Below the pieces are notes generated by a model. The model searched no databases and was not told the origin of the DNA. It saw only the letters and a list, made by a program, of their open reading frames with translations. Of a DNA stretch of 61,908 nt, positions 1 to 61,908 are shown in pieces. The DNA is taken from positions 1-61,908 of the forward strand of contig JAICGZ010000003.1 of the NCBI GenBank assembly GCA_025922875.1, given 5' to 3'. Position 1 is the stretch's first letter; each line of letters begins with the position of its first letter. Both the position numbers and the translations under genes were made by a program. Source of the DNA: Pyrinomonadaceae bacterium. GTDB taxonomy: Bacteria > Acidobacteriota > Blastocatellia > Pyrinomonadales > Pyrinomonadaceae.

Positions 1-643
1 CCGGACTCAACAGCCACTTGTGACCCGCGCCTGCGGCAACGTCGATCAACTCCGCATCTACATCGACCGGAATAACGCCGAGTGCCTGAATTGCATCCAC
101 GATGAGCAAGGCGTCGTGTTGCCGGGCGAGTTGTCCGAGTCGTTTAAGATCGGTCCGAAATCCGGAAGCGTACTGGACGTGACTGATTGCTATCACGCGC
201 GTGTTCTGATCGACTAGGAGGTTTTCGAACTCGGCCAGATCGATCCTGCCGGCGCGCTCCTCGCACATACGCACTTCGACGCCGAAGGCGTCACGAATAC
301 GCAGCCACGGATAAATATTGGAAGGAAACTCGCGACTGAAAGTGACGATGTTGTCACCCGGCTTCCACGTGAGCCCGTTAGCGACTGTTGAAAGGGCGTC
401 AGAAGTGTTTCGTACAAAGGCGACTTGTTCGGAACGCGCTCCGAGCAGGTTTGCGAGTAACTGGCGTGCTTGTTCTTTCACCGCAAGCCAACTACGGAAG
501 TTGGCTGAGCCGTTTTCGTTGACGTCCTTGAGCTGAGCCTCGACCGCGCGAATCGCCGTAATTGGGGGCGGTGAGACTGCGGCGTGATTGAAATAGATCG
601 CGCGCTCAGTGATGGGAAACAAAGAGCGCACTTCCGGTGTCAT
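1..643 (-). CDS. Aminotransferase class V family protein (3' part cut by window edge)
   Basis: A PLP-dependent fold type I enzyme of the class V aminotransferase/cysteine desulfurase superfamily. The reading frame opens at ATG 643 and runs off the left edge, leaving about 214 residues. Visible landmarks are the N-terminal YFNHAAVSPPP segment, RNTSDALSTVANGL (cofactor phosphate region), ISHVQYASGFRTDL, the LLIVDAIQALG strand with the cofactor aspartate, and AGAGHKWLLSP, whose Lys should form the PLP Schiff base. The real IscS of this window lies at 28026, so this copy probably has another substrate (an isopenicillin epimerase-like or kynureninase-like role is possible). The specific reaction cannot be told from the visible half. 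Confidence 0.85.
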   Translation of the reverse strand, partial: MTPEVRSLFPITERAIYFNHAAVSPPPITAIRAVEAQLKDVNENGSANFRSWLAVKEQARQLLANLLGARSEQVAFVRNTSDALSTVANGLTWKPGDNIVTFSREFPSNIYPWLRIRDAFGVEVRMCEERAGRIDLAEFENLLVDQNTRVIAISHVQYASGFRTDLKRLGQLARQHDALLIVDAIQALGVIPVDVDAELIDVAAGAGHKWLLSP

Positions 644-661
644 TGCGAATAACGTCCTGCT

Positions 662-1741
662 TTAATCGGCAGCGCCTTGTGTGATCGTTTGTGGTTTCTT
701 CAACGAGAATGACGCGGTGACTTCGCCCACCACATCTCCACGTCGATTCAACACGGGAAAGAACGCATAACGCGATACAGCATCCAGCGATTCGTCCGCC
801 AGGACTCCGAGTTGACGCAACGTCTCGACCACAACTGTCGGGCGCGCACGCTTGTCTTCGCCATCCTCGATCTTTATTGCCAGGCCCAACCCCTTCGGCC
901 ACTGTTCACACGGATTGATTCCCGCGGTGTAAACGCCCTCGGCACCCACCTTCGAAATTACACGCCCAGGCGTTGCGCGCATTATCTCTGTGTCGAGCCG
1001 ATCCGAAGTGCCTCCGATTATTTCTGGGTAGGAGTTCATTACGCGAACTATTCGTGCGCAAGCATCGCGCGTGGGCTTGTCGAATGTTGGCGGCGGCGAC
1101 ACCAAACGCGCAAACCCCAGCGCCATCGCCTTCACCGTTATTCCAAAGATCGGAGCCCCGCACCCATCGACGGCAATAGCGATGTCCGTCAGGGGAACAT
1201 CCGAAAAGTGCGACATCGTCTCAGCAATGAGCTTTTGTACAGGGCTCTCGGGACTGTCGTAGTTCTCGATGGGAGCACCAAGGTGTTTCGCCACCGCGAG
1301 CATTCCCACGTGCTTACCGGAACAGTTGTTCTGCAAAACGTTCGGCGACTGACCCAGTAAACGTAGCTTTCCAGCGACTTCAACGCTGTAAGGTTCGTGC
1401 ACTCCGCACTTCAATGCCTCAGGACCGAGATCGATCTTCTCCAACATCGACGCCGCTAGTTCGGTATGAATCGGTTCACCATTGTGTGAAGCACAAGCAA
1501 GCGCGACTTCACGATCGGTGAAGCCAAACCGCTCGGCAGCGCCGGAGACTAGCAGTGGTAACGCCTGAAAAGGCTTCGCGGAAGATCGGAGAAAGGTGAC
1601 GTTCTCGGGTGAGCCCAGGTAAGCGACAATTTTTCCGTCAGGCTCTACGACAACGATGTGACCACGGTGCCGGGACTCGGTGATCGCTCCTCGTTTAATC
1701 TTAACGAGCGGCTCCGCAATCGGGATTTGATTGGAAGACAT
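662..1741 (-). CDS. Asparaginase II family protein (PF06089, Rhizobium AnsA-like)
   Basis: Probably hydrolyses L-asparagine to aspartate and ammonia in the cytoplasm. The family is the one typified by the inducible rhizobial asparaginase, unrelated to E. coli AnsA/AnsB. Motifs seen: RSSAKPFQALP near residue 50 (the Ser-x-x-Lys pair), CASHNGE near residue 80, NNCSGKHVGML near 140 and AVDGCGAP near 190. The length of about 359 residues is normal for the family. An ATG nine bases upstream (1750) is equally possible. A longer frame reaches 1777, but its first residues would be encoded by the inverted repeat at 1756-1837, so I reject that start. The gene lies 18 bases from the aminotransferase and may be co-transcribed with it. 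Confidence 0.85.
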   Translation of the reverse strand: MSSNQIPIAEPLVKIKRGAITESRHRGHIVVVEPDGKIVAYLGSPENVTFLRSSAKPFQALPLLVSGAAERFGFTDREVALACASHNGEPIHTELAASMLEKIDLGPEALKCGVHEPYSVEVAGKLRLLGQSPNVLQNNCSGKHVGMLAVAKHLGAPIENYDSPESPVQKLIAETMSHFSDVPLTDIAIAVDGCGAPIFGITVKAMALGFARLVSPPPTFDKPTRDACARIVRVMNSYPEIIGGTSDRLDTEIMRATPGRVISKVGAEGVYTAGINPCEQWPKGLGLAIKIEDGEDKRARPTVVVETLRQLGVLADESLDAVSRYAFFPVLNRRGDVVGEVTASFSLKKPQTITQGAAD

Positions 1742-1755
1742 TGAACGCATCTTGC

Positions 1756-1837
1756 CACAAAGAAGCACAAAAAGCACAAACGATTAATTAAAGCTTTACG
1801 CCCAATCAATCGTTTGTGCTTCTTGTGCTTTTTGTGA
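1756..1837. repeat. Intergenic inverted repeat, family C (CACAAAAAGCACAAA words)
   Basis: The left arm is 1756-1785 and the right arm 1808-1837, about 30 bases each, and they match with roughly two mismatches. Each arm is made of tandem words such as AGCACAAA. The hairpin starts about 10 bases after the stop codon of the 3D-domain gene and ends just before the asparaginase start, so it fills nearly the whole gap. It could act as a terminator or processing hairpin. A second copy of the family lies at 45781-45838. Confidence 0.85.
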
Positions 1838-1849
1838 CTAAGAAAGTGG

Positions 1850-2353
1850 CTATTTTTTGCGGCGACCGAGGCTAAGTACGGTCAACTTCACGGTACGTCG
1901 TCCGAAGCGCATCGCTTCTCGTGAGCTTGGTATCCAGATATCAATCCGGCGACCACGCACCAGGCCGCCAGTGTCAGCTACAAGGTAATCACCACTGTAT
2001 GCACCCGCTTGGATCCGCACACGCGATCCGAGTGGCAAGTGCCTGGGATCCGCGGCGATCAAACCTTTGGAAACCATTAGCCCACTTGCTGTCCGTCCAC
2101 GCAAACTGTAAGCGGTGGCGACATAAGAGGTCGCCGGCACAACGTAGGCTTCTTCAGTAGCGATCTTTTGACCCAGACTACCTTTTGAAGGAATGTCGAC
2201 TGTGACTGGATTAGAAGCTTCAGCGATCGATTTTTGTTGTTGAGCCCGAGAAGGAAGAGTTTCCGCCGAGCTGGTAGTGGCAGAAAGGATCAAGGAACTC
2301 GTCAGAAGCGCACCAGCCACTAGCGCACTTCCGTTAAAGATAGAGTATTTCAA
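1850..2353 (-). CDS. Secreted 3D-domain (RlpA/MltA-like double-psi barrel) cell-wall protein
   Basis: An exported protein of 167 residues with an N-terminal signal segment (hydrophobic residues 8-25, then SSAE). The C-terminal half is a 3D domain (PF06725): YVATAYS, then KGLIAADPRHLPLGSRVRI, VADTGG and RRIDIWIPS. The conserved aspartates of ADPRH, ADTGG and RIDIW are all present. Such domains occur in resuscitation-type or lytic wall enzymes. The start is TTG at 2353, preceded eight bases upstream by an AGGAG ribosome binding site; no better ATG exists. A strongly folded leader lies immediately upstream (2385-2501), suggesting RNA-level control. Confidence 0.8.
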   Translation of the reverse strand: MKYSIFNGSALVAGALLTSSLILSATTSSAETLPSRAQQQKSIAEASNPVTVDIPSKGSLGQKIATEEAYVVPATSYVATAYSLRGRTASGLMVSKGLIAADPRHLPLGSRVRIQAGAYSGDYLVADTGGLVRGRRIDIWIPSSREAMRFGRRTVKLTVLSLGRRKK

Positions 2354-2384
2354 ATTCGGGTCTCCTGTCCGATGTTATTTCTTG

Positions 2385-2501
2385 CTCTTCAGCGTCCTGC
2401 GCGAGTCCATTCTTTCCTATGACTCGTCCCCTGGCTCTAGGAGTCTCGATAAGGTCAGCCGAGGTTGGGGGCTTGCATCCTTGATGCGGTGCGCTGAAAA
2501 G
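2385..2501 (-). promoter_or_regulatory. Structured 5' leader (possible riboswitch or other cis-RNA) of the 3D-domain gene
   Basis: Read on the minus strand, the RNA closes with a 10-bp helix, CUUUUCAGCG (2501-2492) with CGCUGAAGAG (2394-2385), including one G-U pair that would be a mismatch in plus-strand RNA. Inside are three more helices: GCAUC-AAG-GAUGC, CCCC/GGCU with AGCC/GGGG, and CGAGUC with GACUCG. The multi-branched fold ends 32 bases before the TTG start, with only the AGGAG site in between. I compared it by eye with ydaO (c-di-AMP), SAM-I, c-di-GMP and cobalamin consensus segments and found no convincing match, so the class is unknown. Confidence 0.55.
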
Positions 2502-2714
2502 ATCTTCTGTGTTAGATAAAGCGAAAAGCGACGGATACTTCCAGTAAATGTTCGCGATTCGGTCTGAACCTAGCACACGGTTTCAACTTCCTTCAACCGT
2601 GACATGGCTGCGATTTTTGTGAGAAAAATAACAACGATGTGGGTAATTGGTGAAATATCGAAAGTTAGAAAAAATCGATACAGTCACATCGACAGAAGTT
2701 TTTTGCGTGGAAAA
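2502..2714. other. Non-coding stretch upstream of the structured leader
   Basis: Together with the leader this makes a gap of about 360 bases without a protein gene. The segment is A/T-rich. It contains a 6-bp palindrome, ACGGTT/AACCGT, at 2577-2600 that could be an operator. I see no clear sigma-70 promoter. Short open frames here look spurious. Confidence 0.5.
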
Positions 2715-3338
2715 TCAGAGTTTGAGGAAGTTTTCGACGATGTGGCGACCTTCCGGGTGCTCGTCGTCAAACAACTCAGGATGGAACTGGACACCGTAAA
2801 CACGCCTGCCCTTCTCCTGCATCGCCTGGATCCTGCACGTCTCGTTAGTTGCAGTCTGGCGGAAACCATCAGGCAGCTCTTTCACTTCGTCACAGTGGTT
2901 GTGCCAGACAGTTACCTCTGAAGGTAATCCTTTGAAGAGACCGTCACCGGTGTTCTCGATTGGTAAGAAACCCCGTTCACGCTTAGCACCGTTGTAACCC
3001 TCGCCCGGTTCGACTCGTCCCATCAGTCCCACTTCGGCGCCGTAAGCCAGCGCAATCTGCTGATGGCCACCGCACACGCCGAGAATCGGTTGGCTCGCGT
3101 GTTTGATGACGTCGAAAACTCCCGCGAGCGACTCGCGCGAATACTGGTCCCACGGATGGCTCTGTCCACTCAGGATTATGTGCGATGGCCTTAAGCTGCG
3201 GACTCTCTCGAGCGATACGCTTTGAAATGGTTCGATGAGGATCTCGAGGCCGGCAATCAAGCGGCCGAGCACCGCGCGAAGCTCGCGAGGGCTGGCGCCT
3301 TGGCCATCGATTGTGTTGTCGACCAGGTAAACGAGCAA
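2715..3338 (-). CDS. Stand-alone class I glutamine amidotransferase
   Basis: A 207-residue protein made of one triad-type GATase domain. The nucleophile elbow is LGVCGGHQQIAL (Cys near residue 90), and the His-Glu pair is in YGVQFHPELF near residue 183; HNHCDEV is also conserved. The domain resembles GuaA-type and PabA-type amidotransferases, which release ammonia from glutamine for a partner synthase. No partner synthase is adjacent, so the acceptor is unknown; it could also act as a gamma-glutamyl hydrolase. The gene follows the PQQ-propeller lipoprotein by two bases and is probably co-transcribed with it. Confidence 0.85.
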   Translation of the reverse strand: MLVYLVDNTIDGQGASPRELRAVLGRLIAGLEILIEPFQSVSLERVRSLRPSHIILSGQSHPWDQYSRESLAGVFDVIKHASQPILGVCGGHQQIALAYGAEVGLMGRVEPGEGYNGAKRERGFLPIENTGDGLFKGLPSEVTVWHNHCDEVKELPDGFRQTATNETCRIQAMQEKGRRVYGVQFHPELFDDEHPEGRHIVENFLKL

Positions 3339-3340
3339 GG

Positions 3341-4534
3341 TTACTTCAAACTATAAAGCTTACCGTTGAAAGCGCCGATGTAAATTCGACCGTCGAGAAT
3401 CGCCGGCGTCGCATTGATATTATCACCAATCTTCAATTCGCTGATGCCTCGCCCATCCTCTGCTGAAATCGAATGTATCCAGCCGGCCTTGTCACCAAAC
3501 ACCAGGCGTCCATCAACTAAAGGCGACGTGCCCCAGATCGCTCCTCGAGCGCGATATCGCCAAACAACTTCGCCCTTGTCCGCAGTCAGGCAATAGAGAT
3601 AACCGTTGCTCGAACCGATGTGCACTCTTCCGTTCGCGACGATCGGGCTGGCCCAAAAGCCGCTCTTCTCTTTGCCTGTCCCGCCCAGGGCCTGGTATTT
3701 CCAAACAAGCTCGCCGTTCGCCTGCCGGAAGCAATAGACGTAGCCGTTCTCCGCCGCGGTATAAACGAAGCCGTCGCTGACAGCCGGAGTTGAGTCTGAA
3801 TCGGCGCCGATGCGCGCCTTCCAAACAGTGGAGCCGTCCGAGAGGTTGAGGCAGTAGAGATCGCCCTGTTCGGTTCCGATGTAAGCATGACCATCGACAA
3901 CGGAAAGACTGCCTTCCATCGATCCGAGCCGTTCGGTTTTATAAATCAGTGAGCCGTCTTCGAGGTTGAGACAGTAAAAGAACCCATCCTCGCCGCCGAA
4001 ATAGACTCGGCCGTTGATCACCGCCGCCGAACAATCTACTTCGAAGCCTGTCTTGAACTTCCAGATCAGTGAGCCGTTGCGTGCGTCGATGCAGTAAATG
4101 TAGTGATCGAGACCGCTGGCAATTATGCGATGTCCGGCGATGGTTGGTGTGGCTTTGAGACTGTCGCCTGTCTTGTATTTCCAAACGAGGCTGCCGTCGT
4201 TTTTGTCGAGACAGTAGAGATTGCCGTCAGCGGATCCGAAATAGACATGGTGCTCATCAACGGAAGGCTGGCCCGGCCAACTCGACCCGCCCCACGGGTC
4301 TTTGTGCAGGCGGCCGGTCGTAAATTTAGTCTCAAACTCCCAAACGACTTTCAAAGGTCCGTCAGACCAGGGCCCGGTGCCGTAGAAGGTACGCGACGAG
4401 TTCCCTAGCCACATCGGAACTGAGCTCGGAGGTTTTGGTGGAGGCTGAGGTCTGGCCTCGCTCTCAGTAATTACCTTGCCGCCGCAGGCAGGCAGCAAAA
4501 CAAGAATGAAGATGATGGGGGCGATCTTTAACAT
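3341..4534 (-). CDS. PQQ-like beta-propeller repeat lipoprotein
   Basis: An outer- or inner-membrane-anchored protein of about 397 residues. The signal peptide is IAPIIFILVLLPAC, with the lipobox Cys at about residue 17. The rest is a run of PQQ_2-type blades, each carrying a form of the phrase DGSLVWKYKTG, YCLD or VYFGS; about seven or eight blades can be counted. It resembles BamB, but no other Bam gene is near. The ATG at 4534 with an AAAGG site is preferred over TTG 4555. The upstream gene is dapF, 22 bases away, so the two are likely co-transcribed. The function is probably scaffolding or sugar/alcohol-enzyme-like; PQQ binding is not assured. Confidence 0.8.
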   Translation of the reverse strand: MLKIAPIIFILVLLPACGGKVITESEARPQPPPKPPSSVPMWLGNSSRTFYGTGPWSDGPLKVVWEFETKFTTGRLHKDPWGGSSWPGQPSVDEHHVYFGSADGNLYCLDKNDGSLVWKYKTGDSLKATPTIAGHRIIASGLDHYIYCIDARNGSLIWKFKTGFEVDCSAAVINGRVYFGGEDGFFYCLNLEDGSLIYKTERLGSMEGSLSVVDGHAYIGTEQGDLYCLNLSDGSTVWKARIGADSDSTPAVSDGFVYTAAENGYVYCFRQANGELVWKYQALGGTGKEKSGFWASPIVANGRVHIGSSNGYLYCLTADKGEVVWRYRARGAIWGTSPLVDGRLVFGDKAGWIHSISAEDGRGISELKIGDNINATPAILDGRIYIGAFNGKLYSLK

Positions 4535-4555
4535 AAAGCCTTTTAATCCTGTCAA

Positions 4556-5416
4556 TTAGCCCTGTAACCACTGGCCTGAATAGACTACTTCAGCCGTTCC
4601 CGTGATCACAACTTCGCCATCCGGCCGCCAGTTGATTCTAACTTCACCGCCTTCCATCATCACCCGCACATCGCGATCCGCCTTTTCATTAATCATCGCC
4701 GCGACGGCGCCAGCGCATGAGCACGTGCCCGAAGCAGTTGTTTCCCCAACACCACGCTCCCATATCCGCAACTCAATCAAGTCTCTTTGTACTACGCGCA
4801 CAAACACGACGTTAGTGCGATCAGGAAACTGCGGATGGACCTCGATCGCTTTTCCCATCTTTCGCCAGTTGAGCGCGTCGAAGTCGTCGACAAAGATGCA
4901 GCAGTTCGGATTCCCCATCTGCATCGCCGTAATCGGGACAGGCTCGCCATCCACCGGCAACGGATAACGGATCACCCGCTCGAGTGGCGGCCTGATGGAC
5001 ATCGGTATGGATTGGCTATCAAACTTCGGCTGGCCCAATTCTGACTCAAACAGAAATTTGCCGGGCGCTGGTTCTTCGCGCAGGAAGTATCTCTTCAATC
5101 CTGTCCGCGTGCTCAGTCGCAGTTGCTCTTTGGTCCAAAGACCTGTGTAGTAGAGATAAGCGACGGCGCAACGAGTTCCATTTCCGGAAAGTCCTGCTTC
5201 GCTTCCATCGGGATTGAAGATGCGGCAATTGAAATCTGCGTCGCCGGTTTCTGCTTTGGCGATGATCGCAATCCCATCGCCGCCGGCACCGTAATGCCGG
5301 TTGCAAATGCGTCGCGCAAACTCACCGAGATCAGCGACTTCGCCGACTTGCTCCGCTTCGATCACGAGATAGTCGTTTCCCAGCCCGTGGAATTTGGTGA
5401 ATTGTGGAGATTTCAT
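4556..5416 (-). CDS. dapF: DapF-like diaminopimelate epimerase with both catalytic Cys replaced by Ser
   Basis: A 286-residue protein with the full two-domain DapF fold. It shows FTKFHGLGNDYLVIE at the N-terminus, GGDGIA, IFNPDGSEA, MQMGNPNCCIFVDD and IWERGVGET. The family normally converts LL- to meso-diaminopimelate for lysine and peptidoglycan, using two cysteines, one in a CGNG motif and one in an ACGTG motif. Here these read LSGNGTRC (Ser77) and TASGTCSC (Ser229), with different Ser codons (TCC, TCG), so this is not a sequencing slip. Other cysteines lie nearby (83, 232, 234). It may be a Ser-variant epimerase, a racemase of another amino acid, or inactive. It sits between the PQQ lipoprotein and dacB, a plausible wall context. 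Confidence 0.8.
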   Translation of the reverse strand: MKSPQFTKFHGLGNDYLVIEAEQVGEVADLGEFARRICNRHYGAGGDGIAIIAKAETGDADFNCRIFNPDGSEAGLSGNGTRCAVAYLYYTGLWTKEQLRLSTRTGLKRYFLREEPAPGKFLFESELGQPKFDSQSIPMSIRPPLERVIRYPLPVDGEPVPITAMQMGNPNCCIFVDDFDALNWRKMGKAIEVHPQFPDRTNVVFVRVVQRDLIELRIWERGVGETTASGTCSCAGAVAAMINEKADRDVRVMMEGGEVRINWRPDGEVVITGTAEVVYSGQWLQG

Positions 5417-5437
5417 GGGGTAATCTGTGGATGGAAT

Positions 5438-6991
5438 TCACTCCGGCTTGCCGGCGAACGAGGCGAGCAACACCGTGATCGGATCAATACACGCTCTTCG
5501 TGGATCAAAATCTCTTGGATAGTTGTTGACCATGATCGAGAACGCGACCTTCTCGCCGGCCGCAGTGGTGAGATAGCCACCGAGGCTCGCGGCCGAGCTC
5601 AACGAACCCGTCTTCGCGTAAACGTTTTTCTCCGCCGGCGTGCCGCGCATTCTGTTTCGCAGCGTCCCGTCGACACCCGCAATCGGCAACGCATCACGAA
5701 AAACAGACGCGTAGCGATGCTTGCTCATAAACACCAGCAACTGCACTGATGCCTCGGCCGTGATCATGTCCTTACGCGACAGACCTGAGCCGTCGTCGAG
5801 CACGAGCGCTTCGGGTCTGATGCCCACTGTCTTTAGAAACGACCTCACCGCTTCCAAACCAAGCTCTTCGGAAGTTTGACCAAGGCTGGAGATCGTTGCC
5901 GGTGGCGGCGTGACTTTCCCCAGTGTTCGCAGGATCAGTTCGGTGTAGAGATTCTGACTCGGTTTCAACGTCTGAGCGGCGATTACGCTGAACGGTGGTG
6001 ATTGCAGGCTCGCGATTTCGGTTTGAAGCGGAGTGCTGGTCCCGGAGATTGGGACTGCCGTGATCATTGCCGGTTGGCTGATTTCTCCCGTTGTTCGCGA
6101 CTTTCCAGTGATCATCACTCCCTTCTGCGCCAAAGACGTGCGCAGCAGATAAATGAAGAGCATTGCCGGATGCGAAATGCCGATGCCTCCGGTGTAGCCT
6201 GGGTCTTCAAGCGGGATGGTGCCGGTAATCGTGATTGTGTTTTCACCCAAACCGCGATGAATGGAGATCTCGCGTCGCAAACCTTTAGCAGAGGTTATGA
6301 CCCTATTCACGATCTTCAGCAGCGGATCAGGCGGGCCGGTGGTGATCAGCGCGGGTTGGCCCACGGCTGGCCCGGGCTTGATGAAAAGATCGAGTGCGTT
6401 GTCGTTCACGGCCAGCGGTGTGACTTCCGCGCCGTAGTACCAGGTCAGGTCTTCCCACTCCCAACCAGCTCCATACTTTGGTCCAACAAAGTAAGTCTCG
6501 TCACCGACGAGATCACCTTCAACACGCCTCACTCCGGCGGCGACAATACGCGCCGCGAGATCGTCGATCGCCTTGAAGTAGTCGCCGTTATTAAACCGAG
6601 CGGCGATCGACGGATCGCCACGACCATAAATCGTCAAATCACCACGAATGACGCCCGAAGCATCAGGTCGCGAAGGGGCGTAGACTGAAGTGACGAAACG
6701 ATAATCAGGAGACAAACGGTCGAGCGCGGTTGCGACTGTGTAAAGCTTCATGTTCGAAGCTGGGCGGAGGAGTTTTGCGGCGTTCTCTTCAAACAAAACT
6801 CGACCGTTGTCGAGTGACACAACCTTGATCCCCACCATCGCTGGAGACAGCTCCGGCTGCGCGAGGACCTCAGCAATCTTCGCTTGCAACTCCGGGAGCG
6901 TTCGCGGCGCAGTTATTGTTTGCTGCGCAACCGCGGACGAAATGCAGAACAGCAGAAGACAGGCCAGCAGCGAAATTCTTCGTTTGTACAT
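5438..6991 (-). CDS. dacB: D-alanyl-D-alanine carboxypeptidase/endopeptidase PBP4 (peptidase S13)
   Basis: A periplasmic low-molecular-weight penicillin-binding protein of 517 residues that trims or cleaves peptidoglycan peptides. It has a signal peptide of about 22 residues ending SSAVAQQ. The active-site tetrad RPASNMKLYT carries the Ser-x-x-Lys near residue 84. LDDGSGLSRKD is the second motif region, and YAKTGSLSSA holds the KTG triad near residue 440. The long insert between the first two motifs is typical of PBP4. It is probably in the same transcription unit as dapF, 21 bases downstream. An ACACGGAT inverted repeat separates it from the upstream kinase gene. Confidence 0.9.
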   Translation of the reverse strand: MYKRRISLLACLLLFCISSAVAQQTITAPRTLPELQAKIAEVLAQPELSPAMVGIKVVSLDNGRVLFEENAAKLLRPASNMKLYTVATALDRLSPDYRFVTSVYAPSRPDASGVIRGDLTIYGRGDPSIAARFNNGDYFKAIDDLAARIVAAGVRRVEGDLVGDETYFVGPKYGAGWEWEDLTWYYGAEVTPLAVNDNALDLFIKPGPAVGQPALITTGPPDPLLKIVNRVITSAKGLRREISIHRGLGENTITITGTIPLEDPGYTGGIGISHPAMLFIYLLRTSLAQKGVMITGKSRTTGEISQPAMITAVPISGTSTPLQTEIASLQSPPFSVIAAQTLKPSQNLYTELILRTLGKVTPPPATISSLGQTSEELGLEAVRSFLKTVGIRPEALVLDDGSGLSRKDMITAEASVQLLVFMSKHRYASVFRDALPIAGVDGTLRNRMRGTPAEKNVYAKTGSLSSAASLGGYLTTAAGEKVAFSIMVNNYPRDFDPRRACIDPITVLLASFAGKPE

Positions 6992-7011
6992 ATTTGCTTA
7001 AACTAACACTC

Positions 7012-7079
7012 AACCACGGATGACACGGATAAAAAATCCGGATTTAAATCCCGATTTAAAATCCGTGTCATCCGCGGTT
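7012..7079. repeat. Intergenic inverted repeat, family A (ACACGGAT words), solo copy 1
   Basis: The arms are AACCACGGATGACACGGAT (7012-7030) and its complement at 7061-7079, matching 18 of 19. The spacer contains further degenerate words. The right arm overlaps the TAA stop of the kinase gene. The termini are the same as those of the 423-bp unit at 13614-14036 that carries a GxxExxY gene, as if the interior were lost. Confidence 0.9.
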
Positions 7080-9498
7080 AAATTTTTTCCATCAATTCAA
7101 CGAACCGCGGATCCCCGCGCAACGACGCCCAATTCGGGTCGTTCTCAAAACACGGACGGTTCGCGTTACCCAGTGATATCGAACGCTCCAGCCATTCAAA
7201 CGCATCCCCGCTCAATCCTTCGAGCGCGTAAACCGATCCGATCGAATAACTGATATCCGCATCGACTTCACCGTTTCGTTTTACGTCCGGCGTGATTTGC
7301 GCCAGCGCCTCTTCGTGCTTGCCCTGCGCGCTCAGAAACATCGCCATGAACGGTCGTATGCCATGCATGTTTGGATGCTTCTCAACAACGTCTTTCATCA
7401 ACTCCGCCGCCTCATCCGTCTGACCCGTGTAATACAAAGCCAGCGCGCGGAAAGTTCGCACCAACGGATTGTCAGGCTCACCGGCATTGTCGAGCTGGCG
7501 AAACATCTCATCGAAGTGGCCCATGTACATGTGAACCATAGCACGGCTGTAACTCGCCACGACGTGCGCCGCCGGATCGAGACGCACGAGACGATCGTAA
7601 CTGCTCAGCGCGCGTCCATACTCGCCATCCAAACGATGCAGCAATGCCTTGACGAAGTGGACCACCGGCTCATTCGGCGCTTCCCGGCGCGCGCGGTTGA
7701 CCTCGTCGCGCGCCTTCTGTTTTTCACCGCGCCAGAGGTACACAAATACCATCAGCATGCGCGCTTCGAAGAGGTTAGGATCGAGCGCCAGCGCTTTTGT
7801 AAAAGCGGCTTCGGCGCGCTCGTAATCTTCAGATCCGCCAAAACCTTTGAAGACGCGGTTCACATAACACGCCCCAAGACCATCATGGGCCAACGCAAAA
7901 TTCGGATCGAGCTGGATCGCTCGCTCGAAATGCTTAATCGCTCCGTCGCAATCGTCCGGCGATAACGTGCGGAAGATGAAACGCGCAAACAGGTCGCGAC
8001 CGCGCAGGTACTGTTCGTAAGCGGCAGGATTCTGAGTGGAGACTTTGGCAATACCGACCTGCTCGGCGGGACTGAGCTCAACTCTCAGGCCTTCGACAAT
8101 TCGTTGTGCAATCGTGTCTTGCAGAACAATGATGTCTGACGCGGCGGTGTCGATGCGATCGCTCCACAACAACTCACCCGAAGCTACGTCGATCAGTTGC
8201 GCCGTCACGCGAAGGCGTTCGCCGGCGTGAATAAAACCAGCAGTCAGTACCGCACTGACTTTCAACTCCTGTCCGATCTCACGGGGATCTCTTTGCTGGC
8301 CCTGATACCTTGCGATCACCGACGATGGTCGCACGACGAGAGATCGCACGCGCGCAAGTTCGGTGATGACAGCGTCGGCGAGTGAGAACTCGTAAAAACT
8401 CGAGGCAGGATCGTTGCTCAAGTTTCGAAAGCAAAGAATCGCAAGGCTCTTCTTCTCTTGATCGGCGACTGTAGTGAATGGTGTTTCGTGTATGCCTTGT
8501 TTGGAAGGGGTCACCAGGCTTGGCGAAGTCGTGGGCGACTCTGTCCTCGTGATCGACTTCAACCAGCGAACCGCGCGCGTAACGGGGTTCGCTCCGGACA
8601 AATGCCGGGGCGGCTCCGGAGTGACGCCCTGATAACCCGTTGTGCTTGTATCCACTTCCTGAAGCACTTGCCGCAATTCGTCGCGAAAGTCTTCCATGTT
8701 CTGGAAACGATCTTTCGGTTCTTTCGCGAGCGCGCGATCGATGGCCTGCTGCAATCGCGGCGGGATCGCGCTCGAACGCAACTCGGAAATCGGTCGCGGA
8801 GGATCGTGCAGCACGGCGTGACGCACGTCGATTGTCGTGTTACCGCGAAAGGGCCACGTGCCGGTCAACATTTCGTAAAGCAACACCCCGAGAGAAAAAA
8901 TGTCCGCGCGTTTATCCACGCGATCGCCACGCGCTTGTTCCGGCGCTGCGTAAGTCGCGGTGCCGTAAGGAACGCCGACTTCGGTAAGCTCCGTGCGATG
9001 AATGCCGGTCGTTGCTGCTTCAGTGTCGTCCAGCAGTTTGGCTAAGCCGAAGTCAAGCACCTTCACCTGGCCCGATGCGGTGACCATCACGTTGCCTGAC
9101 TTGATGTCGCGATGAATGATGCCGCGACTGTGCGCCGCCGCGAGTGCGTCGGCGACTTGTAAACCGATCAATAGCGCGGTCTTTAATTCGAGTGGACGGC
9201 CGGCTACGAGTTGACGAACGTTTTTACCTTCGACGAACTGCATCGCGATGAAATGAACGCCGTCGACTTCGTCGAGATCGAAGATGGTGCAGATGTTTGG
9301 ATGGTCCAAAGACGAGGCGAGCCGTGCTTCGCGTTCAAATCGTTTGAGGTTTGCTTCTTTGGCGCTGAGTTCCGGCGGTATTACCTTGATGACGACGGGA
9401 CGGCCCAGTTTGAGGTCAGTTGCTTTGTAGACCGCTCCTTGCCCGCCCACGCCGAGCTTCTCCGTAATGCGATAGTTTCGGAGCGTTTTACCTACCAT
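7078..9498 (-). CDS. Ser/Thr protein kinase with TolB-like domain and TPR repeats
   Basis: An 806-residue regulatory protein. Residues 8-275 form a eukaryotic-type kinase: GVGGQGAVYKA loop, the VIKVI lysine, HRDIKSGNV catalytic loop, DFGLAKL and an APEQARGD segment, so all key residues are present. A linker follows. At about 350-470 is a TolB-N/FlgO-like domain (ILCFRNLSND, ELKVSAVLTAGF, LWSDRIDT). The rest is TPR repeats. No membrane segment is obvious, so it is probably cytosolic. It follows hldA by three bases, ending a run Trm112-GT9-hldA-kinase. The substrate is unknown; control of envelope synthesis is a guess from position. Confidence 0.9.
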   Translation of the reverse strand: MVGKTLRNYRITEKLGVGGQGAVYKATDLKLGRPVVIKVIPPELSAKEANLKRFEREARLASSLDHPNICTIFDLDEVDGVHFIAMQFVEGKNVRQLVAGRPLELKTALLIGLQVADALAAAHSRGIIHRDIKSGNVMVTASGQVKVLDFGLAKLLDDTEAATTGIHRTELTEVGVPYGTATYAAPEQARGDRVDKRADIFSLGVLLYEMLTGTWPFRGNTTIDVRHAVLHDPPRPISELRSSAIPPRLQQAIDRALAKEPKDRFQNMEDFRDELRQVLQEVDTSTTGYQGVTPEPPRHLSGANPVTRAVRWLKSITRTESPTTSPSLVTPSKQGIHETPFTTVADQEKKSLAILCFRNLSNDPASSFYEFSLADAVITELARVRSLVVRPSSVIARYQGQQRDPREIGQELKVSAVLTAGFIHAGERLRVTAQLIDVASGELLWSDRIDTAASDIIVLQDTIAQRIVEGLRVELSPAEQVGIAKVSTQNPAAYEQYLRGRDLFARFIFRTLSPDDCDGAIKHFERAIQLDPNFALAHDGLGACYVNRVFKGFGGSEDYERAEAAFTKALALDPNLFEARMLMVFVYLWRGEKQKARDEVNRARREAPNEPVVHFVKALLHRLDGEYGRALSSYDRLVRLDPAAHVVASYSRAMVHMYMGHFDEMFRQLDNAGEPDNPLVRTFRALALYYTGQTDEAAELMKDVVEKHPNMHGIRPFMAMFLSAQGKHEEALAQITPDVKRNGEVDADISYSIGSVYALEGLSGDAFEWLERSISLGNANRPCFENDPNWASLRGDPRFVELMEKI

Positions 9499-9501
9499 CT
9501 T

Positions 9502-10488
9502 TTAATTGGCCGCAAAACTATCTAACAGTTCACTTGCGGTCGCAGTGGCGGTACCCACTTTTCCGACTACGATGCCTGCGGCATGATTGGCGAGAGAAGC
9601 AGCCTCGATCATTGTTGCGCCTGTAGCGAGTGCGCCGGCAAGAGTGGCGATGACAGTGTCGCCCGCGCCCGTGACGTCATAGACTTCACGCGCAGCCGTC
9701 TCGACGTAAACCGGTTCTCCATCAGCGCCCAGCAGCATCATTCCACGATCCCCACGAGTGATCAGCACGGCATCGCAGCCGAGTTTCTCGCGAATTACTT
9801 TCGCGGCATGATGCGATCCGTCGTCTGAGTGGTCTTCGGAATCACTCATACGCAGTGCTTCGAAGTGGTTAGGCGTCACCAGCGTTGCCGGGCGATAGAA
9901 ATTGAAGTTGCGCAGCTTTGGATCTACCAGCACCGGAACTTGCTCGTAAGCAACGGGTAGAATCTCGCGCAGTATTGCGGGCGTAACAACACCCTTGTCG
10001 TAATCTGAAACGACAAACGCATCGGCCCGCTTCAATTCGTCCTTAAGGCACGAAACGATCTTCTCTTCTATAGCAGCACTCACGGGTGCGCGAGACTCGC
10101 GATCCGCGCGGACGACTAACTGGCTGTGCGCGACGATGCGTGTCTTAGTAGTTGACGGGCGTGTTTCATCGACTATCAGCGAATCATCGTAAGTTCCGAG
10201 TTCGCGCAATCCAACCCGCAAACGCTCGCCTGTTCCATCGTTACCTATCACGCCGACGACCGATCCGTGTGCGCCGAGCGCAACCAGATTCGCGAGCACG
10301 TTCGCGGCTCCACCAAGGTGCACCGATTCACGGCGCACATCGACAACAGGAACCGGCGCTTCCGGAGAAATCCGCGTGACGTCGCCCCACACAAACTCAT
10401 CGAGCATCACGTCGCCCAGCACGACGACATAAACGTCGCGAAGGGCTTGCAGAATCTCCGTAGCGCGAGCTTTTGTTAACTGAGGCAT
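9502..10488 (-). CDS. hldA: D-glycero-beta-D-manno-heptose-7-phosphate kinase (RfaE domain I)
   Basis: A PfkB-family sugar kinase of 328 residues that makes heptose 1,7-bisphosphate on the path to ADP-heptose for the LPS inner core. Seen: VVLGDVMLDEFVWGDVTRIS, HLGGAANVLANLVALG (sugar site), VSDYDKGV, TPNHFEAL, and the C-terminal DVTGAGDTVIATLAG with the catalytic Asp. The cytidylyltransferase half of bifunctional HldE is absent, so a separate HldC is expected elsewhere. The start overlaps the end of the upstream glycosyltransferase by 13 bases, a sign of translational coupling. Confidence 0.92.
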   Translation of the reverse strand: MPQLTKARATEILQALRDVYVVVLGDVMLDEFVWGDVTRISPEAPVPVVDVRRESVHLGGAANVLANLVALGAHGSVVGVIGNDGTGERLRVGLRELGTYDDSLIVDETRPSTTKTRIVAHSQLVVRADRESRAPVSAAIEEKIVSCLKDELKRADAFVVSDYDKGVVTPAILREILPVAYEQVPVLVDPKLRNFNFYRPATLVTPNHFEALRMSDSEDHSDDGSHHAAKVIREKLGCDAVLITRGDRGMMLLGADGEPVYVETAAREVYDVTGAGDTVIATLAGALATGATMIEAASLANHAAGIVVGKVGTATATASELLDSFAAN

Positions 10489-11615
10489 CTTTCAATCGCG
10501 GCTGTGACTCTCGCCACAGGCACGCGCAGGATACATTCGGGCTGTGCAAACTTTTCGCAAAAATATCCGTGACACGGCTGGCACGGCATTTCTTCAAACA
10601 CGACTTCGGCAGCGGCGCGGTTCCACGGACGCCAGTGCGCTACATTCGATGAACCAAAAATAACTACGCTCGGTGTTCCCACCGCCGCTGCGATGTGCGC
10701 GATTCCACTGTCGTTACCAACAAACAGTTGCGATCTCGCGGCCAGCGCAGTCACTTCCGGCAAAGACAGATCAAGTCTCACGATTCGCACTGAAGCTTCG
10801 GACAACAAATTTTCCAGGATCGCGTTTTCATTAGGTGCTGCGATCGCTACTGACGCGTAATCGCGATCAGCCAGAAACTCAACCACACGCGCAAAGTTTT
10901 CTGTCGCCCATTGCTTCGTCGCAAACGCTGCCGCTGGATGAATCAATGCGATCTTTCGATCGGCGAGGTTGGCCGCGTCGAGTCGCTCCTCGATAGATTG
11001 CGCCGCACCGGCCGACACACCTAACTGCGTGCGCGGTCGATCGGTAACCGGAACTCCGGTCCAACCAGGTAAAGCAAGCTGTTGCTCGACGGAGTGCGTT
11101 TTCTGTTGTCCCCAAAGCAGCAGAGGCGACGGCGCCTGATGATTATGAAGTTGAGCGTATTGATATGTCTTGAAACCCACGCGATGGCGTGCGCCGGTGG
11201 CCCGCGTCAGGAAGGTTGCAGTGGTCCCTCCGTGCAGGTTGTAGACAACGTCATAACCAGCGGAGCGGAGTTCACGCGCCACGCGTGTCCGAGCCACCAA
11301 ACCGCCGCGTTCCAACACAACTACCTTGTCGAGATGAGGATGGTTGTCGAGCAGAGGCGCGACCCAGTCTTCCACCAGAATGTGAACCTCGACGTTTGGC
11401 AAAAAGCGCTTCAACGCAAAGATTGAAGGTGTGGCCAGAACGGTGTCGCCGATCGAACGAAGACGAACGAACAGGACCTTGCGCACGTCTCGCCAATCCC
11501 AGCGAGGCGGTGCAAGTGGTTGCGCGGCGTCTTGACCCTGCAATCCGTACATTGCTTGTGTTTCGATGACGCGTAACTGAGGAGAAAGTTCAACGATGTC
11601 GCGCAGGCTGTTCAT
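10476..11615 (-). CDS. Glycosyltransferase family 9 (heptosyltransferase-like)
   Basis: A 379-residue GT-B enzyme likely to add heptose to the LPS core at the inner face of the inner membrane. Motifs: KVLFVRLRSIGDTVLATPSI at residues 46-65, VYNLHGGTTATFL, IALIHPAAAFATKQWATENF, VGNDSGIAHIAAAVGTPSVVIFG (nucleotide-sugar site) and PCQPCHGYFCEKFAQPECI, the Cys-rich C-terminus usual in GT9. It is coupled to hldA, which fits the heptose role. The gene lies four bases after the Trm112-like gene. Confidence 0.88.
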   Translation of the reverse strand: MNSLRDIVELSPQLRVIETQAMYGLQGQDAAQPLAPPRWDWRDVRKVLFVRLRSIGDTVLATPSIFALKRFLPNVEVHILVEDWVAPLLDNHPHLDKVVVLERGGLVARTRVARELRSAGYDVVYNLHGGTTATFLTRATGARHRVGFKTYQYAQLHNHQAPSPLLLWGQQKTHSVEQQLALPGWTGVPVTDRPRTQLGVSAGAAQSIEERLDAANLADRKIALIHPAAAFATKQWATENFARVVEFLADRDYASVAIAAPNENAILENLLSEASVRIVRLDLSLPEVTALAARSQLFVGNDSGIAHIAAAVGTPSVVIFGSSNVAHWRPWNRAAAEVVFEEMPCQPCHGYFCEKFAQPECILRVPVARVTAAIERCLS

Positions 11616-11619
11616 CGGA

Positions 11620-11790
11620 TCATTCTTCGATGGTGGCCTCGTCGATGAGCATTACCGGGATGTCGTCGCGGATAGGATAAACGCGTTTGCACTCGACGCA
11701 CTTCAGCGCGTTCCCATCCGGCTTTAGTTCAACCTTCGCCTTGCAAGCAGGACAGGCGAGTATTTCCAAGAGTTCCTGACTAACTGCCAT
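11620..11790 (-). CDS. Trm112 family small zinc-ribbon protein
   Basis: A 56-residue protein, ELLEILACPACKAKVEL..ALKCVECKRVYPIRDDIPVML, matching bacterial Trm112/YcaR proteins in length and pattern. Two CxxC pairs form a zinc ribbon. Eukaryotic Trm112 activates methyltransferases; bacterial copies are often found beside LPS or lipid A genes, as here. The start is the internal ATG at 11790; an upstream frame to 11898 runs through a repeat and is not credible. Confidence 0.88.
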   Translation of the reverse strand: MAVSQELLEILACPACKAKVELKPDGNALKCVECKRVYPIRDDIPVMLIDEATIEE

Positions 11791-11850
11791 GGGCTTGACC
11801 TTTCTAAGCGGCGCTTGCGGGAATGCCAAAAGCTTACCACAAAGCAGCAT

Positions 11851-11890
11851 TATAGGTCTTATATGACCTACAGGACTTACATGGCCTATA
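11851..11890. repeat. Intergenic inverted repeat, family F (AGGACCTAT words), copy 1
   Basis: Four degenerate copies of a roughly 10-base word (TATAGGTCTT, ATATGACCTA, CAGGACTTAC, ATGGCCTATA) lie in alternating orientation between the Trm112-like gene and the divergent gene at 11900. Only about nine bases separate it from that start codon. Confidence 0.65.
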
Positions 11891-11899
11891 CTTTCCACG

Positions 11900-12661
11900 A
11901 TGTCGCTTGAATTCGCACTCCAATACGCTTGCCCCCTGCGCGCAAATTACTCCGAACAGCACCTGCGTCAGTGGGGGCGCTTGAGCAGCCTGCACGCAAA
12001 GATCACGACGGGCGACGCCGGCGCGCCGTCGGTCGATAAACTTCAGTGGGTAGAGAACGCCAGCGCTGAAATCGAACGAATGCAGGAGGCGACAATTGTT
12101 TGTGCTCACTGCCCCGCATGCCTGCCGCTCGATACAGCCGGCGACGGCGAATCGGTAGGTTGTTTGGGACGCATCAATTATCCCGTCGAGGCGCAGTTCG
12201 AAAAGTTTCTAGCGGACCGCGTGCAGCTCGCGCTCGACACTCTGGACAAAGAAGATCAACCGCGGCTGCTTCGCATTCTGGTGGATCCGGAATCGCCTTT
12301 TGATGGCGAGGCGACAAAGGAGTTGCGCCGTGTTGTTACTGAAGAGGGTTTAAGGTTTTTTGAATTGCGGGTGCCGATTGTTCTCACACGCGATGCCGCG
12401 CGACTCACGACGGACAACATCTTCGATCTCCTCGCCGGCTTTCGCTCGGAAGACAGCAACACCACCACCTACACTCGCGAACTTCCGTACGAAGCCGCGG
12501 CCGACTACTACGATTTTCTGGATCTGGTACTGCGCAGCGACCTGAGCCAATCGGAAGTTGCGCGTTTAACTTCGCGCAGTCGGAACTACAACCAGTTTCT
12601 TCGCTTGCTCACCGCAATCGAAAAAGCCGAAGCGCTCAATACACGTGTTTTGATTGATTGA
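11900..12661 (+). CDS. Conserved-looking protein of unknown function with a Cys cluster
   Basis: A 253-residue cytosolic protein I do not recognise. The feature that stands out is CAHCPACLPLDTAGDG followed by VGCLGRINYPVE around residues 68-100: four cysteines in a C-x2-C-x2-C...C spacing that could bind zinc or an Fe-S cluster. The second half is acidic and mostly helical, with a C-terminal run of charged helices. It has no signal peptide or membrane segment. It is divergent from the LPS run and convergent with a DUF4388 gene, so the neighbours give little clue. Codon use and length make a real gene very likely. Confidence 0.7.
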   Translation: MSLEFALQYACPLRANYSEQHLRQWGRLSSLHAKITTGDAGAPSVDKLQWVENASAEIERMQEATIVCAHCPACLPLDTAGDGESVGCLGRINYPVEAQFEKFLADRVQLALDTLDKEDQPRLLRILVDPESPFDGEATKELRRVVTEEGLRFFELRVPIVLTRDAARLTTDNIFDLLAGFRSEDSNTTTYTRELPYEAAADYYDFLDLVLRSDLSQSEVARLTSRSRNYNQFLRLLTAIEKAEALNTRVLID

Positions 12662-12666
12662 GAGGA

Positions 12667-13383
12667 TTACTGTTTGCGCTCGTCTAATAGGCGGAGTGTG
12701 TCGAGGATGAGGTTTGTGTTGCTGAGTGCTTGAATCCGCGCCGGAAACTGTTCTGAAGTTTTCTGAAACTCGAACGTGCCGCCGGTAATCTCCACCACTC
12801 GCTGAAAACCCAAATCACCGGTGTGGCGGTCACACTCCGCATCGACAATCCTGCCCTCGTTGAACTTCACCAGACCCTCGTGATTCGGACCGCTGATAGT
12901 CAGTACGCCGTTCAGCCGTGCATTTTCGATGACCTGAATGGCGTCAAAGACACTGATGGCGCTGAGATCACCGGCGAGCGTGAAATGTTTCCGTTCGAAG
13001 TTGGCTTCGGGGGCCGGAGCCGGCTTGAGATCGGGCCGCCGCGCGCGACGGATTGCCTCGAGACCGCCGGCGATATTTATGCGCCCATCGAGTTGCTTGG
13101 CTTCGAGGAGGCGATCGTGGGCCGTGTCAAAATCTGCGCGTTCGATGTAGATACTGACGAGCGCGAGACACTGGCGCGCGGCCTCTTCGATCTGCTTGCT
13201 CGAGGTGCAAATCTCGCGCAGGCGTTCGCGCAATTTGATCGAGCGAGGGCTCAGTTCGAGGGCAGTCCGCAGGCGCTTAATGGCCCGGTCTGGCGCCTGG
13301 TACTTCATGAACAGTTCGGCGTCGAGCAAAGCTGCTTCGATCTCGCTGACGTGCTCAGTTTGTGAGTCAGTGACTGCCATCAA
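12667..13383 (-). CDS. TPR/DUF4388 (PATAN-type) protein
   Basis: A 238-residue protein. The N-terminal half (about 1-105) has TPR-like helices (AELFMKYQAPDRAIKRL). The C-terminal half is a DUF4388/PATAN domain: FTLAGDLSAISVFDAIQVI, GVLTISGPNHEGLVKFNEGRIVDAEC and ITGGTFEFQ. Such domains are common in delta-proteobacteria and acidobacteria beside two-component or gliding-type signalling. There is no transmembrane segment. It stands alone on its strand; its stop faces the stop of the unknown gene at 11900 across five bases. Confidence 0.8.
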   Translation of the reverse strand: MMAVTDSQTEHVSEIEAALLDAELFMKYQAPDRAIKRLRTALELSPRSIKLRERLREICTSSKQIEEAARQCLALVSIYIERADFDTAHDRLLEAKQLDGRINIAGGLEAIRRARRPDLKPAPAPEANFERKHFTLAGDLSAISVFDAIQVIENARLNGVLTISGPNHEGLVKFNEGRIVDAECDRHTGDLGFQRVVEITGGTFEFQKTSEQFPARIQALSNTNLILDTLRLLDERKQ

Positions 13384-13547
13384 CCGGAGTTTACCATAAG
13401 CTATTTGCGGCTTTTGGATACGAAATCGTGCGGCCCGAGGTCCTTTTTGACGCCTGAATCCGCGTTACAGATAGGGGAAGACGCATTGGCATAGAACCTG
13501 CGAAGCAACCCATACGTACAGACCTCATCAGAGGAAATGGGAAGGAA

Positions 13548-13625
13548 ATGACGATGAACCGCTGGATGAAACGACGAATTGAACGCTCACGGGCACGATG
13601 CGAGAAATACCGTAACCGCGGATAA
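13548..13625 (+). CDS. Possible 25-residue basic peptide
   Basis: A short frame, MTMNRWMKRRIERSRARC..., lies in the 248-base gap between the DUF4388 gene and the GxxExxY unit. It has a good GGAAGGAA ribosome binding site, a small CCUC-AUCA-GAGG hairpin just upstream, and a net charge well above +5. Its TAA stop is supplied by the family A repeat at 13614. It could be chance; no homologue is known to me. Confidence 0.25.
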   Translation: MTMNRWMKRRIERSRARCEKYRNRG

Positions 13626-14036
13626 CACGGATTATTTGCGGATTGGCCGTTGCTTTTTGAGGTTGTCGAAAACCACTCTTTTGAATTCAGGCCTCTCGCC
13701 GAAATTCAGTAACAGCCCCATCTCGATATCCGTCGCTCTCAAATAATTCATTAGTTGCGCTCGATGGGATGAATCAAGGCTGCGTGCTGCTTTAAGCTCA
13801 AGCAACACGCAGGTTTCGACCAATACATCCGCCTCAAAGCAGCCAACCTGATGCCCACGGAACCCCACCGGAATGGCCACCCGACTACAGACATTCAGTC
13901 CCACCGATTGCAGCGTTAACACCAATGCCCGGTGATACACCGACTCCAGGAATCCATGCCCTAATTCGTTATAAACGTCATAGAACACCCTGATCCGTGA
14001 GTAATCCGTGCTTTAGATCCGTGTTCATCCGTGGCT
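13614..14036. mobile_element. Putative mobile unit: GxxExxY gene bracketed by family A inverted repeats
   Basis: The outer ends are AACCGCGGATAACACGGAT (13614-13632) and, inverted, AGCCACGGATGAACACGGAT (14036-14017), matching except for one gap and two substitutions. Between them lies one gene in the minus orientation. The right side has two extra ACGGAT words. The unit fits between the DUF4388 side and the TonB receptor, whose TAG stop overlaps the right end. Solo repeats with the same ends are at 7012 and 33714. The single gene has a nuclease-superfamily pattern. Mobility is inference; no target duplication was established. Confidence 0.5.
13632..13988 (-). CDS. GxxExxY protein (PF13366, PD-(D/E)XK-like), N-terminally short
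   Basis: A 118-residue protein with the family signature GHGFLESVY near residues 10-18. It has AIPVGFRGHQVGCFEADVLV and LLELKAARSL, which supply a Glu/Asp...Glu-x-Lys pattern like PD-(D/E)XK nucleases, then QLMNYLRATDIEMGLLLNFG. The start is GTG 13988. Family members usually have 15-20 more residues before DVYNELGHG; here the frame is closed by a stop inside the upstream ACGGAT repeat, so the N-terminus may be truncated. The stop codon lies in the other repeat arm. The role of the family is not established; DNA binding or cleavage is a guess. Confidence 0.8.
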   Translation of the reverse strand: MFYDVYNELGHGFLESVYHRALVLTLQSVGLNVCSRVAIPVGFRGHQVGCFEADVLVETCVLLELKAARSLDSSHRAQLMNYLRATDIEMGLLLNFGERPEFKRVVFDNLKKQRPIRK

Positions 14037-17000
14037 AAAAATTGATCTTCAACCCCACTCTGATCTGCCTTGGCCTCATGGTCCGCTTCGCAACAAGAAA
14101 CGCCTCGTCGAAATTAATGAACTCGGATCCAAAACTGAACACCGTCTTATTCAACACATTATCAACCTCCACTGAGAATCGCAGACGCTTGATTTCGCGC
14201 GTGACGTTCAGATCGAACACGAAGAGACCTGGGCCGCGGCCCGCGTTGCGTGGCAGGTTTCCTACCTGACCAATCTGCGGCACGCTGAATGACTGGATCA
14301 CGGAAGGATCGAGCGGCTCACCGGGTGCACGCCAGCGAAGTAGACGAAGGTCTCCGGAATAGTTGGGACGATCGTTTGAGACGTCGTCGAGATTGCGATC
14401 GACGCCGCCAAGTGAGATGTTGAATGGCGCGCCCGAGGCGACACGCCAGATCGGGGACAACTGCAACGAGCCGAGTACACGCGGCAAGTGGAACGTTCCT
14501 GAAAACACAAAACGGTGGCGGCGATCGAGCAGACTACGCGCTCGTTCAGCACGGAAGTCTCCTGGAACAAGCGCATCGGAGGTGTTAACCACTCCATCGT
14601 CAATCAAACTCGACAGCGTGTAACCAGCACGAAAAGTGAACCCGGAACCAAATCGCTTCCGCAACTCGAGTGTCATGCCTCGATAGAAACTATTTCCCGC
14701 CGAGATCAGTTGCTCGAGTTCTCCGCGAGTAGGATCCGGGCGCAGGTGATTGAGTGTGGCCAGTGCGACTTCGATCATGGTCGTCGAAGTTGGACTGTTG
14801 AGATTCATCACTGAAACCGGAACGCCAAATTCGACTGTGCGATTCACGCTGTTTGAGCTCGGGCTTCCGTAGCTAAACCTGACGAGTTCGCCTGCCGTGG
14901 CGGCATTGTAAAGCGGGCGAGATGACGTCGTGGGATTAAAGAAGTTCGCAAAATCGCGTGAGGCAAGGAACTCGGAGAAGTCTTTGTAGCCGGAAGGAAG
15001 CACAGGCGCATTTGCATTGAATTCTCGCCAGAGGTGTATGCCTCGCGTAAAAGTGAAGTTTGCTTCAACGGAATAGCCTCGGCCCAAATCACGTTCGACA
15101 CCAGCATTGATCTGGTAGCTCTCGGGAATTCTCAAAGCGGGATCCAGGCGGCGTGAGAAGTCTGTATTCAAAACCCCGAACTCACGGGCCAAACGCGAGT
15201 CAACCGTGAGCGTCTCAGGAAACCGAAGATTCGCCGCGATGAAGGCACGCCTCTGTTCCGCTGTCATCGGCTTACCTGTCGCTGGGTCGCGAAGCTGATT
15301 CGTGTCGAAGAAGAGTTGTTGTTTGCCTAAAGTGAAATCGTCGATCGTTCGCAGCAATGGTCGGTTGAAGAAGATCCCGCCGCCAAACCGCAGCACGAGT
15401 TTCCCTGATTCAAACGGGCTGTAAGCGATTGACAGCCGTGGGCCAAAATTGTTTGGGTCGCGCAAGATAGTCTCGTACTCATAACGCAAGCCGTAACTCA
15501 AAAGCAGTTGCGGCAGGAGTTGCCACTCATCCTGCACGAAGACGCCGGTATAAGTATTCTTCTGCGTTGATGAGCTTTGGAAGTTCTGCCTGAAGCGACT
15601 GGGAATTCCGGCCAGAAAGTCTCCCGCACTGGCGAAGTTAAAAGTCCCGCTGAGATCCGAAAGATCAATAAACGTCGAACGAACGTGATGAACGTCAGCT
15701 CCGAGCTTGAGTGAGTGATTGCCACTCACGAACGAGAGCACGTCCTGAATTTGCATGCGATCCTCACGGCGATCACTGCCGCCCGAGGTCGAGGATCCGG
15801 CGATCAGTGTCCCCGATCGTCTTTCCGTATCTCCAGCAATTAACGGATCATTCAAAGTGATAAGCACGACGGGCTTATCACCCGCGGAAGCTTCGAAAGC
15901 CGGCGCCAGACGCGAGTACTGAAGTCGCAGTTGATTCACCAGCCGGTCAGACAACACGTAATTATCCGATAACGAGATTGCGTCTGAATTGCGTCTTCGT
16001 CCCTGGAGCGCCTCCGCCAGACGATTACCGCCGCCAAACTGTCTCAGGTTGATGAGCCGTCCCCGTTGATAAACGAGCGACGCGTTATGCATTGGTCCAA
16101 ACTGATGATCGACGCGCGCCGTGATATTCGTGTTTTTTAGTGGCGTGCTGATCGAGGAGATGAACGGCGCGACCTCAGCGGCGAGCGTCGGAGCTTCAGC
16201 ATCTTCGAGCCGTGTGCGAGCAAGGTGGGTTGGATTAGGCAGCGGAAATGCAGCGTTCTGTTTCACCGGAACGAGCGTGTCGATAAGCGCGCTATCCAGA
16301 ACGCGATTTGTTTCGTAAGAAACAAAGAACACCGACTCACTGCCAGGCAAGGGGCCACCTAGCGTGAATCCGGCGACGTGTTCCTGTAGCGGCAGCCGCG
16401 GAACGCCCAACGAATTATTGCGAAAGCTGTTTGCGTTGAGTGCTTCGTCCTTGAAGAAGTAAAACGCGCGACCATGAAACTGCTGCGAGCCGCTGCGTGT
16501 GCGCAGGTTGACACGACCACCGGACGCGCGCCCATACTCAGCCGAGAATTGATTATTGATCACCTGCACCTCCGCGACCGCCTCGAGCGACGGTTGAAAA
16601 CGCTCGCGGGCCGCGCGATCGTCGTTGTTGTCCAAGCCGTCGATGGTCAGGTTGTTGGAGTAAGCCGGCGCGCCTGCGAGAGAGAACGTACCCGCTTCTT
16701 CAGGTGTGTTCGCATGATTTGTGTTGCGATCTTCCGCGAGATCACGCGTGGAGAGTGATTCTTCCGTTACGCCGGGAAGTGTAAACAGCAGATCCAGAAC
16801 TGAACGCGTCGCGATTGGTAAGGACTCTGTTTCACGCGACGTGAGTGTCGCGCCAACGATCGTCCGTTTCGTATCAATGACTGCTGTATCTGCGGCTGCG
16901 ATAACAACCGGCTCAACGAGAACGTCTGACGGAATCAGCGTCGCATCAAACTGCAAACTCTGCCCGGAGACAGTTGCGACGCCATTGATTTCCTGGGCTG

Positions 17001-17259
17001 CAAACCCTGTATATGAAACTCTAATGGCGTATGTTCCGGGTTCGAGTTGAATTAGACGATAGCGACCTTCGGTATCGGTCGTGGTGGTGCGCTTTTGACC
17101 CGACTTGACGAGCTTCGCTTCGACTTCGGCTCCCGGAAGCACGGCTGTGTTCTGGTCCATGACGCGGCCGAAGATCGTGACTGTGTCGAGATCCTGCGCT
17201 TTAAGATTTAGGTTGAGAGTTAATACAAGAATAGTGAGAAGTGTGAGACGTGAGGTCAT
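14035..17259 (-). CDS. Oar-like TonB-dependent receptor with carboxypeptidase-regulatory N-domain
   Basis: An outer-membrane protein of 1,074 residues. The signal peptide ends LNLKAQ. Residues 27-115 are a CarboxypepD_reg-like domain (GRVMDQNTAVLPGAEV, YAIRVSYTGF). A plug domain follows with SLAGAPAYSNNLTIDGLDNN and VINNQFSAEYGRASGG. The remainder is a large beta-barrel ending RVGLKINF, with the terminal Phe of outer-membrane proteins. This architecture is greatly expanded in acidobacteria, where substrates are mostly unknown (probably glycans or peptides). It is monocistronic. Its stop codon lies inside the family A repeat. Confidence 0.9.
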   Translation of the reverse strand: MTSRLTLLTILVLTLNLNLKAQDLDTVTIFGRVMDQNTAVLPGAEVEAKLVKSGQKRTTTTDTEGRYRLIQLEPGTYAIRVSYTGFAAQEINGVATVSGQSLQFDATLIPSDVLVEPVVIAAADTAVIDTKRTIVGATLTSRETESLPIATRSVLDLLFTLPGVTEESLSTRDLAEDRNTNHANTPEEAGTFSLAGAPAYSNNLTIDGLDNNDDRAARERFQPSLEAVAEVQVINNQFSAEYGRASGGRVNLRTRSGSQQFHGRAFYFFKDEALNANSFRNNSLGVPRLPLQEHVAGFTLGGPLPGSESVFFVSYETNRVLDSALIDTLVPVKQNAAFPLPNPTHLARTRLEDAEAPTLAAEVAPFISSISTPLKNTNITARVDHQFGPMHNASLVYQRGRLINLRQFGGGNRLAEALQGRRRNSDAISLSDNYVLSDRLVNQLRLQYSRLAPAFEASAGDKPVVLITLNDPLIAGDTERRSGTLIAGSSTSGGSDRREDRMQIQDVLSFVSGNHSLKLGADVHHVRSTFIDLSDLSGTFNFASAGDFLAGIPSRFRQNFQSSSTQKNTYTGVFVQDEWQLLPQLLLSYGLRYEYETILRDPNNFGPRLSIAYSPFESGKLVLRFGGGIFFNRPLLRTIDDFTLGKQQLFFDTNQLRDPATGKPMTAEQRRAFIAANLRFPETLTVDSRLAREFGVLNTDFSRRLDPALRIPESYQINAGVERDLGRGYSVEANFTFTRGIHLWREFNANAPVLPSGYKDFSEFLASRDFANFFNPTTSSRPLYNAATAGELVRFSYGSPSSNSVNRTVEFGVPVSVMNLNSPTSTTMIEVALATLNHLRPDPTRGELEQLISAGNSFYRGMTLELRKRFGSGFTFRAGYTLSSLIDDGVVNTSDALVPGDFRAERARSLLDRRHRFVFSGTFHLPRVLGSLQLSPIWRVASGAPFNISLGGVDRNLDDVSNDRPNYSGDLRLLRWRAPGEPLDPSVIQSFSVPQIGQVGNLPRNAGRGPGLFVFDLNVTREIKRLRFSVEVDNVLNKTVFSFGSEFINFDEAFLVAKRTMRPRQIRVGLKINF

Positions 17260-17305
17260 CTTTTGTAACTCCTTGTGAGGTTTCTACTACGCGCGAAACT
17301 GTATC

Positions 17306-17335
17306 ACAGGATTTACAAGATTTACAGGATGTCTA
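17306..17335. repeat. Family E words (ACAGGATTTACAAGAT) abutting the hspR stop
   Basis: Three direct words ACAGGATTT, ACAAGATTT, ACAGGAT end in GTCTA, whose CTA is the hspR stop codon on the minus strand. The same stop-plus-word junction (TTAGACAGGAT) occurs after the phosphoesterase gene (21647) and near the tricorn-like gene (57251). There is no opposing arm here, so this is a half element. Confidence 0.6.
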
Positions 17336-17722
17336 ATGTTTTACTCTTCGTCGCAACGCGGCAGCGCGAGTGAGAGGCACAAGCGCGTCACTCGCTTCCG
17401 GTACGGGATCAAAACTGGTGAGCTCATCGGCGTGCGATTGCAGATACTGGAAGAACCGCTCAAACTCCCGCTGCATCGCGTCCATCTTTTCACGCATGTT
17501 GAGAATGATCTCAACGCCCGCGAGATTCACTCCAAGGTCACGAGTCAACGAAAGAATAAGCTCGAGCCGTTCAAGATCCGGATCGGTGTACAGCCGCGTG
17601 TTTCCTTCCGAGCGTGAAGGCTTCAACAACCCCTCGCGTTCATAAAGTCTCAGCGTTTGCGGATGAATGCCATACTGCTCCGCTACCGCGCTGATCGTGT
17701 ACGTTTTCGGCTTCCTCGTCAC
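17333..17722 (-). CDS. hspR: HspR-type MerR family heat-shock repressor
   Basis: A 129-residue repressor. The N-terminal winged helix is of MerR type: YTISAVAEQYGIHPQTLRLYEREGLLKPSRSEGNTRLYT. The rest is a dimerisation helix (VEIILNMREKMDAMQREFERFF). It is the last gene of dnaK-dnaJ-hspR and starts five bases after dnaJ. In actinobacteria HspR binds HAIR sites with DnaK as co-repressor and shuts off its own operon. A HAIR-like site is visible in the dnaK promoter here (20994-21014), so autoregulation is likely. Confidence 0.88.
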   Translation of the reverse strand: MTRKPKTYTISAVAEQYGIHPQTLRLYEREGLLKPSRSEGNTRLYTDPDLERLELILSLTRDLGVNLAGVEIILNMREKMDAMQREFERFFQYLQSHADELTSFDPVPEASDALVPLTRAAALRRRVKH

Positions 17723-17726
17723 TCAG

Positions 17727-18890
17727 TCACTCTAACCCCATCTCAACTCGCGGGTTCGTCGCATTCAGCTTCGAATACTCCCGCAGCAATTCCTTGGTCT
17801 CTTCCGAAATCACTTTCGGCAAAGTCACTTGCACTTCTACAAACTGATGCCCCTTCGCGCCCGGATTGCGAAGCGATGGCGCTCCACGCTCCCGCAAACG
17901 AAACTTCTGTCCAGACTGTGTTCCGGGTGGAACGCGTAACTGCGTCTTACCTTCAACCGTCGGCACTTCGATCTTCGCGCCGAGCGCAGCTTCCGGCACG
18001 GTAATCGGAACGGTTACGTAGATGTTGTCGCCCTTGCGCGTGAAGTACTTATGCGGGCCGACGTTGGTGATGATGTGCAGATCACCCGGCGGAGCACCCA
18101 GACGGCCGCCTTCACCTTTCCCGGGAATTCTCACGCGCGAGCCTGTCTCGACACCTGCCGGAATACGGACCTTCACCGTCTCCGTCTTGGGCATCGTGCC
18201 TTTTCCGTGGCAAAGCGAACACGGCGCGCGACGTCGTCCGGTACCACCGCAGTCAGGACACTCCTGCGCAAATCTCAAACGGCCGCCGGCTCTTTGCACC
18301 TGGCCCGTTCCCTTACACGTAGGACAAACAACTACTGGTCCACCAGTGTCGCCCGCTCCATTGCAACGCGAACACTGCTCGGAACGATTGACCGTGATGT
18401 TTGTGGTGAGTCCCTTGATTGCTTCTTCAAACGAGAGGCTCAGCGGCATCTCGATGTCCGCGCCTCGTTGCGGCTGAGGCCGCGGTGGTTCCTTTTCGCG
18501 CGTGGCGCCACCACCAAAAAGATCGGCGAAGATGTCGCGAAAACTGCTGCCGCCGCCTCCAGCACCACTCGACGCGCTACCCCAATCAAAACCAGTGAAA
18601 TCAAAACCCGGTGCGGTCCGGCCGCCACCGGATGGACCAGCACCTCTCGCCGCCGCGTCAGCGAGGTTTTCAGAGTACTGCCCGAAGCGGTCGTAAACGC
18701 TTCTCTTCTTCGGATCCGAAAGCACGTCGTGCGCTTCGGACATGAGTTTGAAGCGTTCCTCGGCAGCCTTGTCACCCGGATTCACATCAGGGTGATACTT
18801 ACGCGCCAAACGCCGGTAAGCCTTCTTGATTTCATCCGGCTTGGCGTCGCGCTTGATGCCGAGTATTTCGTAATAGTCTTGCTTAGCCAT
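17727..18890 (-). CDS. dnaJ: Chaperone protein DnaJ
   Basis: A 387-residue type I Hsp40, co-chaperone of DnaK. It has a J-domain with HPDVN near residue 33, then a Gly/Phe-rich linker (about 78-130). A zinc-finger region with four repeats follows (CSRCNGAG, CPTCKGTG, CPDCGGTG, CSLCHGKG), and then the substrate-binding C-terminal domains. All zinc cysteines are present. It is second in the dnaK operon. The gap to dnaK is filled by a long family D hairpin. Confidence 0.95.
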   Translation of the reverse strand: MAKQDYYEILGIKRDAKPDEIKKAYRRLARKYHPDVNPGDKAAEERFKLMSEAHDVLSDPKKRSVYDRFGQYSENLADAAARGAGPSGGGRTAPGFDFTGFDWGSASSGAGGGGSSFRDIFADLFGGGATREKEPPRPQPQRGADIEMPLSLSFEEAIKGLTTNITVNRSEQCSRCNGAGDTGGPVVVCPTCKGTGQVQRAGGRLRFAQECPDCGGTGRRRAPCSLCHGKGTMPKTETVKVRIPAGVETGSRVRIPGKGEGGRLGAPPGDLHIITNVGPHKYFTRKGDNIYVTVPITVPEAALGAKIEVPTVEGKTQLRVPPGTQSGQKFRLRERGAPSLRNPGAKGHQFVEVQVTLPKVISEETKELLREYSKLNATNPRVEMGLE

Positions 18891-18898
18891 CTAGTTTA

Positions 18899-18994
18899 TT
18901 GCCGATTGCCAATTGCCGATTTCCGATTGAAGAAAAGGCGGAGCGAATACTACTTCTCCGCCTCTTCAATTGGCATTCGGCAATCGGCAATTGG
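18899..18994. repeat. Intergenic inverted repeat, family D (GCCGATT words), between dnaK and dnaJ
   Basis: The arms are built from GCCGATTGCC words at 18901-18930 and their complement at 18967-18994. The stem continues inward through GAAGAAAAGGCGGAG and CTCCGCCTCTTC. The predicted hairpin of nearly 100 bases takes up the whole spacer from the dnaK stop to just before the dnaJ start. It may lower dnaJ expression relative to dnaK or set mRNA processing. Confidence 0.85.
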
Positions 18995-18998
18995 AATG

Positions 18999-20921
18999 CT
19001 ATTTGTTCTCGTCTACATCCACGTACTCGGCATCGATGACGTTGTCGTCAGCCGAACCACCCGAGGATGATGCACCTGCCGCTGACGCTTGATCACCACC
19101 CGGTTGCGCACCAGCTCCCGGCGGTGGCGCCTGCTGATAGAGCGCCTCAGCCAACTTGTGCGACGCGGTTTGCAGTTGATTGAAAGCGTTGTTAAGCGTT
19201 TCGACTCCGCCTTCAGCCAGTGCCTTCTTCGCCTCAGCAATCGCCGATTCGACGTCAGCCGCAACTGCTCCGACCTTGTCGCGATTGTCGGAGAGCGTCT
19301 TCTCCATCTGATAGACGAGTCCATCCAGACGATTGCGCGCTTCGATCTCCTCGCGCTTGCGAGCGTCGTCAGCAGAGTGCGACTCGGCGTCCTTCATCAT
19401 CTTGTCGATTTCGTCCTTCGACAAACCGGAAGAAGCCGTAATCGTGATCTTCTGTTCGCGGCCGGTTCCCATGTCCTTGGCCGAAACGTTCACGATGCCG
19501 TTGGCGTCGAGGTCAAAAGTAACTTCCACCTGCGGCATGCCACGCGGTGCCGGTGGAATACCGACGAGGTGAAACTTGCCCAACGTGCGATTGTCACTGG
19601 CCATCGGCCGCTCACCTTGCAGCACGTGGACTTCCACCGACGTCTGATTGTCGGAAGCGGTTGAAAAGATCTCCGACTTCCGTGTGGGAATAGTCGTGTT
19701 TCTTTCGATCAACTTGGTGAACACTCCGCCCAGCGTCTCGATGCCGAGGCTCAGTGGTGTCACGTCGAGCAGAAGGATGTCGGTCTTTTCACCTGAAAGA
19801 ACACCCGCCTGCACGGCCGCGCCGATCGCAACCACTTCGTCAGGGTTCACGCTTTTGTTTGGCTCCTTGCCAAACATTTCCTTTACGATTTCCTGAACTT
19901 TCGGAATACGCGTCGAACCACCAACGAGCACTACCTCGTCGATCTTCTTCGCATCGAGGCCGGCATCCTTCAACGCCGTCTCGACAGGACCTCTCAGTCT
20001 CGAGAGGATCGGATCCACCAACTGCTCAAAACGTGCTCGCGTAAGTTTCATCGCGAGGTGTTTCGGACCGGACTGATCCGCGGTCACGAACGGAAGATTT
20101 ACCTCAGTTTCCATCGTGCTCGACAGTTCGATCTTTGCCTTCTCCGCGGCTTCCTTCAAACGCTGCAACGCCATTTTGTCGTTGGAAAGGTCGATACCCT
20201 GGTCCTTCTTGAACTCCTCGATAATCCACTCGATGAGTCGTTCGTCGATGTCATCGCCGCCCAGGTGTGTATCGCCGTTTGTCGACTTCACTTCGACGAC
20301 GCCCTCACCAACCTCGAGGATCGACACGTCAAACGTACCGCCGCCGAAGTCAAACACTGCGATCGTCTCGTCCTTCTTTTTATCGAGGCCGTAGGCAAGC
20401 GCTGCTGCCGTCGGCTCGTTCACGATACGCATCACTTCGAGGCCCGCGATTCTGCCGGCGTCTTTCGTCGCCTGGCGTTGCGAGTCGTTGAAGTAAGCGG
20501 GGACGGTGATCACGGCCTTATCGACTTTCTGACCGAGATAATCTTCAGCCGACTGTTTCATCTTTTGCAGGATGATCGCCGAGATCTCCGGCGGGCTCCA
20601 TTCTTTGCCGCCCGCCGCGAGACGCACATCGCCATTGCCCGCGCCCTGAACTTTGTATGGAACCTGTTTGATTTCTTCCGTAACTTCGTTATAGCGACGT
20701 CCCATGAATCGCTTAATCGAATAGACAGTATTTTCGGGATTGGTTACCGCCTGGCGTTTGGCAACCTGACCAACAAGGCGACTGCCGTCTTTGGTGAACG
20801 CCACGACCGAGGGCGTGGTGCGGCCACCTTCGGAGTTAGTGATTACGGTGGGCTCACCACCTTCCATCACCGCCACGACCGAGTTGGTTGTTCCTAGGTC
20901 AATTCCAATAATCTTGCTCAT
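18999..20921 (-). CDS. dnaK: Chaperone protein DnaK (Hsp70)
   Basis: A 640-residue Hsp70 of normal length. ATPase domain: [49 protein letters not shown]-type loop ([13 protein letters not shown]) and [11 protein letters not shown]. The linker [19 protein letters not shown] is followed by the peptide-binding domain and a helical lid with a Gly/Gln/Ala-rich tail ending [14 protein letters not shown]. It is first in the dnaK-dnaJ-hspR operon with its own promoter and HAIR-like site about 65-95 bases upstream. The ribosome binding site is GGAG, eight bases before ATG. Confidence 0.97.
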
Positions 20922-20984
20922 CTTTTAGTCTCCAAAACCTTCCTTGATTAAAGCATTGCGACAATTCGCCTTGAACGCTCGCAC

Positions 20985-21013
20985 AATATAATACTTGAGT
21001 GCGTCATTGTCAA
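20985..21013 (-). promoter_or_regulatory. Sigma-70-type promoter of dnaK-dnaJ-hspR
   Basis: On the minus strand a -35 TTGACA (21013-21008) and a -10 TATATT (20990-20985) are separated by exactly 17 bases. The expected start is near 20978, giving a leader of about 57 bases. The -35 box is shared with the HAIR-like operator. Confidence 0.75.
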
Positions 21014-21014
21014 C
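20994..21014. promoter_or_regulatory. HAIR-like HspR operator
   Basis: On the minus strand GTTGACA-N7-ACTCAAG resembles the HAIR consensus CTTGAGT-N7-ACTCAAG. The right half is perfect, the left matches four of seven, and the spacing is exact. Another ACTCAAA lies just upstream (near 21019-21025). Because it overlaps the -35 box and spacer, bound HspR would block RNA polymerase. Confidence 0.6.
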
Positions 21015-21038
21015 TTTATTTGAGTGTCTCTTAGATGC

Positions 21039-21623
21039 CTAACGGCGGTCTTCGTTTACCAGTTTTGAGACAAAAAAGACGTAGTGAGCGCCGGAAAGTA
21101 CGGCGAAGGCGAAGACGGTAGTGTAGATGGTAGGCAGGTAATAGCCGGTGCCGTAGGGCACGCTGGCGGCGAACATGATGGCGGCAATTGCGATGATTTG
21201 TACGGTGGTATTGATTTTTCCAAGCAGAGAGGGACGGAAGCCCCGGAATCCGGTGACGATGTTGATGGCCGCCGCCCCGACGAGAATAAAAACGTCGCGG
21301 CTGATGACCGCTACGGTTACCCAAAACGGAACCGGAAGATGAGACGGCAAGGGCTGTGGGAAAACGGCCCTCATCGACAAAACGACGAAAGCCGTAACCA
21401 GCATCAGTTTGTCTGCAATTGGATCAAGGATAGTTCCGAGCTGAGACTTTTGATTGAAACGCCGCGCCAACAGGCCGTCCAACCCGTCTGTAATTCCAGC
21501 GAGAATGAAAATAGCGAGGGCAAGTACGAATCGTTGATAAAAGAGCAACGAGACGAAGACCGGAATCAAAACCATCCGGAATACAGTCAGAAGATTAGGA
21601 ACAGTGACGATCCGGGAGGACAT
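21039..21623 (-). CDS. pgsA: CDP-diacylglycerol--glycerol-3-phosphate 3-phosphatidyltransferase
   Basis: An integral inner-membrane enzyme of 194 residues making phosphatidylglycerol-phosphate, the first step to phosphatidylglycerol and cardiolipin. The CDP-alcohol phosphotransferase signature is complete: DGLDGLLARRFNQKSQLG followed by TILDPIADK (DG-x2-AR-x8-G-x3-D-x3-D). It has about five or six hydrophobic helices, and NLLTVFRMVLIPVF at the N-terminus is typical. It lies 23 bases downstream of the phosphoesterase gene on the same strand. Confidence 0.92.
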   Translation of the reverse strand: MSSRIVTVPNLLTVFRMVLIPVFVSLLFYQRFVLALAIFILAGITDGLDGLLARRFNQKSQLGTILDPIADKLMLVTAFVVLSMRAVFPQPLPSHLPVPFWVTVAVISRDVFILVGAAAINIVTGFRGFRPSLLGKINTTVQIIAIAAIMFAASVPYGTGYYLPTIYTTVFAFAVLSGAHYVFFVSKLVNEDRR

Positions 21624-21629
21624 GTAGTT

Positions 21630-21646
21630 ACAGGATTACATCCTGT
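21630..21646. repeat. Small family E palindrome ACAGGAT-TAC-ATCCTGT
   Basis: A perfect 7-bp inverted repeat with a three-base loop fills the gap between the phosphoesterase stop (21647) and the pgsA start (21623). The stop codon TAG is directly followed by ACAGGAT. Confidence 0.7.
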
Positions 21647-22510
21647 CTAACTTCGAAGTTCCAACAACGATATTTCCGGAGGGCAGCCGTATCTGATGGG
21701 TAACACCACAGTCCCTAAACCGCGGTTAACGTAAATCTGAGTATTTCCGAGGCGTCCGAGGCCCTTCAACAAACGTTTCCGGGCTCCTCGCAAGGTGTTG
21801 CGCTCACCTCTGATCGCAACCTGCCCGCCATGGGTATGTCCGCTGAGAACCAAATCAACCGAAGCTCGCGCTGCGCGCCGGAGAACAATTGGATTGTGTG
21901 CGAGCAGGAGTTTCATTTCATCCTGACGTGCGCCCGCTAGCGCCAGCGATAAGTCTTCGAGGCCCACCATCGTATCGTCGACACCTGCCAGCCAGAAGGC
22001 CTCACCATTTTTTTCGAAGCGCATGCCTTCGTTTACCAGGACGGTGATTCCCTCGGCACGAAACAGGTCCGTTATCAGGGCTGCATCGGTCCAATGATCG
22101 TGGTTACCCAGGACGGCGTAGACTCCATGTCGCGCTTCCAATTTACCCAACATCTCCGCGCAGGGTGCCGCGTAATATCGCTCCTTGGAGATGTAATCGC
22201 CGGTCAGAGCGATGATGTCAGGCTTGAGCCGGTTTGCTGTATCAACGGCGCGCTCGATCTGTTCTCGATCTGAAAATGGACCGTGATGAATATCTGAAAG
22301 CTGCACTATGCGAAAGCCATCGAAGGCCTTCGGCAACCGGTTTAACTGGATTTGTTCGTGCTCGATGCTCAGCATGTACGGCTCGGTGAGGGCAGCACGC
22401 GCCACATGCGTCAAACTAAGAGCCAGGGAACGTAACGGAGTGTCGGGTCGTTTGGCGCCGCCATAGGGCGCGACACGTCTACGCTGGTTCCATCGAAGGG
22501 GAGTCGCCAT
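21647..22510 (-). CDS. Calcineurin-like metallophosphoesterase (YkuE/YaeI-like)
   Basis: A 287-residue metal-dependent phosphoesterase. Metal-site motifs appear in order: LSDIHHG (D-x-H), LTGDYIS (GD), LGNHDHW (GNHD), LLAHNPIV and LSGHTHGGQ (GHTH). The YaeI/YkuE branch includes lipid-linked phosphodiesterases, which would fit the neighbour pgsA. The frame is open to 22633, but a promoter (22568-22596) lies inside that extension and its residues look random. ATG 22510 is therefore preferred. Confidence 0.85.
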   Translation of the reverse strand: MATPLRWNQRRRVAPYGGAKRPDTPLRSLALSLTHVARAALTEPYMLSIEHEQIQLNRLPKAFDGFRIVQLSDIHHGPFSDREQIERAVDTANRLKPDIIALTGDYISKERYYAAPCAEMLGKLEARHGVYAVLGNHDHWTDAALITDLFRAEGITVLVNEGMRFEKNGEAFWLAGVDDTMVGLEDLSLALAGARQDEMKLLLAHNPIVLRRAARASVDLVLSGHTHGGQVAIRGERNTLRGARKRLLKGLGRLGNTQIYVNRGLGTVVLPIRYGCPPEISLLELRS

Positions 22511-22567
22511 AGTTGTTTCGATGATTGGACGCCAACCTGCCGGGGGAAGCGCCCTTAAGTGGGGCGC

Positions 22568-22596
22568 ATTATAGAGACCTCCCCTTAGGGAAGCAA
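22568..22596 (-). promoter_or_regulatory. Probable sigma-70 promoter for the phosphoesterase-pgsA unit
   Basis: Minus strand: TTGCTT (22596-22591), a 17-base spacer and a perfect TATAAT (22573-22568). It lies about 55 bases before ATG 22510, and this decides the start of the phosphoesterase. Confidence 0.6.
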
Positions 22597-22659
22597 CTCC
22601 CGAAGACGGCGCAACCGTGGGCAGTTGTGGCATAATCGGCTGATTTTGCCGAAAACCTA

Positions 22660-24024
22660 ATGAAACCAGCCCAAATTATCCTCGGCACCCTCGTGTTTTT
22701 TATTCTCGCACCGCAGGTTTCAGCAGCTACTGACGATTCCGGTAGCCACGGCCTCGATCCGGCCGTTCTGATTGGCGTGGCGGTAATGCTGGTGGTCGCA
22801 AAGCTTGGCGGGGAGATCTTCGAGCGTCTTCAGCAGCCGGGTGTCTTGGGTGAACTCTTTGGCGGAATCCTACTCGGGAATCTCGTGCTACTTGGCGTCA
22901 ACTGGGCAGAGCCATTAAAGACCAGCGCGACGATTGCCGCCCTTGCCGAACTGGGTGTGATCATTCTCCTGTTCGAAGTCGGGCTCGAATCTGACTTGAA
23001 AGAGATGCTCGAAGTCGGCTGGTCGTCTTTGGTGGTGGCTGTTCTCGGTGTGGTCGCTCCGTTTTTTCTCGGATGGGGCATCTCCGCGTACTTCATTCCA
23101 GATGAGCCTCGGCTCGTTCACATCTTCATCGGCGCAACTCTCTGCGCAACAAGCGTCGGCATTACGGCGCGTGTTTTTAAAGACCTCGGGAAATTGGCAA
23201 CGCGCGAGGCACGCATAATTCTCGGCGCGGCTGTCATCGACGATGTGCTTGCCCTCCTGGTTCTTGCGGTGGTGGCTGGCGCAATCAATGCAGCCGGAAC
23301 GGGCGTCGCGCTTTCAATGCTCGACATTGGTGTAATCGCGCTGAAGTCGCTCGCATTTTTAATCGGTTCGATTGTAGTTGGAATCTTTCTAGTGCCACGA
23401 ATGCTTCGTGGTGCAGGGCATCTCGAATCCAGAGGTGTTTTGCTCACGCTGGCAATCTCGTTTTGCCTGTTTCTGTCGTGGGCGGCGGGGCAGGTCGGCC
23501 TGGCGCCGATCGTCGGTGCGTTTGCGGCGGGACTAATTCTGGATGAAGTGCACTACCAACCACGCGGCGGACCACAGGAGCGTGATCTTCACGATCTCTT
23601 ACAGCCAGTGAGTACAGTGCTCGTGCCGATCTTCTTCGTGTTGATGGGATTGAAAGTTGACTTTCGGCTGTTTGGTCAATTCGGCATTCTTGGATTTGCG
23701 TTCACACTTACTGTGGCAGCGATAATCGGAAAACAGATCTGCGCTTTCGGTGTGGTGGAGCGAGGCATCAATCGTCTTGCAGTTGGTCTGGGAATGATCC
23801 CGCGTGGTGAAGTTGGTTTGATATTCGCCGGCATTGGCGCGACACTGATGTTGCCTTCAGCTACGGGTGTGGCCCGGCCGGTAATCAACTCGGCGATTTT
23901 CGGGGCAATTGTTATCATGGTCATCATCACTACATTGATAACCCCGATCGCGTTGAAGTGGTCGCTCGCGAGAAAGAGGACCAGGAAGGGTAAGAGCCAT
24001 GGGAACAAGGAAGGATCAGCATAA
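22660..24024 (+). CDS. Cation/proton antiporter, CPA2 family (Na_H_Exchanger)
   Basis: A 454-residue inner-membrane transporter exchanging Na+ or K+ for protons. A signal-like first segment (about 1-23) is followed by roughly 12 helices. Hallmarks: QPGVLGELFGGILLGNL, LLFEVGLESDLKEML, SVGITARVFKDLG, ILGAAVIDDVLALLVLAVV (the paired Asp of helix 5), GAFAAGLILDEV and MIPRGEVGLIFAGIG. The RCK/TrkA-N domain of full KefB/KefC is missing, so regulation must come from elsewhere. It is divergent from the phosphoesterase. Confidence 0.9.
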   Translation: MKPAQIILGTLVFFILAPQVSAATDDSGSHGLDPAVLIGVAVMLVVAKLGGEIFERLQQPGVLGELFGGILLGNLVLLGVNWAEPLKTSATIAALAELGVIILLFEVGLESDLKEMLEVGWSSLVVAVLGVVAPFFLGWGISAYFIPDEPRLVHIFIGATLCATSVGITARVFKDLGKLATREARIILGAAVIDDVLALLVLAVVAGAINAAGTGVALSMLDIGVIALKSLAFLIGSIVVGIFLVPRMLRGAGHLESRGVLLTLAISFCLFLSWAAGQVGLAPIVGAFAAGLILDEVHYQPRGGPQERDLHDLLQPVSTVLVPIFFVLMGLKVDFRLFGQFGILGFAFTLTVAAIIGKQICAFGVVERGINRLAVGLGMIPRGEVGLIFAGIGATLMLPSATGVARPVINSAIFGAIVIMVIITTLITPIALKWSLARKRTRKGKSHGNKEGSA

Positions 24025-24262
24025 AGCCGGTACGCCGGCAAAGCCGCGCGGACAGCAAACCGGTTTTGCAGGTAATCCGGATCAAAATCGCGAGGAGATG
24101 GAAAAAACTCCGGCGTTGCGAGGTCGCCGCAAGAAGGCAAATAAAATGTTTGGCGATGCGTCAGAGCAGCACGTTTCGTCTAACCCGGCGAATCCCAGCA
24201 CGAATTCCCCCTCGACGATTACTAATGTAGGAATGAAGAGGCACCGGAAGAATCAAGCTTGA
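23999..24262 (+). CDS. Small hydrophilic protein, possibly real
   Basis: An 87-residue frame overlapping the antiporter end by 26 bases, with a GGAAGGG stretch upstream of its ATG. It is rich in Lys, Arg, Asn, Pro and Gly, with no hydrophobic core, so it is probably disordered. The C-terminus, GMKRHRKNQA, is strongly basic. It could be translationally coupled to the antiporter or a chance frame. The family E hairpin 14 bases after its stop fits a real 3' end. Confidence 0.4.
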   Translation: MGTRKDQHKAGTPAKPRGQQTGFAGNPDQNREEMEKTPALRGRRKKANKMFGDASEQHVSSNPANPSTNSPSTITNVGMKRHRKNQA

Positions 24263-24275
24263 TCGTCGCCGCTTT

Positions 24276-24311
24276 GGACAGGATTGACCGGATTTTCCGT
24301 CAATCCTGTCC
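24276..24311. repeat. Family E inverted repeat between convergent genes
   Basis: GGACAGGATTGACCGGA is followed by TTT and the complement CCGTCAATCCTGTCC. The 15-17 bp stem has one bulge. It lies between the small protein stop and the korB stop (24318), so it could terminate both transcripts. Confidence 0.8.
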
Positions 24312-24317
24312 TCGGAA

Positions 24318-25442
24318 CTACTCGACGAGCCAGGTATCGCCGCTGTTAATTAACTTCTCCAAACTTCCCGGCCCTGACTTTGCAATGGCTCCTTCGATCT
24401 GGTCGGCCATCATATCTTCATAAGTCGGTCGCTCAATCGCCCTGAAGATCCCGACTGGTTGCGGGAAGTCAGGTTGCTCCATACGCGCCAGCATGAACGC
24501 TACCGAAGGATCCTTCAAGTAGATATCGTGCACCAGCAGGTCGTTTTCGGTGATGCCGTTTTCACCGATGGTCACGACCTCGGGAAGCGCGCCGTTCATG
24601 CGAACGCCTTTCTTACGATCCTTGCCGAAGATCATCGGTTTGCCATGCTCGAGATAGAGCACGCGGTCGGGGCGAACGGTGCGCTCGGCAAAGTAGTCGA
24701 AGGCGCCATCGTTGAAGATATTGCAGTTCTGGTAGACCTCGATAAACGAGATGCCCTTGTGCTTCGCCGCCGAGTCGACCATCGCGCCGAGATGTTTGAC
24801 GTCGATATCGATCGAACGCGCGACAAACGTCGATTCACTCGCGATTGCGAGTGACAACGGGTTAATCGGGTAGTCGATAGTGCCCGAGGGAGTCGACTTG
24901 GTCTTTTTGCCAAACTCGGAAGTTGGGCTGTACTGGCCTTTCGTCAAACCGTAGATACGGTTGTTGAAGAGGATGTAGTTGATGTCGAGATTGCGCCGGA
25001 TAGCGTGAATGAAATGGTTTCCGCCAATCGACAGCGCATCGCCGTCGCCGGTGATCACCCACACGCTGAGATCTGGATTCGCGCACTTGATGCCGGTTGC
25101 CACTGCGGGCGCGCGTCCATGAATACTGTGGAAACCGTAGGTGTTCATGTAATAGGGGAAGCGCGACGAGCACCCGATCCCTGACACGAACACGATCTTT
25201 TCACGCGGGATACCGAGTTCGGGCATCACTTTCTGCACGTTGTTGAGAATGGCGTAATCGCCGCAGCCCGGGCACCAACGCACTTCCTGATCGGAAACGA
25301 AGTCAGCCTTCTTCATCTGTCCCGGCGGCGGTGCAATGCGGCCCGATACGGCCGAGCCCGTGTCACTCTCAGCAGACACCGTTTCTGTGAAAGGTTTGTT
25401 TACGTTTCCGTTACCACTATGTCCGTTACTCTCTGTACTCAT
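24318..25442 (-). CDS. korB: 2-oxoacid:ferredoxin oxidoreductase, beta subunit
   Basis: A 374-residue TPP-binding subunit that, with KorA, turns 2-oxoglutarate (or another 2-oxoacid) and CoA into acyl-CoA and CO2 with reduced ferredoxin. TPP and metal motifs: RWCPGCGDYAILNNVQ, VSGIGCSSRFPYY, ITGDGDALSIGGNHF and LFNNRIYGLTKGQ. There is an N-terminal extension rich in Ser/Gly (about 1-45). It is downstream of korA but separated by a Uma2 gene. The 4Fe-4S delta subunit is absent; the ferredoxins at 31679 and 54116 are candidate electron acceptors. Confidence 0.93.
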   Translation of the reverse strand: MSTESNGHSGNGNVNKPFTETVSAESDTGSAVSGRIAPPPGQMKKADFVSDQEVRWCPGCGDYAILNNVQKVMPELGIPREKIVFVSGIGCSSRFPYYMNTYGFHSIHGRAPAVATGIKCANPDLSVWVITGDGDALSIGGNHFIHAIRRNLDINYILFNNRIYGLTKGQYSPTSEFGKKTKSTPSGTIDYPINPLSLAIASESTFVARSIDIDVKHLGAMVDSAAKHKGISFIEVYQNCNIFNDGAFDYFAERTVRPDRVLYLEHGKPMIFGKDRKKGVRMNGALPEVVTIGENGITENDLLVHDIYLKDPSVAFMLARMEQPDFPQPVGIFRAIERPTYEDMMADQIEGAIAKSGPGSLEKLINSGDTWLVE

Positions 25443-25467
25443 TATTTCTCCTGAATTTACCTTGGCT

Positions 25468-26040
25468 CTATTTAATCGTTCCCGGCGCAGGTCCGAAGAT
25501 TCTGTCCAACGAGATCCGGAAACCCGGCAGAAGGTCTTGCGCCTCCAGGTAATCAGATCCTGAAAACGTCGTGGTATCTAAGGCTGACCGATAGATTGTT
25601 ACGGTCGAGTGCTTCGGGTCCACGATCCAAACTTGCTTCGTACCGAAACCAAGCCACTGCGATATTTTTTTATTTACCGTGCCGGGACGATCTCCGGGAC
25701 TCAAAACCTCGACTGCGAGATCTGGTGGGCCCGGCCAGTAACCAGTGACTTCTCCGATCTCATCGAGTCGCTGTTTGGAGATGAAGCAGACGTCTGGTCC
25801 CAAAACAGTGTCCGGGTTCGAAGTGAGCTTAAATCCGATCTGGTTATAGGCTTCACCCAATCCGTGTTCCGAAACAAATTGTCCAAGCGATATAGAAAGA
25901 CGCATAGCAATCCGGCCGTGAGGAAGTCCGGGCAGTGACATTTTAATAAGTTCTCCATTGATGAGTTCAGCACGATAATATCCGCGTGGAAGCCGCAACA
26001 GATCTTCCGCGGTCATCAATGCTGTTGAGGTAGTACTCAT
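25468..26040 (-). CDS. Uma2 family (DUF820) PD-(D/E)XK nuclease-like protein
   Basis: A 190-residue protein of the Uma2 family: MTAEDLLRLP, RAELINGELIKMSLPGLPHG, GPDVCFIS, PPDLAVEVLSPGDRPGTVNKKISQWL and VWIVDPKHSTVTIY. The Asp...Glu-x-x-Ser...Lys pattern is that of restriction-like nucleases. The family is abundant in cyanobacteria and acidobacteria with no settled role. It lies between korA (42 bases) and korB (25 bases) on the same strand, so it probably shares their transcript. ATG 26040 is preferred over the longer start at 26082, which overlaps korA. Confidence 0.88.
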   Translation of the reverse strand: MSTTSTALMTAEDLLRLPRGYYRAELINGELIKMSLPGLPHGRIAMRLSISLGQFVSEHGLGEAYNQIGFKLTSNPDTVLGPDVCFISKQRLDEIGEVTGYWPGPPDLAVEVLSPGDRPGTVNKKISQWLGFGTKQVWIVDPKHSTVTIYRSALDTTTFSGSDYLEAQDLLPGFRISLDRIFGPAPGTIK

Positions 26041-26081
26041 CGCTTTACTCCTACCTGTGTGCTGTGAGGAACGCTCCAACA

Positions 26082-27944
26082 TTACAAATACTCTTCCACC
26101 TTCCTGACAATCTCCCGAATCTGGAACGGGCGTCCTTTCACCTTCGAGAAGGGCACCGCATCGACCAAATACTTCGCTCTAATCATCGTGCAGAGCTGAC
26201 CCAGGTTCATCTCGGGCACGATCACTGTTTCAAATCCCGCGAGGACTTCGCCGAGGTTTCGCGGGAACGGATTCAAATGCCGCAGGTGCGCCGACGATAC
26301 GTTCTTTCCTTCCTGCTGCATCTTCTCGACTGCCGAAGTGATCGAGCCGTAAGTCGAACCCCAGCCAAGCACCAAAACCTTTCCGGTACGCTCACCCATC
26401 ACTTCGACAAGTGGAATATCAGCCACCGCGCGATCGACTTTTTCCTGTCGCAGCTTGACCATGAGATGGTGGTTCTCGGGATCGTAGTTCACGTTGCCGG
26501 TGATGTGCTGCTTTTCGATACCGCCGATGCGATGTTCGAGACCCGGAGTTCCCGGAAGCGCAAACGGTCGCGCGAGTGTCTCCGGATCGCGCGCGTACGG
26601 CATGAACGTCGCCGGATCGGTAGCAAACGTGACGTCGATCTTCGGCAACGAGTCAATCGATGGTATTGCCCACGGCTCGGCGCCGTTGGCCAGGTAACCG
26701 TCAGACAGATAGAACACCGGCGACATGTATTTGAACGCGAGCCTCACGGCCTCGATCGCCATGTGGAAACAGTCGCCTGGCGTCGCCGGAGCCACGACGA
26801 TCGCGGGACACTCACCGTTTCGTCCCCAAACTGCCTGAAACAGATCTGCTTGTTCAGTCTTCGTCGGCAGTCCGGTTGATGGTCCACCGCGTTGCACGTT
26901 AACGATAACCAGCGGTAGTTCAGTCATCACGGCGAGACCGATAGCTTCCTGTTTCAAAGCCACGCCTGGTCCAGACGTTCCCGTGAGTCCGATTTGCCCG
27001 GCGAAGCTTGCACCGATTGCCGCACAAACTGCGGCAATCTCGTCTTCAGCCTGAAACGTCTTCACGCCGAAAGTCTTGTGACGAGACAACTCGTGCAAGA
27101 TATCCGAAGCAGGAGTGATCGGATATGAACCATAAAACAACGGACGCCCGGCGAGTTGCGATGCGGCTATAAACCCGATCGCCGTCGCTTCGTTACCAGT
27201 CAGTTTTCGATACTTGCCGGGCGCGATCTTCGCCTTCTTAACCGTGTAGTGAGTAGTAAAAACTTCTGTCGTGTCGGCAAAGTTGTAACCGGTCTTAAGC
27301 GCGATTTCGTTTGCCTTGGCCAGTTCAGGGCTCTTTGCAAACTTGGTCCGGATCCAGTTCAACGTGTTCTCCATCGGGCGATCGTAAAGCCAATAGAGCA
27401 CGCCGAGAGCAAAGAAGTTCTTCGAGCGATCGATCTCTTTGCGCGAGAGCTCGACGTTGCCCTTGAGCGCATTCATGTTGAGCGTAGAGATCGGCAGCTT
27501 GTGCACGCGATAACCGGCGAGCGAATTGTCGTCTAAAGGGTTCGTAGCGTAGTTCGCGTACTTCAAGTTCTCAGGCGTAAAGCCATCGATGTTGATGATC
27601 AGCGTGCCGCCCTCTTCGAGATCAGGAAGATTCACTTTCAACGCCGCGGGGTTCATCGCCACCAACACGTTTGGTTGGTCGCCGGGCGTCTTGATGTCCT
27701 GGCTTGAAAAGTTCAACTGGAATCCGCTCACGCCCGGCAAACTTCCGGCGGGAGCGCGAATCTCGGCGGGAAAGTCAGGCAACGTCGAGATGTCGTTACC
27801 AACTACGGCTGATGTATTTGTGAATTGAGTTCCAGTCAACTGCATTCCGTCGCCGGAGTCACCAGCGAAGCGAATGGTCACAGTTTCGACTTCTTCCAGA
27901 TTCTTCGCAGCCTGCGTGACAGGTGGTTCTATAACAGTGCTCAT
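26082..27944 (-). CDS. korA: 2-oxoacid:ferredoxin oxidoreductase, fused gamma-alpha subunit
   Basis: A 620-residue subunit. Residues 25-200 are the gamma domain ([38 protein letters not shown]). The alpha pyrimidine-binding domain follows ([59 protein letters not shown]) and then a C-terminal transketolase-like domain ([17 protein letters not shown]). This layout is the KorA type of aerobes, usually tied to the TCA cycle. ATG 27944 is preferred; the frame reaches 28001, but those residues come from a family F repeat. Confidence 0.92.
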
Positions 27945-27991
27945 CGGATTATTGGTTAAGCCTTTCGAAGATAATAATCGCCGCGGAATAG

Positions 27992-28022
27992 TATAGGACA
28001 TCTAGGTGGTATAAGTCCTACC
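27992..28022. repeat. Family F repeat between iscS and korA
   Basis: TATAGGACATCTAGGTGG is followed by TATAAGTCCTACC: degenerate AGGACCTAT words in both orientations, four bases after the iscS stop. It is less regular than the copies at 50917 and 61120. Confidence 0.55.
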
Positions 28023-28025
28023 GGC

Positions 28026-29186
28026 TTATCTTAATTGTTCATACGGAGACATGGCCGCTAATTTAGCGACGATTTCAGGCAGAACGCTGAGCGTCGTCTC
28101 AATCTCCGCTTCGGTATTGTATCGTCCGAGCGAGAAGCGGATCGACCCCTGCGCCGCTGTGAAAGGCACGTTCATGGCGCGCAGGGTTGGTGATGATTCG
28201 TGTGTTGTCGAATGACATGCCGAGCCGGTAGAGACGCTGATGCCGGCCTGGTCGAGATGAAGGAGAATGTTTTGCCCGTCCACGTATTCGAAAGAGATGT
28301 TTGACGTATTTGGTAGACGCTTCGAGCGATCCGCAACGCCGTTTAGACGTGTGTTGGGAATCCGCTTCAGAATCTCGTCTTCAAGAAGATTGCGCAGCTG
28401 CTCGATTCGTGCGTGGTCGTCATCTTCAAGCGCAAGCCGGCACGCCGCGCCGAGGCCGACGATGTTTGGAACGGCAGACGTTCCCGCCCGGCGGCCTTCT
28501 TCCTGAGCGCCTCCGATAATTAACGGCGACAACGAAATTCCCCGGCGAATGTAGAGGGCACCGATGCCCTGCGGCGCGTGGAACTTGTGACCGGAGAGGG
28601 CGAACAGATCGACAGCAGTGTTTTTCAGACCGATCGGAACCTTACCCACCGCCTGCACGCCATCAACGTGGAAAACAGCATCAGAATTCTCACGCACAAT
28701 GCGACCGATGTCCTCGATGGGAAACAAGACTCCCGTTTCGTTGTTTGCCAGCATTGTCGAGACGAGCGCCGTGTCAGGTCGCAAAGCATCACGCAAGCTA
28801 TCGAGATCGAGTTCGCCGTTTCGATCCACGTCGAGCCAGGTAACTTCGTAGCCGTCGTTCTCCAGCAAGCGGCAAAGGTTTCGCACCGCTTCATGTTCGA
28901 CGAGCGTGGTCACGATATGTTTACTACTGGGGCGGGTCGCAAGCACGCCGCGGATCGCCCAGTTGTCAGATTCCGAACCGCACGAAGTGAACACGATCTC
29001 GCCCGGATCCGTAGCGCCAATGAGACTCGCAACCTGCTCGCGCGAATGCTCGATGGCGCGTTTCATCTCACGACCCAGCGTGTGCGCCGACGAAGGATTA
29101 CCGAAAAACTCACCGAGATACGGCTTCATTGCATCGAGCACTTCCGGCGCGACTCGAGTCGTAGCGTTGTTATCGAGGTAAATCAT
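28026..29186 (-). CDS. iscS: Cysteine desulfurase (IscS/NifS)
   Basis: A 386-residue PLP enzyme that takes sulfur from cysteine and passes a persulfide to a scaffold. Motifs: MIYLDNNATTRV, TSCGSESDNWAIRG, VTWLDVDRNGELDL, SGHKFHAPQGIGALYIRRG with the PLP Lys, RRAGTSAVPNIVG, and the mobile loop ISVSTGSACHS with the catalytic Cys. It overlaps the end of the NifU-like gene by 17 bases, so the two are translationally coupled. A TTG at 29195 is an alternative start with an AGGAG site four bases away. Confidence 0.94.
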   Translation of the reverse strand: MIYLDNNATTRVAPEVLDAMKPYLGEFFGNPSSAHTLGREMKRAIEHSREQVASLIGATDPGEIVFTSCGSESDNWAIRGVLATRPSSKHIVTTLVEHEAVRNLCRLLENDGYEVTWLDVDRNGELDLDSLRDALRPDTALVSTMLANNETGVLFPIEDIGRIVRENSDAVFHVDGVQAVGKVPIGLKNTAVDLFALSGHKFHAPQGIGALYIRRGISLSPLIIGGAQEEGRRAGTSAVPNIVGLGAACRLALEDDDHARIEQLRNLLEDEILKRIPNTRLNGVADRSKRLPNTSNISFEYVDGQNILLHLDQAGISVSTGSACHSTTHESSPTLRAMNVPFTAAQGSIRFSLGRYNTEAEIETTLSVLPEIVAKLAAMSPYEQLR

Positions 29187-29730
29187 TTGTCTCAAGTATC
29201 TCCTGAATCAGTTGATGACACGATCCGCAGCCGCCGCCTGCATTGCAGGCATTCGTCACCTCAGCCACCGTCGTGAGCGCCCGCGCCTGAATCTCGCGCT
29301 CGATTGTACGTTCTGACACGAAGAAGCAGGTACAGATCAACGCTTCGTCGCCTGCCCAATCGTCGCGAGCCGCGTTGCTGTATTCGCGAATCGCGTCCAG
29401 CAGCGCATTGCACGCCATCTCCACGCACTTTTCAGATCCGGCTGCACCGAGCTTGTCGCTCAACTCTGCCGGCGCTTGCCCAATCGCCGCCGCCTGCGCA
29501 GTCGTTAATCCTGTGACTCGTTCCGTCAAAACCGACGCCGCCGCAACCAACACGTCGCAACCCGCGGCCCGAAATCGCGCCTCGGATACCCTCTGCGCTT
29601 CATCGACTTGTATCGAGAACCGCACATGCGCGCCACAACTCAATGACGCCGCACGGCCAACAAAGCTCGGCTCACCCGCGTCGCCAACATTGCGCGGATT
29701 GAAGAAATGGTCTGCGGCTTCTGTATGCAA
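29170..29730 (-). CDS. NifU-like Fe-S scaffold (NifU_N plus BFD-type [2Fe-2S] domain)
   Basis: A 186-residue scaffold. Residues 1-120 are NifU_N with the three cluster cysteines in LSCGAHVRFSI, AAGCDVLVAAAS and EKCVEMACNALL. Residues 130-180 are a BFD-like [2Fe-2S] domain (ICTCFFVSERTIEREI, CNAGGGCGSCHQLI). The C-terminal Nfu domain of full NifU is absent. It is paired with iscS, so it is the assembly scaffold. The start is probably TTG 29730 (LHTEAADHFFNPRNVG); further upstream the frame runs through the family B repeat, whose GAGGAAAA end may serve as the ribosome binding site. Confidence 0.88.
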   Translation of the reverse strand: MHTEAADHFFNPRNVGDAGEPSFVGRAASLSCGAHVRFSIQVDEAQRVSEARFRAAGCDVLVAAASVLTERVTGLTTAQAAAIGQAPAELSDKLGAAGSEKCVEMACNALLDAIREYSNAARDDWAGDEALICTCFFVSERTIEREIQARALTTVAEVTNACNAGGGCGSCHQLIQEILETNDLPR

Positions 29731-29738
29731 CGCGACTA

Positions 29739-29808
29739 TTTTCCTCGCAAAGGCGCAAAGGCGCAAAGAAGAATGGTGCGGATTTCCTTTGCGCCTTTGC
29801 GAGGAAAA
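29739..29808. repeat. Family B inverted repeat (GGCGCAAA words) between divergent nifU-like and mrp genes
   Basis: The arms at 29739-29761 and 29786-29808 are perfect complements over about 23 bases and consist of CGCAAAGG words. Both outer ends read GAGGAAAA outward, which resembles a ribosome binding site for each flanking gene. Other copies are at 44732, 54440 and 57030. Confidence 0.9.
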
Positions 29809-29855
29809 ATCATCATTTGACCACACAAATCCAATCAGCTACGCTTCAACCATAT

Positions 29856-30935
29856 ATGACACAACTGAATGAACAACTAATTCTCGATGGTTTGCGGCAA
29901 ATCAAAGATCCTGATCTGCACAAAGATATAGTCACGCTAGGCTTCATCAGAGACCTCAAAATCGACGGCGGTAACGTTTCTTTTCGAATCGTGTTGACGA
30001 CTCCTGCGTGCCCTGTCAAAGCCGAGATGGAAAGCGCTGCGAAGGAGATCGTAGGCTCATTGCCTGGAGTAGCTTCGGTTGCCGTGACAATGGATGCTGA
30101 AGTGCCGAAAGGTCGTGGTCTCGGCGAGAAGCTGGTGGTTGAAGGCGTGCGAAATATCGTCGCGGTCTCATCCGGAAAGGGCGGCGTCGGTAAATCAACA
30201 GTCGCCGTTAACCTCGCGGTTTCACTGAGTCTCGACGGCGCTCGCGTCGGATTGATGGACGCTGATGTTTATGGTCCAAATGTTCCGATCATGCTGGGCG
30301 CGAGTGAAGCACGCCCGGAAGTAGAGGGCAACAAGCTTGTGCCGATTGAGGCTTTCGGCGTGAAGTTCATGTCGATGGCGCTGCTGCAACCCGGCGACAA
30401 ACCGATGATCGTGCGCGGACCGATTCTGCACGGCCTGGTGAAGCAGTTTTTATCGGACGTAAAGTGGGGCGAGCTGGATTATTTGATCGTGGACATGCCT
30501 CCGGGAACGGGCGACGTTCAATTGTCGCTGGCTCAACTAGTTCCCGTGCAGGGCGCAGTCCTGGTAACTACGCCGCAGAATGTGGCAGTTGCAGACGTAC
30601 GGCGCGCGCTGAGAATGTTTGAAACCGTCGCCATACCGGTGCTCGGTATTGTTGAAAACATGAGCTACTTCATCGCGCCCGACACAGGCACGCGCTATAA
30701 CATATTCGGCGAAGGTGGCGGCCAGGCATTGGCGGCTAGATATCACGTGCCCTTTTTGGGTACAGTGCCGCTGGGAATGGAAGTGCGAGAAGGCGGTGAC
30801 AAAGGCGTGCCGGTGGTCGTCAGCCATCCGGATTCACCTCAGGCCCACGCACTTCGAAGAGTTGCGGAAGAAGTGGCGCGCTACGTTTCGATTGAAGCCA
30901 TGAAACCTGAGCTTGTCGTTTTGGGTAAAGGTTAA
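29856..30935 (+). CDS. mrp: Mrp/NBP35-type P-loop ATPase (ApbC), Fe-S carrier
   Basis: A 359-residue ATPase that binds and delivers Fe-S clusters in the cytoplasm. Residues 1-85 are a MIP18/DUF59 domain (ILDGLRQIKDPDLHKDIVTLGFI, TPACPVKAEMESAA). The Mrp domain has the deviant Walker A GKGGVGKSTVAVNLA, LMDADVYGPNVPIMLG, VDMPPGTGDVQLSLAQ and the ENMSYF segment. A TTG at 29817 with GAGGAAAA upstream is an alternative start. It begins the rightward Fe-S cluster mrp-iscA-ferredoxin, opposite nifU-iscS. Confidence 0.93.
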   Translation: MTQLNEQLILDGLRQIKDPDLHKDIVTLGFIRDLKIDGGNVSFRIVLTTPACPVKAEMESAAKEIVGSLPGVASVAVTMDAEVPKGRGLGEKLVVEGVRNIVAVSSGKGGVGKSTVAVNLAVSLSLDGARVGLMDADVYGPNVPIMLGASEARPEVEGNKLVPIEAFGVKFMSMALLQPGDKPMIVRGPILHGLVKQFLSDVKWGELDYLIVDMPPGTGDVQLSLAQLVPVQGAVLVTTPQNVAVADVRRALRMFETVAIPVLGIVENMSYFIAPDTGTRYNIFGEGGGQALAARYHVPFLGTVPLGMEVREGGDKGVPVVVSHPDSPQAHALRRVAEEVARYVSIEAMKPELVVLGKG

Positions 30936-30994
30936 TAAGATAAGCCCCAGAGTTGGAACTCTGAACTAATAGTTTGATTGGAGAGGTTATAAAA

Positions 30995-31351
30995 ATGTCA
31001 GCAACTACAGCGCCTACCGTGACACTGAACGTCACCGACTCGGCCGCAACTGAAATTAAGAAGTTCATGGCAAGCGAAGAGGGCTTACCAGATACATCAG
31101 GCCTCCGCGTGAGAGTCGTACCCGGCGGGTGCTCCGGCTTTCAGTACAGCTTGAACATAGAAGAACAATCGCGCGAAGGCGATTTTATTATCGACGAAAA
31201 AGGCGTGCGCATGTTTGTCGACATGTTCAGCGCTCAATACCTGAATGGCGTCGAGATCGATTACGTGAGCGGTGTGATGGGTTCCGGCTTCACCTTCAAG
31301 AACCCAAACGCCACCGGCAGCTGCGGATGCGGAACTTCGTTTACCGCGTAA
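30995..31351 (+). CDS. A-type Fe-S cluster assembly/carrier protein (IscA/ErpA family)
   Basis: A 118-residue HesB-like protein. The three cluster cysteines are present: VVPGGCSGFQYSL and the C-terminal GSCGCGTSF. It also has MFVDMFSAQYLNGVEIDYV. The start is ATG 30995 with a GGAGAGG site eight bases upstream. It lies 59 bases after mrp and is followed by a classical hairpin terminator, so mrp-iscA looks like one unit. Confidence 0.92.
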   Translation: MSATTAPTVTLNVTDSAATEIKKFMASEEGLPDTSGLRVRVVPGGCSGFQYSLNIEEQSREGDFIIDEKGVRMFVDMFSAQYLNGVEIDYVSGVMGSGFTFKNPNATGSCGCGTSFTA

Positions 31352-31374
31352 AGATTACGGCCGATTGAATTGCG

Positions 31375-31407
31375 ACAGGAGACGGGAGCGATCCTGTCTC
31401 CTGTTTG
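31375..31407 (+). terminator. Intrinsic terminator after iscA (family E word)
   Basis: ACAGGAGAC (31375-31383) pairs perfectly with GTCTCCTGT (31396-31404), followed by a T-rich stretch. It sits 24 bases after the iscA stop and is made of the same ACAGGA phrase as family E, so here a repeat-like hairpin has the form of a true rho-independent terminator. Confidence 0.7.
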
Positions 31408-31419
31408 TATTTGGGCGAC

Positions 31420-31478
31420 CAAGATTTACAAGATTTTCAGGATGTACATGATTCATCTTGTCAATCTTGAAAAATCTC
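31420..31478. repeat. Family E inverted repeat (ACAAGATTTTCAGGAT words)
   Basis: Left AAGATTTACAAGATTTTCAG and right CATCTTGTCAATCTTGAAAA are near complements around a short TACATGATT centre. The repeat ends about 16 bases before the broken GNAT gene. A 60-residue open frame over this region is made of repeat and is not a gene. Confidence 0.75.
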
Positions 31479-31493
31479 TAAAAAATCCTGCCA

Positions 31494-31666
31494 ATGCGTA
31501 TCTTCCAAGCGAACACGCCAAAAGATATCGAGCACGCTCGAAGCTTGTTTGAAGAGTATGCCACCGGTCTCGGCTTTACCTTATGTTTTCAGAACTTCGA
31601 TCGAGCCTTACTATGAAAACCCCCGTCGACGCGAAATTTATGCAGTTAGAACTAGTTACACATTAG
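31494..31666 (+). pseudogene. Remnant of a GNAT acetyltransferase (internal deletion and frameshift)
   Basis: The frame from ATG 31494 gives MRIFQANTPKDIEHARSLFE, then EYATGLGFTLCFQNFD, the typical N-terminus of a GNAT of about 155 residues, and stops at 31616. In the next frame, overlapping at the junction, comes IEPYYENP, the typical C-terminal segment of the same family. Dropping one C from the CCCCC run lets it continue as VDAKFMQLELVTH to the TAG at 31664. About 100 central codons are therefore gone and one base is inserted. The end overlaps the AGGAGC binding site of the ferredoxin gene. Confidence 0.7.
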
Positions 31667-31678
31667 GAGCAACGATAC

Positions 31679-32014
31679 ATGCCAAAGATTCAAGCGGAAA
31701 CTGCCAACGGTCTCGTCGAAACTGAACCACCTGCGGGAAAGAAACTCGTCCTTGCCCTCGAAGATGCCGGCATCGATATTCTTCACCGCTGCGGCGGAAA
31801 CGCCCGCTGCACTACCTGCCGCGTCGAGATTCTCGAGGGTGAACCGGGCGAAATGGGAGAACTCGAGCGCAACCGTCTCGCGATGGAAGCCGAACTCGCG
31901 CCCAATGTTCGTCTCTCATGCCAGATCCGCGTCAACGGCGATTTGAAAGTTCGCGTCATCAACCAGGCAAGTGTGCGTGGCATGGATCCTGGACCTCGCC
32001 CGTTCGAAGACTGA
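31679..32014 (+). CDS. 2Fe-2S ferredoxin
   Basis: A 111-residue plant/adrenodoxin-fold ferredoxin. The cluster cysteines are in HRCGGNARCTTCRVEIL (C-x5-C-x2-C) and in VRLSCQIRV. It is a small electron carrier in the cytoplasm. The context of Fe-S assembly genes and a downstream membrane protein does not fix the partner. AGGAGC eight bases before the ATG is a good ribosome binding site; it overlaps the end of the GNAT remnant. Confidence 0.9.
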   Translation: MPKIQAETANGLVETEPPAGKKLVLALEDAGIDILHRCGGNARCTTCRVEILEGEPGEMGELERNRLAMEAELAPNVRLSCQIRVNGDLKVRVINQASVRGMDPGPRPFED

Positions 32015-32086
32015 GGGTTATTGCGCCGCGGCTTGGTCTAGGTGTACTCTTCGCGAGTAATTCCAGGCTTTCAATACGGAGGACGT

Positions 32087-32887
32087 ATGCTAATTGAGTC
32101 AACTGCTCATCTCCCCATCAGTCTGGCTATGTTTCAGGACGTCTTTAATTCTCCCAGCGGCGATGAACTCTGGCGAATACTTTTGCGGTGGCTCCACTTT
32201 GTCGCCGGCATCACCTGGATCGGCTTGCTCTACTTTTTCAACCTCGTAAACGTTCCCGTTCAGAAGGGACTTGATGCCGAAACCAAGAAGAAGGTCAATC
32301 CCGATCTGCTCGGTCGCACGCTCTGGTGGTTTCGCTGGGGCGCCGTCGTAACCGTTCTGGCTGGTCTGATGTACTTCGCGATGGTCATTCTCAAAGCTGA
32401 CGTCACGAATGCAAACAACGTCGGCCGCGGCAACGTCAACATCTGGTACGTGTTGATTATGTGGCTGCTTTACCCGATAGTCCTTTTTGCCATCGAGTAT
32501 CTGATCATCAAGAAAGTCCCGGCTCTAACGAAAGACGGTCGCGTATTTGCCATCGTGGTATTCGTGCTGGTGGCGTTGTTTACGTATGGACTGATCAGCT
32601 TCTTCACATCGGCGTTCAGCGTGGGTACGGAGAGCTATGCCAGTAACAAGTCGTACTCAATCGGGATAGGCGGAGCTTACGGCATTCTGATGATGCTGAA
32701 CGTCTGGGGAATTATTTGGCCCAATAACAAACGCATCCTGGCAGCCACTGCAGGAACCGGTCCGGCCGCACCGCCTGAACTGGCACGTCAGGCTTTCCTG
32801 GCTTCGAGGACGAACGCATGGTTATCACTGCCGATGCTGCTCTTCATGGGCACTTCGCACGGTGATTGGGTGATCCTGGGCAGGTAA
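32087..32887 (+). CDS. Membrane protein with urate oxidase N-terminal (PuuD-like) domain
   Basis: A 266-residue integral membrane protein with about seven helices. The segment LRWLHFVAGITWIGLLYFFN matches the N-terminal domain of PuuD-type membrane urate hydroxylases (PF06181). GAVVTVLAGLMYF, LIMWLLYPIVLFAIEYLII and MLNVWGIIWPNNKRIL continue the domain. The cytochrome c domain of PuuD is missing, so urate oxidation is doubtful; many stand-alone copies exist with unknown role. Conserved His/Trp residues in the first helices suggest heme or metal binding. ATG 32087 follows a GGAGG site. Confidence 0.75.
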   Translation: MLIESTAHLPISLAMFQDVFNSPSGDELWRILLRWLHFVAGITWIGLLYFFNLVNVPVQKGLDAETKKKVNPDLLGRTLWWFRWGAVVTVLAGLMYFAMVILKADVTNANNVGRGNVNIWYVLIMWLLYPIVLFAIEYLIIKKVPALTKDGRVFAIVVFVLVALFTYGLISFFTSAFSVGTESYASNKSYSIGIGGAYGILMMLNVWGIIWPNNKRILAATAGTGPAAPPELARQAFLASRTNAWLSLPMLLFMGTSHGDWVILGR

Positions 32888-32892
32888 AAGGT

Positions 32893-32981
<89 letters not shown>

Positions 32982-33067
32982 CACACAATAAATCACCAGC
33001 CTCACAACGGATTCGCCACACCTCGGCGCGATAGTGTCAAATCCACACAATTGAATAGGAGGCATGT

Positions 33068-33706
33068 ATGAGCACAATCGGCTCTTATCAAGCGCGCCAG
33101 TTTAATCTCAGCGGTCTAAAAGGGATCTCGGACCAAACGCTGGAAATGCACTTCAAACTATATGAAGGCTATGTTAAAGAAACCAACAACCTGACCCAGC
33201 GGATCGGCGAGTTCATCAAAGACGGTAAGGTCGATCAGGAAGAGATGCCTGCTTACTCTGAACTCACTCGCCGGCTTGGGTTCGAGTATAACGGCATGGT
33301 CCTGCACGAATATTACTTCGACAATCTGATCAGCGGAGGCGGCACCGGAGATCCCGCCCAGACATCGCAGTTTGCGAAAGCCGCGGAAGCATCGTTTGGG
33401 AATTACAACAACTGGAAGGCTGACTTCGTCGGCATCGGGAAAATGCGCGGTGTTGGTTGGGCCATCTGTTACCAGAACCCAACGAATGGACGGCTCTCAA
33501 ACCACTGGATCACTTTACATGAAATCGGCAACGTTGCCGGATTTGTGCCGATTCTGGTGATGGACGTTTGGGAGCACGCATTTCTGCTCGACTACAAACC
33601 CACAGAACGGCCGAAATACATCGAAGCGTTCTTCTCGAACATCGGGTGGGACGCAGTGGAAGATCGGCTCAAGAAGATCACGGGCGTGCAATCGGCTCGA
33701 GCCTGA
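33068..33706 (+). CDS. Fe/Mn-type superoxide dismutase
   Basis: A 212-residue enzyme turning superoxide into oxygen and peroxide. The metal ligands can be placed: His in LEMHFKLYEGYV, His in MVLHEYYFDNL, and Asp/His in LVMDVWEHAFLLDY. It has no signal peptide, so it is cytoplasmic. An AGGAGG site precedes ATG by five bases. The sequence is more divergent than SodA/SodB (for example HFKLYEGYV instead of HHxxH), so the metal cannot be assigned. It is convergent with a cytochrome c peroxidase. Confidence 0.88.
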   Translation: MSTIGSYQARQFNLSGLKGISDQTLEMHFKLYEGYVKETNNLTQRIGEFIKDGKVDQEEMPAYSELTRRLGFEYNGMVLHEYYFDNLISGGGTGDPAQTSQFAKAAEASFGNYNNWKADFVGIGKMRGVGWAICYQNPTNGRLSNHWITLHEIGNVAGFVPILVMDVWEHAFLLDYKPTERPKYIEAFFSNIGWDAVEDRLKKITGVQSARA

Positions 33707-33713
33707 AATTTGG

Positions 33714-33778
33714 ACCACGGATTTACACGGATGCACACGGATTAATTTTATCAGTGTGAATCCGTGTAATCCGTGGCT
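33714..33778. repeat. Family A inverted repeat (ACACGGAT words), solo copy 2
   Basis: The left arm ACCACGGATTTACACGGAT plus one more word (33714-33743) faces the complement of AGCCACGGATTACACGGATT at 33759-33778. It fills the space between the superoxide dismutase stop and the peroxidase stop (33784), a convergent junction where it could terminate both. Confidence 0.9.
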
Positions 33779-33783
33779 GATTT

Positions 33784-34845
33784 TTACTTTTGCGGTAGCG
33801 GTGGTTTGCTTAGGGTGCAATCGACCGTCAGCGATCGGAGAAAGTTCAGCAAATCCTCGCGCTGCTCAGGAAGAATCTTGTGCGGCTCGAGGTTCTTCTT
33901 GTCCAGATACTGGTTCGGTTTGCCGCCCGCCAGCATGATGTCCACTGCCTCCTCGAGCGTCTTCGCGCTTCCATCGTGAAAGTACGGCGCTGACTTCGCA
34001 ATGTCTCTCAACGTCGGCGTCTTGAAGGCGCCGGTGTCTTCCGGCTTCTTGGTGACCGTAAACCGGCCCACATCGGGATTTTCCTGGTCCATACCGATGC
34101 CGACGTTGTGATACTGCTGATCGGTAAACAAAACTCCATCGTGGCAGTTGTTGCACTTGATCGCCTGGAAAATATTCCAACCACGATAGGCGCTCTGACT
34201 AATCGCCGTATTGTCGCCAGCCCTATAACGATCCCACGCGGTATTGCCGCTGATTATGGTCCGCTCGTATGCGGCAATCGCTTTCATCATGTTCTCGGCC
34301 GTGGCGTCGCTCTGAAACACCTTTTGAAACTGCGCTTTGTAACCTTGCAATGCGTTGATCTTAGCCACGATCTCGCCGGCCTTGTCGCCCACACCCATGT
34401 TCCCACCAGTCCACGCCGCCATCGCCTGCTTCTCCAGCGATCCGCTGCGACCGTCCCAGTAAAACTCTTTGTGATAGCCGATGTTCCAAAGCGTCGGACT
34501 GCTGCGTGGAAGTTGCTTGTTTCCTGGTCCAATCGCCTTCGGCAAACCATCCGTCAATCCTTTCTCACACACGTGACACGAGTAGCACGACTTTGATCCG
34601 TCGATACTGAGTCGCTCGTCGAAAAACAATTGGCGCCCGAGCGCAACTTTTTCGGGAGTCATCGGATTGTCTGGCGGAATCACCATCGCTTCATAGGTCG
34701 AGAGCCCGGCAGGAAGCGGCTGGATCTCGGGAGTAAAACTTTCGGTTGTTGGCGTGACATTCCTTCCGCAACCGGCGATGAATGTAACGGAGATAGTTAG
34801 GAGACAAATCGTGATCAGGAAGAAACGCAGTTTTCGAGTACTCAT
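33784..34845 (-). CDS. Di-heme cytochrome c peroxidase (MauG/CcpA family), lipoprotein
   Basis: A 353-residue periplasm-facing protein. The signal segment ends in a lipobox, TFIAGC. Two heme sites: SCYSCHVC near residue 90 and KCNNCHDG near 235. Other landmarks are LGRQLFFDERLS, RSSPTLWNIGYHKEFYWDGR, FKTPTLRDIAKSAPYFHDGS and ELDL-like helices. It reduces hydrogen peroxide, or acts as a MauG-like oxidant, with electrons from a c-type cytochrome. ATG 34845 is chosen over GTG 34857. It pairs logically with the neighbouring superoxide dismutase. Confidence 0.9.
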   Translation of the reverse strand: MSTRKLRFFLITICLLTISVTFIAGCGRNVTPTTESFTPEIQPLPAGLSTYEAMVIPPDNPMTPEKVALGRQLFFDERLSIDGSKSCYSCHVCEKGLTDGLPKAIGPGNKQLPRSSPTLWNIGYHKEFYWDGRSGSLEKQAMAAWTGGNMGVGDKAGEIVAKINALQGYKAQFQKVFQSDATAENMMKAIAAYERTIISGNTAWDRYRAGDNTAISQSAYRGWNIFQAIKCNNCHDGVLFTDQQYHNVGIGMDQENPDVGRFTVTKKPEDTGAFKTPTLRDIAKSAPYFHDGSAKTLEEAVDIMLAGGKPNQYLDKKNLEPHKILPEQREDLLNFLRSLTVDCTLSKPPLPQK

Positions 34846-34979
34846 AGACTTCCACACACAGGGAAAACGGTGGCCTCCATTTGGTGATTAGCTGGTCCGG
34901 CGCGGATTCTTACATCGGTCCCGGCGAAATGTCTAGACGTTTCTCATTCACACGCATAAATGTGTATGCTGCAAGGCGC

Positions 34980-35459
34980 ATGAACACTCTCGTAAAAAGG
35001 CTTGGGCTGCTGGCGATCGCGACCGTTCTGGCGTGTGTGGCGTGCTCGGGCGACAACGAGAATTCACATACGACGGCGACAACGTTTGTTACGCCACCGC
35101 CACACCAGATTCTGCGTGCCGAGTCGCGGCCTGGAAAGCAACTGGCTGACGATGGCAAGGTCGACGCTGACAAGCCGTCGTTGATCTTTAATCTTCCCAA
35201 CGGCAAGACTTTTCGCGAAGGCGAAGAAGTTGTAATCGACTTCTCACTCGTTAACGCAAAACTAAAGGGCGATGGCGGCGACTTTCGTGTTCGCTATATT
35301 GTTGACGACGATGAAATGCGGTGGATCGATCGCTGGGAACAGGTTGTGCTCACAGGTTGGGTGCCGGGCAAGCACACGATCCGGCTCGAACTGGTCGGAC
35401 CTGATGGCTGGCCTCTGCGGGATAACATTGTTACGCGCGAAATCACGGTTGTTGAATGA
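34980..35459 (+). CDS. Lipoprotein of unknown function
   Basis: A 159-residue protein. The signal peptide LAIATVLACVACSGDN has a lipobox Cys near residue 22. The mature part (about 60-155) reads like one all-beta domain: LIFNLPNGKTFREGEEVVID, GDFRVRYIVDDDEMRW, PGKHTIRLELVGPDGWPL and ITVVE. This pattern recalls immunoglobulin-like or cupredoxin-like periplasmic domains, but I see no metal-site residues. Its stop overlaps the uracil-DNA glycosylase start (ATGA), so the two are co-translated, which is odd for a surface protein and a repair enzyme. Confidence 0.75.
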   Translation: MNTLVKRLGLLAIATVLACVACSGDNENSHTTATTFVTPPPHQILRAESRPGKQLADDGKVDADKPSLIFNLPNGKTFREGEEVVIDFSLVNAKLKGDGGDFRVRYIVDDDEMRWIDRWEQVVLTGWVPGKHTIRLELVGPDGWPLRDNIVTREITVVE

Positions 35460-36130
35460 ATGAAGCCTTTACTCAACTGGTGAAGGAAGCTGCGGGTTGC
35501 ACGCTGTGTCCGGCGATGTGTGGGCGCAGAGCAGTGCTAAGTGAGTTAAATGGTTCTCCCGAAGCGCGCGTGATGTTCATCGGCGAGGCGCCGGGAAGGA
35601 AAGGAGCGGATCGAACGCGAGTCCCGTTTTCCGGAGACCAATCAGGCGCAAACTTCGATCGGTTTCTGAGTTCGATCAAACTCACGCGCAAAGAGATCTT
35701 CATCACCAGCGCGGCGCTGTGTAATCCACGCTCGGAGACGGGCGCAAACCGTAAACCAACGCAGAAGGAACTGGCGAACTGTTCACGCTTCCTGCGTCGA
35801 ACAATTGAGACCGTTGATCCGAATGTGATCGTGACGCTGGGTTCAGTTGCGCTGGAGGCATTAAAGCGCATTGAATATCATGAGTTGAACTTGAGGGAAT
35901 CCGCTTCGCAAATACACTCGTGGAACAATCGCGTGCTTGTGCCGATCTATCATCCGAGCCCGCAAGTGTTGGCGTCGCATCGCCGGGAAGCGGAACAGTT
36001 GCGGGATTATCAAGTCGTGGGGAAAGCGATACTCCTTGGAGTGCGGCGGCCCGGCGCCGCTTTAGCCTTTGATCACGAGCTCGAGACCAAAGCGGCGCCT
36101 GGCCGCCGCACTCCAAAAAGGTTGGTGTAA
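35456..36130 (+). CDS. Fe-S uracil-DNA glycosylase (family 4/5)
   Basis: A 224-residue repair enzyme removing uracil from DNA. Four cluster cysteines fit the family: CTLCPAMC region (C-x2-C), ALCNPRSE and ANCSRFL. Motif A is GEAPGRKGADRTRVPFSGD, nearer to family 5 (UdgB), and motif B is HPSPQVL. The last 30 or so residues (VRRPGAALAFD...TPKRLV) are encoded by a family G inverted repeat, so the C-terminus has been extended by the repeat. ATG 35456 overlaps the lipoprotein stop by four bases. Confidence 0.85.
   Translation: MNEAFTQLVKEAAGCTLCPAMCGRRAVLSELNGSPEARVMFIGEAPGRKGADRTRVPFSGDQSGANFDRFLSSIKLTRKEIFITSAALCNPRSETGANRKPTQKELANCSRFLRRTIETVDPNVIVTLGSVALEALKRIEYHELNLRESASQIHSWNNRVLVPIYHPSPQVLASHRREAEQLRDYQVVGKAILLGVRRPGAALAFDHELETKAAPGRRTPKRLV
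36036..36116. repeat. Family G inverted repeat inside the 3' end of the glycosylase gene
   Basis: Arms 36036-36063 and 36089-36116 match 27 of 28 (outer part TTGGAGTGCGGCGGCC, inner part GGCGCCGCTTT). The reading frame of the glycosylase passes through the whole element and stops 12 bases beyond. It is the only copy of this family in the window. Confidence 0.9.
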
Positions 36131-36133
36131 ATT

Positions 36134-37144
36134 ATGGTTATGAAAGAAGCGACCTCTCAGTATGCGGCGGTTCGGGATGGCGGTGCTGGGCTGATCGATC
36201 TCTCATCCACGCGTGGGCGAATTCGAGTGAGCGGTTCGGAAGCGACGATGTTTCTCAACGGGCTGATCACGAATGATGTAAAGAAGCTTGGCGAGAACCG
36301 CTGGATGCCCGCGGCGTTTCCGACCGTGCAGGGACGGTTGATCGGTGCTGTTCGTGTCGTGCGTGGTAATGGACCAGCGCTTCTAATCGACACCGATGCC
36401 GCCTCGCACGAAGCAGTGCTCAAAACGATCTCGCGATTCACACTTGCAGGTGACTTTAAGGTTTCTGACGTCACCGCGGAAACGGCGTTGCTGAGTGTTC
36501 AGGGGAAACGCGCGATCGAAGTGGTTGAGAAAGTGTTTGAGCAATCTTTTTCGGATCTGCCGCGCGACGGCGTCGTCGAGGCCGAATGGCAAAACAGTCA
36601 GGTAACGATCTTTCGTGCGACTCACACGGCGGAAGACGGTTTCGATCTGGTTGTCGACTCGGCTCAAGCACCTCAGCTGCGACAATCGCTCGTAGATGCA
36701 GGGGCGCAGCCGTTGAGCGATGACACACTCGAAATCCTGCGAGTCGAAGCGGGCATCCCACGCTTTGGCCGCGACATGGATGAAACGAACATCGTCATTG
36801 AGGCTAACCTCGACGATGTGGTGAGCTACACGAAGGGGTGTTACGTCGGGCAGGAGATCATCGTGCGCATAAAGCACCGCGGTCACGTGGCGAAGAAACT
36901 TACCGGCCTGAAGCTTGAAACTGACCGGCAGATCGAGCCAGGAACGATCATAAAGTCTACCGACAACGCGGAGATCGGACGTGTCACTTCAGCGGTTGTT
37001 TCACCCAAACTCGGCAGCACTGTCGCACTCGGCTATGTCAGGCACGAGCATCTCGCGGCCGGAACGAGCGTCGTTGTCGATGATGATATTGCGGCAATGA
37101 TTACTGAACTTCCGTTCGTACGTGGTAGTTGGTATCAAAATTAA
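36134..37144 (+). CDS. ygfZ: YgfZ/GcvT family folate-binding protein
   Basis: A 336-residue tetrahydrofolate-binding protein of the glycine-cleavage T fold. The hallmark is KGCYVGQEIIVRIKHRG near residue 235, the K-G-C-Y-x-G-Q-E signature of YgfZ/IBA57, which helps repair or mature Fe-S enzymes. The N-terminal GLIDLSSTRGRIRVSG and GLITNDVKKL also match. It follows the Fe-S glycosylase by three bases, a sensible partner. Its stop overlaps the next start (TAATG). Confidence 0.9.
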   Translation: MVMKEATSQYAAVRDGGAGLIDLSSTRGRIRVSGSEATMFLNGLITNDVKKLGENRWMPAAFPTVQGRLIGAVRVVRGNGPALLIDTDAASHEAVLKTISRFTLAGDFKVSDVTAETALLSVQGKRAIEVVEKVFEQSFSDLPRDGVVEAEWQNSQVTIFRATHTAEDGFDLVVDSAQAPQLRQSLVDAGAQPLSDDTLEILRVEAGIPRFGRDMDETNIVIEANLDDVVSYTKGCYVGQEIIVRIKHRGHVAKKLTGLKLETDRQIEPGTIIKSTDNAEIGRVTSAVVSPKLGSTVALGYVRHEHLAAGTSVVVDDDIAAMITELPFVRGSWYQN

Positions 37145-37401
37145 TGGCTGAAGATCTTGACTTTCAACAGGCACAACTTGCCTATTCGATCATCGAACGG
37201 CTGCTCGAGCACACGCGCGTTGTCAGCGACCTCGTTGCGATGATGGCCCAGGTGCTCGACGACGACACGACGAAGGCCCTCACACAAACACCGACCTGGA
37301 CCGCTTATCTCGATAGCAGGAGAGCATTGGAAAAGACTAAAGCTGATGTGGAAAAGTTTGCGGAAATTTTGACAGGATTACAGGATTTAGAAGATATCTA
37401 G
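37144..37401 (+). CDS. Small helical protein of unknown function
   Basis: An 85-residue acidic, all-helical protein with no signal or membrane segment. It is translationally coupled to ygfZ (TAATG). Leu heptads around residues 10-40 suggest a coiled coil. Its last 10 residues (LTGLQDLEDI) are encoded by GACAGGATTACAGGATTTAG, a family E word pair, so the 3' end seems to have been supplied by a repeat. The stop overlaps the yjbQ stop of the opposite strand. Confidence 0.65.
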   Translation: MAEDLDFQQAQLAYSIIERLLEHTRVVSDLVAMMAQVLDDDTTKALTQTPTWTAYLDSRRALEKTKADVEKFAEILTGLQDLEDI

Positions 37402-37790
37402 CGGATCATCATAATCACCTGGCGCTCACGCCCACCATCGAACTCGCAAAGAAAAATTCCCTGCCAGCGTCCGAGCAACAACTTTCCATCCTGAAATGGA
37501 ACAGTCACCGACGAACCCGTCAAACTCGCTTTAATGTGTGCATCGGAATTTTCCTCGCCGTGACGGAAGCCCATACCATGTTGCGGGATCAGAGTGCGCA
37601 GCGCGTGCAGCATGTCGCGCGGTACGTCGGGGTCGGCGTTCTCGTTGATCGTCAGGCCGGCGGTGGTGTGTTGCACATAAAGCACCACGACGCCTTCGCG
37701 CTGGCCTGACTCTTTGAGCTTTTCGCGAACCTGATGGGTGAACTCGACGAGTTCCTCGCGACTGTGTGATCTTACTTTTAGAACGTACAT
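37398..37790 (-). CDS. YjbQ family protein (UPF0047, secondary thiamine-phosphate synthase)
   Basis: A 130-residue protein with the complete UPF0047 pattern: VVLYVQHTTAGLTINENADPD, PQHGMGFRHGEENSDAHIKA and LLLGRWQGIFLCEFDGGRERQV. The conserved His and Glu residues probably bind a metal. E. coli YjbQ has weak thiamine phosphate synthase activity; the physiological role is unclear. It begins directly after bioY with no gap. Confidence 0.9.
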   Translation of the reverse strand: MYVLKVRSHSREELVEFTHQVREKLKESGQREGVVVLYVQHTTAGLTINENADPDVPRDMLHALRTLIPQHGMGFRHGEENSDAHIKASLTGSSVTVPFQDGKLLLGRWQGIFLCEFDGGRERQVIMMIR

Positions 37791-38384
37791 CTACTGCTTG
37801 CCGGAAGCCTTGCGCTTGAGCAGCGCCCAGCCCGTCGGAAGCACTGCGGCGCCAAGCGCGATTTTGATCACATCACCTACCAGGAAAGGCAACACGGCGA
37901 GTTTAAAAGCCGCAAGAGGCGGGGTGTTGGTGAGCACTGCATACCACGCCCAGCCTCCGAGAAAAATTATTGCCGAACCAATCGCCATCGCTGCCACGGC
38001 AGTTTCATAACGCTTGTCCCACCCGTGCTCAGCAAAAGCGCCAGTGATAAACGCTGCTGCCGGGAAAGCAACGAGATAGCCGCCAGTTGGACCAAAGAAC
38101 CGGACAATGCCGCCACCACCTCCGGCAAAAAACGGCAAGCCAACCGCGCCCTCGATTAAGTAAGCGATTACAGCAGCGGCGCCCAAACGCGATCCGAGCA
38201 GCGCCCCCGTTAAAAGCACCGCGAACGTCTGCCCCGTAATCGGCACAGTTCCAATGGGAATGACAAACTGCGCCGACGCCGCGATGAACAAACTAAAAAC
38301 AATCACGAGTCCCACGGCGCGCGTTGAATCCAGCGGCGCCAACGCGGCCCCCATCAATGTATCCGCTCTTACATCCGTGCTCAT
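37791..38384 (-). CDS. bioY: BioY biotin transporter (S component of an ECF transporter)
   Basis: A 197-residue protein with six membrane helices. BioY signatures: PIGTVPITGQTFAVLLTGALLG, YLIEGAVGLPFFAGGGGGI and GPTGGYLVAFPAAAF. It captures biotin. No ECF ATPase or T component is near, so it works alone or with shared modules elsewhere. It lies seven bases after hppA on the same strand. Confidence 0.93.
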   Translation of the reverse strand: MSTDVRADTLMGAALAPLDSTRAVGLVIVFSLFIAASAQFVIPIGTVPITGQTFAVLLTGALLGSRLGAAAVIAYLIEGAVGLPFFAGGGGGIVRFFGPTGGYLVAFPAAAFITGAFAEHGWDKRYETAVAAMAIGSAIIFLGGWAWYAVLTNTPPLAAFKLAVLPFLVGDVIKIALGAAVLPTGWALLKRKASGKQ

Positions 38385-38390
38385 CTGTGT

Positions 38391-40907
38391 TTAGTCTCCT
38401 GCCGCTGTTTTCACCACTTCTCTCTCGCGCGTAGTTGGCTCGAGCGCCGTCGTGCCGATCCGCATGCCGTGGAATGAACGCCACAGGAAGAACACCGACA
38501 CGAGGAAGAACACCAACGCGAGTATCTGCGTCAAGCTCGTGTCGCCATTATTGCGTGCAGTCAAACTAACCGCGAGCTCGACTGCCAGCAATCCAAACAG
38601 CGTCGTGAACTTGATCACCGGGTTCATCGCCACTGACGACGTGTCTTTGAAGGGATCGCCAACCGTGTCGCCAACGACTGTCGCATCGTGAAGCGGTGTG
38701 CCTTTCGCCTTCAGATCGACCTCGACAACTTTCTTCGCATTGTCCCACGCGCCGCCGGCGTTCGCCATGAAGATCGCCTGGTACAAACCAAAGATCGCTA
38801 TCGAAATCAGATATCCGATGAAGAAGAACGGTTCCACAAACGCGAACGCAAGCGTTGAGAAGAACACCGTCAGGAAGATATTGAACATGCCCTTCTGCGC
38901 GTACTGCGTACAGATCTGCACGACCTTCTTACTGTCTTCCACCGAAGCCTTCTCGACGCCTTCGAGCCGGATGTTGGCTTTGATGAACTCCACCGCTCGA
39001 TAAGCACCGGTGGTAACCGCCTGAGTCGATGCGCCTGTGAACCAGTAGATGATCGCGCCGCCTGTGATTAGTCCCAGCACAAACGGAGCGTGAAGCAGCG
39101 ACAGACCTTCGGTATTGGTTCGCAGTCCATCAGTTAACGCCATGATGATCGAGAAGATCATCGTGGTAGCTCCTACTACGGCCGTGCCAATCAACACGGG
39201 TTTAGCCGTGGCCTTGAACGTGTTGCCGGCGCCGTCGTTCTCTTCCAGCAGGTGTTTCGCCCGTCCAAAGTTGACGTTGACGTTGTAATCGTTCTTGACC
39301 TCATTCTCGACATCCGGGACCTGTTCAATCAAGGATAATTCGTAAACTGACTGCGCATTATCTGTGACTGGACCGTACGAATCGACCGCGATCGTCACCG
39401 GACCCATGCCCAGAAATCCAAACGCCACCAGTCCGAACCCAAACACTGGCGCCGCCACCGGATCAACCATCAACGCACCGAGACCCAATCCAGCAGCACT
39501 ACCAAGATTGGTGAAAAAGTAAGCAATAGCCATCAAGCCGACGATGCTGATGCCGAGCCAGTAACCGGAGAAATTGCCCGCAACAAGACCGGAAAGGATG
39601 TTCAAAGACGGGCCGCCTTCTCTCGACGACGTGACGACTTCGCTGACGTGACGTGACTCGGTAGAGGTAAATACCTTCACCAGCTCAGGGATGATCGCGC
39701 CCGCGAGTGTGCCGCACGAGATGATGATCGCAAGTTTCCACCAGAGTGTCGGGTTTCCGCTGAGCGTCGGAATCGTCAACCACGAAACGATAAAAGTTAT
39801 TACTACGGAAACAATGGAAGTAATCCACACAAGCGACGTGAGCGGCGCCTCGAAATTCATCGAATCAGCGTTCCGGTAACGAGCCTTTGCGATCGCGTCG
39901 TTAACGAAGTAAGAAAGCGCGCTGGCGACAATCATCATCACACGCATGATGAAGATCCACACCAGCAACTGGACCTGCACCGTGGGATTTGTAACACCCA
40001 GCAGGATAAACGTGATCAGCGCAACGCCTGTAACGCCGTAAGTTTCAAACCCGTCCGCGCTGGGGCCAACCGAGTCGCCGGCATTGTCGCCGGTGCAGTC
40101 CGCAATCACGCCCGGATTGCGCGCGTCGTCTTCCTTGATCTTGAAGACGATCTTCATCAGGTCGGAACCGATATCGGCAATCTTCGTGAAGATGCCGCCC
40201 GCGATACGCAACGCGGCCGCGCCGAGTGATTCACCGATTGCAAAACCGATAAAGCACGGTCCGGCGTAGTCGCCCGGAATGAACAAGAGAATGCAGAGCA
40301 TGATCAGCAGTTCGACGCTGATGAGCATCATGCCAATACTCATGCCGGCTTTTAACGGAATTGCGTAAAGAGGAAACGGTTTGCCTTCGAGACTGGCGAA
40401 CGCCGTGCGCGAATTAGCGAAGGTGTTAACGCGAATGCCGAACCACGCGACGCCGTAACTTCCCGCAATGCCAACCAAACTAAAGAACAGGATGATCGTT
40501 ACGCGGAACGGCTCCATACCCGAGAGCACGCCGAAGTAAAGCACAATCACCACGGCGATGAACGCTTCGAGAATCAGAATGAACTTGCCTTGTGTGATCA
40601 GGTAGGTCTTGCAGGTGGCGTAGATCAGTTCCGAGATCTCGCGCATTGCCCGGTGCACCGGCAATTTCTTTAAGTTCATGTAGATCGCCAGGCCGAAGCC
40701 GAGACCCAGAACACAGATGATGATGCCAAACAACAGCAGGTTATGACCGTTGATTCCGTTCAGGAAGGTCACCTGCGAGAGGTCTGGAAGCTGGAGATTC
40801 GCTTCACCGCCGGGCTGATGCGTCTGCGCATAAGTCGGGACAGCAAAGGCGAGCGTCGTGATGGCAGCGGCCAGACAAATTGCGACGCGCCGGATTACAG
40901 TTTCCAC
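38391..40907 (-). CDS. hppA: Membrane-bound proton-pumping pyrophosphatase, divergent subfamily
   Basis: An 838-residue ion-pumping pyrophosphatase with about 16 helices plus a cleavable-looking N-terminus (VPTYAQ). The signature regions are recognisable but altered: DIGSDLMKIVFK in place of DVGADLVGK, then EDDARNPGVIADCTGDNAGD and SVGPSADGFETYG in place of a CAGMAADLFE type. The ion-dependence loop reads GNTFKATAKP; Lys here usually marks the K+-independent class. GTG 40907 is preferred (AAAGGA seven bases upstream, then a signal-like helix) over ATG 40973. It is longer than the usual 660-770 residues. Confidence 0.9.
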   Translation of the reverse strand: METVIRRVAICLAAAITTLAFAVPTYAQTHQPGGEANLQLPDLSQVTFLNGINGHNLLLFGIIICVLGLGFGLAIYMNLKKLPVHRAMREISELIYATCKTYLITQGKFILILEAFIAVVIVLYFGVLSGMEPFRVTIILFFSLVGIAGSYGVAWFGIRVNTFANSRTAFASLEGKPFPLYAIPLKAGMSIGMMLISVELLIMLCILLFIPGDYAGPCFIGFAIGESLGAAALRIAGGIFTKIADIGSDLMKIVFKIKEDDARNPGVIADCTGDNAGDSVGPSADGFETYGVTGVALITFILLGVTNPTVQVQLLVWIFIMRVMMIVASALSYFVNDAIAKARYRNADSMNFEAPLTSLVWITSIVSVVITFIVSWLTIPTLSGNPTLWWKLAIIISCGTLAGAIIPELVKVFTSTESRHVSEVVTSSREGGPSLNILSGLVAGNFSGYWLGISIVGLMAIAYFFTNLGSAAGLGLGALMVDPVAAPVFGFGLVAFGFLGMGPVTIAVDSYGPVTDNAQSVYELSLIEQVPDVENEVKNDYNVNVNFGRAKHLLEENDGAGNTFKATAKPVLIGTAVVGATTMIFSIIMALTDGLRTNTEGLSLLHAPFVLGLITGGAIIYWFTGASTQAVTTGAYRAVEFIKANIRLEGVEKASVEDSKKVVQICTQYAQKGMFNIFLTVFFSTLAFAFVEPFFFIGYLISIAIFGLYQAIFMANAGGAWDNAKKVVEVDLKAKGTPLHDATVVGDTVGDPFKDTSSVAMNPVIKFTTLFGLLAVELAVSLTARNNGDTSLTQILALVFFLVSVFFLWRSFHGMRIGTTALEPTTREREVVKTAAGD

Positions 40908-40967
40908 GTTAAAATCCTTTCCGATTCTTCTAGAAGATGGCGAGATACGCTTACGAAAGTGCGTATT

Positions 40968-41028
40968 ATCCACAGATTACACAGATTTTTCAAAGAGAGG
41001 TTCTTGAACCTGCGTAATCTGTGGGTGG
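40968..41028. repeat. Family A variant (ACACAGAT words) overlapping the cstA 3' end
   Basis: ATCCACAGATTACACAGATT (from 40968) faces TGCGTAATCTGTGGG (41011-41025). The stem differs from family A by A for G in the word. The element encodes the last 17 or so residues of CstA and supplies its stop codon. Confidence 0.8.
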
Positions 41029-42848
41029 TTTCGTGTTCCCAGCCAGCGGCGGATCGAGTCGATCATGATGACAACAGCGGCAAACATGATGATCGCGGTG
41101 AGGCCCGTATTGATGAGACCCTGAACGCTTGTTTCCGGCTTTTGCGCGAGGGGCCAGAAAATGTCGGTAATTGATTTGAACCCGGCGACGAGGGTGGTGG
41201 TGCTCACAAACGATAACGGCAGGAGTGTGACCCACGCATATTTCGCCTTGCCGGAGTTGATCAAAATCGTTGTCGCCACACACAAAGCCACGGCGGCCAG
41301 CAATTGATTTGCAATTCCAAACATTGGCCAGATGGTCGAGATTGAGCCTGACCATATGAATGCCGCCCATGCAGTCACTACGAGAGCCGAGGTGATTACC
41401 GAACCTGGAAGCCACGTCGGCTCTTCGAGTTTCTTGTAGAAGCGACCGCCAAACTCGCCGACGAGAAATCGCGCGACGCGCGTGCCGGTATCGATCGTCG
41501 TGAGGATGAAGAGAGCTTCAAACATGATGGCGAAGTGATACCAGTACTTCATCAAACCGCCGAGGCCGGGTATGCCGGCGAAGATCTTCGCGATGCCGAG
41601 GGCGAGCGTGACAGCTCCGCCGGTGCGGCCGCGCAGGTTCTTCTCGCCTGATTCCTGTTCAAGCCGGTCGATCTCCTGCGGTTGAAGATTAAAACCTTCC
41701 GCACTGTGCGTATCGACCATGCGAGCGTACGCCGCCTTCTGTTCATTCGTGCCCTGAGCGGTGTTGATTGCGAAGTAGTCGCCAGGGAAAAGAGACGCGG
41801 CCGCGATAAGCGCCACCACGCCGACGACTCCCTCCATCAGCATGCTTCCATACCCGATCATCCGCGTGTCGGTTTCTTTGGCGATCATCTTTGGCGTCGT
41901 GCCCGAAGAGATCAGCGCGTGAAAACCGGAGATTGCGCCACACGCGATCGTGATGAAGACAAACGGGTAAAGCTTGCCGGGAATTACTGGTCCGCCACCC
42001 GCAGTGAAGGGTGTGAACGCCGGCATGTTGAGATTCGGATGGACCAGGATCACACCGAGAATCAAAAATGCGATCGTGCCGATCTTCAAATAGGAGGAGA
42101 GATAATCGCGCGGGCAAAGCAGCATCCAGACCGGCAGCACCGAAGCGATAAAACCGTAGGCCGCCATGATAACGATCAGGCTGTTGCGTGAGAGCGTGAA
42201 TGTCTCTGCTAATGGTGATTCTGCAATTCTGCCTCCAAGCCAAACTGCAAACAGCAGCCCGACGATGCCAATGATGCTCGCTTCAGCAATTTTCCCTTTG
42301 CGGAAGCGATACATGTATAAACCCATCAACAGTGCGAGCGGAATGGTGAAGCCGACCGTAAACGTTCCCCACGGCGACTCCGCGAGGGCGTTAACTACAA
42401 CCAACCCAAGACCAGCGAGTGCAATCACCACGATAAAAAGAATCGCGACACCGGCCACCAGGCCCGAGAGTGGACTAATCTCCGTGCGCGCCATCTCCGC
42501 CAGCGATTTGCCTTTGCGACGAACACTGCCGGCCATGATCATGAAGTCGTGCACTGCGCCGCCCAGACAAACTCCGATAACCAGCCACAACAATCCCGGC
42601 AGGAAACCAAACTGCGCCGCCAGCACCGGCCCAATCAACGGCCCAGCACCCGAGATGGCAGCGAAGTGATGTCCAAACAAAACCCACTTGTTAGTTGGAT
42701 AGTAGTTGTGACCGTCGTACATCGTCTGCGACGGCACCGGGCGCGAATCGTCAAGGGCGAGAACTTTCGCTGCAATGAATGCCGAGTAATAGCGATAGGA
42801 GATCGCGATAACGCAGAGTGCCCCTATGATGATTGGAAGCGCGTTCAT
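40977..42848 (-). CDS. cstA: CstA family carbon-starvation/pyruvate transporter
   Basis: A 623-residue inner-membrane protein with about 16 helices. CstA marks: [59 protein letters not shown] and [15 protein letters not shown]. coli CstA and BtsT take up pyruvate and peptides when carbon is short. The C-terminus ([16 protein letters not shown]) comes from the repeat at 40968. Its start overlaps the stop of the amino acid permease by four bases, so the two transporters are coupled. Confidence 0.93.
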
Positions 42849-44632
42849 CCGTTCTGACCCGTATCACTCGAAGCCTGGCTGCTCTTCGCCATCACCAAAC
42901 CGATAATGCCCAGCAATAACCCGATAACGATAAATGCAACACCAAACAGCGCGCGATTGTGGTTTATGTCTGCCGCAGTCGAAGCCGCGTCGAAGACGCC
43001 GACGAAGCCTATGTGATGTGGCACTGTAAATAGTCCCACGGCGAGGGCAAAGAAACCAAACGCTGCAATTTTAAGCGGCGTTGGAGTGCGTGAGGGGCGA
43101 CCCATTTTCATTCCGATTGCGCTACGCGTGTAGCCGTAGGCTAGATAGATTGAAAGACCAAGCACGAGCCAACCGATGAATCGCCACCACGTATCCGCCG
43201 CAAGGTAGTACATAAGAAAAATACAGGATGCGGCACCGAGCAGCGGCATCAGGTAAGCGCCGAAAGGTACTCTGAATGGCCGGGTGCGATCCGGATCTTT
43301 ATGGCGAAGAATCGGAATGCCGATGCAAACAAGCAGAAATGCGAACAATGTACCAATGTTCGTCAGATTCAACATCGACTCAATGTTCGCAAAGGCCGCG
43401 ATGCCGCCAACGAAGATTCCCGTGAGGATTGTCGTGACGTGCGGAGTCTTAAACCTGGGATGGACGCTCGCGAACCACGATGGCAACAATCCATCGCGGG
43501 CCATCGACATGAATATTCGTGGCTGGCCCAACTGAAAGACCAACAGGACCGCAGTGTGAGCGACTACCGAACCAAAGGCGACGATCGTTTGCGGCCAGGT
43601 GATGCCCGGAGGCGCAACGTAATCGAGCGCCATGGTTAAAGCTTCTGCTTGTCCCGACGAAGAGACTTTCTGTAGTTCGGGAAAAGGAATTAATCCAGTA
43701 AAAACAGCGGCCACCACGATATAGAAGATCGTGCAAATAATCAGTGAGCCGATGATGCCGATGGGCAGATCGCGAGCGGGATTCTTGGTTTCTTCGGCAA
43801 CAGTAGAAACCGCATCGAAGCCGATGTAAGCGAAAAAGACGAGCGCGGCGCCTGCAAACGTGCCGCCCCACCCTTGCGGTTGAAACGGACGCCAGTTACT
43901 TGCCATCTGTGAGGTCGGCACAAAGTAGAGCGCCACACCCACGAAGAACAGCAGCACCAGCACTTTGATAAGGACCATGCCGGCATTAAAGTTTGCCGAT
44001 TCCCGAATTCCCCAAACCAGAACAATCGTCAGCAACGCGACGATGCCAAATGCCAGCAAGTTGAAAATAATCGGCGTGCCAAATAGAACTGGGGCGCTGC
44101 CAAACAACTGCGCATACTCGGCCGGGGCCTCCGCCGAGAGGAGCATTGCCGAGCGATAGTCTGCCGCCAGCCAGTGTGGAAAAGGAATTCCGAGATTGAG
44201 CAGTAACTTGTGAAAATACTCCGCCCAACTGATCGCAACGGCGACGTTCCCGATCGCATATTCAATGATCAAGTCCCAACCGATGATCCAGGCGATCAGC
44301 TCACCCATAGTCGCGTACGAGTAGGTATAAGCTGAGCCGGAGATAGGAACCATCGACGCCAGTTCCGCGTAACAGAGTGCGGTAAAGCCGCAGACCACGG
44401 CTGTAATCACAAATGAAAGCATTAGCGACGGGCCTGCGCCTGGGCGACCCACAGATGAGTCGCCGGCTGCCGCGGAACCAACGGTCGCAAATATGCCCGC
44501 GCCGATGATTGCGCCGATGCCGATAAGCGTTACATTGAAGGCTCCGAGCGTGCGCTTCAATGCGAATTGCGGGCCGGCTACCGCTGCCAGAATGTCATCA
44601 AGGTTCTTGGTACGAAAGAGTCCTCGAAGCAA
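42845..44632 (-). CDS. APC family amino acid permease (CAT-type)
   Basis: A 595-residue transporter with about 14 helices. Conserved: [20 protein letters not shown] (helix 1 substrate loop), [66 protein letters not shown] and [16 protein letters not shown]. The long loop after helix 4 and the extra C-terminal helices match the cationic amino acid transporter group, such as YfnA/GkApcT. The substrate cannot be fixed. It is the first gene of a two-gene unit with cstA. Confidence 0.92.
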
Positions 44633-44731
44633 GGTGTCGCCTCCGGAACTTGATTGTGGGAAAGCTTGCGGAGTTTGGCATGGAAGCCGTTCCGTTGTAA
44701 ATCTTTACCCGCTTGTTTTCTTGACCAAAGC

Positions 44732-44802
44732 TTTCCTCGCCAAGGCGAAGGCGCAAAGGAAAACAAAAGAAGAGCTTTGCCGCCTTTGCGCCTTTGCGCG
44801 AG
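44732..44802. repeat. Family B inverted repeat (GGCGCAAA words), copy 2
   Basis: Left TTTCCTCGCCAAGGCGAAGG continues into GCGCAAAGG; right CTTTGCCGCCTTTGCGCCTT continues into TGCGCGAG. The stem is imperfect. It lies in the 239-base gap between the permease and the divergent stress gene, together with a half family E word (GGATTACAGAATTTACAGGG) near 44828-44847. No promoter could be assigned. Confidence 0.75.
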
Positions 44803-44871
44803 AACGGTTTTGGTTGTGGTTCCAGGGATTACAGAATTTACAGGGTCGAGGAGTGATGGTAGTGTTCGGCA

Positions 44872-45780
44872 ATGTTTCCCTTTAGAAACATACTTTTCCC
44901 CACCGATTTTTCTCCGCACTCGCAGGCTGCGCTGAAGTACGCTGCTGCATTCGCACGCCACGGTGATGGCCGGGTATTGCTGTTTAGCGCGCAGGACGCA
45001 AAGCTTGCCGCAAACGTGCAATCTCAATTGACGGGGTTGCTCTCGGATCCGCTGCTTGAAGGTGTTGAGGTGGATCGCGTGGTAGTGGAAGGTGAGCCTG
45101 CGGCCGAGATCGCTCGAGCAGCGATCGACCACCAGGTTGATCTGATCACAGTCGCCACGCGCGACCGCAATCGACTTTCACGCGCCTTTGGTAGCTCCAT
45201 TGCCGAAGAGATTGTCGCCGAGTCGCCCTGCGCCGTGCTTGCCGTCCGGCCGCCGCAACGTGATTTTGTAGAACATCGTGACGGGCAAACTGAGATTCGA
45301 TTGAATCGCGTGCTACTGGCCACAAACTTCCGCCCGTCTTCGGTCGCAGCAACTCAACTCGCCACCCAAATTGCAAACCATCTCGGCGCGGAACTTCACG
45401 CCGTCTACGTGATTGGTGATTACTTCGAACAGATCTCGGCAGTGTTTCCGGAAGGCGGGCTCGCGGCTTTGACTCGACTACGCAGCTACGTGCAGGAGCG
45501 CATGGGCCATCTGTCGCGCACAGGCGGCGCCGGCGCCAAGACGCACATTGCCGAAGGCAAACCCTACCAGGAGATCGTCAAACTCGCGACGATGATCGAC
45601 GCAGATCTCATCGTGATCGGAACGGCCGTTCACGGATCGTTGTTTGGGAATAGTCAGGTGCTGGGCTCGGAGATTGAACGAGTGATCAGAAACGCGCCGT
45701 GTCCGGTGCTTTGCGTTCCTGCCGCTAAGGTTCTGACGCCATTGCCGGCGTTAGTGACGCAGACCGTCCCCCAAATGTAG
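44872..45780 (+). CDS. Tandem universal stress protein (two UspA domains)
   Basis: A 302-residue cytosolic protein with two Usp folds, at about 1-135 and 145-290. The first has FRNILFPTDFSPHSQAALKY and ITVATRDRNRLSRAFGSSIAEEIV; the second has RVLLATNFRPSSVAATQL and LIVIGTAVHGSLFGNSQVLGSEIERVI. The G-x2-G-x9-G nucleotide loop is not well kept in domain 1, but a related pattern is visible in domain 2. Probably stress-linked. It stands alone; the convergent rhodanese gene ends 60 bases away across a family C hairpin. Confidence 0.9.
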   Translation: MFPFRNILFPTDFSPHSQAALKYAAAFARHGDGRVLLFSAQDAKLAANVQSQLTGLLSDPLLEGVEVDRVVVEGEPAAEIARAAIDHQVDLITVATRDRNRLSRAFGSSIAEEIVAESPCAVLAVRPPQRDFVEHRDGQTEIRLNRVLLATNFRPSSVAATQLATQIANHLGAELHAVYVIGDYFEQISAVFPEGGLAALTRLRSYVQERMGHLSRTGGAGAKTHIAEGKPYQEIVKLATMIDADLIVIGTAVHGSLFGNSQVLGSEIERVIRNAPCPVLCVPAAKVLTPLPALVTQTVPQM

Positions 45781-45838
45781 CCACAAAAAAGCACAAAAAG
45801 CACGAAACTTTCAGACGTACCTTTTGTGCTTTTTGTGG
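45781..45838. repeat. Family C inverted repeat (CACAAAAAGCACAAA words), copy 2
   Basis: Left CCACAAAAAAGCACAAAAAG and right CCTTTTGTGCTTTTTGTGG are near complements. The element fills exactly the space between the stop codon of the stress gene (45778-45780) and that of the rhodanese gene (45841-45843), which argues that the rhodanese frame really ends at 45841, not at the internal TGA. Confidence 0.85.
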
Positions 45839-45840
45839 CT

Positions 45841-46299
45841 CTATTTCTTCTGGATCGGCTTTCCTTGCTGCTGCCACAAGTTGTAACCGCCAAGCAACGC
45901 TGCTGCGTTTTCAACACCTTTTGTTTTGAGAGCGACCACCGCACCGGCGGACGTTTGTTCTTTCGTTCAAGAACAATACGTGACAATCGTCTTGTCACGC
46001 GGCAACTCGTCTAAGTGGTTCAAGATATCGCCCGCGGGAATTAGGCGCGCGCCCGGAATATGTCCGAGGTCATACGCCGCCTGGTTTCTAACATCGACTA
46101 CAAAAGCTTTCCCCTCTTTCATCAAAGCCTCGAACTCTTCGATGGTGATCCGGCGTGCACCATCCGGATTGGCTGCTTGAAGATCGGCACTACTGGTTGG
46201 CTTCGGCGGAGTGCTAGCCACCGGCATATCGACCGCATTACACGCGACAAGCATGGCGGCGGCCAATATCGTCGCGAAATAGAAAACTTTGAGATGCAT
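45841..46299 (-). CDS. Rhodanese-like lipoprotein, probable selenoprotein (in-frame TGA at 45967-45969)
   Basis: The frame encodes 152 residues if TGA is read as selenocysteine (position 111). ATG 46299 follows a GGAGG site. The signal ends in the lipobox MLVAC, so it is a periplasmic lipoprotein. The rhodanese domain runs ITIEEFEALM, FVVDVRNQAAYDLGHIPGARLI and IVTYCS, then TGA, then TKEQTSAGAVVALKTKGVEN and AAALLGGYNLWQQQGKPIQK, an intact C-terminal half. Relatives with a YC-x-C-P active site have Cys at the TGA position. A SECIS-like hairpin follows at the right distance. It would transfer sulfane sulfur. Read as ordinary code it would be a broken 110-residue fragment. It is divergent from Soe-like genes. 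Confidence 0.75.
45933..45953 (-). promoter_or_regulatory. Bacterial SECIS-like hairpin in the rhodanese mRNA
   Basis: On the minus-strand RNA, CGUCCGCC pairs with GGUGGUCG (one U-U mismatch, one G-U) around the loop GGUGC. The loop begins 22 bases after the UGA and starts with G, within the window described for bacterial SECIS elements (apical loop about 16-37 bases from UGA, G among its first bases). It also encodes the TSAGAVVA stretch, so coding and structure overlap. Confidence 0.6.
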
Positions 46300-46370
46300 T
46301 AAGAACCTCCGTATTAACGGCACCTAATGTGTTACGCCGCGTGAGATTTGTCAATTCCTCGGGGGAGAAG

Positions 46371-46379
46371 TGTTATAGT
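46371..46379 (+). promoter_or_regulatory. Extended -10 promoter element for the Soe-like genes
   Basis: TGTTATAGT is an extended -10 (TG-n-TATAAT with one mismatch). No strong -35 lies 17 bases upstream. The expected start is near 46386. For the opposite strand a perfect TTGACA lies at 46354-46349, but its -10 is poor. Confidence 0.45.
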
Positions 46380-46383
46380 TTCC

Positions 46384-46398
46384 GCTCCCAACGGGAGC
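46384..46398. promoter_or_regulatory. Perfect 15-base palindrome at the Soe-like start site
   Basis: GCTCCC-AAC-GGGAGC overlaps the predicted transcription start and the GGGAG ribosome binding site, which is seven bases before ATG 46405. It may be a repressor operator, or, if transcription starts further upstream, a hairpin hiding the binding site. Confidence 0.45.
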
Positions 46399-46404
46399 CT
46401 GCTT

Positions 46405-47988
46405 ATGATGGAATCGCCTGAGCCGATTCAGTGGGCTAAGGTAATTGACCACACACGCTGCATCGGCTGTCACGCATGCACTACCGCGTGCAAATCGGAA
46501 AACTTAGTGCCGCTTTCTGTCACGCGCACTTACGTCAAGCACGTCGACATCGGTGTGTTTCCACAAGCGCGACGCGCTCATCAGGTGACGCGCTGTAATC
46601 AGTGCGCCCACGCTCCGTGTGTCACCGCTTGCCCAACGACGGCGATGTTCAAGCGGGCCGACGGTATTGTCGATTTTGATAAATCGATCTGTATCGGTTG
46701 CAAGGCGTGCATGGCCGCGTGCCCTTACGACGCGATCTTCATCAACCCTGAAGACCATTCTGCTGAGAAGTGCAACTTCTGCGCGCATCGCATCGACATG
46801 CAACTCGAACCGGCGTGTGTCGTCGTTTGTCCCACGCAGGCGATTCTTGTGGGCGACATGAATAAGTCAGACTCTTACGTCGCGCAGATTATCAACCGCG
46901 ATACTGTTGTCGTGAGACGTCCTGAGAAAGAGACCTTGCCGAAACTTTTTTACAAGGGCGCTCATCAAGCCACGCTCGATCCGCTCGCCGCGAAGCGACC
47001 GGAAGGCGGTCTCTTTATGTGGAGCGAGCAACAGCATGGGACGGGCCTGGTCACTTCGGGCAATCCGAACTTCAACAACTCCTCGGCGGCAGCGTTATTG
47101 TCGTACGACGTCGCGCATTCTATTCCATGGGACTGGCGTGTGAGTCTTTACACGTGGACCAAGGGAATCGCTTCGGGTGTTTATCTCGTGGCTTGTTTGC
47201 TCGTATTGGTTGGTCTGCTCGACGTAAATAGTTCGATCTGGTTGTGGGCGACGCCGGTTATCTCAGGCGCCTTTCTCGGGATCACCGGCGGGCTGTTGCT
47301 TTGGGATCTCGAACATCCGGAACGCTTCTATCTAATCTTTACGCGAGCGCAGTGGCGCAGTTGGCTGGTGAAGGGCGCGTTTATTATCGCTGGTTACGCG
47401 GTTGTGCTCGCACTTCATTTCATCGCGAGCTGGTTTGGATCGATGTCTTTTCAATCGTGGCTGATGATCGCCGGAATCCCGTTATCTGCCTTAACGGCCG
47501 TTTACACTGCATATCTATTCGCACAGGCGAAGGCTCGCGACATGTGGCAAAATCCGCTGCTGCCGCCACATCTGTTTTTTCAGGCAGTGTTGTTGGGATC
47601 GGCAGTGCTTTTGCCGTTGATAGTATTGCTTCCAACTGCTGCGAATGAGTTCATGATCGGATTTATGCGACCGGAAACACGCTGGTTGCTATGGTCGCTG
47701 GGCCTCTCGAGCATGATTCATTTACTGATGATTTGGGGCGAAGTTTCTCTGACGCATCCGACGGCGCACGCGCGGCTCGCGATCTGGGAGATGGTGAAAG
47801 GAAGATACAAAGAGAATTTCTGGACCGGCACTATTCTGTCGCTAGTCGGTGGTCTGCTGCCTCTGCTGGCAGCGATGAACATCATTGGCATGTCTGTAGG
47901 CGTAGCCGGCGCGCCCCTCGCGCTGATCGGCTTAATGCTCTTCGAACACGCCTACGTCCAGGCCGGACAATCCGTGCCACTCGCTTGA
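46405..47988 (+). CDS. Fused [4Fe-4S] ferredoxin subunit and NrfD/PsrC membrane subunit (SoeB-SoeC-like)
   Basis: A 527-residue electron-transfer subunit of a molybdoenzyme. Residues 1-190 carry DmsB-type cluster motifs: CIGCHACTTACKSE, CNQCAHAPCVTACP, CIGCKACMAACPYD and CNFCAHRIDMQLEPACVVVCP (four clusters). After a linker, residues 240-527 are an NrfD-like quinone-reactive domain with eight or so helices (TKGIASGVYLVACLLVLVG, LLLWDLEHPERFYLIFTRAQW). In most relatives these are two genes. It pairs with the catalytic subunit at 48073 and passes electrons to quinone. ATG 46405 has a GGGAG site. Confidence 0.88.
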   Translation: MMESPEPIQWAKVIDHTRCIGCHACTTACKSENLVPLSVTRTYVKHVDIGVFPQARRAHQVTRCNQCAHAPCVTACPTTAMFKRADGIVDFDKSICIGCKACMAACPYDAIFINPEDHSAEKCNFCAHRIDMQLEPACVVVCPTQAILVGDMNKSDSYVAQIINRDTVVVRRPEKETLPKLFYKGAHQATLDPLAAKRPEGGLFMWSEQQHGTGLVTSGNPNFNNSSAAALLSYDVAHSIPWDWRVSLYTWTKGIASGVYLVACLLVLVGLLDVNSSIWLWATPVISGAFLGITGGLLLWDLEHPERFYLIFTRAQWRSWLVKGAFIIAGYAVVLALHFIASWFGSMSFQSWLMIAGIPLSALTAVYTAYLFAQAKARDMWQNPLLPPHLFFQAVLLGSAVLLPLIVLLPTAANEFMIGFMRPETRWLLWSLGLSSMIHLLMIWGEVSLTHPTAHARLAIWEMVKGRYKENFWTGTILSLVGGLLPLLAAMNIIGMSVGVAGAPLALIGLMLFEHAYVQAGQSVPLA

Positions 47989-47992
47989 ATCA

Positions 47993-48069
47993 TTGTAGGG
48001 GTGGCCCTCCGTGGCCACCCCTCGTAAGTTTTTGCCGAAGGGGGCGGCCACGGAGTGCCGCCCCTACAA
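47993..48069. repeat. Family H inverted repeat between the two Soe-like genes
   Basis: Left TTGTAGGGGTGGCCCTCC and right GGAGTGCCGCCCCTACAA are the ends of 29-base arms (47993-48021 and 48041-48069) that match about 26 of 29. It begins four bases after the stop and ends three bases before ATG 48073, so it fills the gap and could tune translation of the catalytic subunit. Confidence 0.9.
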
Positions 48070-48072
48070 AGA

Positions 48073-50919
48073 ATGAGCCAAAAAGAGACTTTCTATCCTG
48101 GTCCGAGTCGGAGTCATCTCGCGGCGTTCCCGCCAAAGGAGCGCTGGGATGATTGGACGGAGCTTGATTCGCGTGCGTGGCCGCAACGAAAGGAGCGACA
48201 CTATTCACTCGTTCCCACTACTTGCTTCAACTGCGAATCCGCCTGTGGATTGCTCGCGTACATCGATAAAGTCACGGGCGAGGTACAGAAGTTCGAGGGC
48301 AATCCCGAACATCCCGGCTCGCGCGGGCGCAACTGCGCCAAAGGTCCCGCGACACTCAACCAGGTAACAGATCCCGACCGCATTCTTTATCCACTCAAGC
48401 GCGCGGGAAAACGTGGCGAAGGAAAATGGGAACGCACAACCTGGGATGAAGCACTCGACACCCTCGCCGCGCGGATTCGCAACGCAATCATGGAAAACCG
48501 GCGGCACGAAATCATGTATCACGTGGGCCGGCCCGGTGAAGACGGCTTTACCGAACGCATCCTCGCCGCGTGGGGAATTGACGGGCACAACTCACACACG
48601 AACATCTGTTCCTCCGGCAGCCGCGAGGGTTATCAACTCTGGATGGGTCTCGACCGTCCCAGTCCGGATCATGCAAACGCGAAAGTCATACTGCTGATCA
48701 GCGCCCATCTTGAATCGGGTCATTACTTCAATCCACATGCGCAGCGCGTCATCGACGGCAAGACAAACGGCGCGAAGCTCATCGTGTTTGACACGCGACT
48801 CTCGAACACCGCCACTCACGCCGACTATTGGGTGTCGCCATATCCAGGCTCGGAAGCCGCCATCCTGCTCGCGATTGCAAACTACCTGATCCAAAACGAT
48901 CTTTACGATCGCGAGTTTGTCGAGCGATGGTGGAACTGGAAAGAGTTTCTCGCTGCTGAAAAAAGCGCAACCACGGATTTTGCGGATTTTGAAGCCCGCT
49001 TAAAACGGATCTACAGCGAGTATACTTTTGAGTTTGCGGCGAGGGAATCAGGCGTCGATGCATTAGTAATTGAAGAGATTGCGAAGCTGGTGGCTTCGGC
49101 AGGTTCGCGTTTCTCGACTCACAACTGGCGTAGCGTGGCCTCGGGAGTCAGCGGTGGTTGGACCGTTGCTCGTTGCCTCTTTATGCTGAACGCGTTGCTC
49201 GGTGCAGTAGCAACTGAAGGCGGCGTCTACCCCAACGCGTGGAACAAGTTTGTGCCGCGGCCGATGTACACGCCGCCACATCCGAAGATGTGGAACGAAA
49301 CCACGTGGCCGCGCGAGTACCCGTTGTCGATGAATGAAATGTCGTTTCTGCTGCCGCACTTCCTGAAAGACGGCCGCGCGAAACTCGACGTGTACTTCAC
49401 ACGCGTTTACAACCCTGTATGGACCAACCCGGACGGCTTTTCGTGGATCGAGATGTTGACTGATCCGGATCTCGTCGGCTGTTACGTCGCGCTCACGCCG
49501 ACGTGGAACGAAACGTCATATTACGCAGACTACGTTTTGCCCATGGGCGTGGGCTCGGAACGTCACGATCTTCACTCTTACGAAACACACGACTCGCAGT
49601 GGCTCGGTTTTCGTCAGCCGGTGATGAAAGCTGCTCGCCAACGGGCAGGTGAGACGATCGACGACACGCGCACGGTCAATCCGGGTGAAGTTTGGGAAGA
49701 GAACGAATTCTGGCTCGAGTTGACGTGGCGCATAGATCCGGATGGCAGTCTCGGTATTCGGCAATATGCCGAGTCGAAAAAACATCCGGGCACACGGCTC
49801 GGTATCGATGAGTATTACGAATGGATCTTTGATAACTCGGTTCCCGGCCTGCCCGAACGAGCAGCCGCAGAGAATTTGACCCCGCTGGAATTCATGCGTC
49901 GCTACGGCGCGTTTGAAGTGAAGCAAAAGATTGGAGCGATTTACGATGAGGCGGTCGCTCCGGAAGAACTCGAGGATCTGCACGAGGATCACTTTGGCCG
50001 CGTTTTCACGCGCGCGCCAAAACCCGCGGGGCCAAACATTGTTCCGCTGCCACTGCCGGATGGCGACAAAGAAGGCCGGCGATTAGTTGGTATCAACCTC
50101 CACGGACAAATCAAACGTGGTTTTCCAACGCCGAGTGGCAGGCTCGAGTTCTATTCTTCGACACTGGCCCATTGGGGATGGCCTGAGCTGGCGATCCCCA
50201 CTTATTTCAAAAGCCACGTTCACCCGGACAACCTCGAGGAAGGCCAGACGATCCTCATTTCAACCTTCCGCCTCGCGGTGCAGATTCACACGCGCAGCGC
50301 GAACTCCAAGTGGCTTGACGAGATTGCGCACACGAATCCACTTTGGATTCACCCGTCGCATGCGGATAAGCTCGGCGTGCGTACGGGCGATCTCGTGCGC
50401 GTCGAAACCGAGATTGGCTTTTACATTGTGCCCGTTTGGGTAACGGAAGGCATTCGACCCGGCATCGTGGCGTGTAGTCATCACATGGGTCGTTGGAAAC
50501 TGACCGACGAGGGGCAGAAACAGTTGATGGCGACGGTGAAGTTAGATCACAACGGAACTAAGTGGGGCTTGAAACGCGAGAAAGGGATCGAGCCATACAA
50601 GTCGAGTGACGCTGACACGTTGCGGATCTGGTGGAAAGATGCGGGTGTGCATCAGAACATGACTTTTCCAGTCCATCCGGATCCGATTTCCGGCATGCAT
50701 TGCTGGCACCAGGCCGTTCGCGTTCGTGCGGCTGATCCGGCCGATCGGCCCGGCGATATTTTCGTCGACACACAGAAGTCGCGGGAGGTTTACAAGAAGT
50801 GGCTGGCAATGACGCGCCCGGCCGATCAGTATTCGCCGGATGGCACCCGCCGGCCCTACTGGATGTTGCGTCCATTGAAACCAGCGCCTGAGTTTTATAA
50901 ATTGCCCGAGGAGAAATAG
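48073..50919 (+). CDS. Molybdopterin oxidoreductase catalytic subunit (SoeA/PsrA-like)
   Basis: A 948-residue Mo-bisPGD enzyme of the DMSO reductase family. N-terminal [4Fe-4S] site: TTCFNCESACG then GRNCAKG. The likely Mo ligand is the Cys of HTNICSSGSREG. Cofactor and substrate-domain motifs include ILLISAHLESGHYFNPHA, FDTRLSNTATHADYWVSPYP, HNWRSVASGVSGGW and SYYADYVLPMG; the C-terminal domain has NPLWIHPSHADKLGVRTGD. There is no Tat signal, so it should face the cytoplasm, as in SoeABC sulfite dehydrogenase and unlike Psr/Phs reductases. With the persulfide dioxygenase next door, sulfite oxidation is the best guess; polysulfide or tetrathionate chemistry is not excluded. Confidence 0.85.
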   Translation: MSQKETFYPGPSRSHLAAFPPKERWDDWTELDSRAWPQRKERHYSLVPTTCFNCESACGLLAYIDKVTGEVQKFEGNPEHPGSRGRNCAKGPATLNQVTDPDRILYPLKRAGKRGEGKWERTTWDEALDTLAARIRNAIMENRRHEIMYHVGRPGEDGFTERILAAWGIDGHNSHTNICSSGSREGYQLWMGLDRPSPDHANAKVILLISAHLESGHYFNPHAQRVIDGKTNGAKLIVFDTRLSNTATHADYWVSPYPGSEAAILLAIANYLIQNDLYDREFVERWWNWKEFLAAEKSATTDFADFEARLKRIYSEYTFEFAARESGVDALVIEEIAKLVASAGSRFSTHNWRSVASGVSGGWTVARCLFMLNALLGAVATEGGVYPNAWNKFVPRPMYTPPHPKMWNETTWPREYPLSMNEMSFLLPHFLKDGRAKLDVYFTRVYNPVWTNPDGFSWIEMLTDPDLVGCYVALTPTWNETSYYADYVLPMGVGSERHDLHSYETHDSQWLGFRQPVMKAARQRAGETIDDTRTVNPGEVWEENEFWLELTWRIDPDGSLGIRQYAESKKHPGTRLGIDEYYEWIFDNSVPGLPERAAAENLTPLEFMRRYGAFEVKQKIGAIYDEAVAPEELEDLHEDHFGRVFTRAPKPAGPNIVPLPLPDGDKEGRRLVGINLHGQIKRGFPTPSGRLEFYSSTLAHWGWPELAIPTYFKSHVHPDNLEEGQTILISTFRLAVQIHTRSANSKWLDEIAHTNPLWIHPSHADKLGVRTGDLVRVETEIGFYIVPVWVTEGIRPGIVACSHHMGRWKLTDEGQKQLMATVKLDHNGTKWGLKREKGIEPYKSSDADTLRIWWKDAGVHQNMTFPVHPDPISGMHCWHQAVRVRAADPADRPGDIFVDTQKSREVYKKWLAMTRPADQYSPDGTRRPYWMLRPLKPAPEFYKLPEEK

Positions 50920-50955
50920 GTCCTACAGGACCTAGTAGGACATATAGGACCTATG
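50917..50955. repeat. Family F repeat (AGGACCTAT words) exactly spanning stop to start
   Basis: TAGGTCCTACAGGACCTAG then TAGGACATATAGGACCTATG: the first TAG is the stop of the molybdoenzyme gene and the last ATG the start of the next gene. Inner palindromes are AGGTCCT/AGGACCT. Confidence 0.85.
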
Positions 50956-52335
50956 TTTTTTAAACAATTCTATCTCGCGTGTTTGGCTCATGCTTCTTAC
51001 CTGATCGGCTCGGACGGCGAAGCAGTTGTCGTCGATCCGCAGCGCGACGTGGACGAGTATCTCGCAGAAGCTTCAGCGCACGGGTTTCAAATCAAATATG
51101 TAATCGAAACGCACCTTCACGCCGATTTTGTCAGCGGACATCAGGAGATCGCTGCCCGGACAGGTGCGCAGATCGTCTTCGGTGAAAAAGCAGCCGCTGA
51201 ATTTGCACATCGAGCGGTGCGAGATGGTGAAGAGATCAAGATCGGCAAAGTCGTGCTGCGCTTCATCGAAACACCAGGCCACACGCCCGAAGGCATCTGC
51301 ATACTCGTAACCGACACCGAATCCCCGGACCAACCGCAAAAACTCCTAACCGGCGACACGCTTTTCATCGGCGACGTCGGACGCCCGGATCTTGCGGGCG
51401 GCAAAGGTTACACGCCGCAGATGATGGCGGAGATGATGTACGAGAGTCTTCATGGAAAACTGCTGAAACTTCCTGACGACGTTGAGGTTTATCCGGCTCA
51501 CGGCGCAGGCTCGATGTGCGGCCGTAACATGTCGAAGGAAACATCTTCAACCATTGGCGAGCAACGTAAATTCAATTACGCGCTGAAGCCGATGAGTAAA
51601 GAAGAGTTTGTGACGATGATGACCGCGGACCTTCCGGAGGCTCCGGTTTACTTTCCGAAAGATGCGGAGATCAATCGATCCGGCGCGCGCGGTCTTTACG
51701 AGTTGCAACCACCAGCGCCTTTGACGCCGCAACAGGTGCTTGAATCCAGGCAACGAGGCGACGTACTGCTAGACGTCCGTTCGGCTGCGGATTTCGGCGC
51801 CGCTCACGTGCCTGGCTCGATGAACATCGGACTCGGTGGTCAATTTGCGATGTGGGCCGGCAGCCTGATCCCGTTGAGTGCTGCCATCGTTGTGATCGCC
51901 GACACGGGCGCTCAGGTCGATGAGTCAGTAGTTCGCCTCGCGCGCGTTGGGATTGAAAACGTGAAAGGCTATCTGGACGGCGGCATTCAGAGCTGGCGCG
52001 AAGCTGGATTTCCGGTTGATTCGATCGAGCAGGTGAGTGTCGAGCAGTTGAAAGAGAAGATGGATGATAACGAGCTTCAGATTGTAGACGTGCGGCGCCC
52101 GGCTGAATACGTCAATGGACACGTGCCAGGCGCGTTTAATGCCCCACTTGCAAATCTGGATAAAAGCCTTGGTCCATTGCCACTGAAGAGAGACAAGCTA
52201 ACCGCAGTGATTTGCGCGGGCGGTTATCGATCGAGCGCGGCGGCTAGTTTGTTACAGCAGCAGGGCTTTTCAAACCTCCTCAACGTGTCCGGTGGGACAG
52301 GGGCATGGATCAACGCCGGCTATCCCGTAGAATAA
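50953..52335 (+). CDS. Persulfide dioxygenase-like MBL-fold protein with two rhodanese domains
   Basis: A 460-residue cytosolic protein. Residues 1-240 are an ETHE1-type metallo-beta-lactamase domain: ETHLHADFVSGHQEI, IETPGHTPEG, LLTGDTLFIGDVGRPDL and VYPAHGAGSMCGRNMS. Two rhodanese domains follow. The first (about 265-355) lacks the active Cys (VVIADTGAQVDE). The second (about 365-460) has VICAGGYRSSAAA with Cys. ETHE1-type enzymes oxidise glutathione persulfide to sulfite; the active rhodanese would feed or drain persulfide. It lies 33 bases after the Soe-like catalytic gene, separated by a family F repeat. Together they suggest persulfide to sulfite to sulfate. Confidence 0.9.
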   Translation: MFFKQFYLACLAHASYLIGSDGEAVVVDPQRDVDEYLAEASAHGFQIKYVIETHLHADFVSGHQEIAARTGAQIVFGEKAAAEFAHRAVRDGEEIKIGKVVLRFIETPGHTPEGICILVTDTESPDQPQKLLTGDTLFIGDVGRPDLAGGKGYTPQMMAEMMYESLHGKLLKLPDDVEVYPAHGAGSMCGRNMSKETSSTIGEQRKFNYALKPMSKEEFVTMMTADLPEAPVYFPKDAEINRSGARGLYELQPPAPLTPQQVLESRQRGDVLLDVRSAADFGAAHVPGSMNIGLGGQFAMWAGSLIPLSAAIVVIADTGAQVDESVVRLARVGIENVKGYLDGGIQSWREAGFPVDSIEQVSVEQLKEKMDDNELQIVDVRRPAEYVNGHVPGAFNAPLANLDKSLGPLPLKRDKLTAVICAGGYRSSAAASLLQQQGFSNLLNVSGGTGAWINAGYPVE

Positions 52336-52465
52336 ATCGACCGGATACAGAGCTTACCGGAGGCGTGCAGTTATCGATCCGCTCACTTTCAAACTCCTGA
52401 TCGCTATCGGCATCATCGTAGTTGCCACTGTTCACGGTTACGGCGCGGCGTGGCTGGCCATCTGG

Positions 52466-53974
52466 ATGCTCTTCCATCCATACCAATCAGTTAAACTTTT
52501 CGGCATCACCATCTGGCCCCAGGGGATGATTCCCCGTCATCGTGAAAAGTTGGCCCAATCGATCGGCAACGCTGTCGGCAACGAACTCGTTTCACAACAA
52601 ACCGTCTTCGACGCATTGTTTGAAACCAGTTTCTTTCAACGCAAAGTGGAAGACTTCGTCGGCAGTTACACGAACGATCTGCTCGCACGCGTCTACCCGT
52701 CGTTTATTGACGCCCTGCCTTCGCAGGCGCGCGCGCCGATCCTCGATACCATCTCGGCCCTCCAGTACCGGCTTGCCGAATACATTGCCGAGATGTTGAA
52801 GAGTGAGGAAACGGCGGAAGCGATTCAACAGTTCGTCGATAAGCAAGTCAATGAGTTACTCGAACGTCGTTTAGGCGACATGGTCAGCGATCATTCTCTC
52901 GATCGTGCGCTCGACTTTGTCCAGCAAGGCCTGCAGCGACTCATCGCCACTGAGGGTTTTGAAATAAAAGTTCGCGACTTTGTCTCCGGGCGTTTAGACG
53001 AGCTGGCTCACTGCAATGCAACGCTCGCTGAGACGATCAGACCTGAAACAATCGCCTTTATCAAAGACCGGATCGATCAGCAGGTACCTCCAATCGTTCA
53101 TCACCTCGCTGAGATCGCCACCAGCCAATCGACGCGAAAACAGATCGGTGCTTTGATAAAACTGGAGGTGGACCAGTACTACGAACAACTCTCGCTCTTT
53201 AAGAAGATCTTTATTTCTCGAGAACGAATCCACCGCGAAGTTGACGAGCTGGTTAACAAGACCCTGCCCAGACGCGTCGAGGAGTACTTGCGCGGTCCTG
53301 CCTTCGAACAGGAAGCCGAAGCCTTTTTGGACGCAACTATCGACAACGTGATGGCGCGCCCACTCGACGAACTCATCGGGCAATTGGATGCCCTGAGGTT
53401 CGAAGATCTGAAGGCGCAGATAAGCGATCGTCTCGTCGAGATCCTTCGCAGCGAAGCCTTGTCGACTTCAGTGTCCATCCACTTCTCTGACGCGATGGAT
53501 CGTCTGCGTCCGCAAACACTCGGTTCCGTAATGCAGCAGCTCGATTCAAACTCCGCCACTCATGCGAAGGGCTTTTTGACAAAGAGCCTGCTTAGCCTGC
53601 TTTCGCGTGAAGACACCGCGCGTACCATCAACGCGATCCTGAGTGCGCAGATCGAACGCCTGCTGATAGCGCCGATTGGCCGGCTCGGCGATCATGTTTC
53701 TCAGGGCGCGATGGAGCGGGCAAGTTCGGCGTTGGTAGAGCGGATCACATTTGCGGCCCGCGAGCGTTTGCCGGTGACGATAGCTGAATTTGACGTGGGC
53801 GGGCTGGTGCGGAAGAAGGTATCTGACTATCCTTTGGAAAAGCTCGAGGAGCTCGTGCTTTCAGTCGCGCAACACCATCTTAAAACCATCGAACTCTTCG
53901 GCGCAGTAATCGGTTTTTTTATCGGCGTCGGCCAGGCAATCTATTTTTGGTTTACTTACGAGCCCGGCAGGTAA
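52466..53974 (+). CDS. DUF445 family membrane protein (true start probably further upstream)
   Basis: A protein of at least 502 residues. MLFHPYQSVKLFGITIWPQG and MIPRHREKLAQSIGNAVG match the DUF445 family, then come long amphipathic helices and a C-terminal membrane helix (LFGAVIGFFIGVGQAIYFWF). The family normally starts with a membrane helix before MLFHP. That helix is present in frame upstream (DPLTFKLLIAIGIIVVATVH, from about 52376), but no ATG, GTG or TTG opens it. A GGAGG site at 52359-52363 lies six bases before GTT and nine before ATC. Either initiation is unusual or the base calls are off. The function is unknown, probably envelope related. Confidence 0.8.
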   Translation: MLFHPYQSVKLFGITIWPQGMIPRHREKLAQSIGNAVGNELVSQQTVFDALFETSFFQRKVEDFVGSYTNDLLARVYPSFIDALPSQARAPILDTISALQYRLAEYIAEMLKSEETAEAIQQFVDKQVNELLERRLGDMVSDHSLDRALDFVQQGLQRLIATEGFEIKVRDFVSGRLDELAHCNATLAETIRPETIAFIKDRIDQQVPPIVHHLAEIATSQSTRKQIGALIKLEVDQYYEQLSLFKKIFISRERIHREVDELVNKTLPRRVEEYLRGPAFEQEAEAFLDATIDNVMARPLDELIGQLDALRFEDLKAQISDRLVEILRSEALSTSVSIHFSDAMDRLRPQTLGSVMQQLDSNSATHAKGFLTKSLLSLLSREDTARTINAILSAQIERLLIAPIGRLGDHVSQGAMERASSALVERITFAARERLPVTIAEFDVGGLVRKKVSDYPLEKLEELVLSVAQHHLKTIELFGAVIGFFIGVGQAIYFWFTYEPGR

Positions 53975-53978
53975 TTTG

Positions 53979-54010
53979 GGCCGCAGCTGAACGCGGATGA
54001 AACGCTGATG
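53979..54010. repeat. Degenerate family A half element
   Basis: GGCCGCAGCTGAACGCGGAT then GAAACGCTGATG resemble ACGGAT/GCAGAT words in direct order, with no opposing arm, just after the DUF445 stop. A short AAAGAGATTAAAAAGAGA tract follows. Confidence 0.3.
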
Positions 54011-54115
54011 AAAAGGAGACTTAAAGAGATTAAAAAGAGAATCGCTCTTTCCGTTTGACATTACACTCACTCGTGAATAACTATTTGCCATCATCGAAAG
54101 GAGCTTACGTCCCCA

Positions 54116-54415
54116 ATGACCTACGTAGTTGTTGAATTATGCGTCGATTGCAAGTACACCGACTGCGCAGCTGTTTGTCCTGTTGAAGCATTTCATGAAT
54201 TACCGGATCGCCTTTACATCAATGCCGACACCTGCATCGATTGCGATGCCTGTGTTCCGGAATGTCCCGTGGAAGCAATTTTTGCCGATACTAACGTGCC
54301 TGAGAACTATGCTCACTGGACCCAGATCAACATAGACGAAGCTCCGAAGTATCCGATTATCAGCCAGAAAATTCCCGCCCTGCACGGACCGACTTGTACT
54401 GGCCCGGAAGAGTGA
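54116..54415 (+). CDS. fdxA: 7Fe-type bacterial ferredoxin (FdxA)
   Basis: A 99-residue ferredoxin. The [3Fe-4S] site has CVDCKYTDCAAVCPV, where the second Cys region is altered as in 7Fe types. The [4Fe-4S] site is CIDCDACVPECPV. The C-terminal extension NYAHWTQINIDEAPKYPIIS is usual for FdxA of about 100-115 residues. It is a cytoplasmic low-potential electron carrier, a possible acceptor for KorAB. GAAAGGAG precedes the ATG, with a long spacing of about 12 bases. Confidence 0.92.
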   Translation: MTYVVVELCVDCKYTDCAAVCPVEAFHELPDRLYINADTCIDCDACVPECPVEAIFADTNVPENYAHWTQINIDEAPKYPIISQKIPALHGPTCTGPEE

Positions 54416-54439
54416 CGGGCGCACAGCCGCAATAAAGTA

Positions 54440-54511
54440 GTTCCCGCAAAGGCGCAAAGGTGCAAAGAGAAATTTAAGTAGACTTTGCTTCTTTGCGCCT
54501 TTGCGGGAAAC
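54440..54511. repeat. Family B inverted repeat (GGCGCAAA words), copy 3
   Basis: Left GTTCCCGCAAAGGCGCAAAG (54440 on) and right CTTTGCGCCTTTGCGGGAAA match nearly perfectly. It lies 24 bases after the fdxA stop and ends about 22 bases before the next start. Confidence 0.88.
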
Positions 54512-54533
54512 TTGTCACAAGGAAGTAAGGTCA

Positions 54534-55073
54534 TTGAGAGCAGCGTTAATCCTCATACTCGTCTTTGGCATCAACGCCTTCGCCCAATCCGGCAGGCGCA
54601 CGAAAGCGGTTAGCGCTCCAACGCCGTCTCCGGCACCCGAAGCACAGCCTTCGCCGACTCCCTCGTTGCCGCCGCGATCGCAAGTGACTGCCGAGATAGA
54701 CCAGGACTATCGCTGCACTGAAGACGGCACACTCGCACATCTCCTCGATCAAGACGTAGCAGGCGGGTTCTCCCCGAAGGAAGTTGACGTGAAAGCACAG
54801 GTCACAGCCAAACCCGAGGCCGCTTACACACGCGAAGCTCGCCGCGTCGGTGTCCAGGGAAACGTAATTCTCAGGGTGTTGCTGCTGGCAAACGGAAAGC
54901 TGGATCGCGTGAGAGTAGTCAGGAGACTTCCCTACGGTTTAACTGAGAACGCCATTCGCGCTGCTTGCGAGATCAAATTCAAGCCGGCGATGAAGGCCGG
55001 CAAGGAAGTGTCCCAGTGGGTAACGCTTGAATACGCCTTCCGGCTCGCAAACTCCTCCATCTTTGGACCATAA
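54534..55073 (+). CDS. TonB C-terminal domain protein, secreted
   Basis: A 179-residue periplasmic protein. The signal peptide RAALILILVFGINAFAQ is followed by a Pro/Ser/Thr-rich linker (about 20-52) and a short helical region. Residues 85-175 are a TonB-C fold: KPEAAYTREARRVGVQGNVI, VLLLANGKLDRVRVVR, LPYGLTENAIRAACEIKFKPA and VTLEYAFRL. It has no N-terminal membrane anchor like true TonB, so it is probably an accessory protein. The start is TTG 54534 (AAGGTCA upstream); the longer frame to 54501 lies in repeat sequence. Confidence 0.85.
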   Translation: MRAALILILVFGINAFAQSGRRTKAVSAPTPSPAPEAQPSPTPSLPPRSQVTAEIDQDYRCTEDGTLAHLLDQDVAGGFSPKEVDVKAQVTAKPEAAYTREARRVGVQGNVILRVLLLANGKLDRVRVVRRLPYGLTENAIRAACEIKFKPAMKAGKEVSQWVTLEYAFRLANSSIFGP

Positions 55074-55081
55074 AAATAATT

Positions 55082-57016
55082 ATGAAAAGATTTATTTTCC
55101 CCCTGGCCGTAAGCCTCTGCCTCGTCGCAGCAGTTTCCGAACACACAATCGTGGCCGCGAAAGACACATGGGTCAGCGTGCGCACCAAAAACTTTTTCAT
55201 GGTGGGAAACGCCAGCGAAAAAGATATCAGGAAAGTCGCACTCAAACTCGAACAGTTTCGCGAAGTGTTTACACGGCTCTTTCCCAGGATGAAGTTCAAT
55301 ACGCCCGTGCCCACGACGGTGGTTGTGTTCAAGAACGACAGCTCCTATCGTCCATTCAAGCCAAGAGCAAACACCGCGGGTTATTTTCAGGCCGGGCCGG
55401 ACGTTAACTACATCGCGCTAACAACCGAAGTAAGAGGCGAGCAGGATCCATTTTCCGTGATCTTTCACGAATACACACACCTGCTCGTAGAAAACACGTT
55501 CGAGAATGCTCCCATCTGGTTCAACGAGGGACTCGCCGAGTACTACAGCACGTTCAGCATCACCGACGATCAGAAGGTCGTGCTCGGCCGTCCGCTCGGC
55601 ACTCACGTTTACCTGCTCCGGCAAAACAAAATGTTGCCGCTGCAAACGTTGTTTGAGGTCGATTACAAATCGCCACACTATAACGAGACAAACAAGACGA
55701 GCATCTTCTACGCGCAATCGTGGGCGTTGATGCACTACCTGCTGGTCGGCAAAACGGGCAGGGTTGAGCAGTTAGGAAAGTTTATGGATCTGCTCAAACT
55801 CAAGGTGCCGATGGAACGTGCGTTTCAGCAGGCGTTTGAGGTGCCGTTTGCCACGATGGAAAACGACCTGCGCAATTATGTGAAGCAGGATCGTTACAAC
55901 ATCGTCAGCGGCCGCTTCGAAAGGAAGCTGGAACTCGACACCACCACCGAGGCAAAGACGTTAACAGAGGCCGAAGCGCAGGCTTACCTCGGCGACTTGC
56001 TGCTTCACAGCAATCGCAAAGAGTCGTACACCTATCTGGAAAAGGCGTTGCAACTCGATCCAAATCTCGGGATGGCCCATGCGTCGTTAGGCATGGCGTA
56101 TTTTCGCGAAGGCAAGGTCAGGGAGGCGCACGCGAGTCTCGAGCGTGCTGTGGCAGGGAACTCGCAGAACTACCTCGCCCACTACTACTATGCGTTCACG
56201 CTTAGTCATACTGGTCCCCATGACAGTCCGCCAGTGACTGGCTATTCGCCGGAAGTCGCGACAAAGATTCGCGAGCACTTGCAGAAAGCGATTACGCTGC
56301 GGCCTGACTTTCCGGAGTCTTACAATCTGCTGGCGTACGTCAGTCTCGTGACGGGCGAGGGCATTGACGATTCGATCCTCTCGTTGAAACAAGTGTTGAG
56401 CGCCTCACCAGGCAAGCATCAATTCACTTACATGCTGGGCCAACTCTACACGCGCAAGGGCGATTACAAAGCCGCGCGGGAACTGCTCGAACAAGTCATA
56501 AAATCAAATGCCGAGGAACACGTTCGCAAGCATTCAGAATCACTCCTGACGATCATCAAGAACGTTGAGGAGCAGAGGGAAAAATACGAGGAGGCGAAAA
56601 AGGCCGGCATGCGTGTAAGCAGCCAAAAGCCGGAAATCACATTCGGCACGACTGCAGATAAAGAGCCTCCCACCGATCCATCGTCGTATTTGCGTGAGGT
56701 TCTGCGACCACCAGCCGAGGGTGAAACGCAGTTGCAAGGGACGCTGGTGGAGGTTGCGTGTGACGCGAAGGGACTTGTGTTTGTGGTCCAAACCGACGCG
56801 GGCGTGTTGAGACTCAGGACCAGCAGCTTCGATGACATTGAACTGACCACTTATGATCCATCAGTCAAAGGCGAGATCACGTGCGGCGCACGTAAGCCGG
56901 AGAACACGGTGGTTGTTTGTTATGTTCCGAACGCGGATAAGAAAGTAAAAGCGGATGGTGTTTTGAAGTCGATTGAGTTTGTTCCAACGACTTTCAAACT
57001 CAAACCCACGCCCTGA
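55082..57016 (+). CDS. Peptidase MA-like (DUF1570/HExxH) protein with TPR repeats
   Basis: A 644-residue exported protein. The signal peptide ends VAAVSEHTIVAA. Residues 30-260 are a gluzincin-like domain with the zinc motif VIFHEYTHLLVE near residue 127 and the third-ligand motif WFNEGLAEYYS near 145. TPR repeats follow (about 300-500: AYLGDLLLHSNRKESYTYLE, LGMAHASLGMAYFREGKV), then a charged coil and a small beta domain at the C-terminus. It is eight bases after the TonB-C gene, so they are likely co-expressed. The substrate is unknown. Confidence 0.85.
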   Translation: MKRFIFPLAVSLCLVAAVSEHTIVAAKDTWVSVRTKNFFMVGNASEKDIRKVALKLEQFREVFTRLFPRMKFNTPVPTTVVVFKNDSSYRPFKPRANTAGYFQAGPDVNYIALTTEVRGEQDPFSVIFHEYTHLLVENTFENAPIWFNEGLAEYYSTFSITDDQKVVLGRPLGTHVYLLRQNKMLPLQTLFEVDYKSPHYNETNKTSIFYAQSWALMHYLLVGKTGRVEQLGKFMDLLKLKVPMERAFQQAFEVPFATMENDLRNYVKQDRYNIVSGRFERKLELDTTTEAKTLTEAEAQAYLGDLLLHSNRKESYTYLEKALQLDPNLGMAHASLGMAYFREGKVREAHASLERAVAGNSQNYLAHYYYAFTLSHTGPHDSPPVTGYSPEVATKIREHLQKAITLRPDFPESYNLLAYVSLVTGEGIDDSILSLKQVLSASPGKHQFTYMLGQLYTRKGDYKAARELLEQVIKSNAEEHVRKHSESLLTIIKNVEEQREKYEEAKKAGMRVSSQKPEITFGTTADKEPPTDPSSYLREVLRPPAEGETQLQGTLVEVACDAKGLVFVVQTDAGVLRLRTSSFDDIELTTYDPSVKGEITCGARKPENTVVVCYVPNADKKVKADGVLKSIEFVPTTFKLKPTP

Positions 57017-57029
57017 GACCTCGACAAAA

Positions 57030-57126
57030 GTTTCCCGCAAAGGCGCAAAGGGGGCAAAGACGCAAAGAAGAACTCCTTATCCTTCCTTTGCGTCTTTGCC
57101 CCCTTTTCGCCTTTGCGGGAAAAAAC
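57030..57126. repeat. Family B inverted repeat (GGCGCAAA words), copy 4, longest
   Basis: Arms of about 40 bases: GTTTCCCGCAAAGGCGCAAA, GGGGGCAAAGACGCAAAG on the left (57030-57070) and its complement at 57081-57126 with few differences. It starts 14 bases after the stop codon of the peptidase gene. The arm has five tandem words. Confidence 0.92.
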
Positions 57127-57203
57127 TCTTGTAAATCCGCTCCTCAAGTACCTTTCGTATATTCCTCGAGTTCTACAAAATCAGTTCCGACAAGGAAGGG
57201 ACA

Positions 57204-57250
57204 TTTGCAGGATACATCTTGTAACCTGCAAATCCTGTAATCCTGTCTAA
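57204..57250. repeat. Family E element abutting the tricorn-like stop
   Basis: The perfect hairpin TTTGCAGG/CCTGCAAA (57204-57232) is followed by AATCCTGTAATCCTGTCTAA, which reads TTAGACAGGATTACAGGATT on the minus strand just after the stop codon of the protease gene at 57251. Confidence 0.75.
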
Positions 57251-60200
57251 CTATCGTTGGCCTTCCGTTGTGGTATTCCGGCGCGACCCATTCAACTCCT
57301 TCATCAACTCTTCAACCGCCGCTTCGAGTTGGCGATCGCGTCCCGCGAGCGTGTCTTCGGGTTTGTTGTCGACGAGCATGTCAGGCTGCACGCCGTAGTT
57401 TTCCATGTTCGTCCGTTTCGAATCGGCGAGAAACACGCCCGTACCCGGCGTGCGCACAGTTGATCCATCGATCAAGCTGTAGCTGCCGGTACCGATGACC
57501 GCACCCATGGTCGGCGTACCAACCACTTTCCCGAGACCCAGCGCACGAAATCCAGCGGGAAACATTTCAGCGTTTGAAGCCGAGCGCCAGTTTTGCAGAA
57601 CGATCTTCGGTCCGAAGAATCCCGCAAAGGGCCGGCTGGTAGCTTCAGTGCCGCGCGGCTGCCACACCTGATACTGGCGTTGGACCAGTATCGCCAGCAA
57701 CTCCTGCTCGATGTTGCCGCCGCCGTTCCAGCGCTGATCGATTACCATCGCCTCCTTGTTGCGATACTCGCGGAGCTCTTTTTCAAACTTTCGCAGAGAC
57801 GGTTGATTCATCGCCTGGATGTGCAGGTAACCGATGCGACCTCCGGAAAGTTCATCCACTTTCTTCCTGCGTTCCTTCACCCAACGCTCGTAACGCAACT
57901 GGCTGTAAGCGCCGGTCGAGATTGCTTCGATGCGCGTGGTCCAGGCGCCTTCTTCGGCAGGTTTCGAGTTGAAGGTCACGTTTACTTTACGATTGAGACG
58001 CTCATTCAGAAGCTGCCAGTAATTGTCGCCGGCTTTAACCTGCTTGCCGTTAATCGCGATCAGGTAGTCGCCGGTTTTGACGCGCACCCAATCTTTATCG
58101 GCCGGGCCGTCTTCGTAGATGTGGATGACGCGGTAACGACCGGCGGCCTTATCGGGCTCGAGCTCAATCCCGAGATGTGAAGTCGAAACACCACCACCGC
58201 CTTGTCCACGTGGCGGAGGCGCCGCGCCCGTGTGTGAAGCATTCAACTCACCAATCATTTCATTGAGGAGGTTGAGCAACTCCTGGCGGTCGCCGACGAA
58301 TTCCACCAGCGGACGATACTTCGCGCGCATCGCGTCCCAATCCATGCCGTGCATCTTCGGATCGTAGAAGCGATACTTCATCGTCCGCCATCCATCGTCG
58401 AACATCTCCGCCCACTCCGTGGGACGATTGATACGAACGCGAACATTGAAATTGATTCGACGCCGACCCGCCTCGCGACCTGCACCTGCGGCGGCTGCTG
58501 CCGGGGGCCCTCCCGCGGCGGCGGCTGCTCCTGGTCCCGATGGCGGTAACGCGACTGAATAGATTGAATTGCGTTCGCGGAAGAAGAGCGTGCGGCCATC
58601 GCGTGAAATTTGCAGATCTGAAACTCCGCCACCGAAACCGCCGCCGCCGCCAGGACCACCGCCGGCGCCTTCGGTCGGTGGCTGTCCCGCGGTAATTCTC
58701 GACAGGCGCCGCCCGTCGTCCTGAATTGAATAGACCACCGGCACGCTAGCGATGCCCGCGGGTTCTGTAGTGACAAAAACGATCGTGCGGCTATCCGGAG
58801 CGATGGTGTAGTTGAGAATTGGAAACGGCATGCGCGTGATTTGACGGGTACGGCGTTTCATTCCATCCCAATCCATCTTGATCTCGCGTGGCGGACGGTT
58901 CGCGGGTGGTCCACGACGCGCGGGCGGCCCGGCTTGCCCGGCGCCTTCGCCACCTTCGCCTGCGGGCTGCGGCGCCTCTGCTTCACGTTCTTCGGCGTCG
59001 TCAGGATCGCGTTCCTGCCGTTCCAACCAAACCGAATAGATCTGGGTCGAGTTGGGTGTCGGTCCCCCGGACGCTTCAACGCGCTGGAAGAAGAGCTTGC
59101 GGCCGTCTGGTCCAAAGCGCGGATTCCCTTCGTTGCTTGAATCAACCGTGATCTTGTGTGGCTCTTTCTCCTGACCTGACGCGGCAATCACGTAGATGTC
59201 ACCCGTTCGCGACGCATCGTTTTTCGAGTAGGCAATCCACTTTCCATCGGGCGACCAAACCGGCGTGCCGAAGTTGCCGTAGCGAGAATTGTCGAGCACT
59301 GTGACCTGCTTCGTGGCGACGGTTAGCTTGCGCAAGTTGTTATCGGAGGCTGCGAACGCAATCTCTTTGGAATCGGGAGACCAGTTGTAACCGAGTTTCA
59401 GCGCGTCGATGTCGGTGACCTGCTGCGCTGGAGCTGAACCATCAACCGGCACTACGTACAGCTCTTCACGTCCGCTTTGATCTGAAACGTACGAGAGCCA
59501 CTTGCCATCGGGCGAATAAGCCACGTTGCGGTCGCGGGCCGGACCATCGGTCAGTTGCTTGAGGTCGCCTTCTTCAACCGGGGCCGTGAAGATCTCGCCG
59601 TGAATCGAAATCGCGATGCGGCGTGAAGACGGCGCGAGATCGTAATCGTCGGCTTCGGAATTGAACGACTGCATCTCAGTCATGTTTTCCTGAGTTTCGG
59701 CGTCGATATTCAATGTGATCGGCGTCGCCCGTTTGGAATTGACGTCGAGCTTCCAGATGCCGAAGTCGTGTTCAAACATGATCACGCGACCGTCAGAACT
59801 GATCGCCGGCCAGCGCACGTCGCCTGCTTTGAACGTCGTAACGCGATCGGCCTTGCCGCCGGTTTCGGAAACACGCCAGATGTTCGTCAGACCATTTCCT
59901 TCGCGGTCACTCACGAAGTAGATGAAACCATCACGCCCCCACATCGGCCATGAGTCGAGCCCGTCAAAGTCTGTGATTTGAGTAAACTTCTTTGCAGCGA
60001 CGTCCATCACCATGATGTCGCTCTGATACGAGCCGCGGTAAAACTTGCGCCAGTAGACCTGCGACTTCGGGTTGTAAGCGAGTCGCTGACCATCCGGTGA
60101 GTAAGACGCCTGGACACCCATGTCAGTGCCGGCTTTCCACGGCATGCCGCCTTCGGTACCGACGAGATAAAGCTGCGGCATGAAGTCTTCGCCGCGATTG

Positions 60201-60577
60201 CTGCTGAACAGAACTGAGCGCGAATCGGACGACCATCCAAGCACTGTGTCGTCAGCGGAATGTGTCGTTAGCTGTTTGGCGTTGCCGCCACCGGCAGGTA
60301 TCAGGTAGACATCGAGGTTGCCGTTACGCTCGCTCGAGAAAGCGATCCACTTCCCATCGGGCGAGAATCGTCCATAAACATCTCGCGCACGGTTAACAGT
60401 CAGGCGCTGGATGTTCTGGCCATTCTCATCAGCGGTCCAGATGTCGCCCAGGTAGCTGAAGACGATGCGACCGTTGTGATAATGGGGATAACGCACCAGC
60501 CGCGCTTCGCGGCCAAATGCCGAAATCGTGGTAAGAAGAAACAATGCTGCGGCGAAGAGAGTGGTAGTTTTTTTCAT
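57251..60577 (-). CDS. Tricorn-like protease (PD40 propellers, PDZ, peptidase S41)
   Basis: A 1,108-residue exported protease. It has a signal peptide (ALFLLTTISAFG). Residues 25-330 and 335-620 form two WD40-like PD40 propellers with repeated FSPDGKWIAF phrases. A low-complexity Pro/Gly/Ala linker (about 515-560 and 625-700) follows, then a helical region, a PDZ domain (HLGIELEPD, VKTGDYLIAINGKQV, about 800-880) and the S41 catalytic domain: IGYLHIQAMN, VIDQRWNGGGNIEQEL, LQNWRSASNAEMFPAGF with the likely Ser, and a His in NASHTGAAPP. Such proteins degrade peptides; acidobacteria have many. It is monocistronic and divergent from a GNAT gene. Confidence 0.92.
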   Translation of the reverse strand: MKKTTTLFAAALFLLTTISAFGREARLVRYPHYHNGRIVFSYLGDIWTADENGQNIQRLTVNRARDVYGRFSPDGKWIAFSSERNGNLDVYLIPAGGGNAKQLTTHSADDTVLGWSSDSRSVLFSSNRGEDFMPQLYLVGTEGGMPWKAGTDMGVQASYSPDGQRLAYNPKSQVYWRKFYRGSYQSDIMVMDVAAKKFTQITDFDGLDSWPMWGRDGFIYFVSDREGNGLTNIWRVSETGGKADRVTTFKAGDVRWPAISSDGRVIMFEHDFGIWKLDVNSKRATPITLNIDAETQENMTEMQSFNSEADDYDLAPSSRRIAISIHGEIFTAPVEEGDLKQLTDGPARDRNVAYSPDGKWLSYVSDQSGREELYVVPVDGSAPAQQVTDIDALKLGYNWSPDSKEIAFAASDNNLRKLTVATKQVTVLDNSRYGNFGTPVWSPDGKWIAYSKNDASRTGDIYVIAASGQEKEPHKITVDSSNEGNPRFGPDGRKLFFQRVEASGGPTPNSTQIYSVWLERQERDPDDAEEREAEAPQPAGEGGEGAGQAGPPARRGPPANRPPREIKMDWDGMKRRTRQITRMPFPILNYTIAPDSRTIVFVTTEPAGIASVPVVYSIQDDGRRLSRITAGQPPTEGAGGGPGGGGGFGGGVSDLQISRDGRTLFFRERNSIYSVALPPSGPGAAAAAGGPPAAAAAGAGREAGRRRINFNVRVRINRPTEWAEMFDDGWRTMKYRFYDPKMHGMDWDAMRAKYRPLVEFVGDRQELLNLLNEMIGELNASHTGAAPPPRGQGGGGVSTSHLGIELEPDKAAGRYRVIHIYEDGPADKDWVRVKTGDYLIAINGKQVKAGDNYWQLLNERLNRKVNVTFNSKPAEEGAWTTRIEAISTGAYSQLRYERWVKERRKKVDELSGGRIGYLHIQAMNQPSLRKFEKELREYRNKEAMVIDQRWNGGGNIEQELLAILVQRQYQVWQPRGTEATSRPFAGFFGPKIVLQNWRSASNAEMFPAGFRALGLGKVVGTPTMGAVIGTGSYSLIDGSTVRTPGTGVFLADSKRTNMENYGVQPDMLVDNKPEDTLAGRDRQLEAAVEELMKELNGSRRNTTTEGQR

Positions 60578-60648
60578 GGCTCCTGACCTGCCGTCTATTG
60601 GAATGGAAATTACTTGGTGATGCGGAGGCGGGATTATATCATTGCGCC

Positions 60649-61122
60649 GTGAGTATTACTTGTCGAAAAATGGGCGCGGCCGACGTGCGCGATGCTTTCC
60701 ACATGCTGACCGATTTTCTCAGCGCCGACGAGCATTACCTTGCCAGTAGCGAGGCGTATGGCGACCTGGGCTTAAAAGGCCTCAATAACGCACTCGATCT
60801 CTTCCTCGAACGTCCCGAACTCGGATTCGTGTGGATCGCTTACGACGAGAAAGGTGTCGCGGGAATCTGCGTGGTCTGCTATGCGATTTCGACGTCGATG
60901 GGTTCAGTAGTGGCTAAGCTCGACGACGTCTCGGTGAAACCGGATCGACGTGGAAAAGGCATCGGATCTGAACTGCTGCGGCAATTGAAGGAGCAGTTAC
61001 GCAAGGAAGCGGTCACACGGATCGACGTGGCGGTGCACCTGCAAAACCCGGAAGCCCGACACTTTTACGAAAAGTCCGGCTTCGTTGCTTTGAATGAGGA
61101 ACGGCTCTCGTGTCTCATATAG
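60649..61122 (+). CDS. GNAT family N-acetyltransferase
   Basis: A 157-residue acetyltransferase using acetyl-CoA. The core motif A is KLDDVSVKPDRRGKGIGSEL, with the R/Q-x-x-G-x-G/A loop as RRGKGIG. AVHLQNPEARHFYEKSGFVAL is the usual C-terminal motif. The acceptor cannot be predicted. The start is GTG 60649 (SITCRKMGAADVRDAF); earlier residues overlap the promoter side of the divergent protease gene. Confidence 0.87.
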   Translation: MSITCRKMGAADVRDAFHMLTDFLSADEHYLASSEAYGDLGLKGLNNALDLFLERPELGFVWIAYDEKGVAGICVVCYAISTSMGSVVAKLDDVSVKPDRRGKGIGSELLRQLKEQLRKEAVTRIDVAVHLQNPEARHFYEKSGFVALNEERLSCLI

Positions 61123-61145
61123 GTCTTAGGACCTATAGGACCTAT
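61120..61145. repeat. Family F repeat filling a stop-to-stop gap
   Basis: TAGGTCTTAGGACCTATAGG then ACCTAT. The first TAG is the stop codon of the GNAT gene and the next base after the element begins the stop codon of the convergent M20 peptidase gene. Confidence 0.8.
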
Positions 61146-61908
61146 TCACCTCCCGAGATTCGCGATCTCCTCGAAATACTTCGCAAACGCCACCATCCCA
61201 CCTGACGCCTGCTGCCAGTCGAAATTCTCGTTCGGCGCGTGATAACCGTGCTCCGGAAGAGACAGACCAAGAAAGAGCACCGGACACCTCAGCACTCTCT
61301 CAATACTCGTCATTGCCCCGATCGTGCCGCCGTCTCGAACGAAGACCGCCTCGCGTCCAAAAGCAAACTTAATCGCACGCTTCAAAGCCTGCGGTAGTTC
61401 GCCTTCGAGCACCGTGCGAAACGCTGGCGCCTGCGATTCGAAGTGAATATTCACGTCCGGATTTCTTTCCTTCACGGCGGCCGTGATCAGTTTCTTGATC
61501 TTCTGCGGGTCCTGCACCGGCACCAGCCGGCATGACGCCTTCAGTTCCGCGCGTGGTGGAACTATCGATTTCAAGCCCGGTCCCTGGTAACCGCCGACGA
61601 TGCCGTGAACTTCGAGTGTCGGCATACCCCAGATGCGCTTCATCACTTCGAGCGGATCTTCCGAGCGCATCTTCTTCAGATGATGCGCCTTCTTGAACGC
61701 CCTGGTGTTGAAGCCGCTATTTGCCCAGTCTTGCAGCTCTTTTTTCGAAGGCGGAATCACGTCGTCATAGAAACCTTTGATTTTGATCTTGCCGGTGCGA
61801 ACGTCGTAAATATCGCAAAGCACTTGCATCAACTCGGCAATCGGATTTCGCGAGGCGCCTCCGGTCTCACCGGAATGTGTGTCGACAGTTCCCGTTTCGA
61901 GCGTCAGA
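61146..61908 (-). CDS. M20 family dipeptidase/metallopeptidase (5' part cut by window edge)
   Basis: About 253 C-terminal residues of an M20 (CNDP-like) metallopeptidase; the gene continues past the right edge. The first visible part, LETGTVDTHSGETGGASRNP, matches the region after the metal-binding core. The dimerisation domain follows (MPTLEVHGIVGGYQGPGLKS, IVPPRAELKASCRLVP). The closing catalytic segment is RDGGTIGAMTSIERVL, LGLSLPEHGYHAPNENFDW, with a metal His in GYHAPNE. It probably cleaves dipeptides or peptides in the cytoplasm or, if exported, the periplasm; the N-terminus would tell. Confidence 0.9.
   Translation of the reverse strand, partial: LTLETGTVDTHSGETGGASRNPIAELMQVLCDIYDVRTGKIKIKGFYDDVIPPSKKELQDWANSGFNTRAFKKAHHLKKMRSEDPLEVMKRIWGMPTLEVHGIVGGYQGPGLKSIVPPRAELKASCRLVPVQDPQKIKKLITAAVKERNPDVNIHFESQAPAFRTVLEGELPQALKRAIKFAFGREAVFVRDGGTIGAMTSIERVLRCPVLFLGLSLPEHGYHAPNENFDWQQASGGMVAFAKYFEEIANLGR

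What the first reader, a model, noticed from the sequence alone, without database searches (positions are those of the whole stretch)
45841..46299. Candidate selenoprotein: rhodanese lipoprotein with Sec two residues after the catalytic Cys
Seen: the frame from ATG 46299 meets TGA at 45967 right after TYCS. The downstream sequence then continues in the same frame as a perfect rhodanese C-terminal half (TSAGAVVALKTKGVEN, LLGGYNLW) to TAG 45841, and the family C hairpin begins exactly there. There is no frameshift and no second lesion, so decay is unlikely. From family knowledge: relatives have YC-x-C-P with Cys at this place, and Cys-to-TGA is the standard mark of selenocysteine. A SECIS-like hairpin is present. 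A periplasmic selenium rhodanese lipoprotein next to sulfur-oxidation genes would be new to me.
Basis: partly seen in the sequence, partly recalled or inferred. Interest (0 to 1): 0.88.

Follow-up and report, generated by a model that had tools for sequence, protein, structure and literature searches.

The report
Selenium-containing rhodanese lipoprotein in Acidobacteria
A soil acidobacterium appears to read a stop codon as the selenium amino acid selenocysteine inside a membrane-anchored sulfur-transfer protein; the gene is real and conserved among its relatives, and it is a membrane-anchored branch of an already catalogued kind of selenium protein.

Summary
The frame 46299-45841 (-) has one in-frame TGA (45969-45967) in the active-site loop of a rhodanese lipoprotein. 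The evidence says selenoprotein gene, not decay. The genome has tRNA-Sec, selA, selB and selD (selD with its own in-frame TGA). Of 90 related loci examined, 83 (60 genomes) have TGA exactly at YC-x-U, 6 have Cys there, 1 lacks the motif. Codons after the TGA are under purifying selection. A SECIS-type hairpin 16 nt past the TGA shows compensatory change tied to a Ser codon switch (TCC with G, AGC mostly with C). A loop T at a synonymous position is kept in 79 of 83 Sec genes, against 250 of 1381 comparable codons in the same genes and 1 of 6 Cys relatives. The host is Pyrinomonadaceae-like (Acidobacteriota); 28 of 34 relatives keep a window neighbour. The kind is known: CxU rhodanese, NCBIfam NF041203, listed in reviews. 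That is the window protein's best family, but at 73.5 bits it misses the 115-bit cut-off. What looks new is a lipoprotein branch in a conserved sulfur-related locus. The chemistry (Cys109 persulfide, Sec111 redox partner) is inferred and untested.

The parts
45841..46299 (-). selenoprotein gene: lipoprotein with one rhodanese domain, 152 aa, Sec at residue 111
   Evidence: relatives
46306..46310 (-). ribosome-binding-site-like GGAGG before the ATG
   Evidence: read directly
46240..46299 (-). lipoprotein signal peptide with lipobox LVAC (Cys20)
   Evidence: lipobox pattern in 54 of 89 loci by a simple script rule, this one included
45868..46143 (-). rhodanese domain (PF00581, residues 53-144)
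   Evidence: confident fold model over the domain
45973..45975 (-). Cys109, aligned with the catalytic Cys of rhodaneses
   Evidence: profile alignment with 3tp9; follows strand 104-108 in the model
45967..45969 (-). TGA read as selenocysteine (Sec111)
45933..45953 (-). bacterial-SECIS-type hairpin: conserved stem 45950-45946 with 45940-45936, loop 45945-45941
45780..45840 (-). strong hairpin between the ends of this gene and the convergent Usp gene, terminator-like
46405..47988 (+). divergent neighbour: 4Fe-4S ferredoxin domain fused to NrfD-type membrane subunit (start codon chosen by eye)
   Evidence: conserved neighbour
48055..50919 (+). molybdopterin oxidoreductase, best NCBIfam match thiosulfate reductase PhsA but far below its cut-off; no Tat-like signal seen by eye
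50953..52335 (+). metallo-beta-lactamase fold plus two rhodanese stretches (persulfide-dioxygenase-like, inferred)

Best explanation
The gene makes a membrane-anchored, extracytoplasmic selenoprotein. During translation SelB brings Sec-tRNA to the UGA at codon 111, directed by the hairpin that starts 16 nt after it. The product is a single-domain rhodanese whose active-site loop reads Cys109-Ser-Sec111-x-x-Glu. Shown by comparison: Sec coding, the SECIS, the conserved neighbourhood (my odds for Sec coding are 0.95). Inferred: Cys109 takes up sulfane sulfur as a persulfide, as in other rhodaneses, and Sec111, two residues on in the same loop, acts as redox partner (selenenylsulfide with Cys109) to release or pass on the sulfur, serving the neighbouring sulfur-related enzymes (my odds for this chemistry are about 0.6). 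The conserved Glu three residues after Sec, in a loop where ordinary rhodaneses often have Arg, suggests a substrate other than thiosulfate (inference). The confidence given is for the whole, chemistry included.
For: Sec machinery: tRNA-Sec 69.4 bits, anticodon TCA, SelA 449.6 bits, SelB 390.4 bits, SelD 365.6 bits with its own in-frame TGA at SCSG-U. Position: 83 of 90 loci examined have TGA at YC-x-U, 6 Cys, 1 no motif. Selection: dN/dS after the TGA 0.20, 0.19, 0.20 and 0.44 against four relatives. SECIS: 0 of 2000 synonymous-codon shuffles reach the observed pairing (0.957 against a mean of 0.914); loop T in 79 of 83 Sec genes against 250 of 1381 control codons and 1 of 6 Cys genes; on 22 rows 8 cells change on both sides, 0 of 500 shuffles as high. 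Natural control: two near-complete genomes of one genus without a full SelA or a strong tRNA-Sec have 5 rhodanese matches, none with TGA or the CxU/CxC loop. Neighbourhood: 28 of 34 loci keep at least one window neighbour on the same side.
Against: No experiment shows Sec in the protein. The single-sequence hairpin is not stronger than shuffled. The codon shuffle breaks relatedness, so its zero count is not a strict probability. The loci were taken from the top of a list ordered by similarity to the window protein, which favours TGA forms. The Mo enzyme and the lipoprotein may lie on opposite sides of the membrane (no Tat signal seen), which weakens a direct partnership. The redox role of Sec111 rests on motif logic only; no atomic distances were measured. 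Two genomes with TGA forms (G001, G013) gave neither SelA nor a strong tRNA-Sec, though they are 67% and 62% complete.
Confidence: 0.6

Rival explanations
1. Pseudogene: a nonsense mutation has cut a normal Cys rhodanese.
For: An in-frame stop in one MAG, taken by itself.
Against: The same TGA in 83 of 90 loci from 60 genomes, purifying selection downstream, no second lesion in the frame.
Confidence: 0.01
2. TGA is read as another amino acid or by plain readthrough, not as Sec.
For: TGA is reassigned in some other lineages (recalled).
Against: TGA ends 2 of 11 window genes looked at, and Trp is written TGG in 10 of them; the same site is Cys in the six non-TGA relatives with the motif; the Sec machinery and the hairpin signature are present.
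Confidence: 0.02
3. It is a selenoprotein, but Sec111 and not Cys109 is the sulfur-carrying nucleophile, or the protein is a thiol/peroxide redox enzyme on a rhodanese fold rather than a sulfurtransferase.
For: Sec is usually the catalytic residue in selenoenzymes (recalled); a Glu follows three residues after Sec in 83 of 83 Sec rows.
Against: Cys109 is invariant in a 40-row alignment and aligns with the YC of 3tp9; conserved setting beside persulfide-dioxygenase-like and Psr-like genes.
Confidence: 0.3

Closest known systems
NCBIfam NF041203 rhodanese_LYCAU; 'rhodanese-like form 3, CxU' in PMC13188914 (COG0607 form 2, CxU, in PMC9312934)
   Same: Rhodanese fold, C-x-U active-site loop, Sec two residues after Cys; best-scoring NCBIfam family
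   Different: Window protein scores 73.5 bits against a cut-off of 115; lipoprotein signal; loop U-T-K-E; conserved place beside a Mo-oxidoreductase locus. Whether other NF041203 members are lipoproteins was not tested
Metallo-beta-lactamase/rhodanese proteins and persulfide dioxygenase-rhodanese fusions (PDB 3tp9, 5ve3)
   Same: Among the nearest solved relatives by profile and by fold; a protein of this build is encoded about 4.7 kb away in the window
   Different: 3tp9 has an ordinary YCRTGGRS loop without Sec, two residues shorter in the HMMER alignment; fused to the metallo-beta-lactamase fold
TsoB rhodanese/DsbD fusion-like selenoprotein (NF045694)
   Same: Listed as a Sec-containing rhodanese-type protein
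   Different: UxxxxU motif and 572-position fusion model; 27.1 bits here against a cut-off of 805

Membership tests
Bacterial selenoprotein genes | Sec machinery (tRNA-Sec, SelA, SelB, SelD) in the genome | tested here: met
Bacterial selenoprotein genes | In-frame UGA at a conserved site with Cys in other homologues | tested here: met
   83 TGA, 6 Cys, 1 without motif among 90 loci examined
Bacterial selenoprotein genes | SECIS hairpin shortly after the UGA with a conserved apical-loop G | tested here: met
   stem starts 16 nt after the TGA, loop G in 83 of 83 Sec rows, covariation. The consensus itself is recalled; bSECISearch was not available
Bacterial selenoprotein genes | Sec shown in the protein | not testable with these tools
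   needs 75Se labelling or mass spectrometry
Rhodanese domain (PF00581) | Score over the Pfam gathering cut-off | tested here: met
   64.9 bits against 22.2, (TGA given as Cys)
NF041203 rhodanese_LYCAU (CxU rhodanese) | C-x-U loop in a single rhodanese domain | tested here: met
   YCSU
NF041203 rhodanese_LYCAU (CxU rhodanese) | Score over the curated cut-off of 115 bits | tested here: not met
   73.5 bits; of ten related proteins scanned two pass (L093 115.3, L150 142.2)
Lipoproteins | N-terminal signal with lipobox | tested here: met
   LVAC at residue 20, (simple pattern, no dedicated predictor)
Active sulfurtransferases | Sulfur transfer activity | not testable with these tools
   needs an assay

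The most novel reading that the evidence does not exclude
A membrane-anchored seleno-rhodanese that makes sulfane-sulfur handling outside the cytoplasm selenium-dependent, feeding a persulfide-dioxygenase plus Mo-enzyme sulfur-oxidation route in soil Acidobacteriota, with a Cys-Sec pair in one rhodanese loop as a new redox mechanism.
Probability: 0.25. Interest if true: 0.65.

Novelty: new variant of a known kind. Interest (0 to 1): 0.42.

Why it matters
A conserved selenoprotein branch in soil Acidobacteriota is likely to be annotated as a truncated protein, because TGA is taken as a stop and the annotation model's cut-off misses it (inference). It ties selenium to sulfur chemistry in uncultured Acidobacteriota. 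Natural Sec and Cys versions within one genus (for example G000 and G006) give a ready pair for testing what Sec adds to a rhodanese.

Tried and rejected
Pseudogene, reassigned TGA and plain readthrough were considered and rejected (see rivals). The strong hairpin at 45840-45780 was rejected as the SECIS because it lies after the stop codon. Folding one sequence alone gave no significant hairpin signal; only the comparison did. A scan of the window for other TGA-interrupted frames gave 90 mechanical candidates, the given one included; the other 89 were only looked over by eye and not tested. The single-protein scan of genome contigs found no relative; the alignment scan did. The viral-contig scan found none. 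An early script read minus-strand loci on the wrong strand; its output was discarded and redone. The tree has few columns for its rows and many unresolved forks; I use it only for a minimum of 4 Sec/Cys changes.

Rows left out: one search lists 89 matches with E up to 6.4e-17, of which one (G034:C27:77696-77998, listed without a stop) was not fetched; two further own-genome paralogs (C37, C39) were added, giving 90 loci. Weaker matches were not examined except in G035, G055 and G089, and that list is itself cut. The 89 loci with the motif come from 62 of the 97 genomes (own included). L145 (a tblastn relative) was left out of the neighbourhood count of 34. One search used 22 of the 28 Sec loci among L022-L050. 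Loci L112-L146 largely repeat genomes already seen under G handles, so they are not added to the 83.

Full report
Observation. The minus-strand frame from ATG 46299 meets TGA at 45969-45967 directly after TYCS and stays open to TAG 45843-45841. Read through, it is a 152-residue protein with a signal peptide, a lipobox (LVAC, Cys20) and one rhodanese domain that spans the TGA (Pfam E 9.9e-18, residues 53-144). An AlphaFold model built on 40 sequences, with Cys in place of Sec, has high confidence over the domain (block means 86-98 from residue 41 on; mean pLDDT 86.4, pTM 0.71). Its top matches among solved structures are rhodanese-domain proteins (3tp9, 3nhv, 5ve5 and others).

Host. The window genome is a 6.8 Mb MAG in 542 contigs, 93.5% complete and 4.9% contaminated. 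The named records that encode the closest proteins are MAGs labelled Pyrinomonadaceae, Blastocatellia, Chloracidobacterium or Acidobacteria, so I take the host to be a Pyrinomonadaceae-like acidobacterium (inference from these names).

Sec machinery. The genome has a tRNA-Sec with TCA anticodon (69.4 bits over a 47-bit cut-off; ARAGORN agrees), SelA, SelB and SelD. SelD carries its own in-frame TGA at SCSG-U. The tRNA-Sec, SelB and SelD models also give weaker hits in all 14 control genomes, so only the strong scores count; the SelA model rings in 2 of 14 controls. A second tRNA-Sec-model hit in this genome (51.6 bits, contig C426) was not followed up. In 97 genomes, own included, SelA matches in 93.

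Conservation of the TGA. All 97 genomes searched, own included, have rhodanese matches. I examined 90 loci: 30 brought and 60 fetched. They are the strongest matches, plus two weaker own-genome paralogs, so the sample leans towards forms like the window's. In 83 (60 genomes) the TGA lies at YC-x-U (FC-x-U in two); six have a Cys codon there (L032, L051, L070, L077, L090, L097); one (L096) lacks the motif. Four of the six genomes with a Cys form also have a Sec form among the loci examined. On a quick tree the Sec/Cys state needs at least 4 changes. dN/dS after the TGA is 0.20, 0.19, 0.20 and 0.44 for the window gene against L023, L024, L025 and L029, and 0.12 and 0.09 in two other close pairs, so the part after the TGA is selected as protein. 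dS is high in several of these, so the values are rough.

Natural control. Two genomes of one genus (G035, G055; 99% and 97% complete) have no full SelA (one 24.6-bit hit in G035, none in G055) and no strong tRNA-Sec (best 46.8 and 47.6 bits, against 67.7-75.8 in G002, G006, G036 and G089). Their five rhodanese matches have no TGA and ordinary loops of the C-x-x-G-x-R kind. Against a clean rule: G001 and G013 carry TGA forms but gave neither SelA nor a strong tRNA-Sec; they are only 67% and 62% complete. G089 has a strong tRNA-Sec but no SelA match, and its one rhodanese match has no TGA.

SECIS. RNAalifold on the 83 Sec rows predicts a five-pair stem at positions 20-24 with 30-34 (T of TGA = 1), with a five-base loop. 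Pairing is 95.7% of cells; shuffling codons for the same residue among sequences gives 91.4% on average and at most 93.0%, 0 of 2000 as high. All nine TCC serines in the stem meet G34; of 74 AGY serines 57 have C34, 7 have G34 and 10 have T or A. On 22 rows, 8 have both sides of that pair changed and 0 of 500 shuffles reach the covariation score. The third base of the loop codon is T in 79 of 83 Sec genes, in 250 of 1381 other Gly/Arg/Ser codons of the same genes, and in 1 of 6 Cys relatives. This is a synonymous-site requirement that tracks Sec. Stem pairing is 95.7% in Sec rows and 73.3% in the six Cys rows. The window hairpin alone is not unusual in energy (z -0.27).

Neighbourhood. Upstream and divergent lie a ferredoxin-NrfD fusion, a molybdopterin oxidoreductase whose best NCBIfam match is PhsA (207 bits, cut-off 694), a metallo-beta-lactamase protein with two rhodanese stretches, and DUF445. 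Downstream lie Usp, an amino-acid permease and CstA. Of 34 named loci, 17 keep the divergent block (12 with the NrfD fusion), 21 keep a downstream neighbour and 28 keep at least one (tblastn, E up to 1e-20 and identity at least 40%). Some contigs are short, so losses are not shown; on the other hand four loci (L124, L136, L139, L142) have as their downstream permease one of only 42-45% identity, which could be another permease. The Mo enzyme shows no Tat-like signal by eye, so it may be cytoplasmic while the lipoprotein is outside; a direct partnership is unproven.

Mechanism. Cys109 is invariant in the 40-row alignment and aligns with the Cys of YCRTGGRS in 3tp9. Sec111 follows two residues later, and a Glu three residues after Sec is present in 83 of 83 Sec rows (the pattern used to find the motif asks for a nearby Glu, so this is slightly biased). 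I propose persulfide formation on Cys109 and a redox role for Sec111; this is inference.

Known or new. Reviews list rhodanese selenoproteins in several forms, including a CxU form tied to NF041203 (PMC13188914 and PMC9312934, passages seen). Older marine surveys already list rhodanese-related selenoproteins (PMC1088965 and PMC2398784, passages seen). The window protein's best NCBIfam family is NF041203 but below its cut-off (73.5 of 115 bits). Ten related proteins scanned all have it as best family; two pass. In 199 genomes of the phylum 180 match and one passes the cut-off; many of the listed matches there carry a TGA too (the window gene scores 66.4 in that six-frame search against 73.5 with Cys put in, so its scores run lower). 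Searches for seleno-rhodanese phrases and for selenoproteins in Acidobacteria listed no paper on this branch by title or abstract; the library holds only open-licence papers.

Verdict. A real selenoprotein gene: odds 0.95 for Sec coding; about 0.6 that Cys109 carries the sulfur with Sec111 as partner. New variant of a known kind.

Noticed in passing
L192 605-2290 (own genome contig C39): A membrane protein that looks like a cation:proton antiporter, fused at its C terminus to a rhodanese domain with YCAUPNEATSA, that is a Sec-type fusion paralog; the antiporter label is from the look of the sequence, no family search was run on the whole protein.
   Followed up: partly
G050:C625, G043:C5, G029:C66, G021:C259 (L044/L052, L037/L053, L050/L056, L033/L057): These genomes carry two seleno-rhodanese genes close together in tandem; not all of the eight met the simple lipobox rule.
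   Followed up: no
L092, L093 (own genome contigs C180, C37): Two further CxU seleno-rhodanese paralogs, one small and apparently cytoplasmic (MEATR start), one that just reaches the NF041203 cut-off (115.3 bits).
   Followed up: partly
L018 1082-2011: selD of this genome has an in-frame TGA at SCSG-U-AAK, so it looks like a selenoprotein gene too.
   Followed up: yes
L032 (G006): Same-genus Cys version beside the same NrfD-fusion and Usp neighbours (L119); the outer pair of its former SECIS stem and the Ser codon there are lost, as expected after a recent Sec-to-Cys change.
   Followed up: partly
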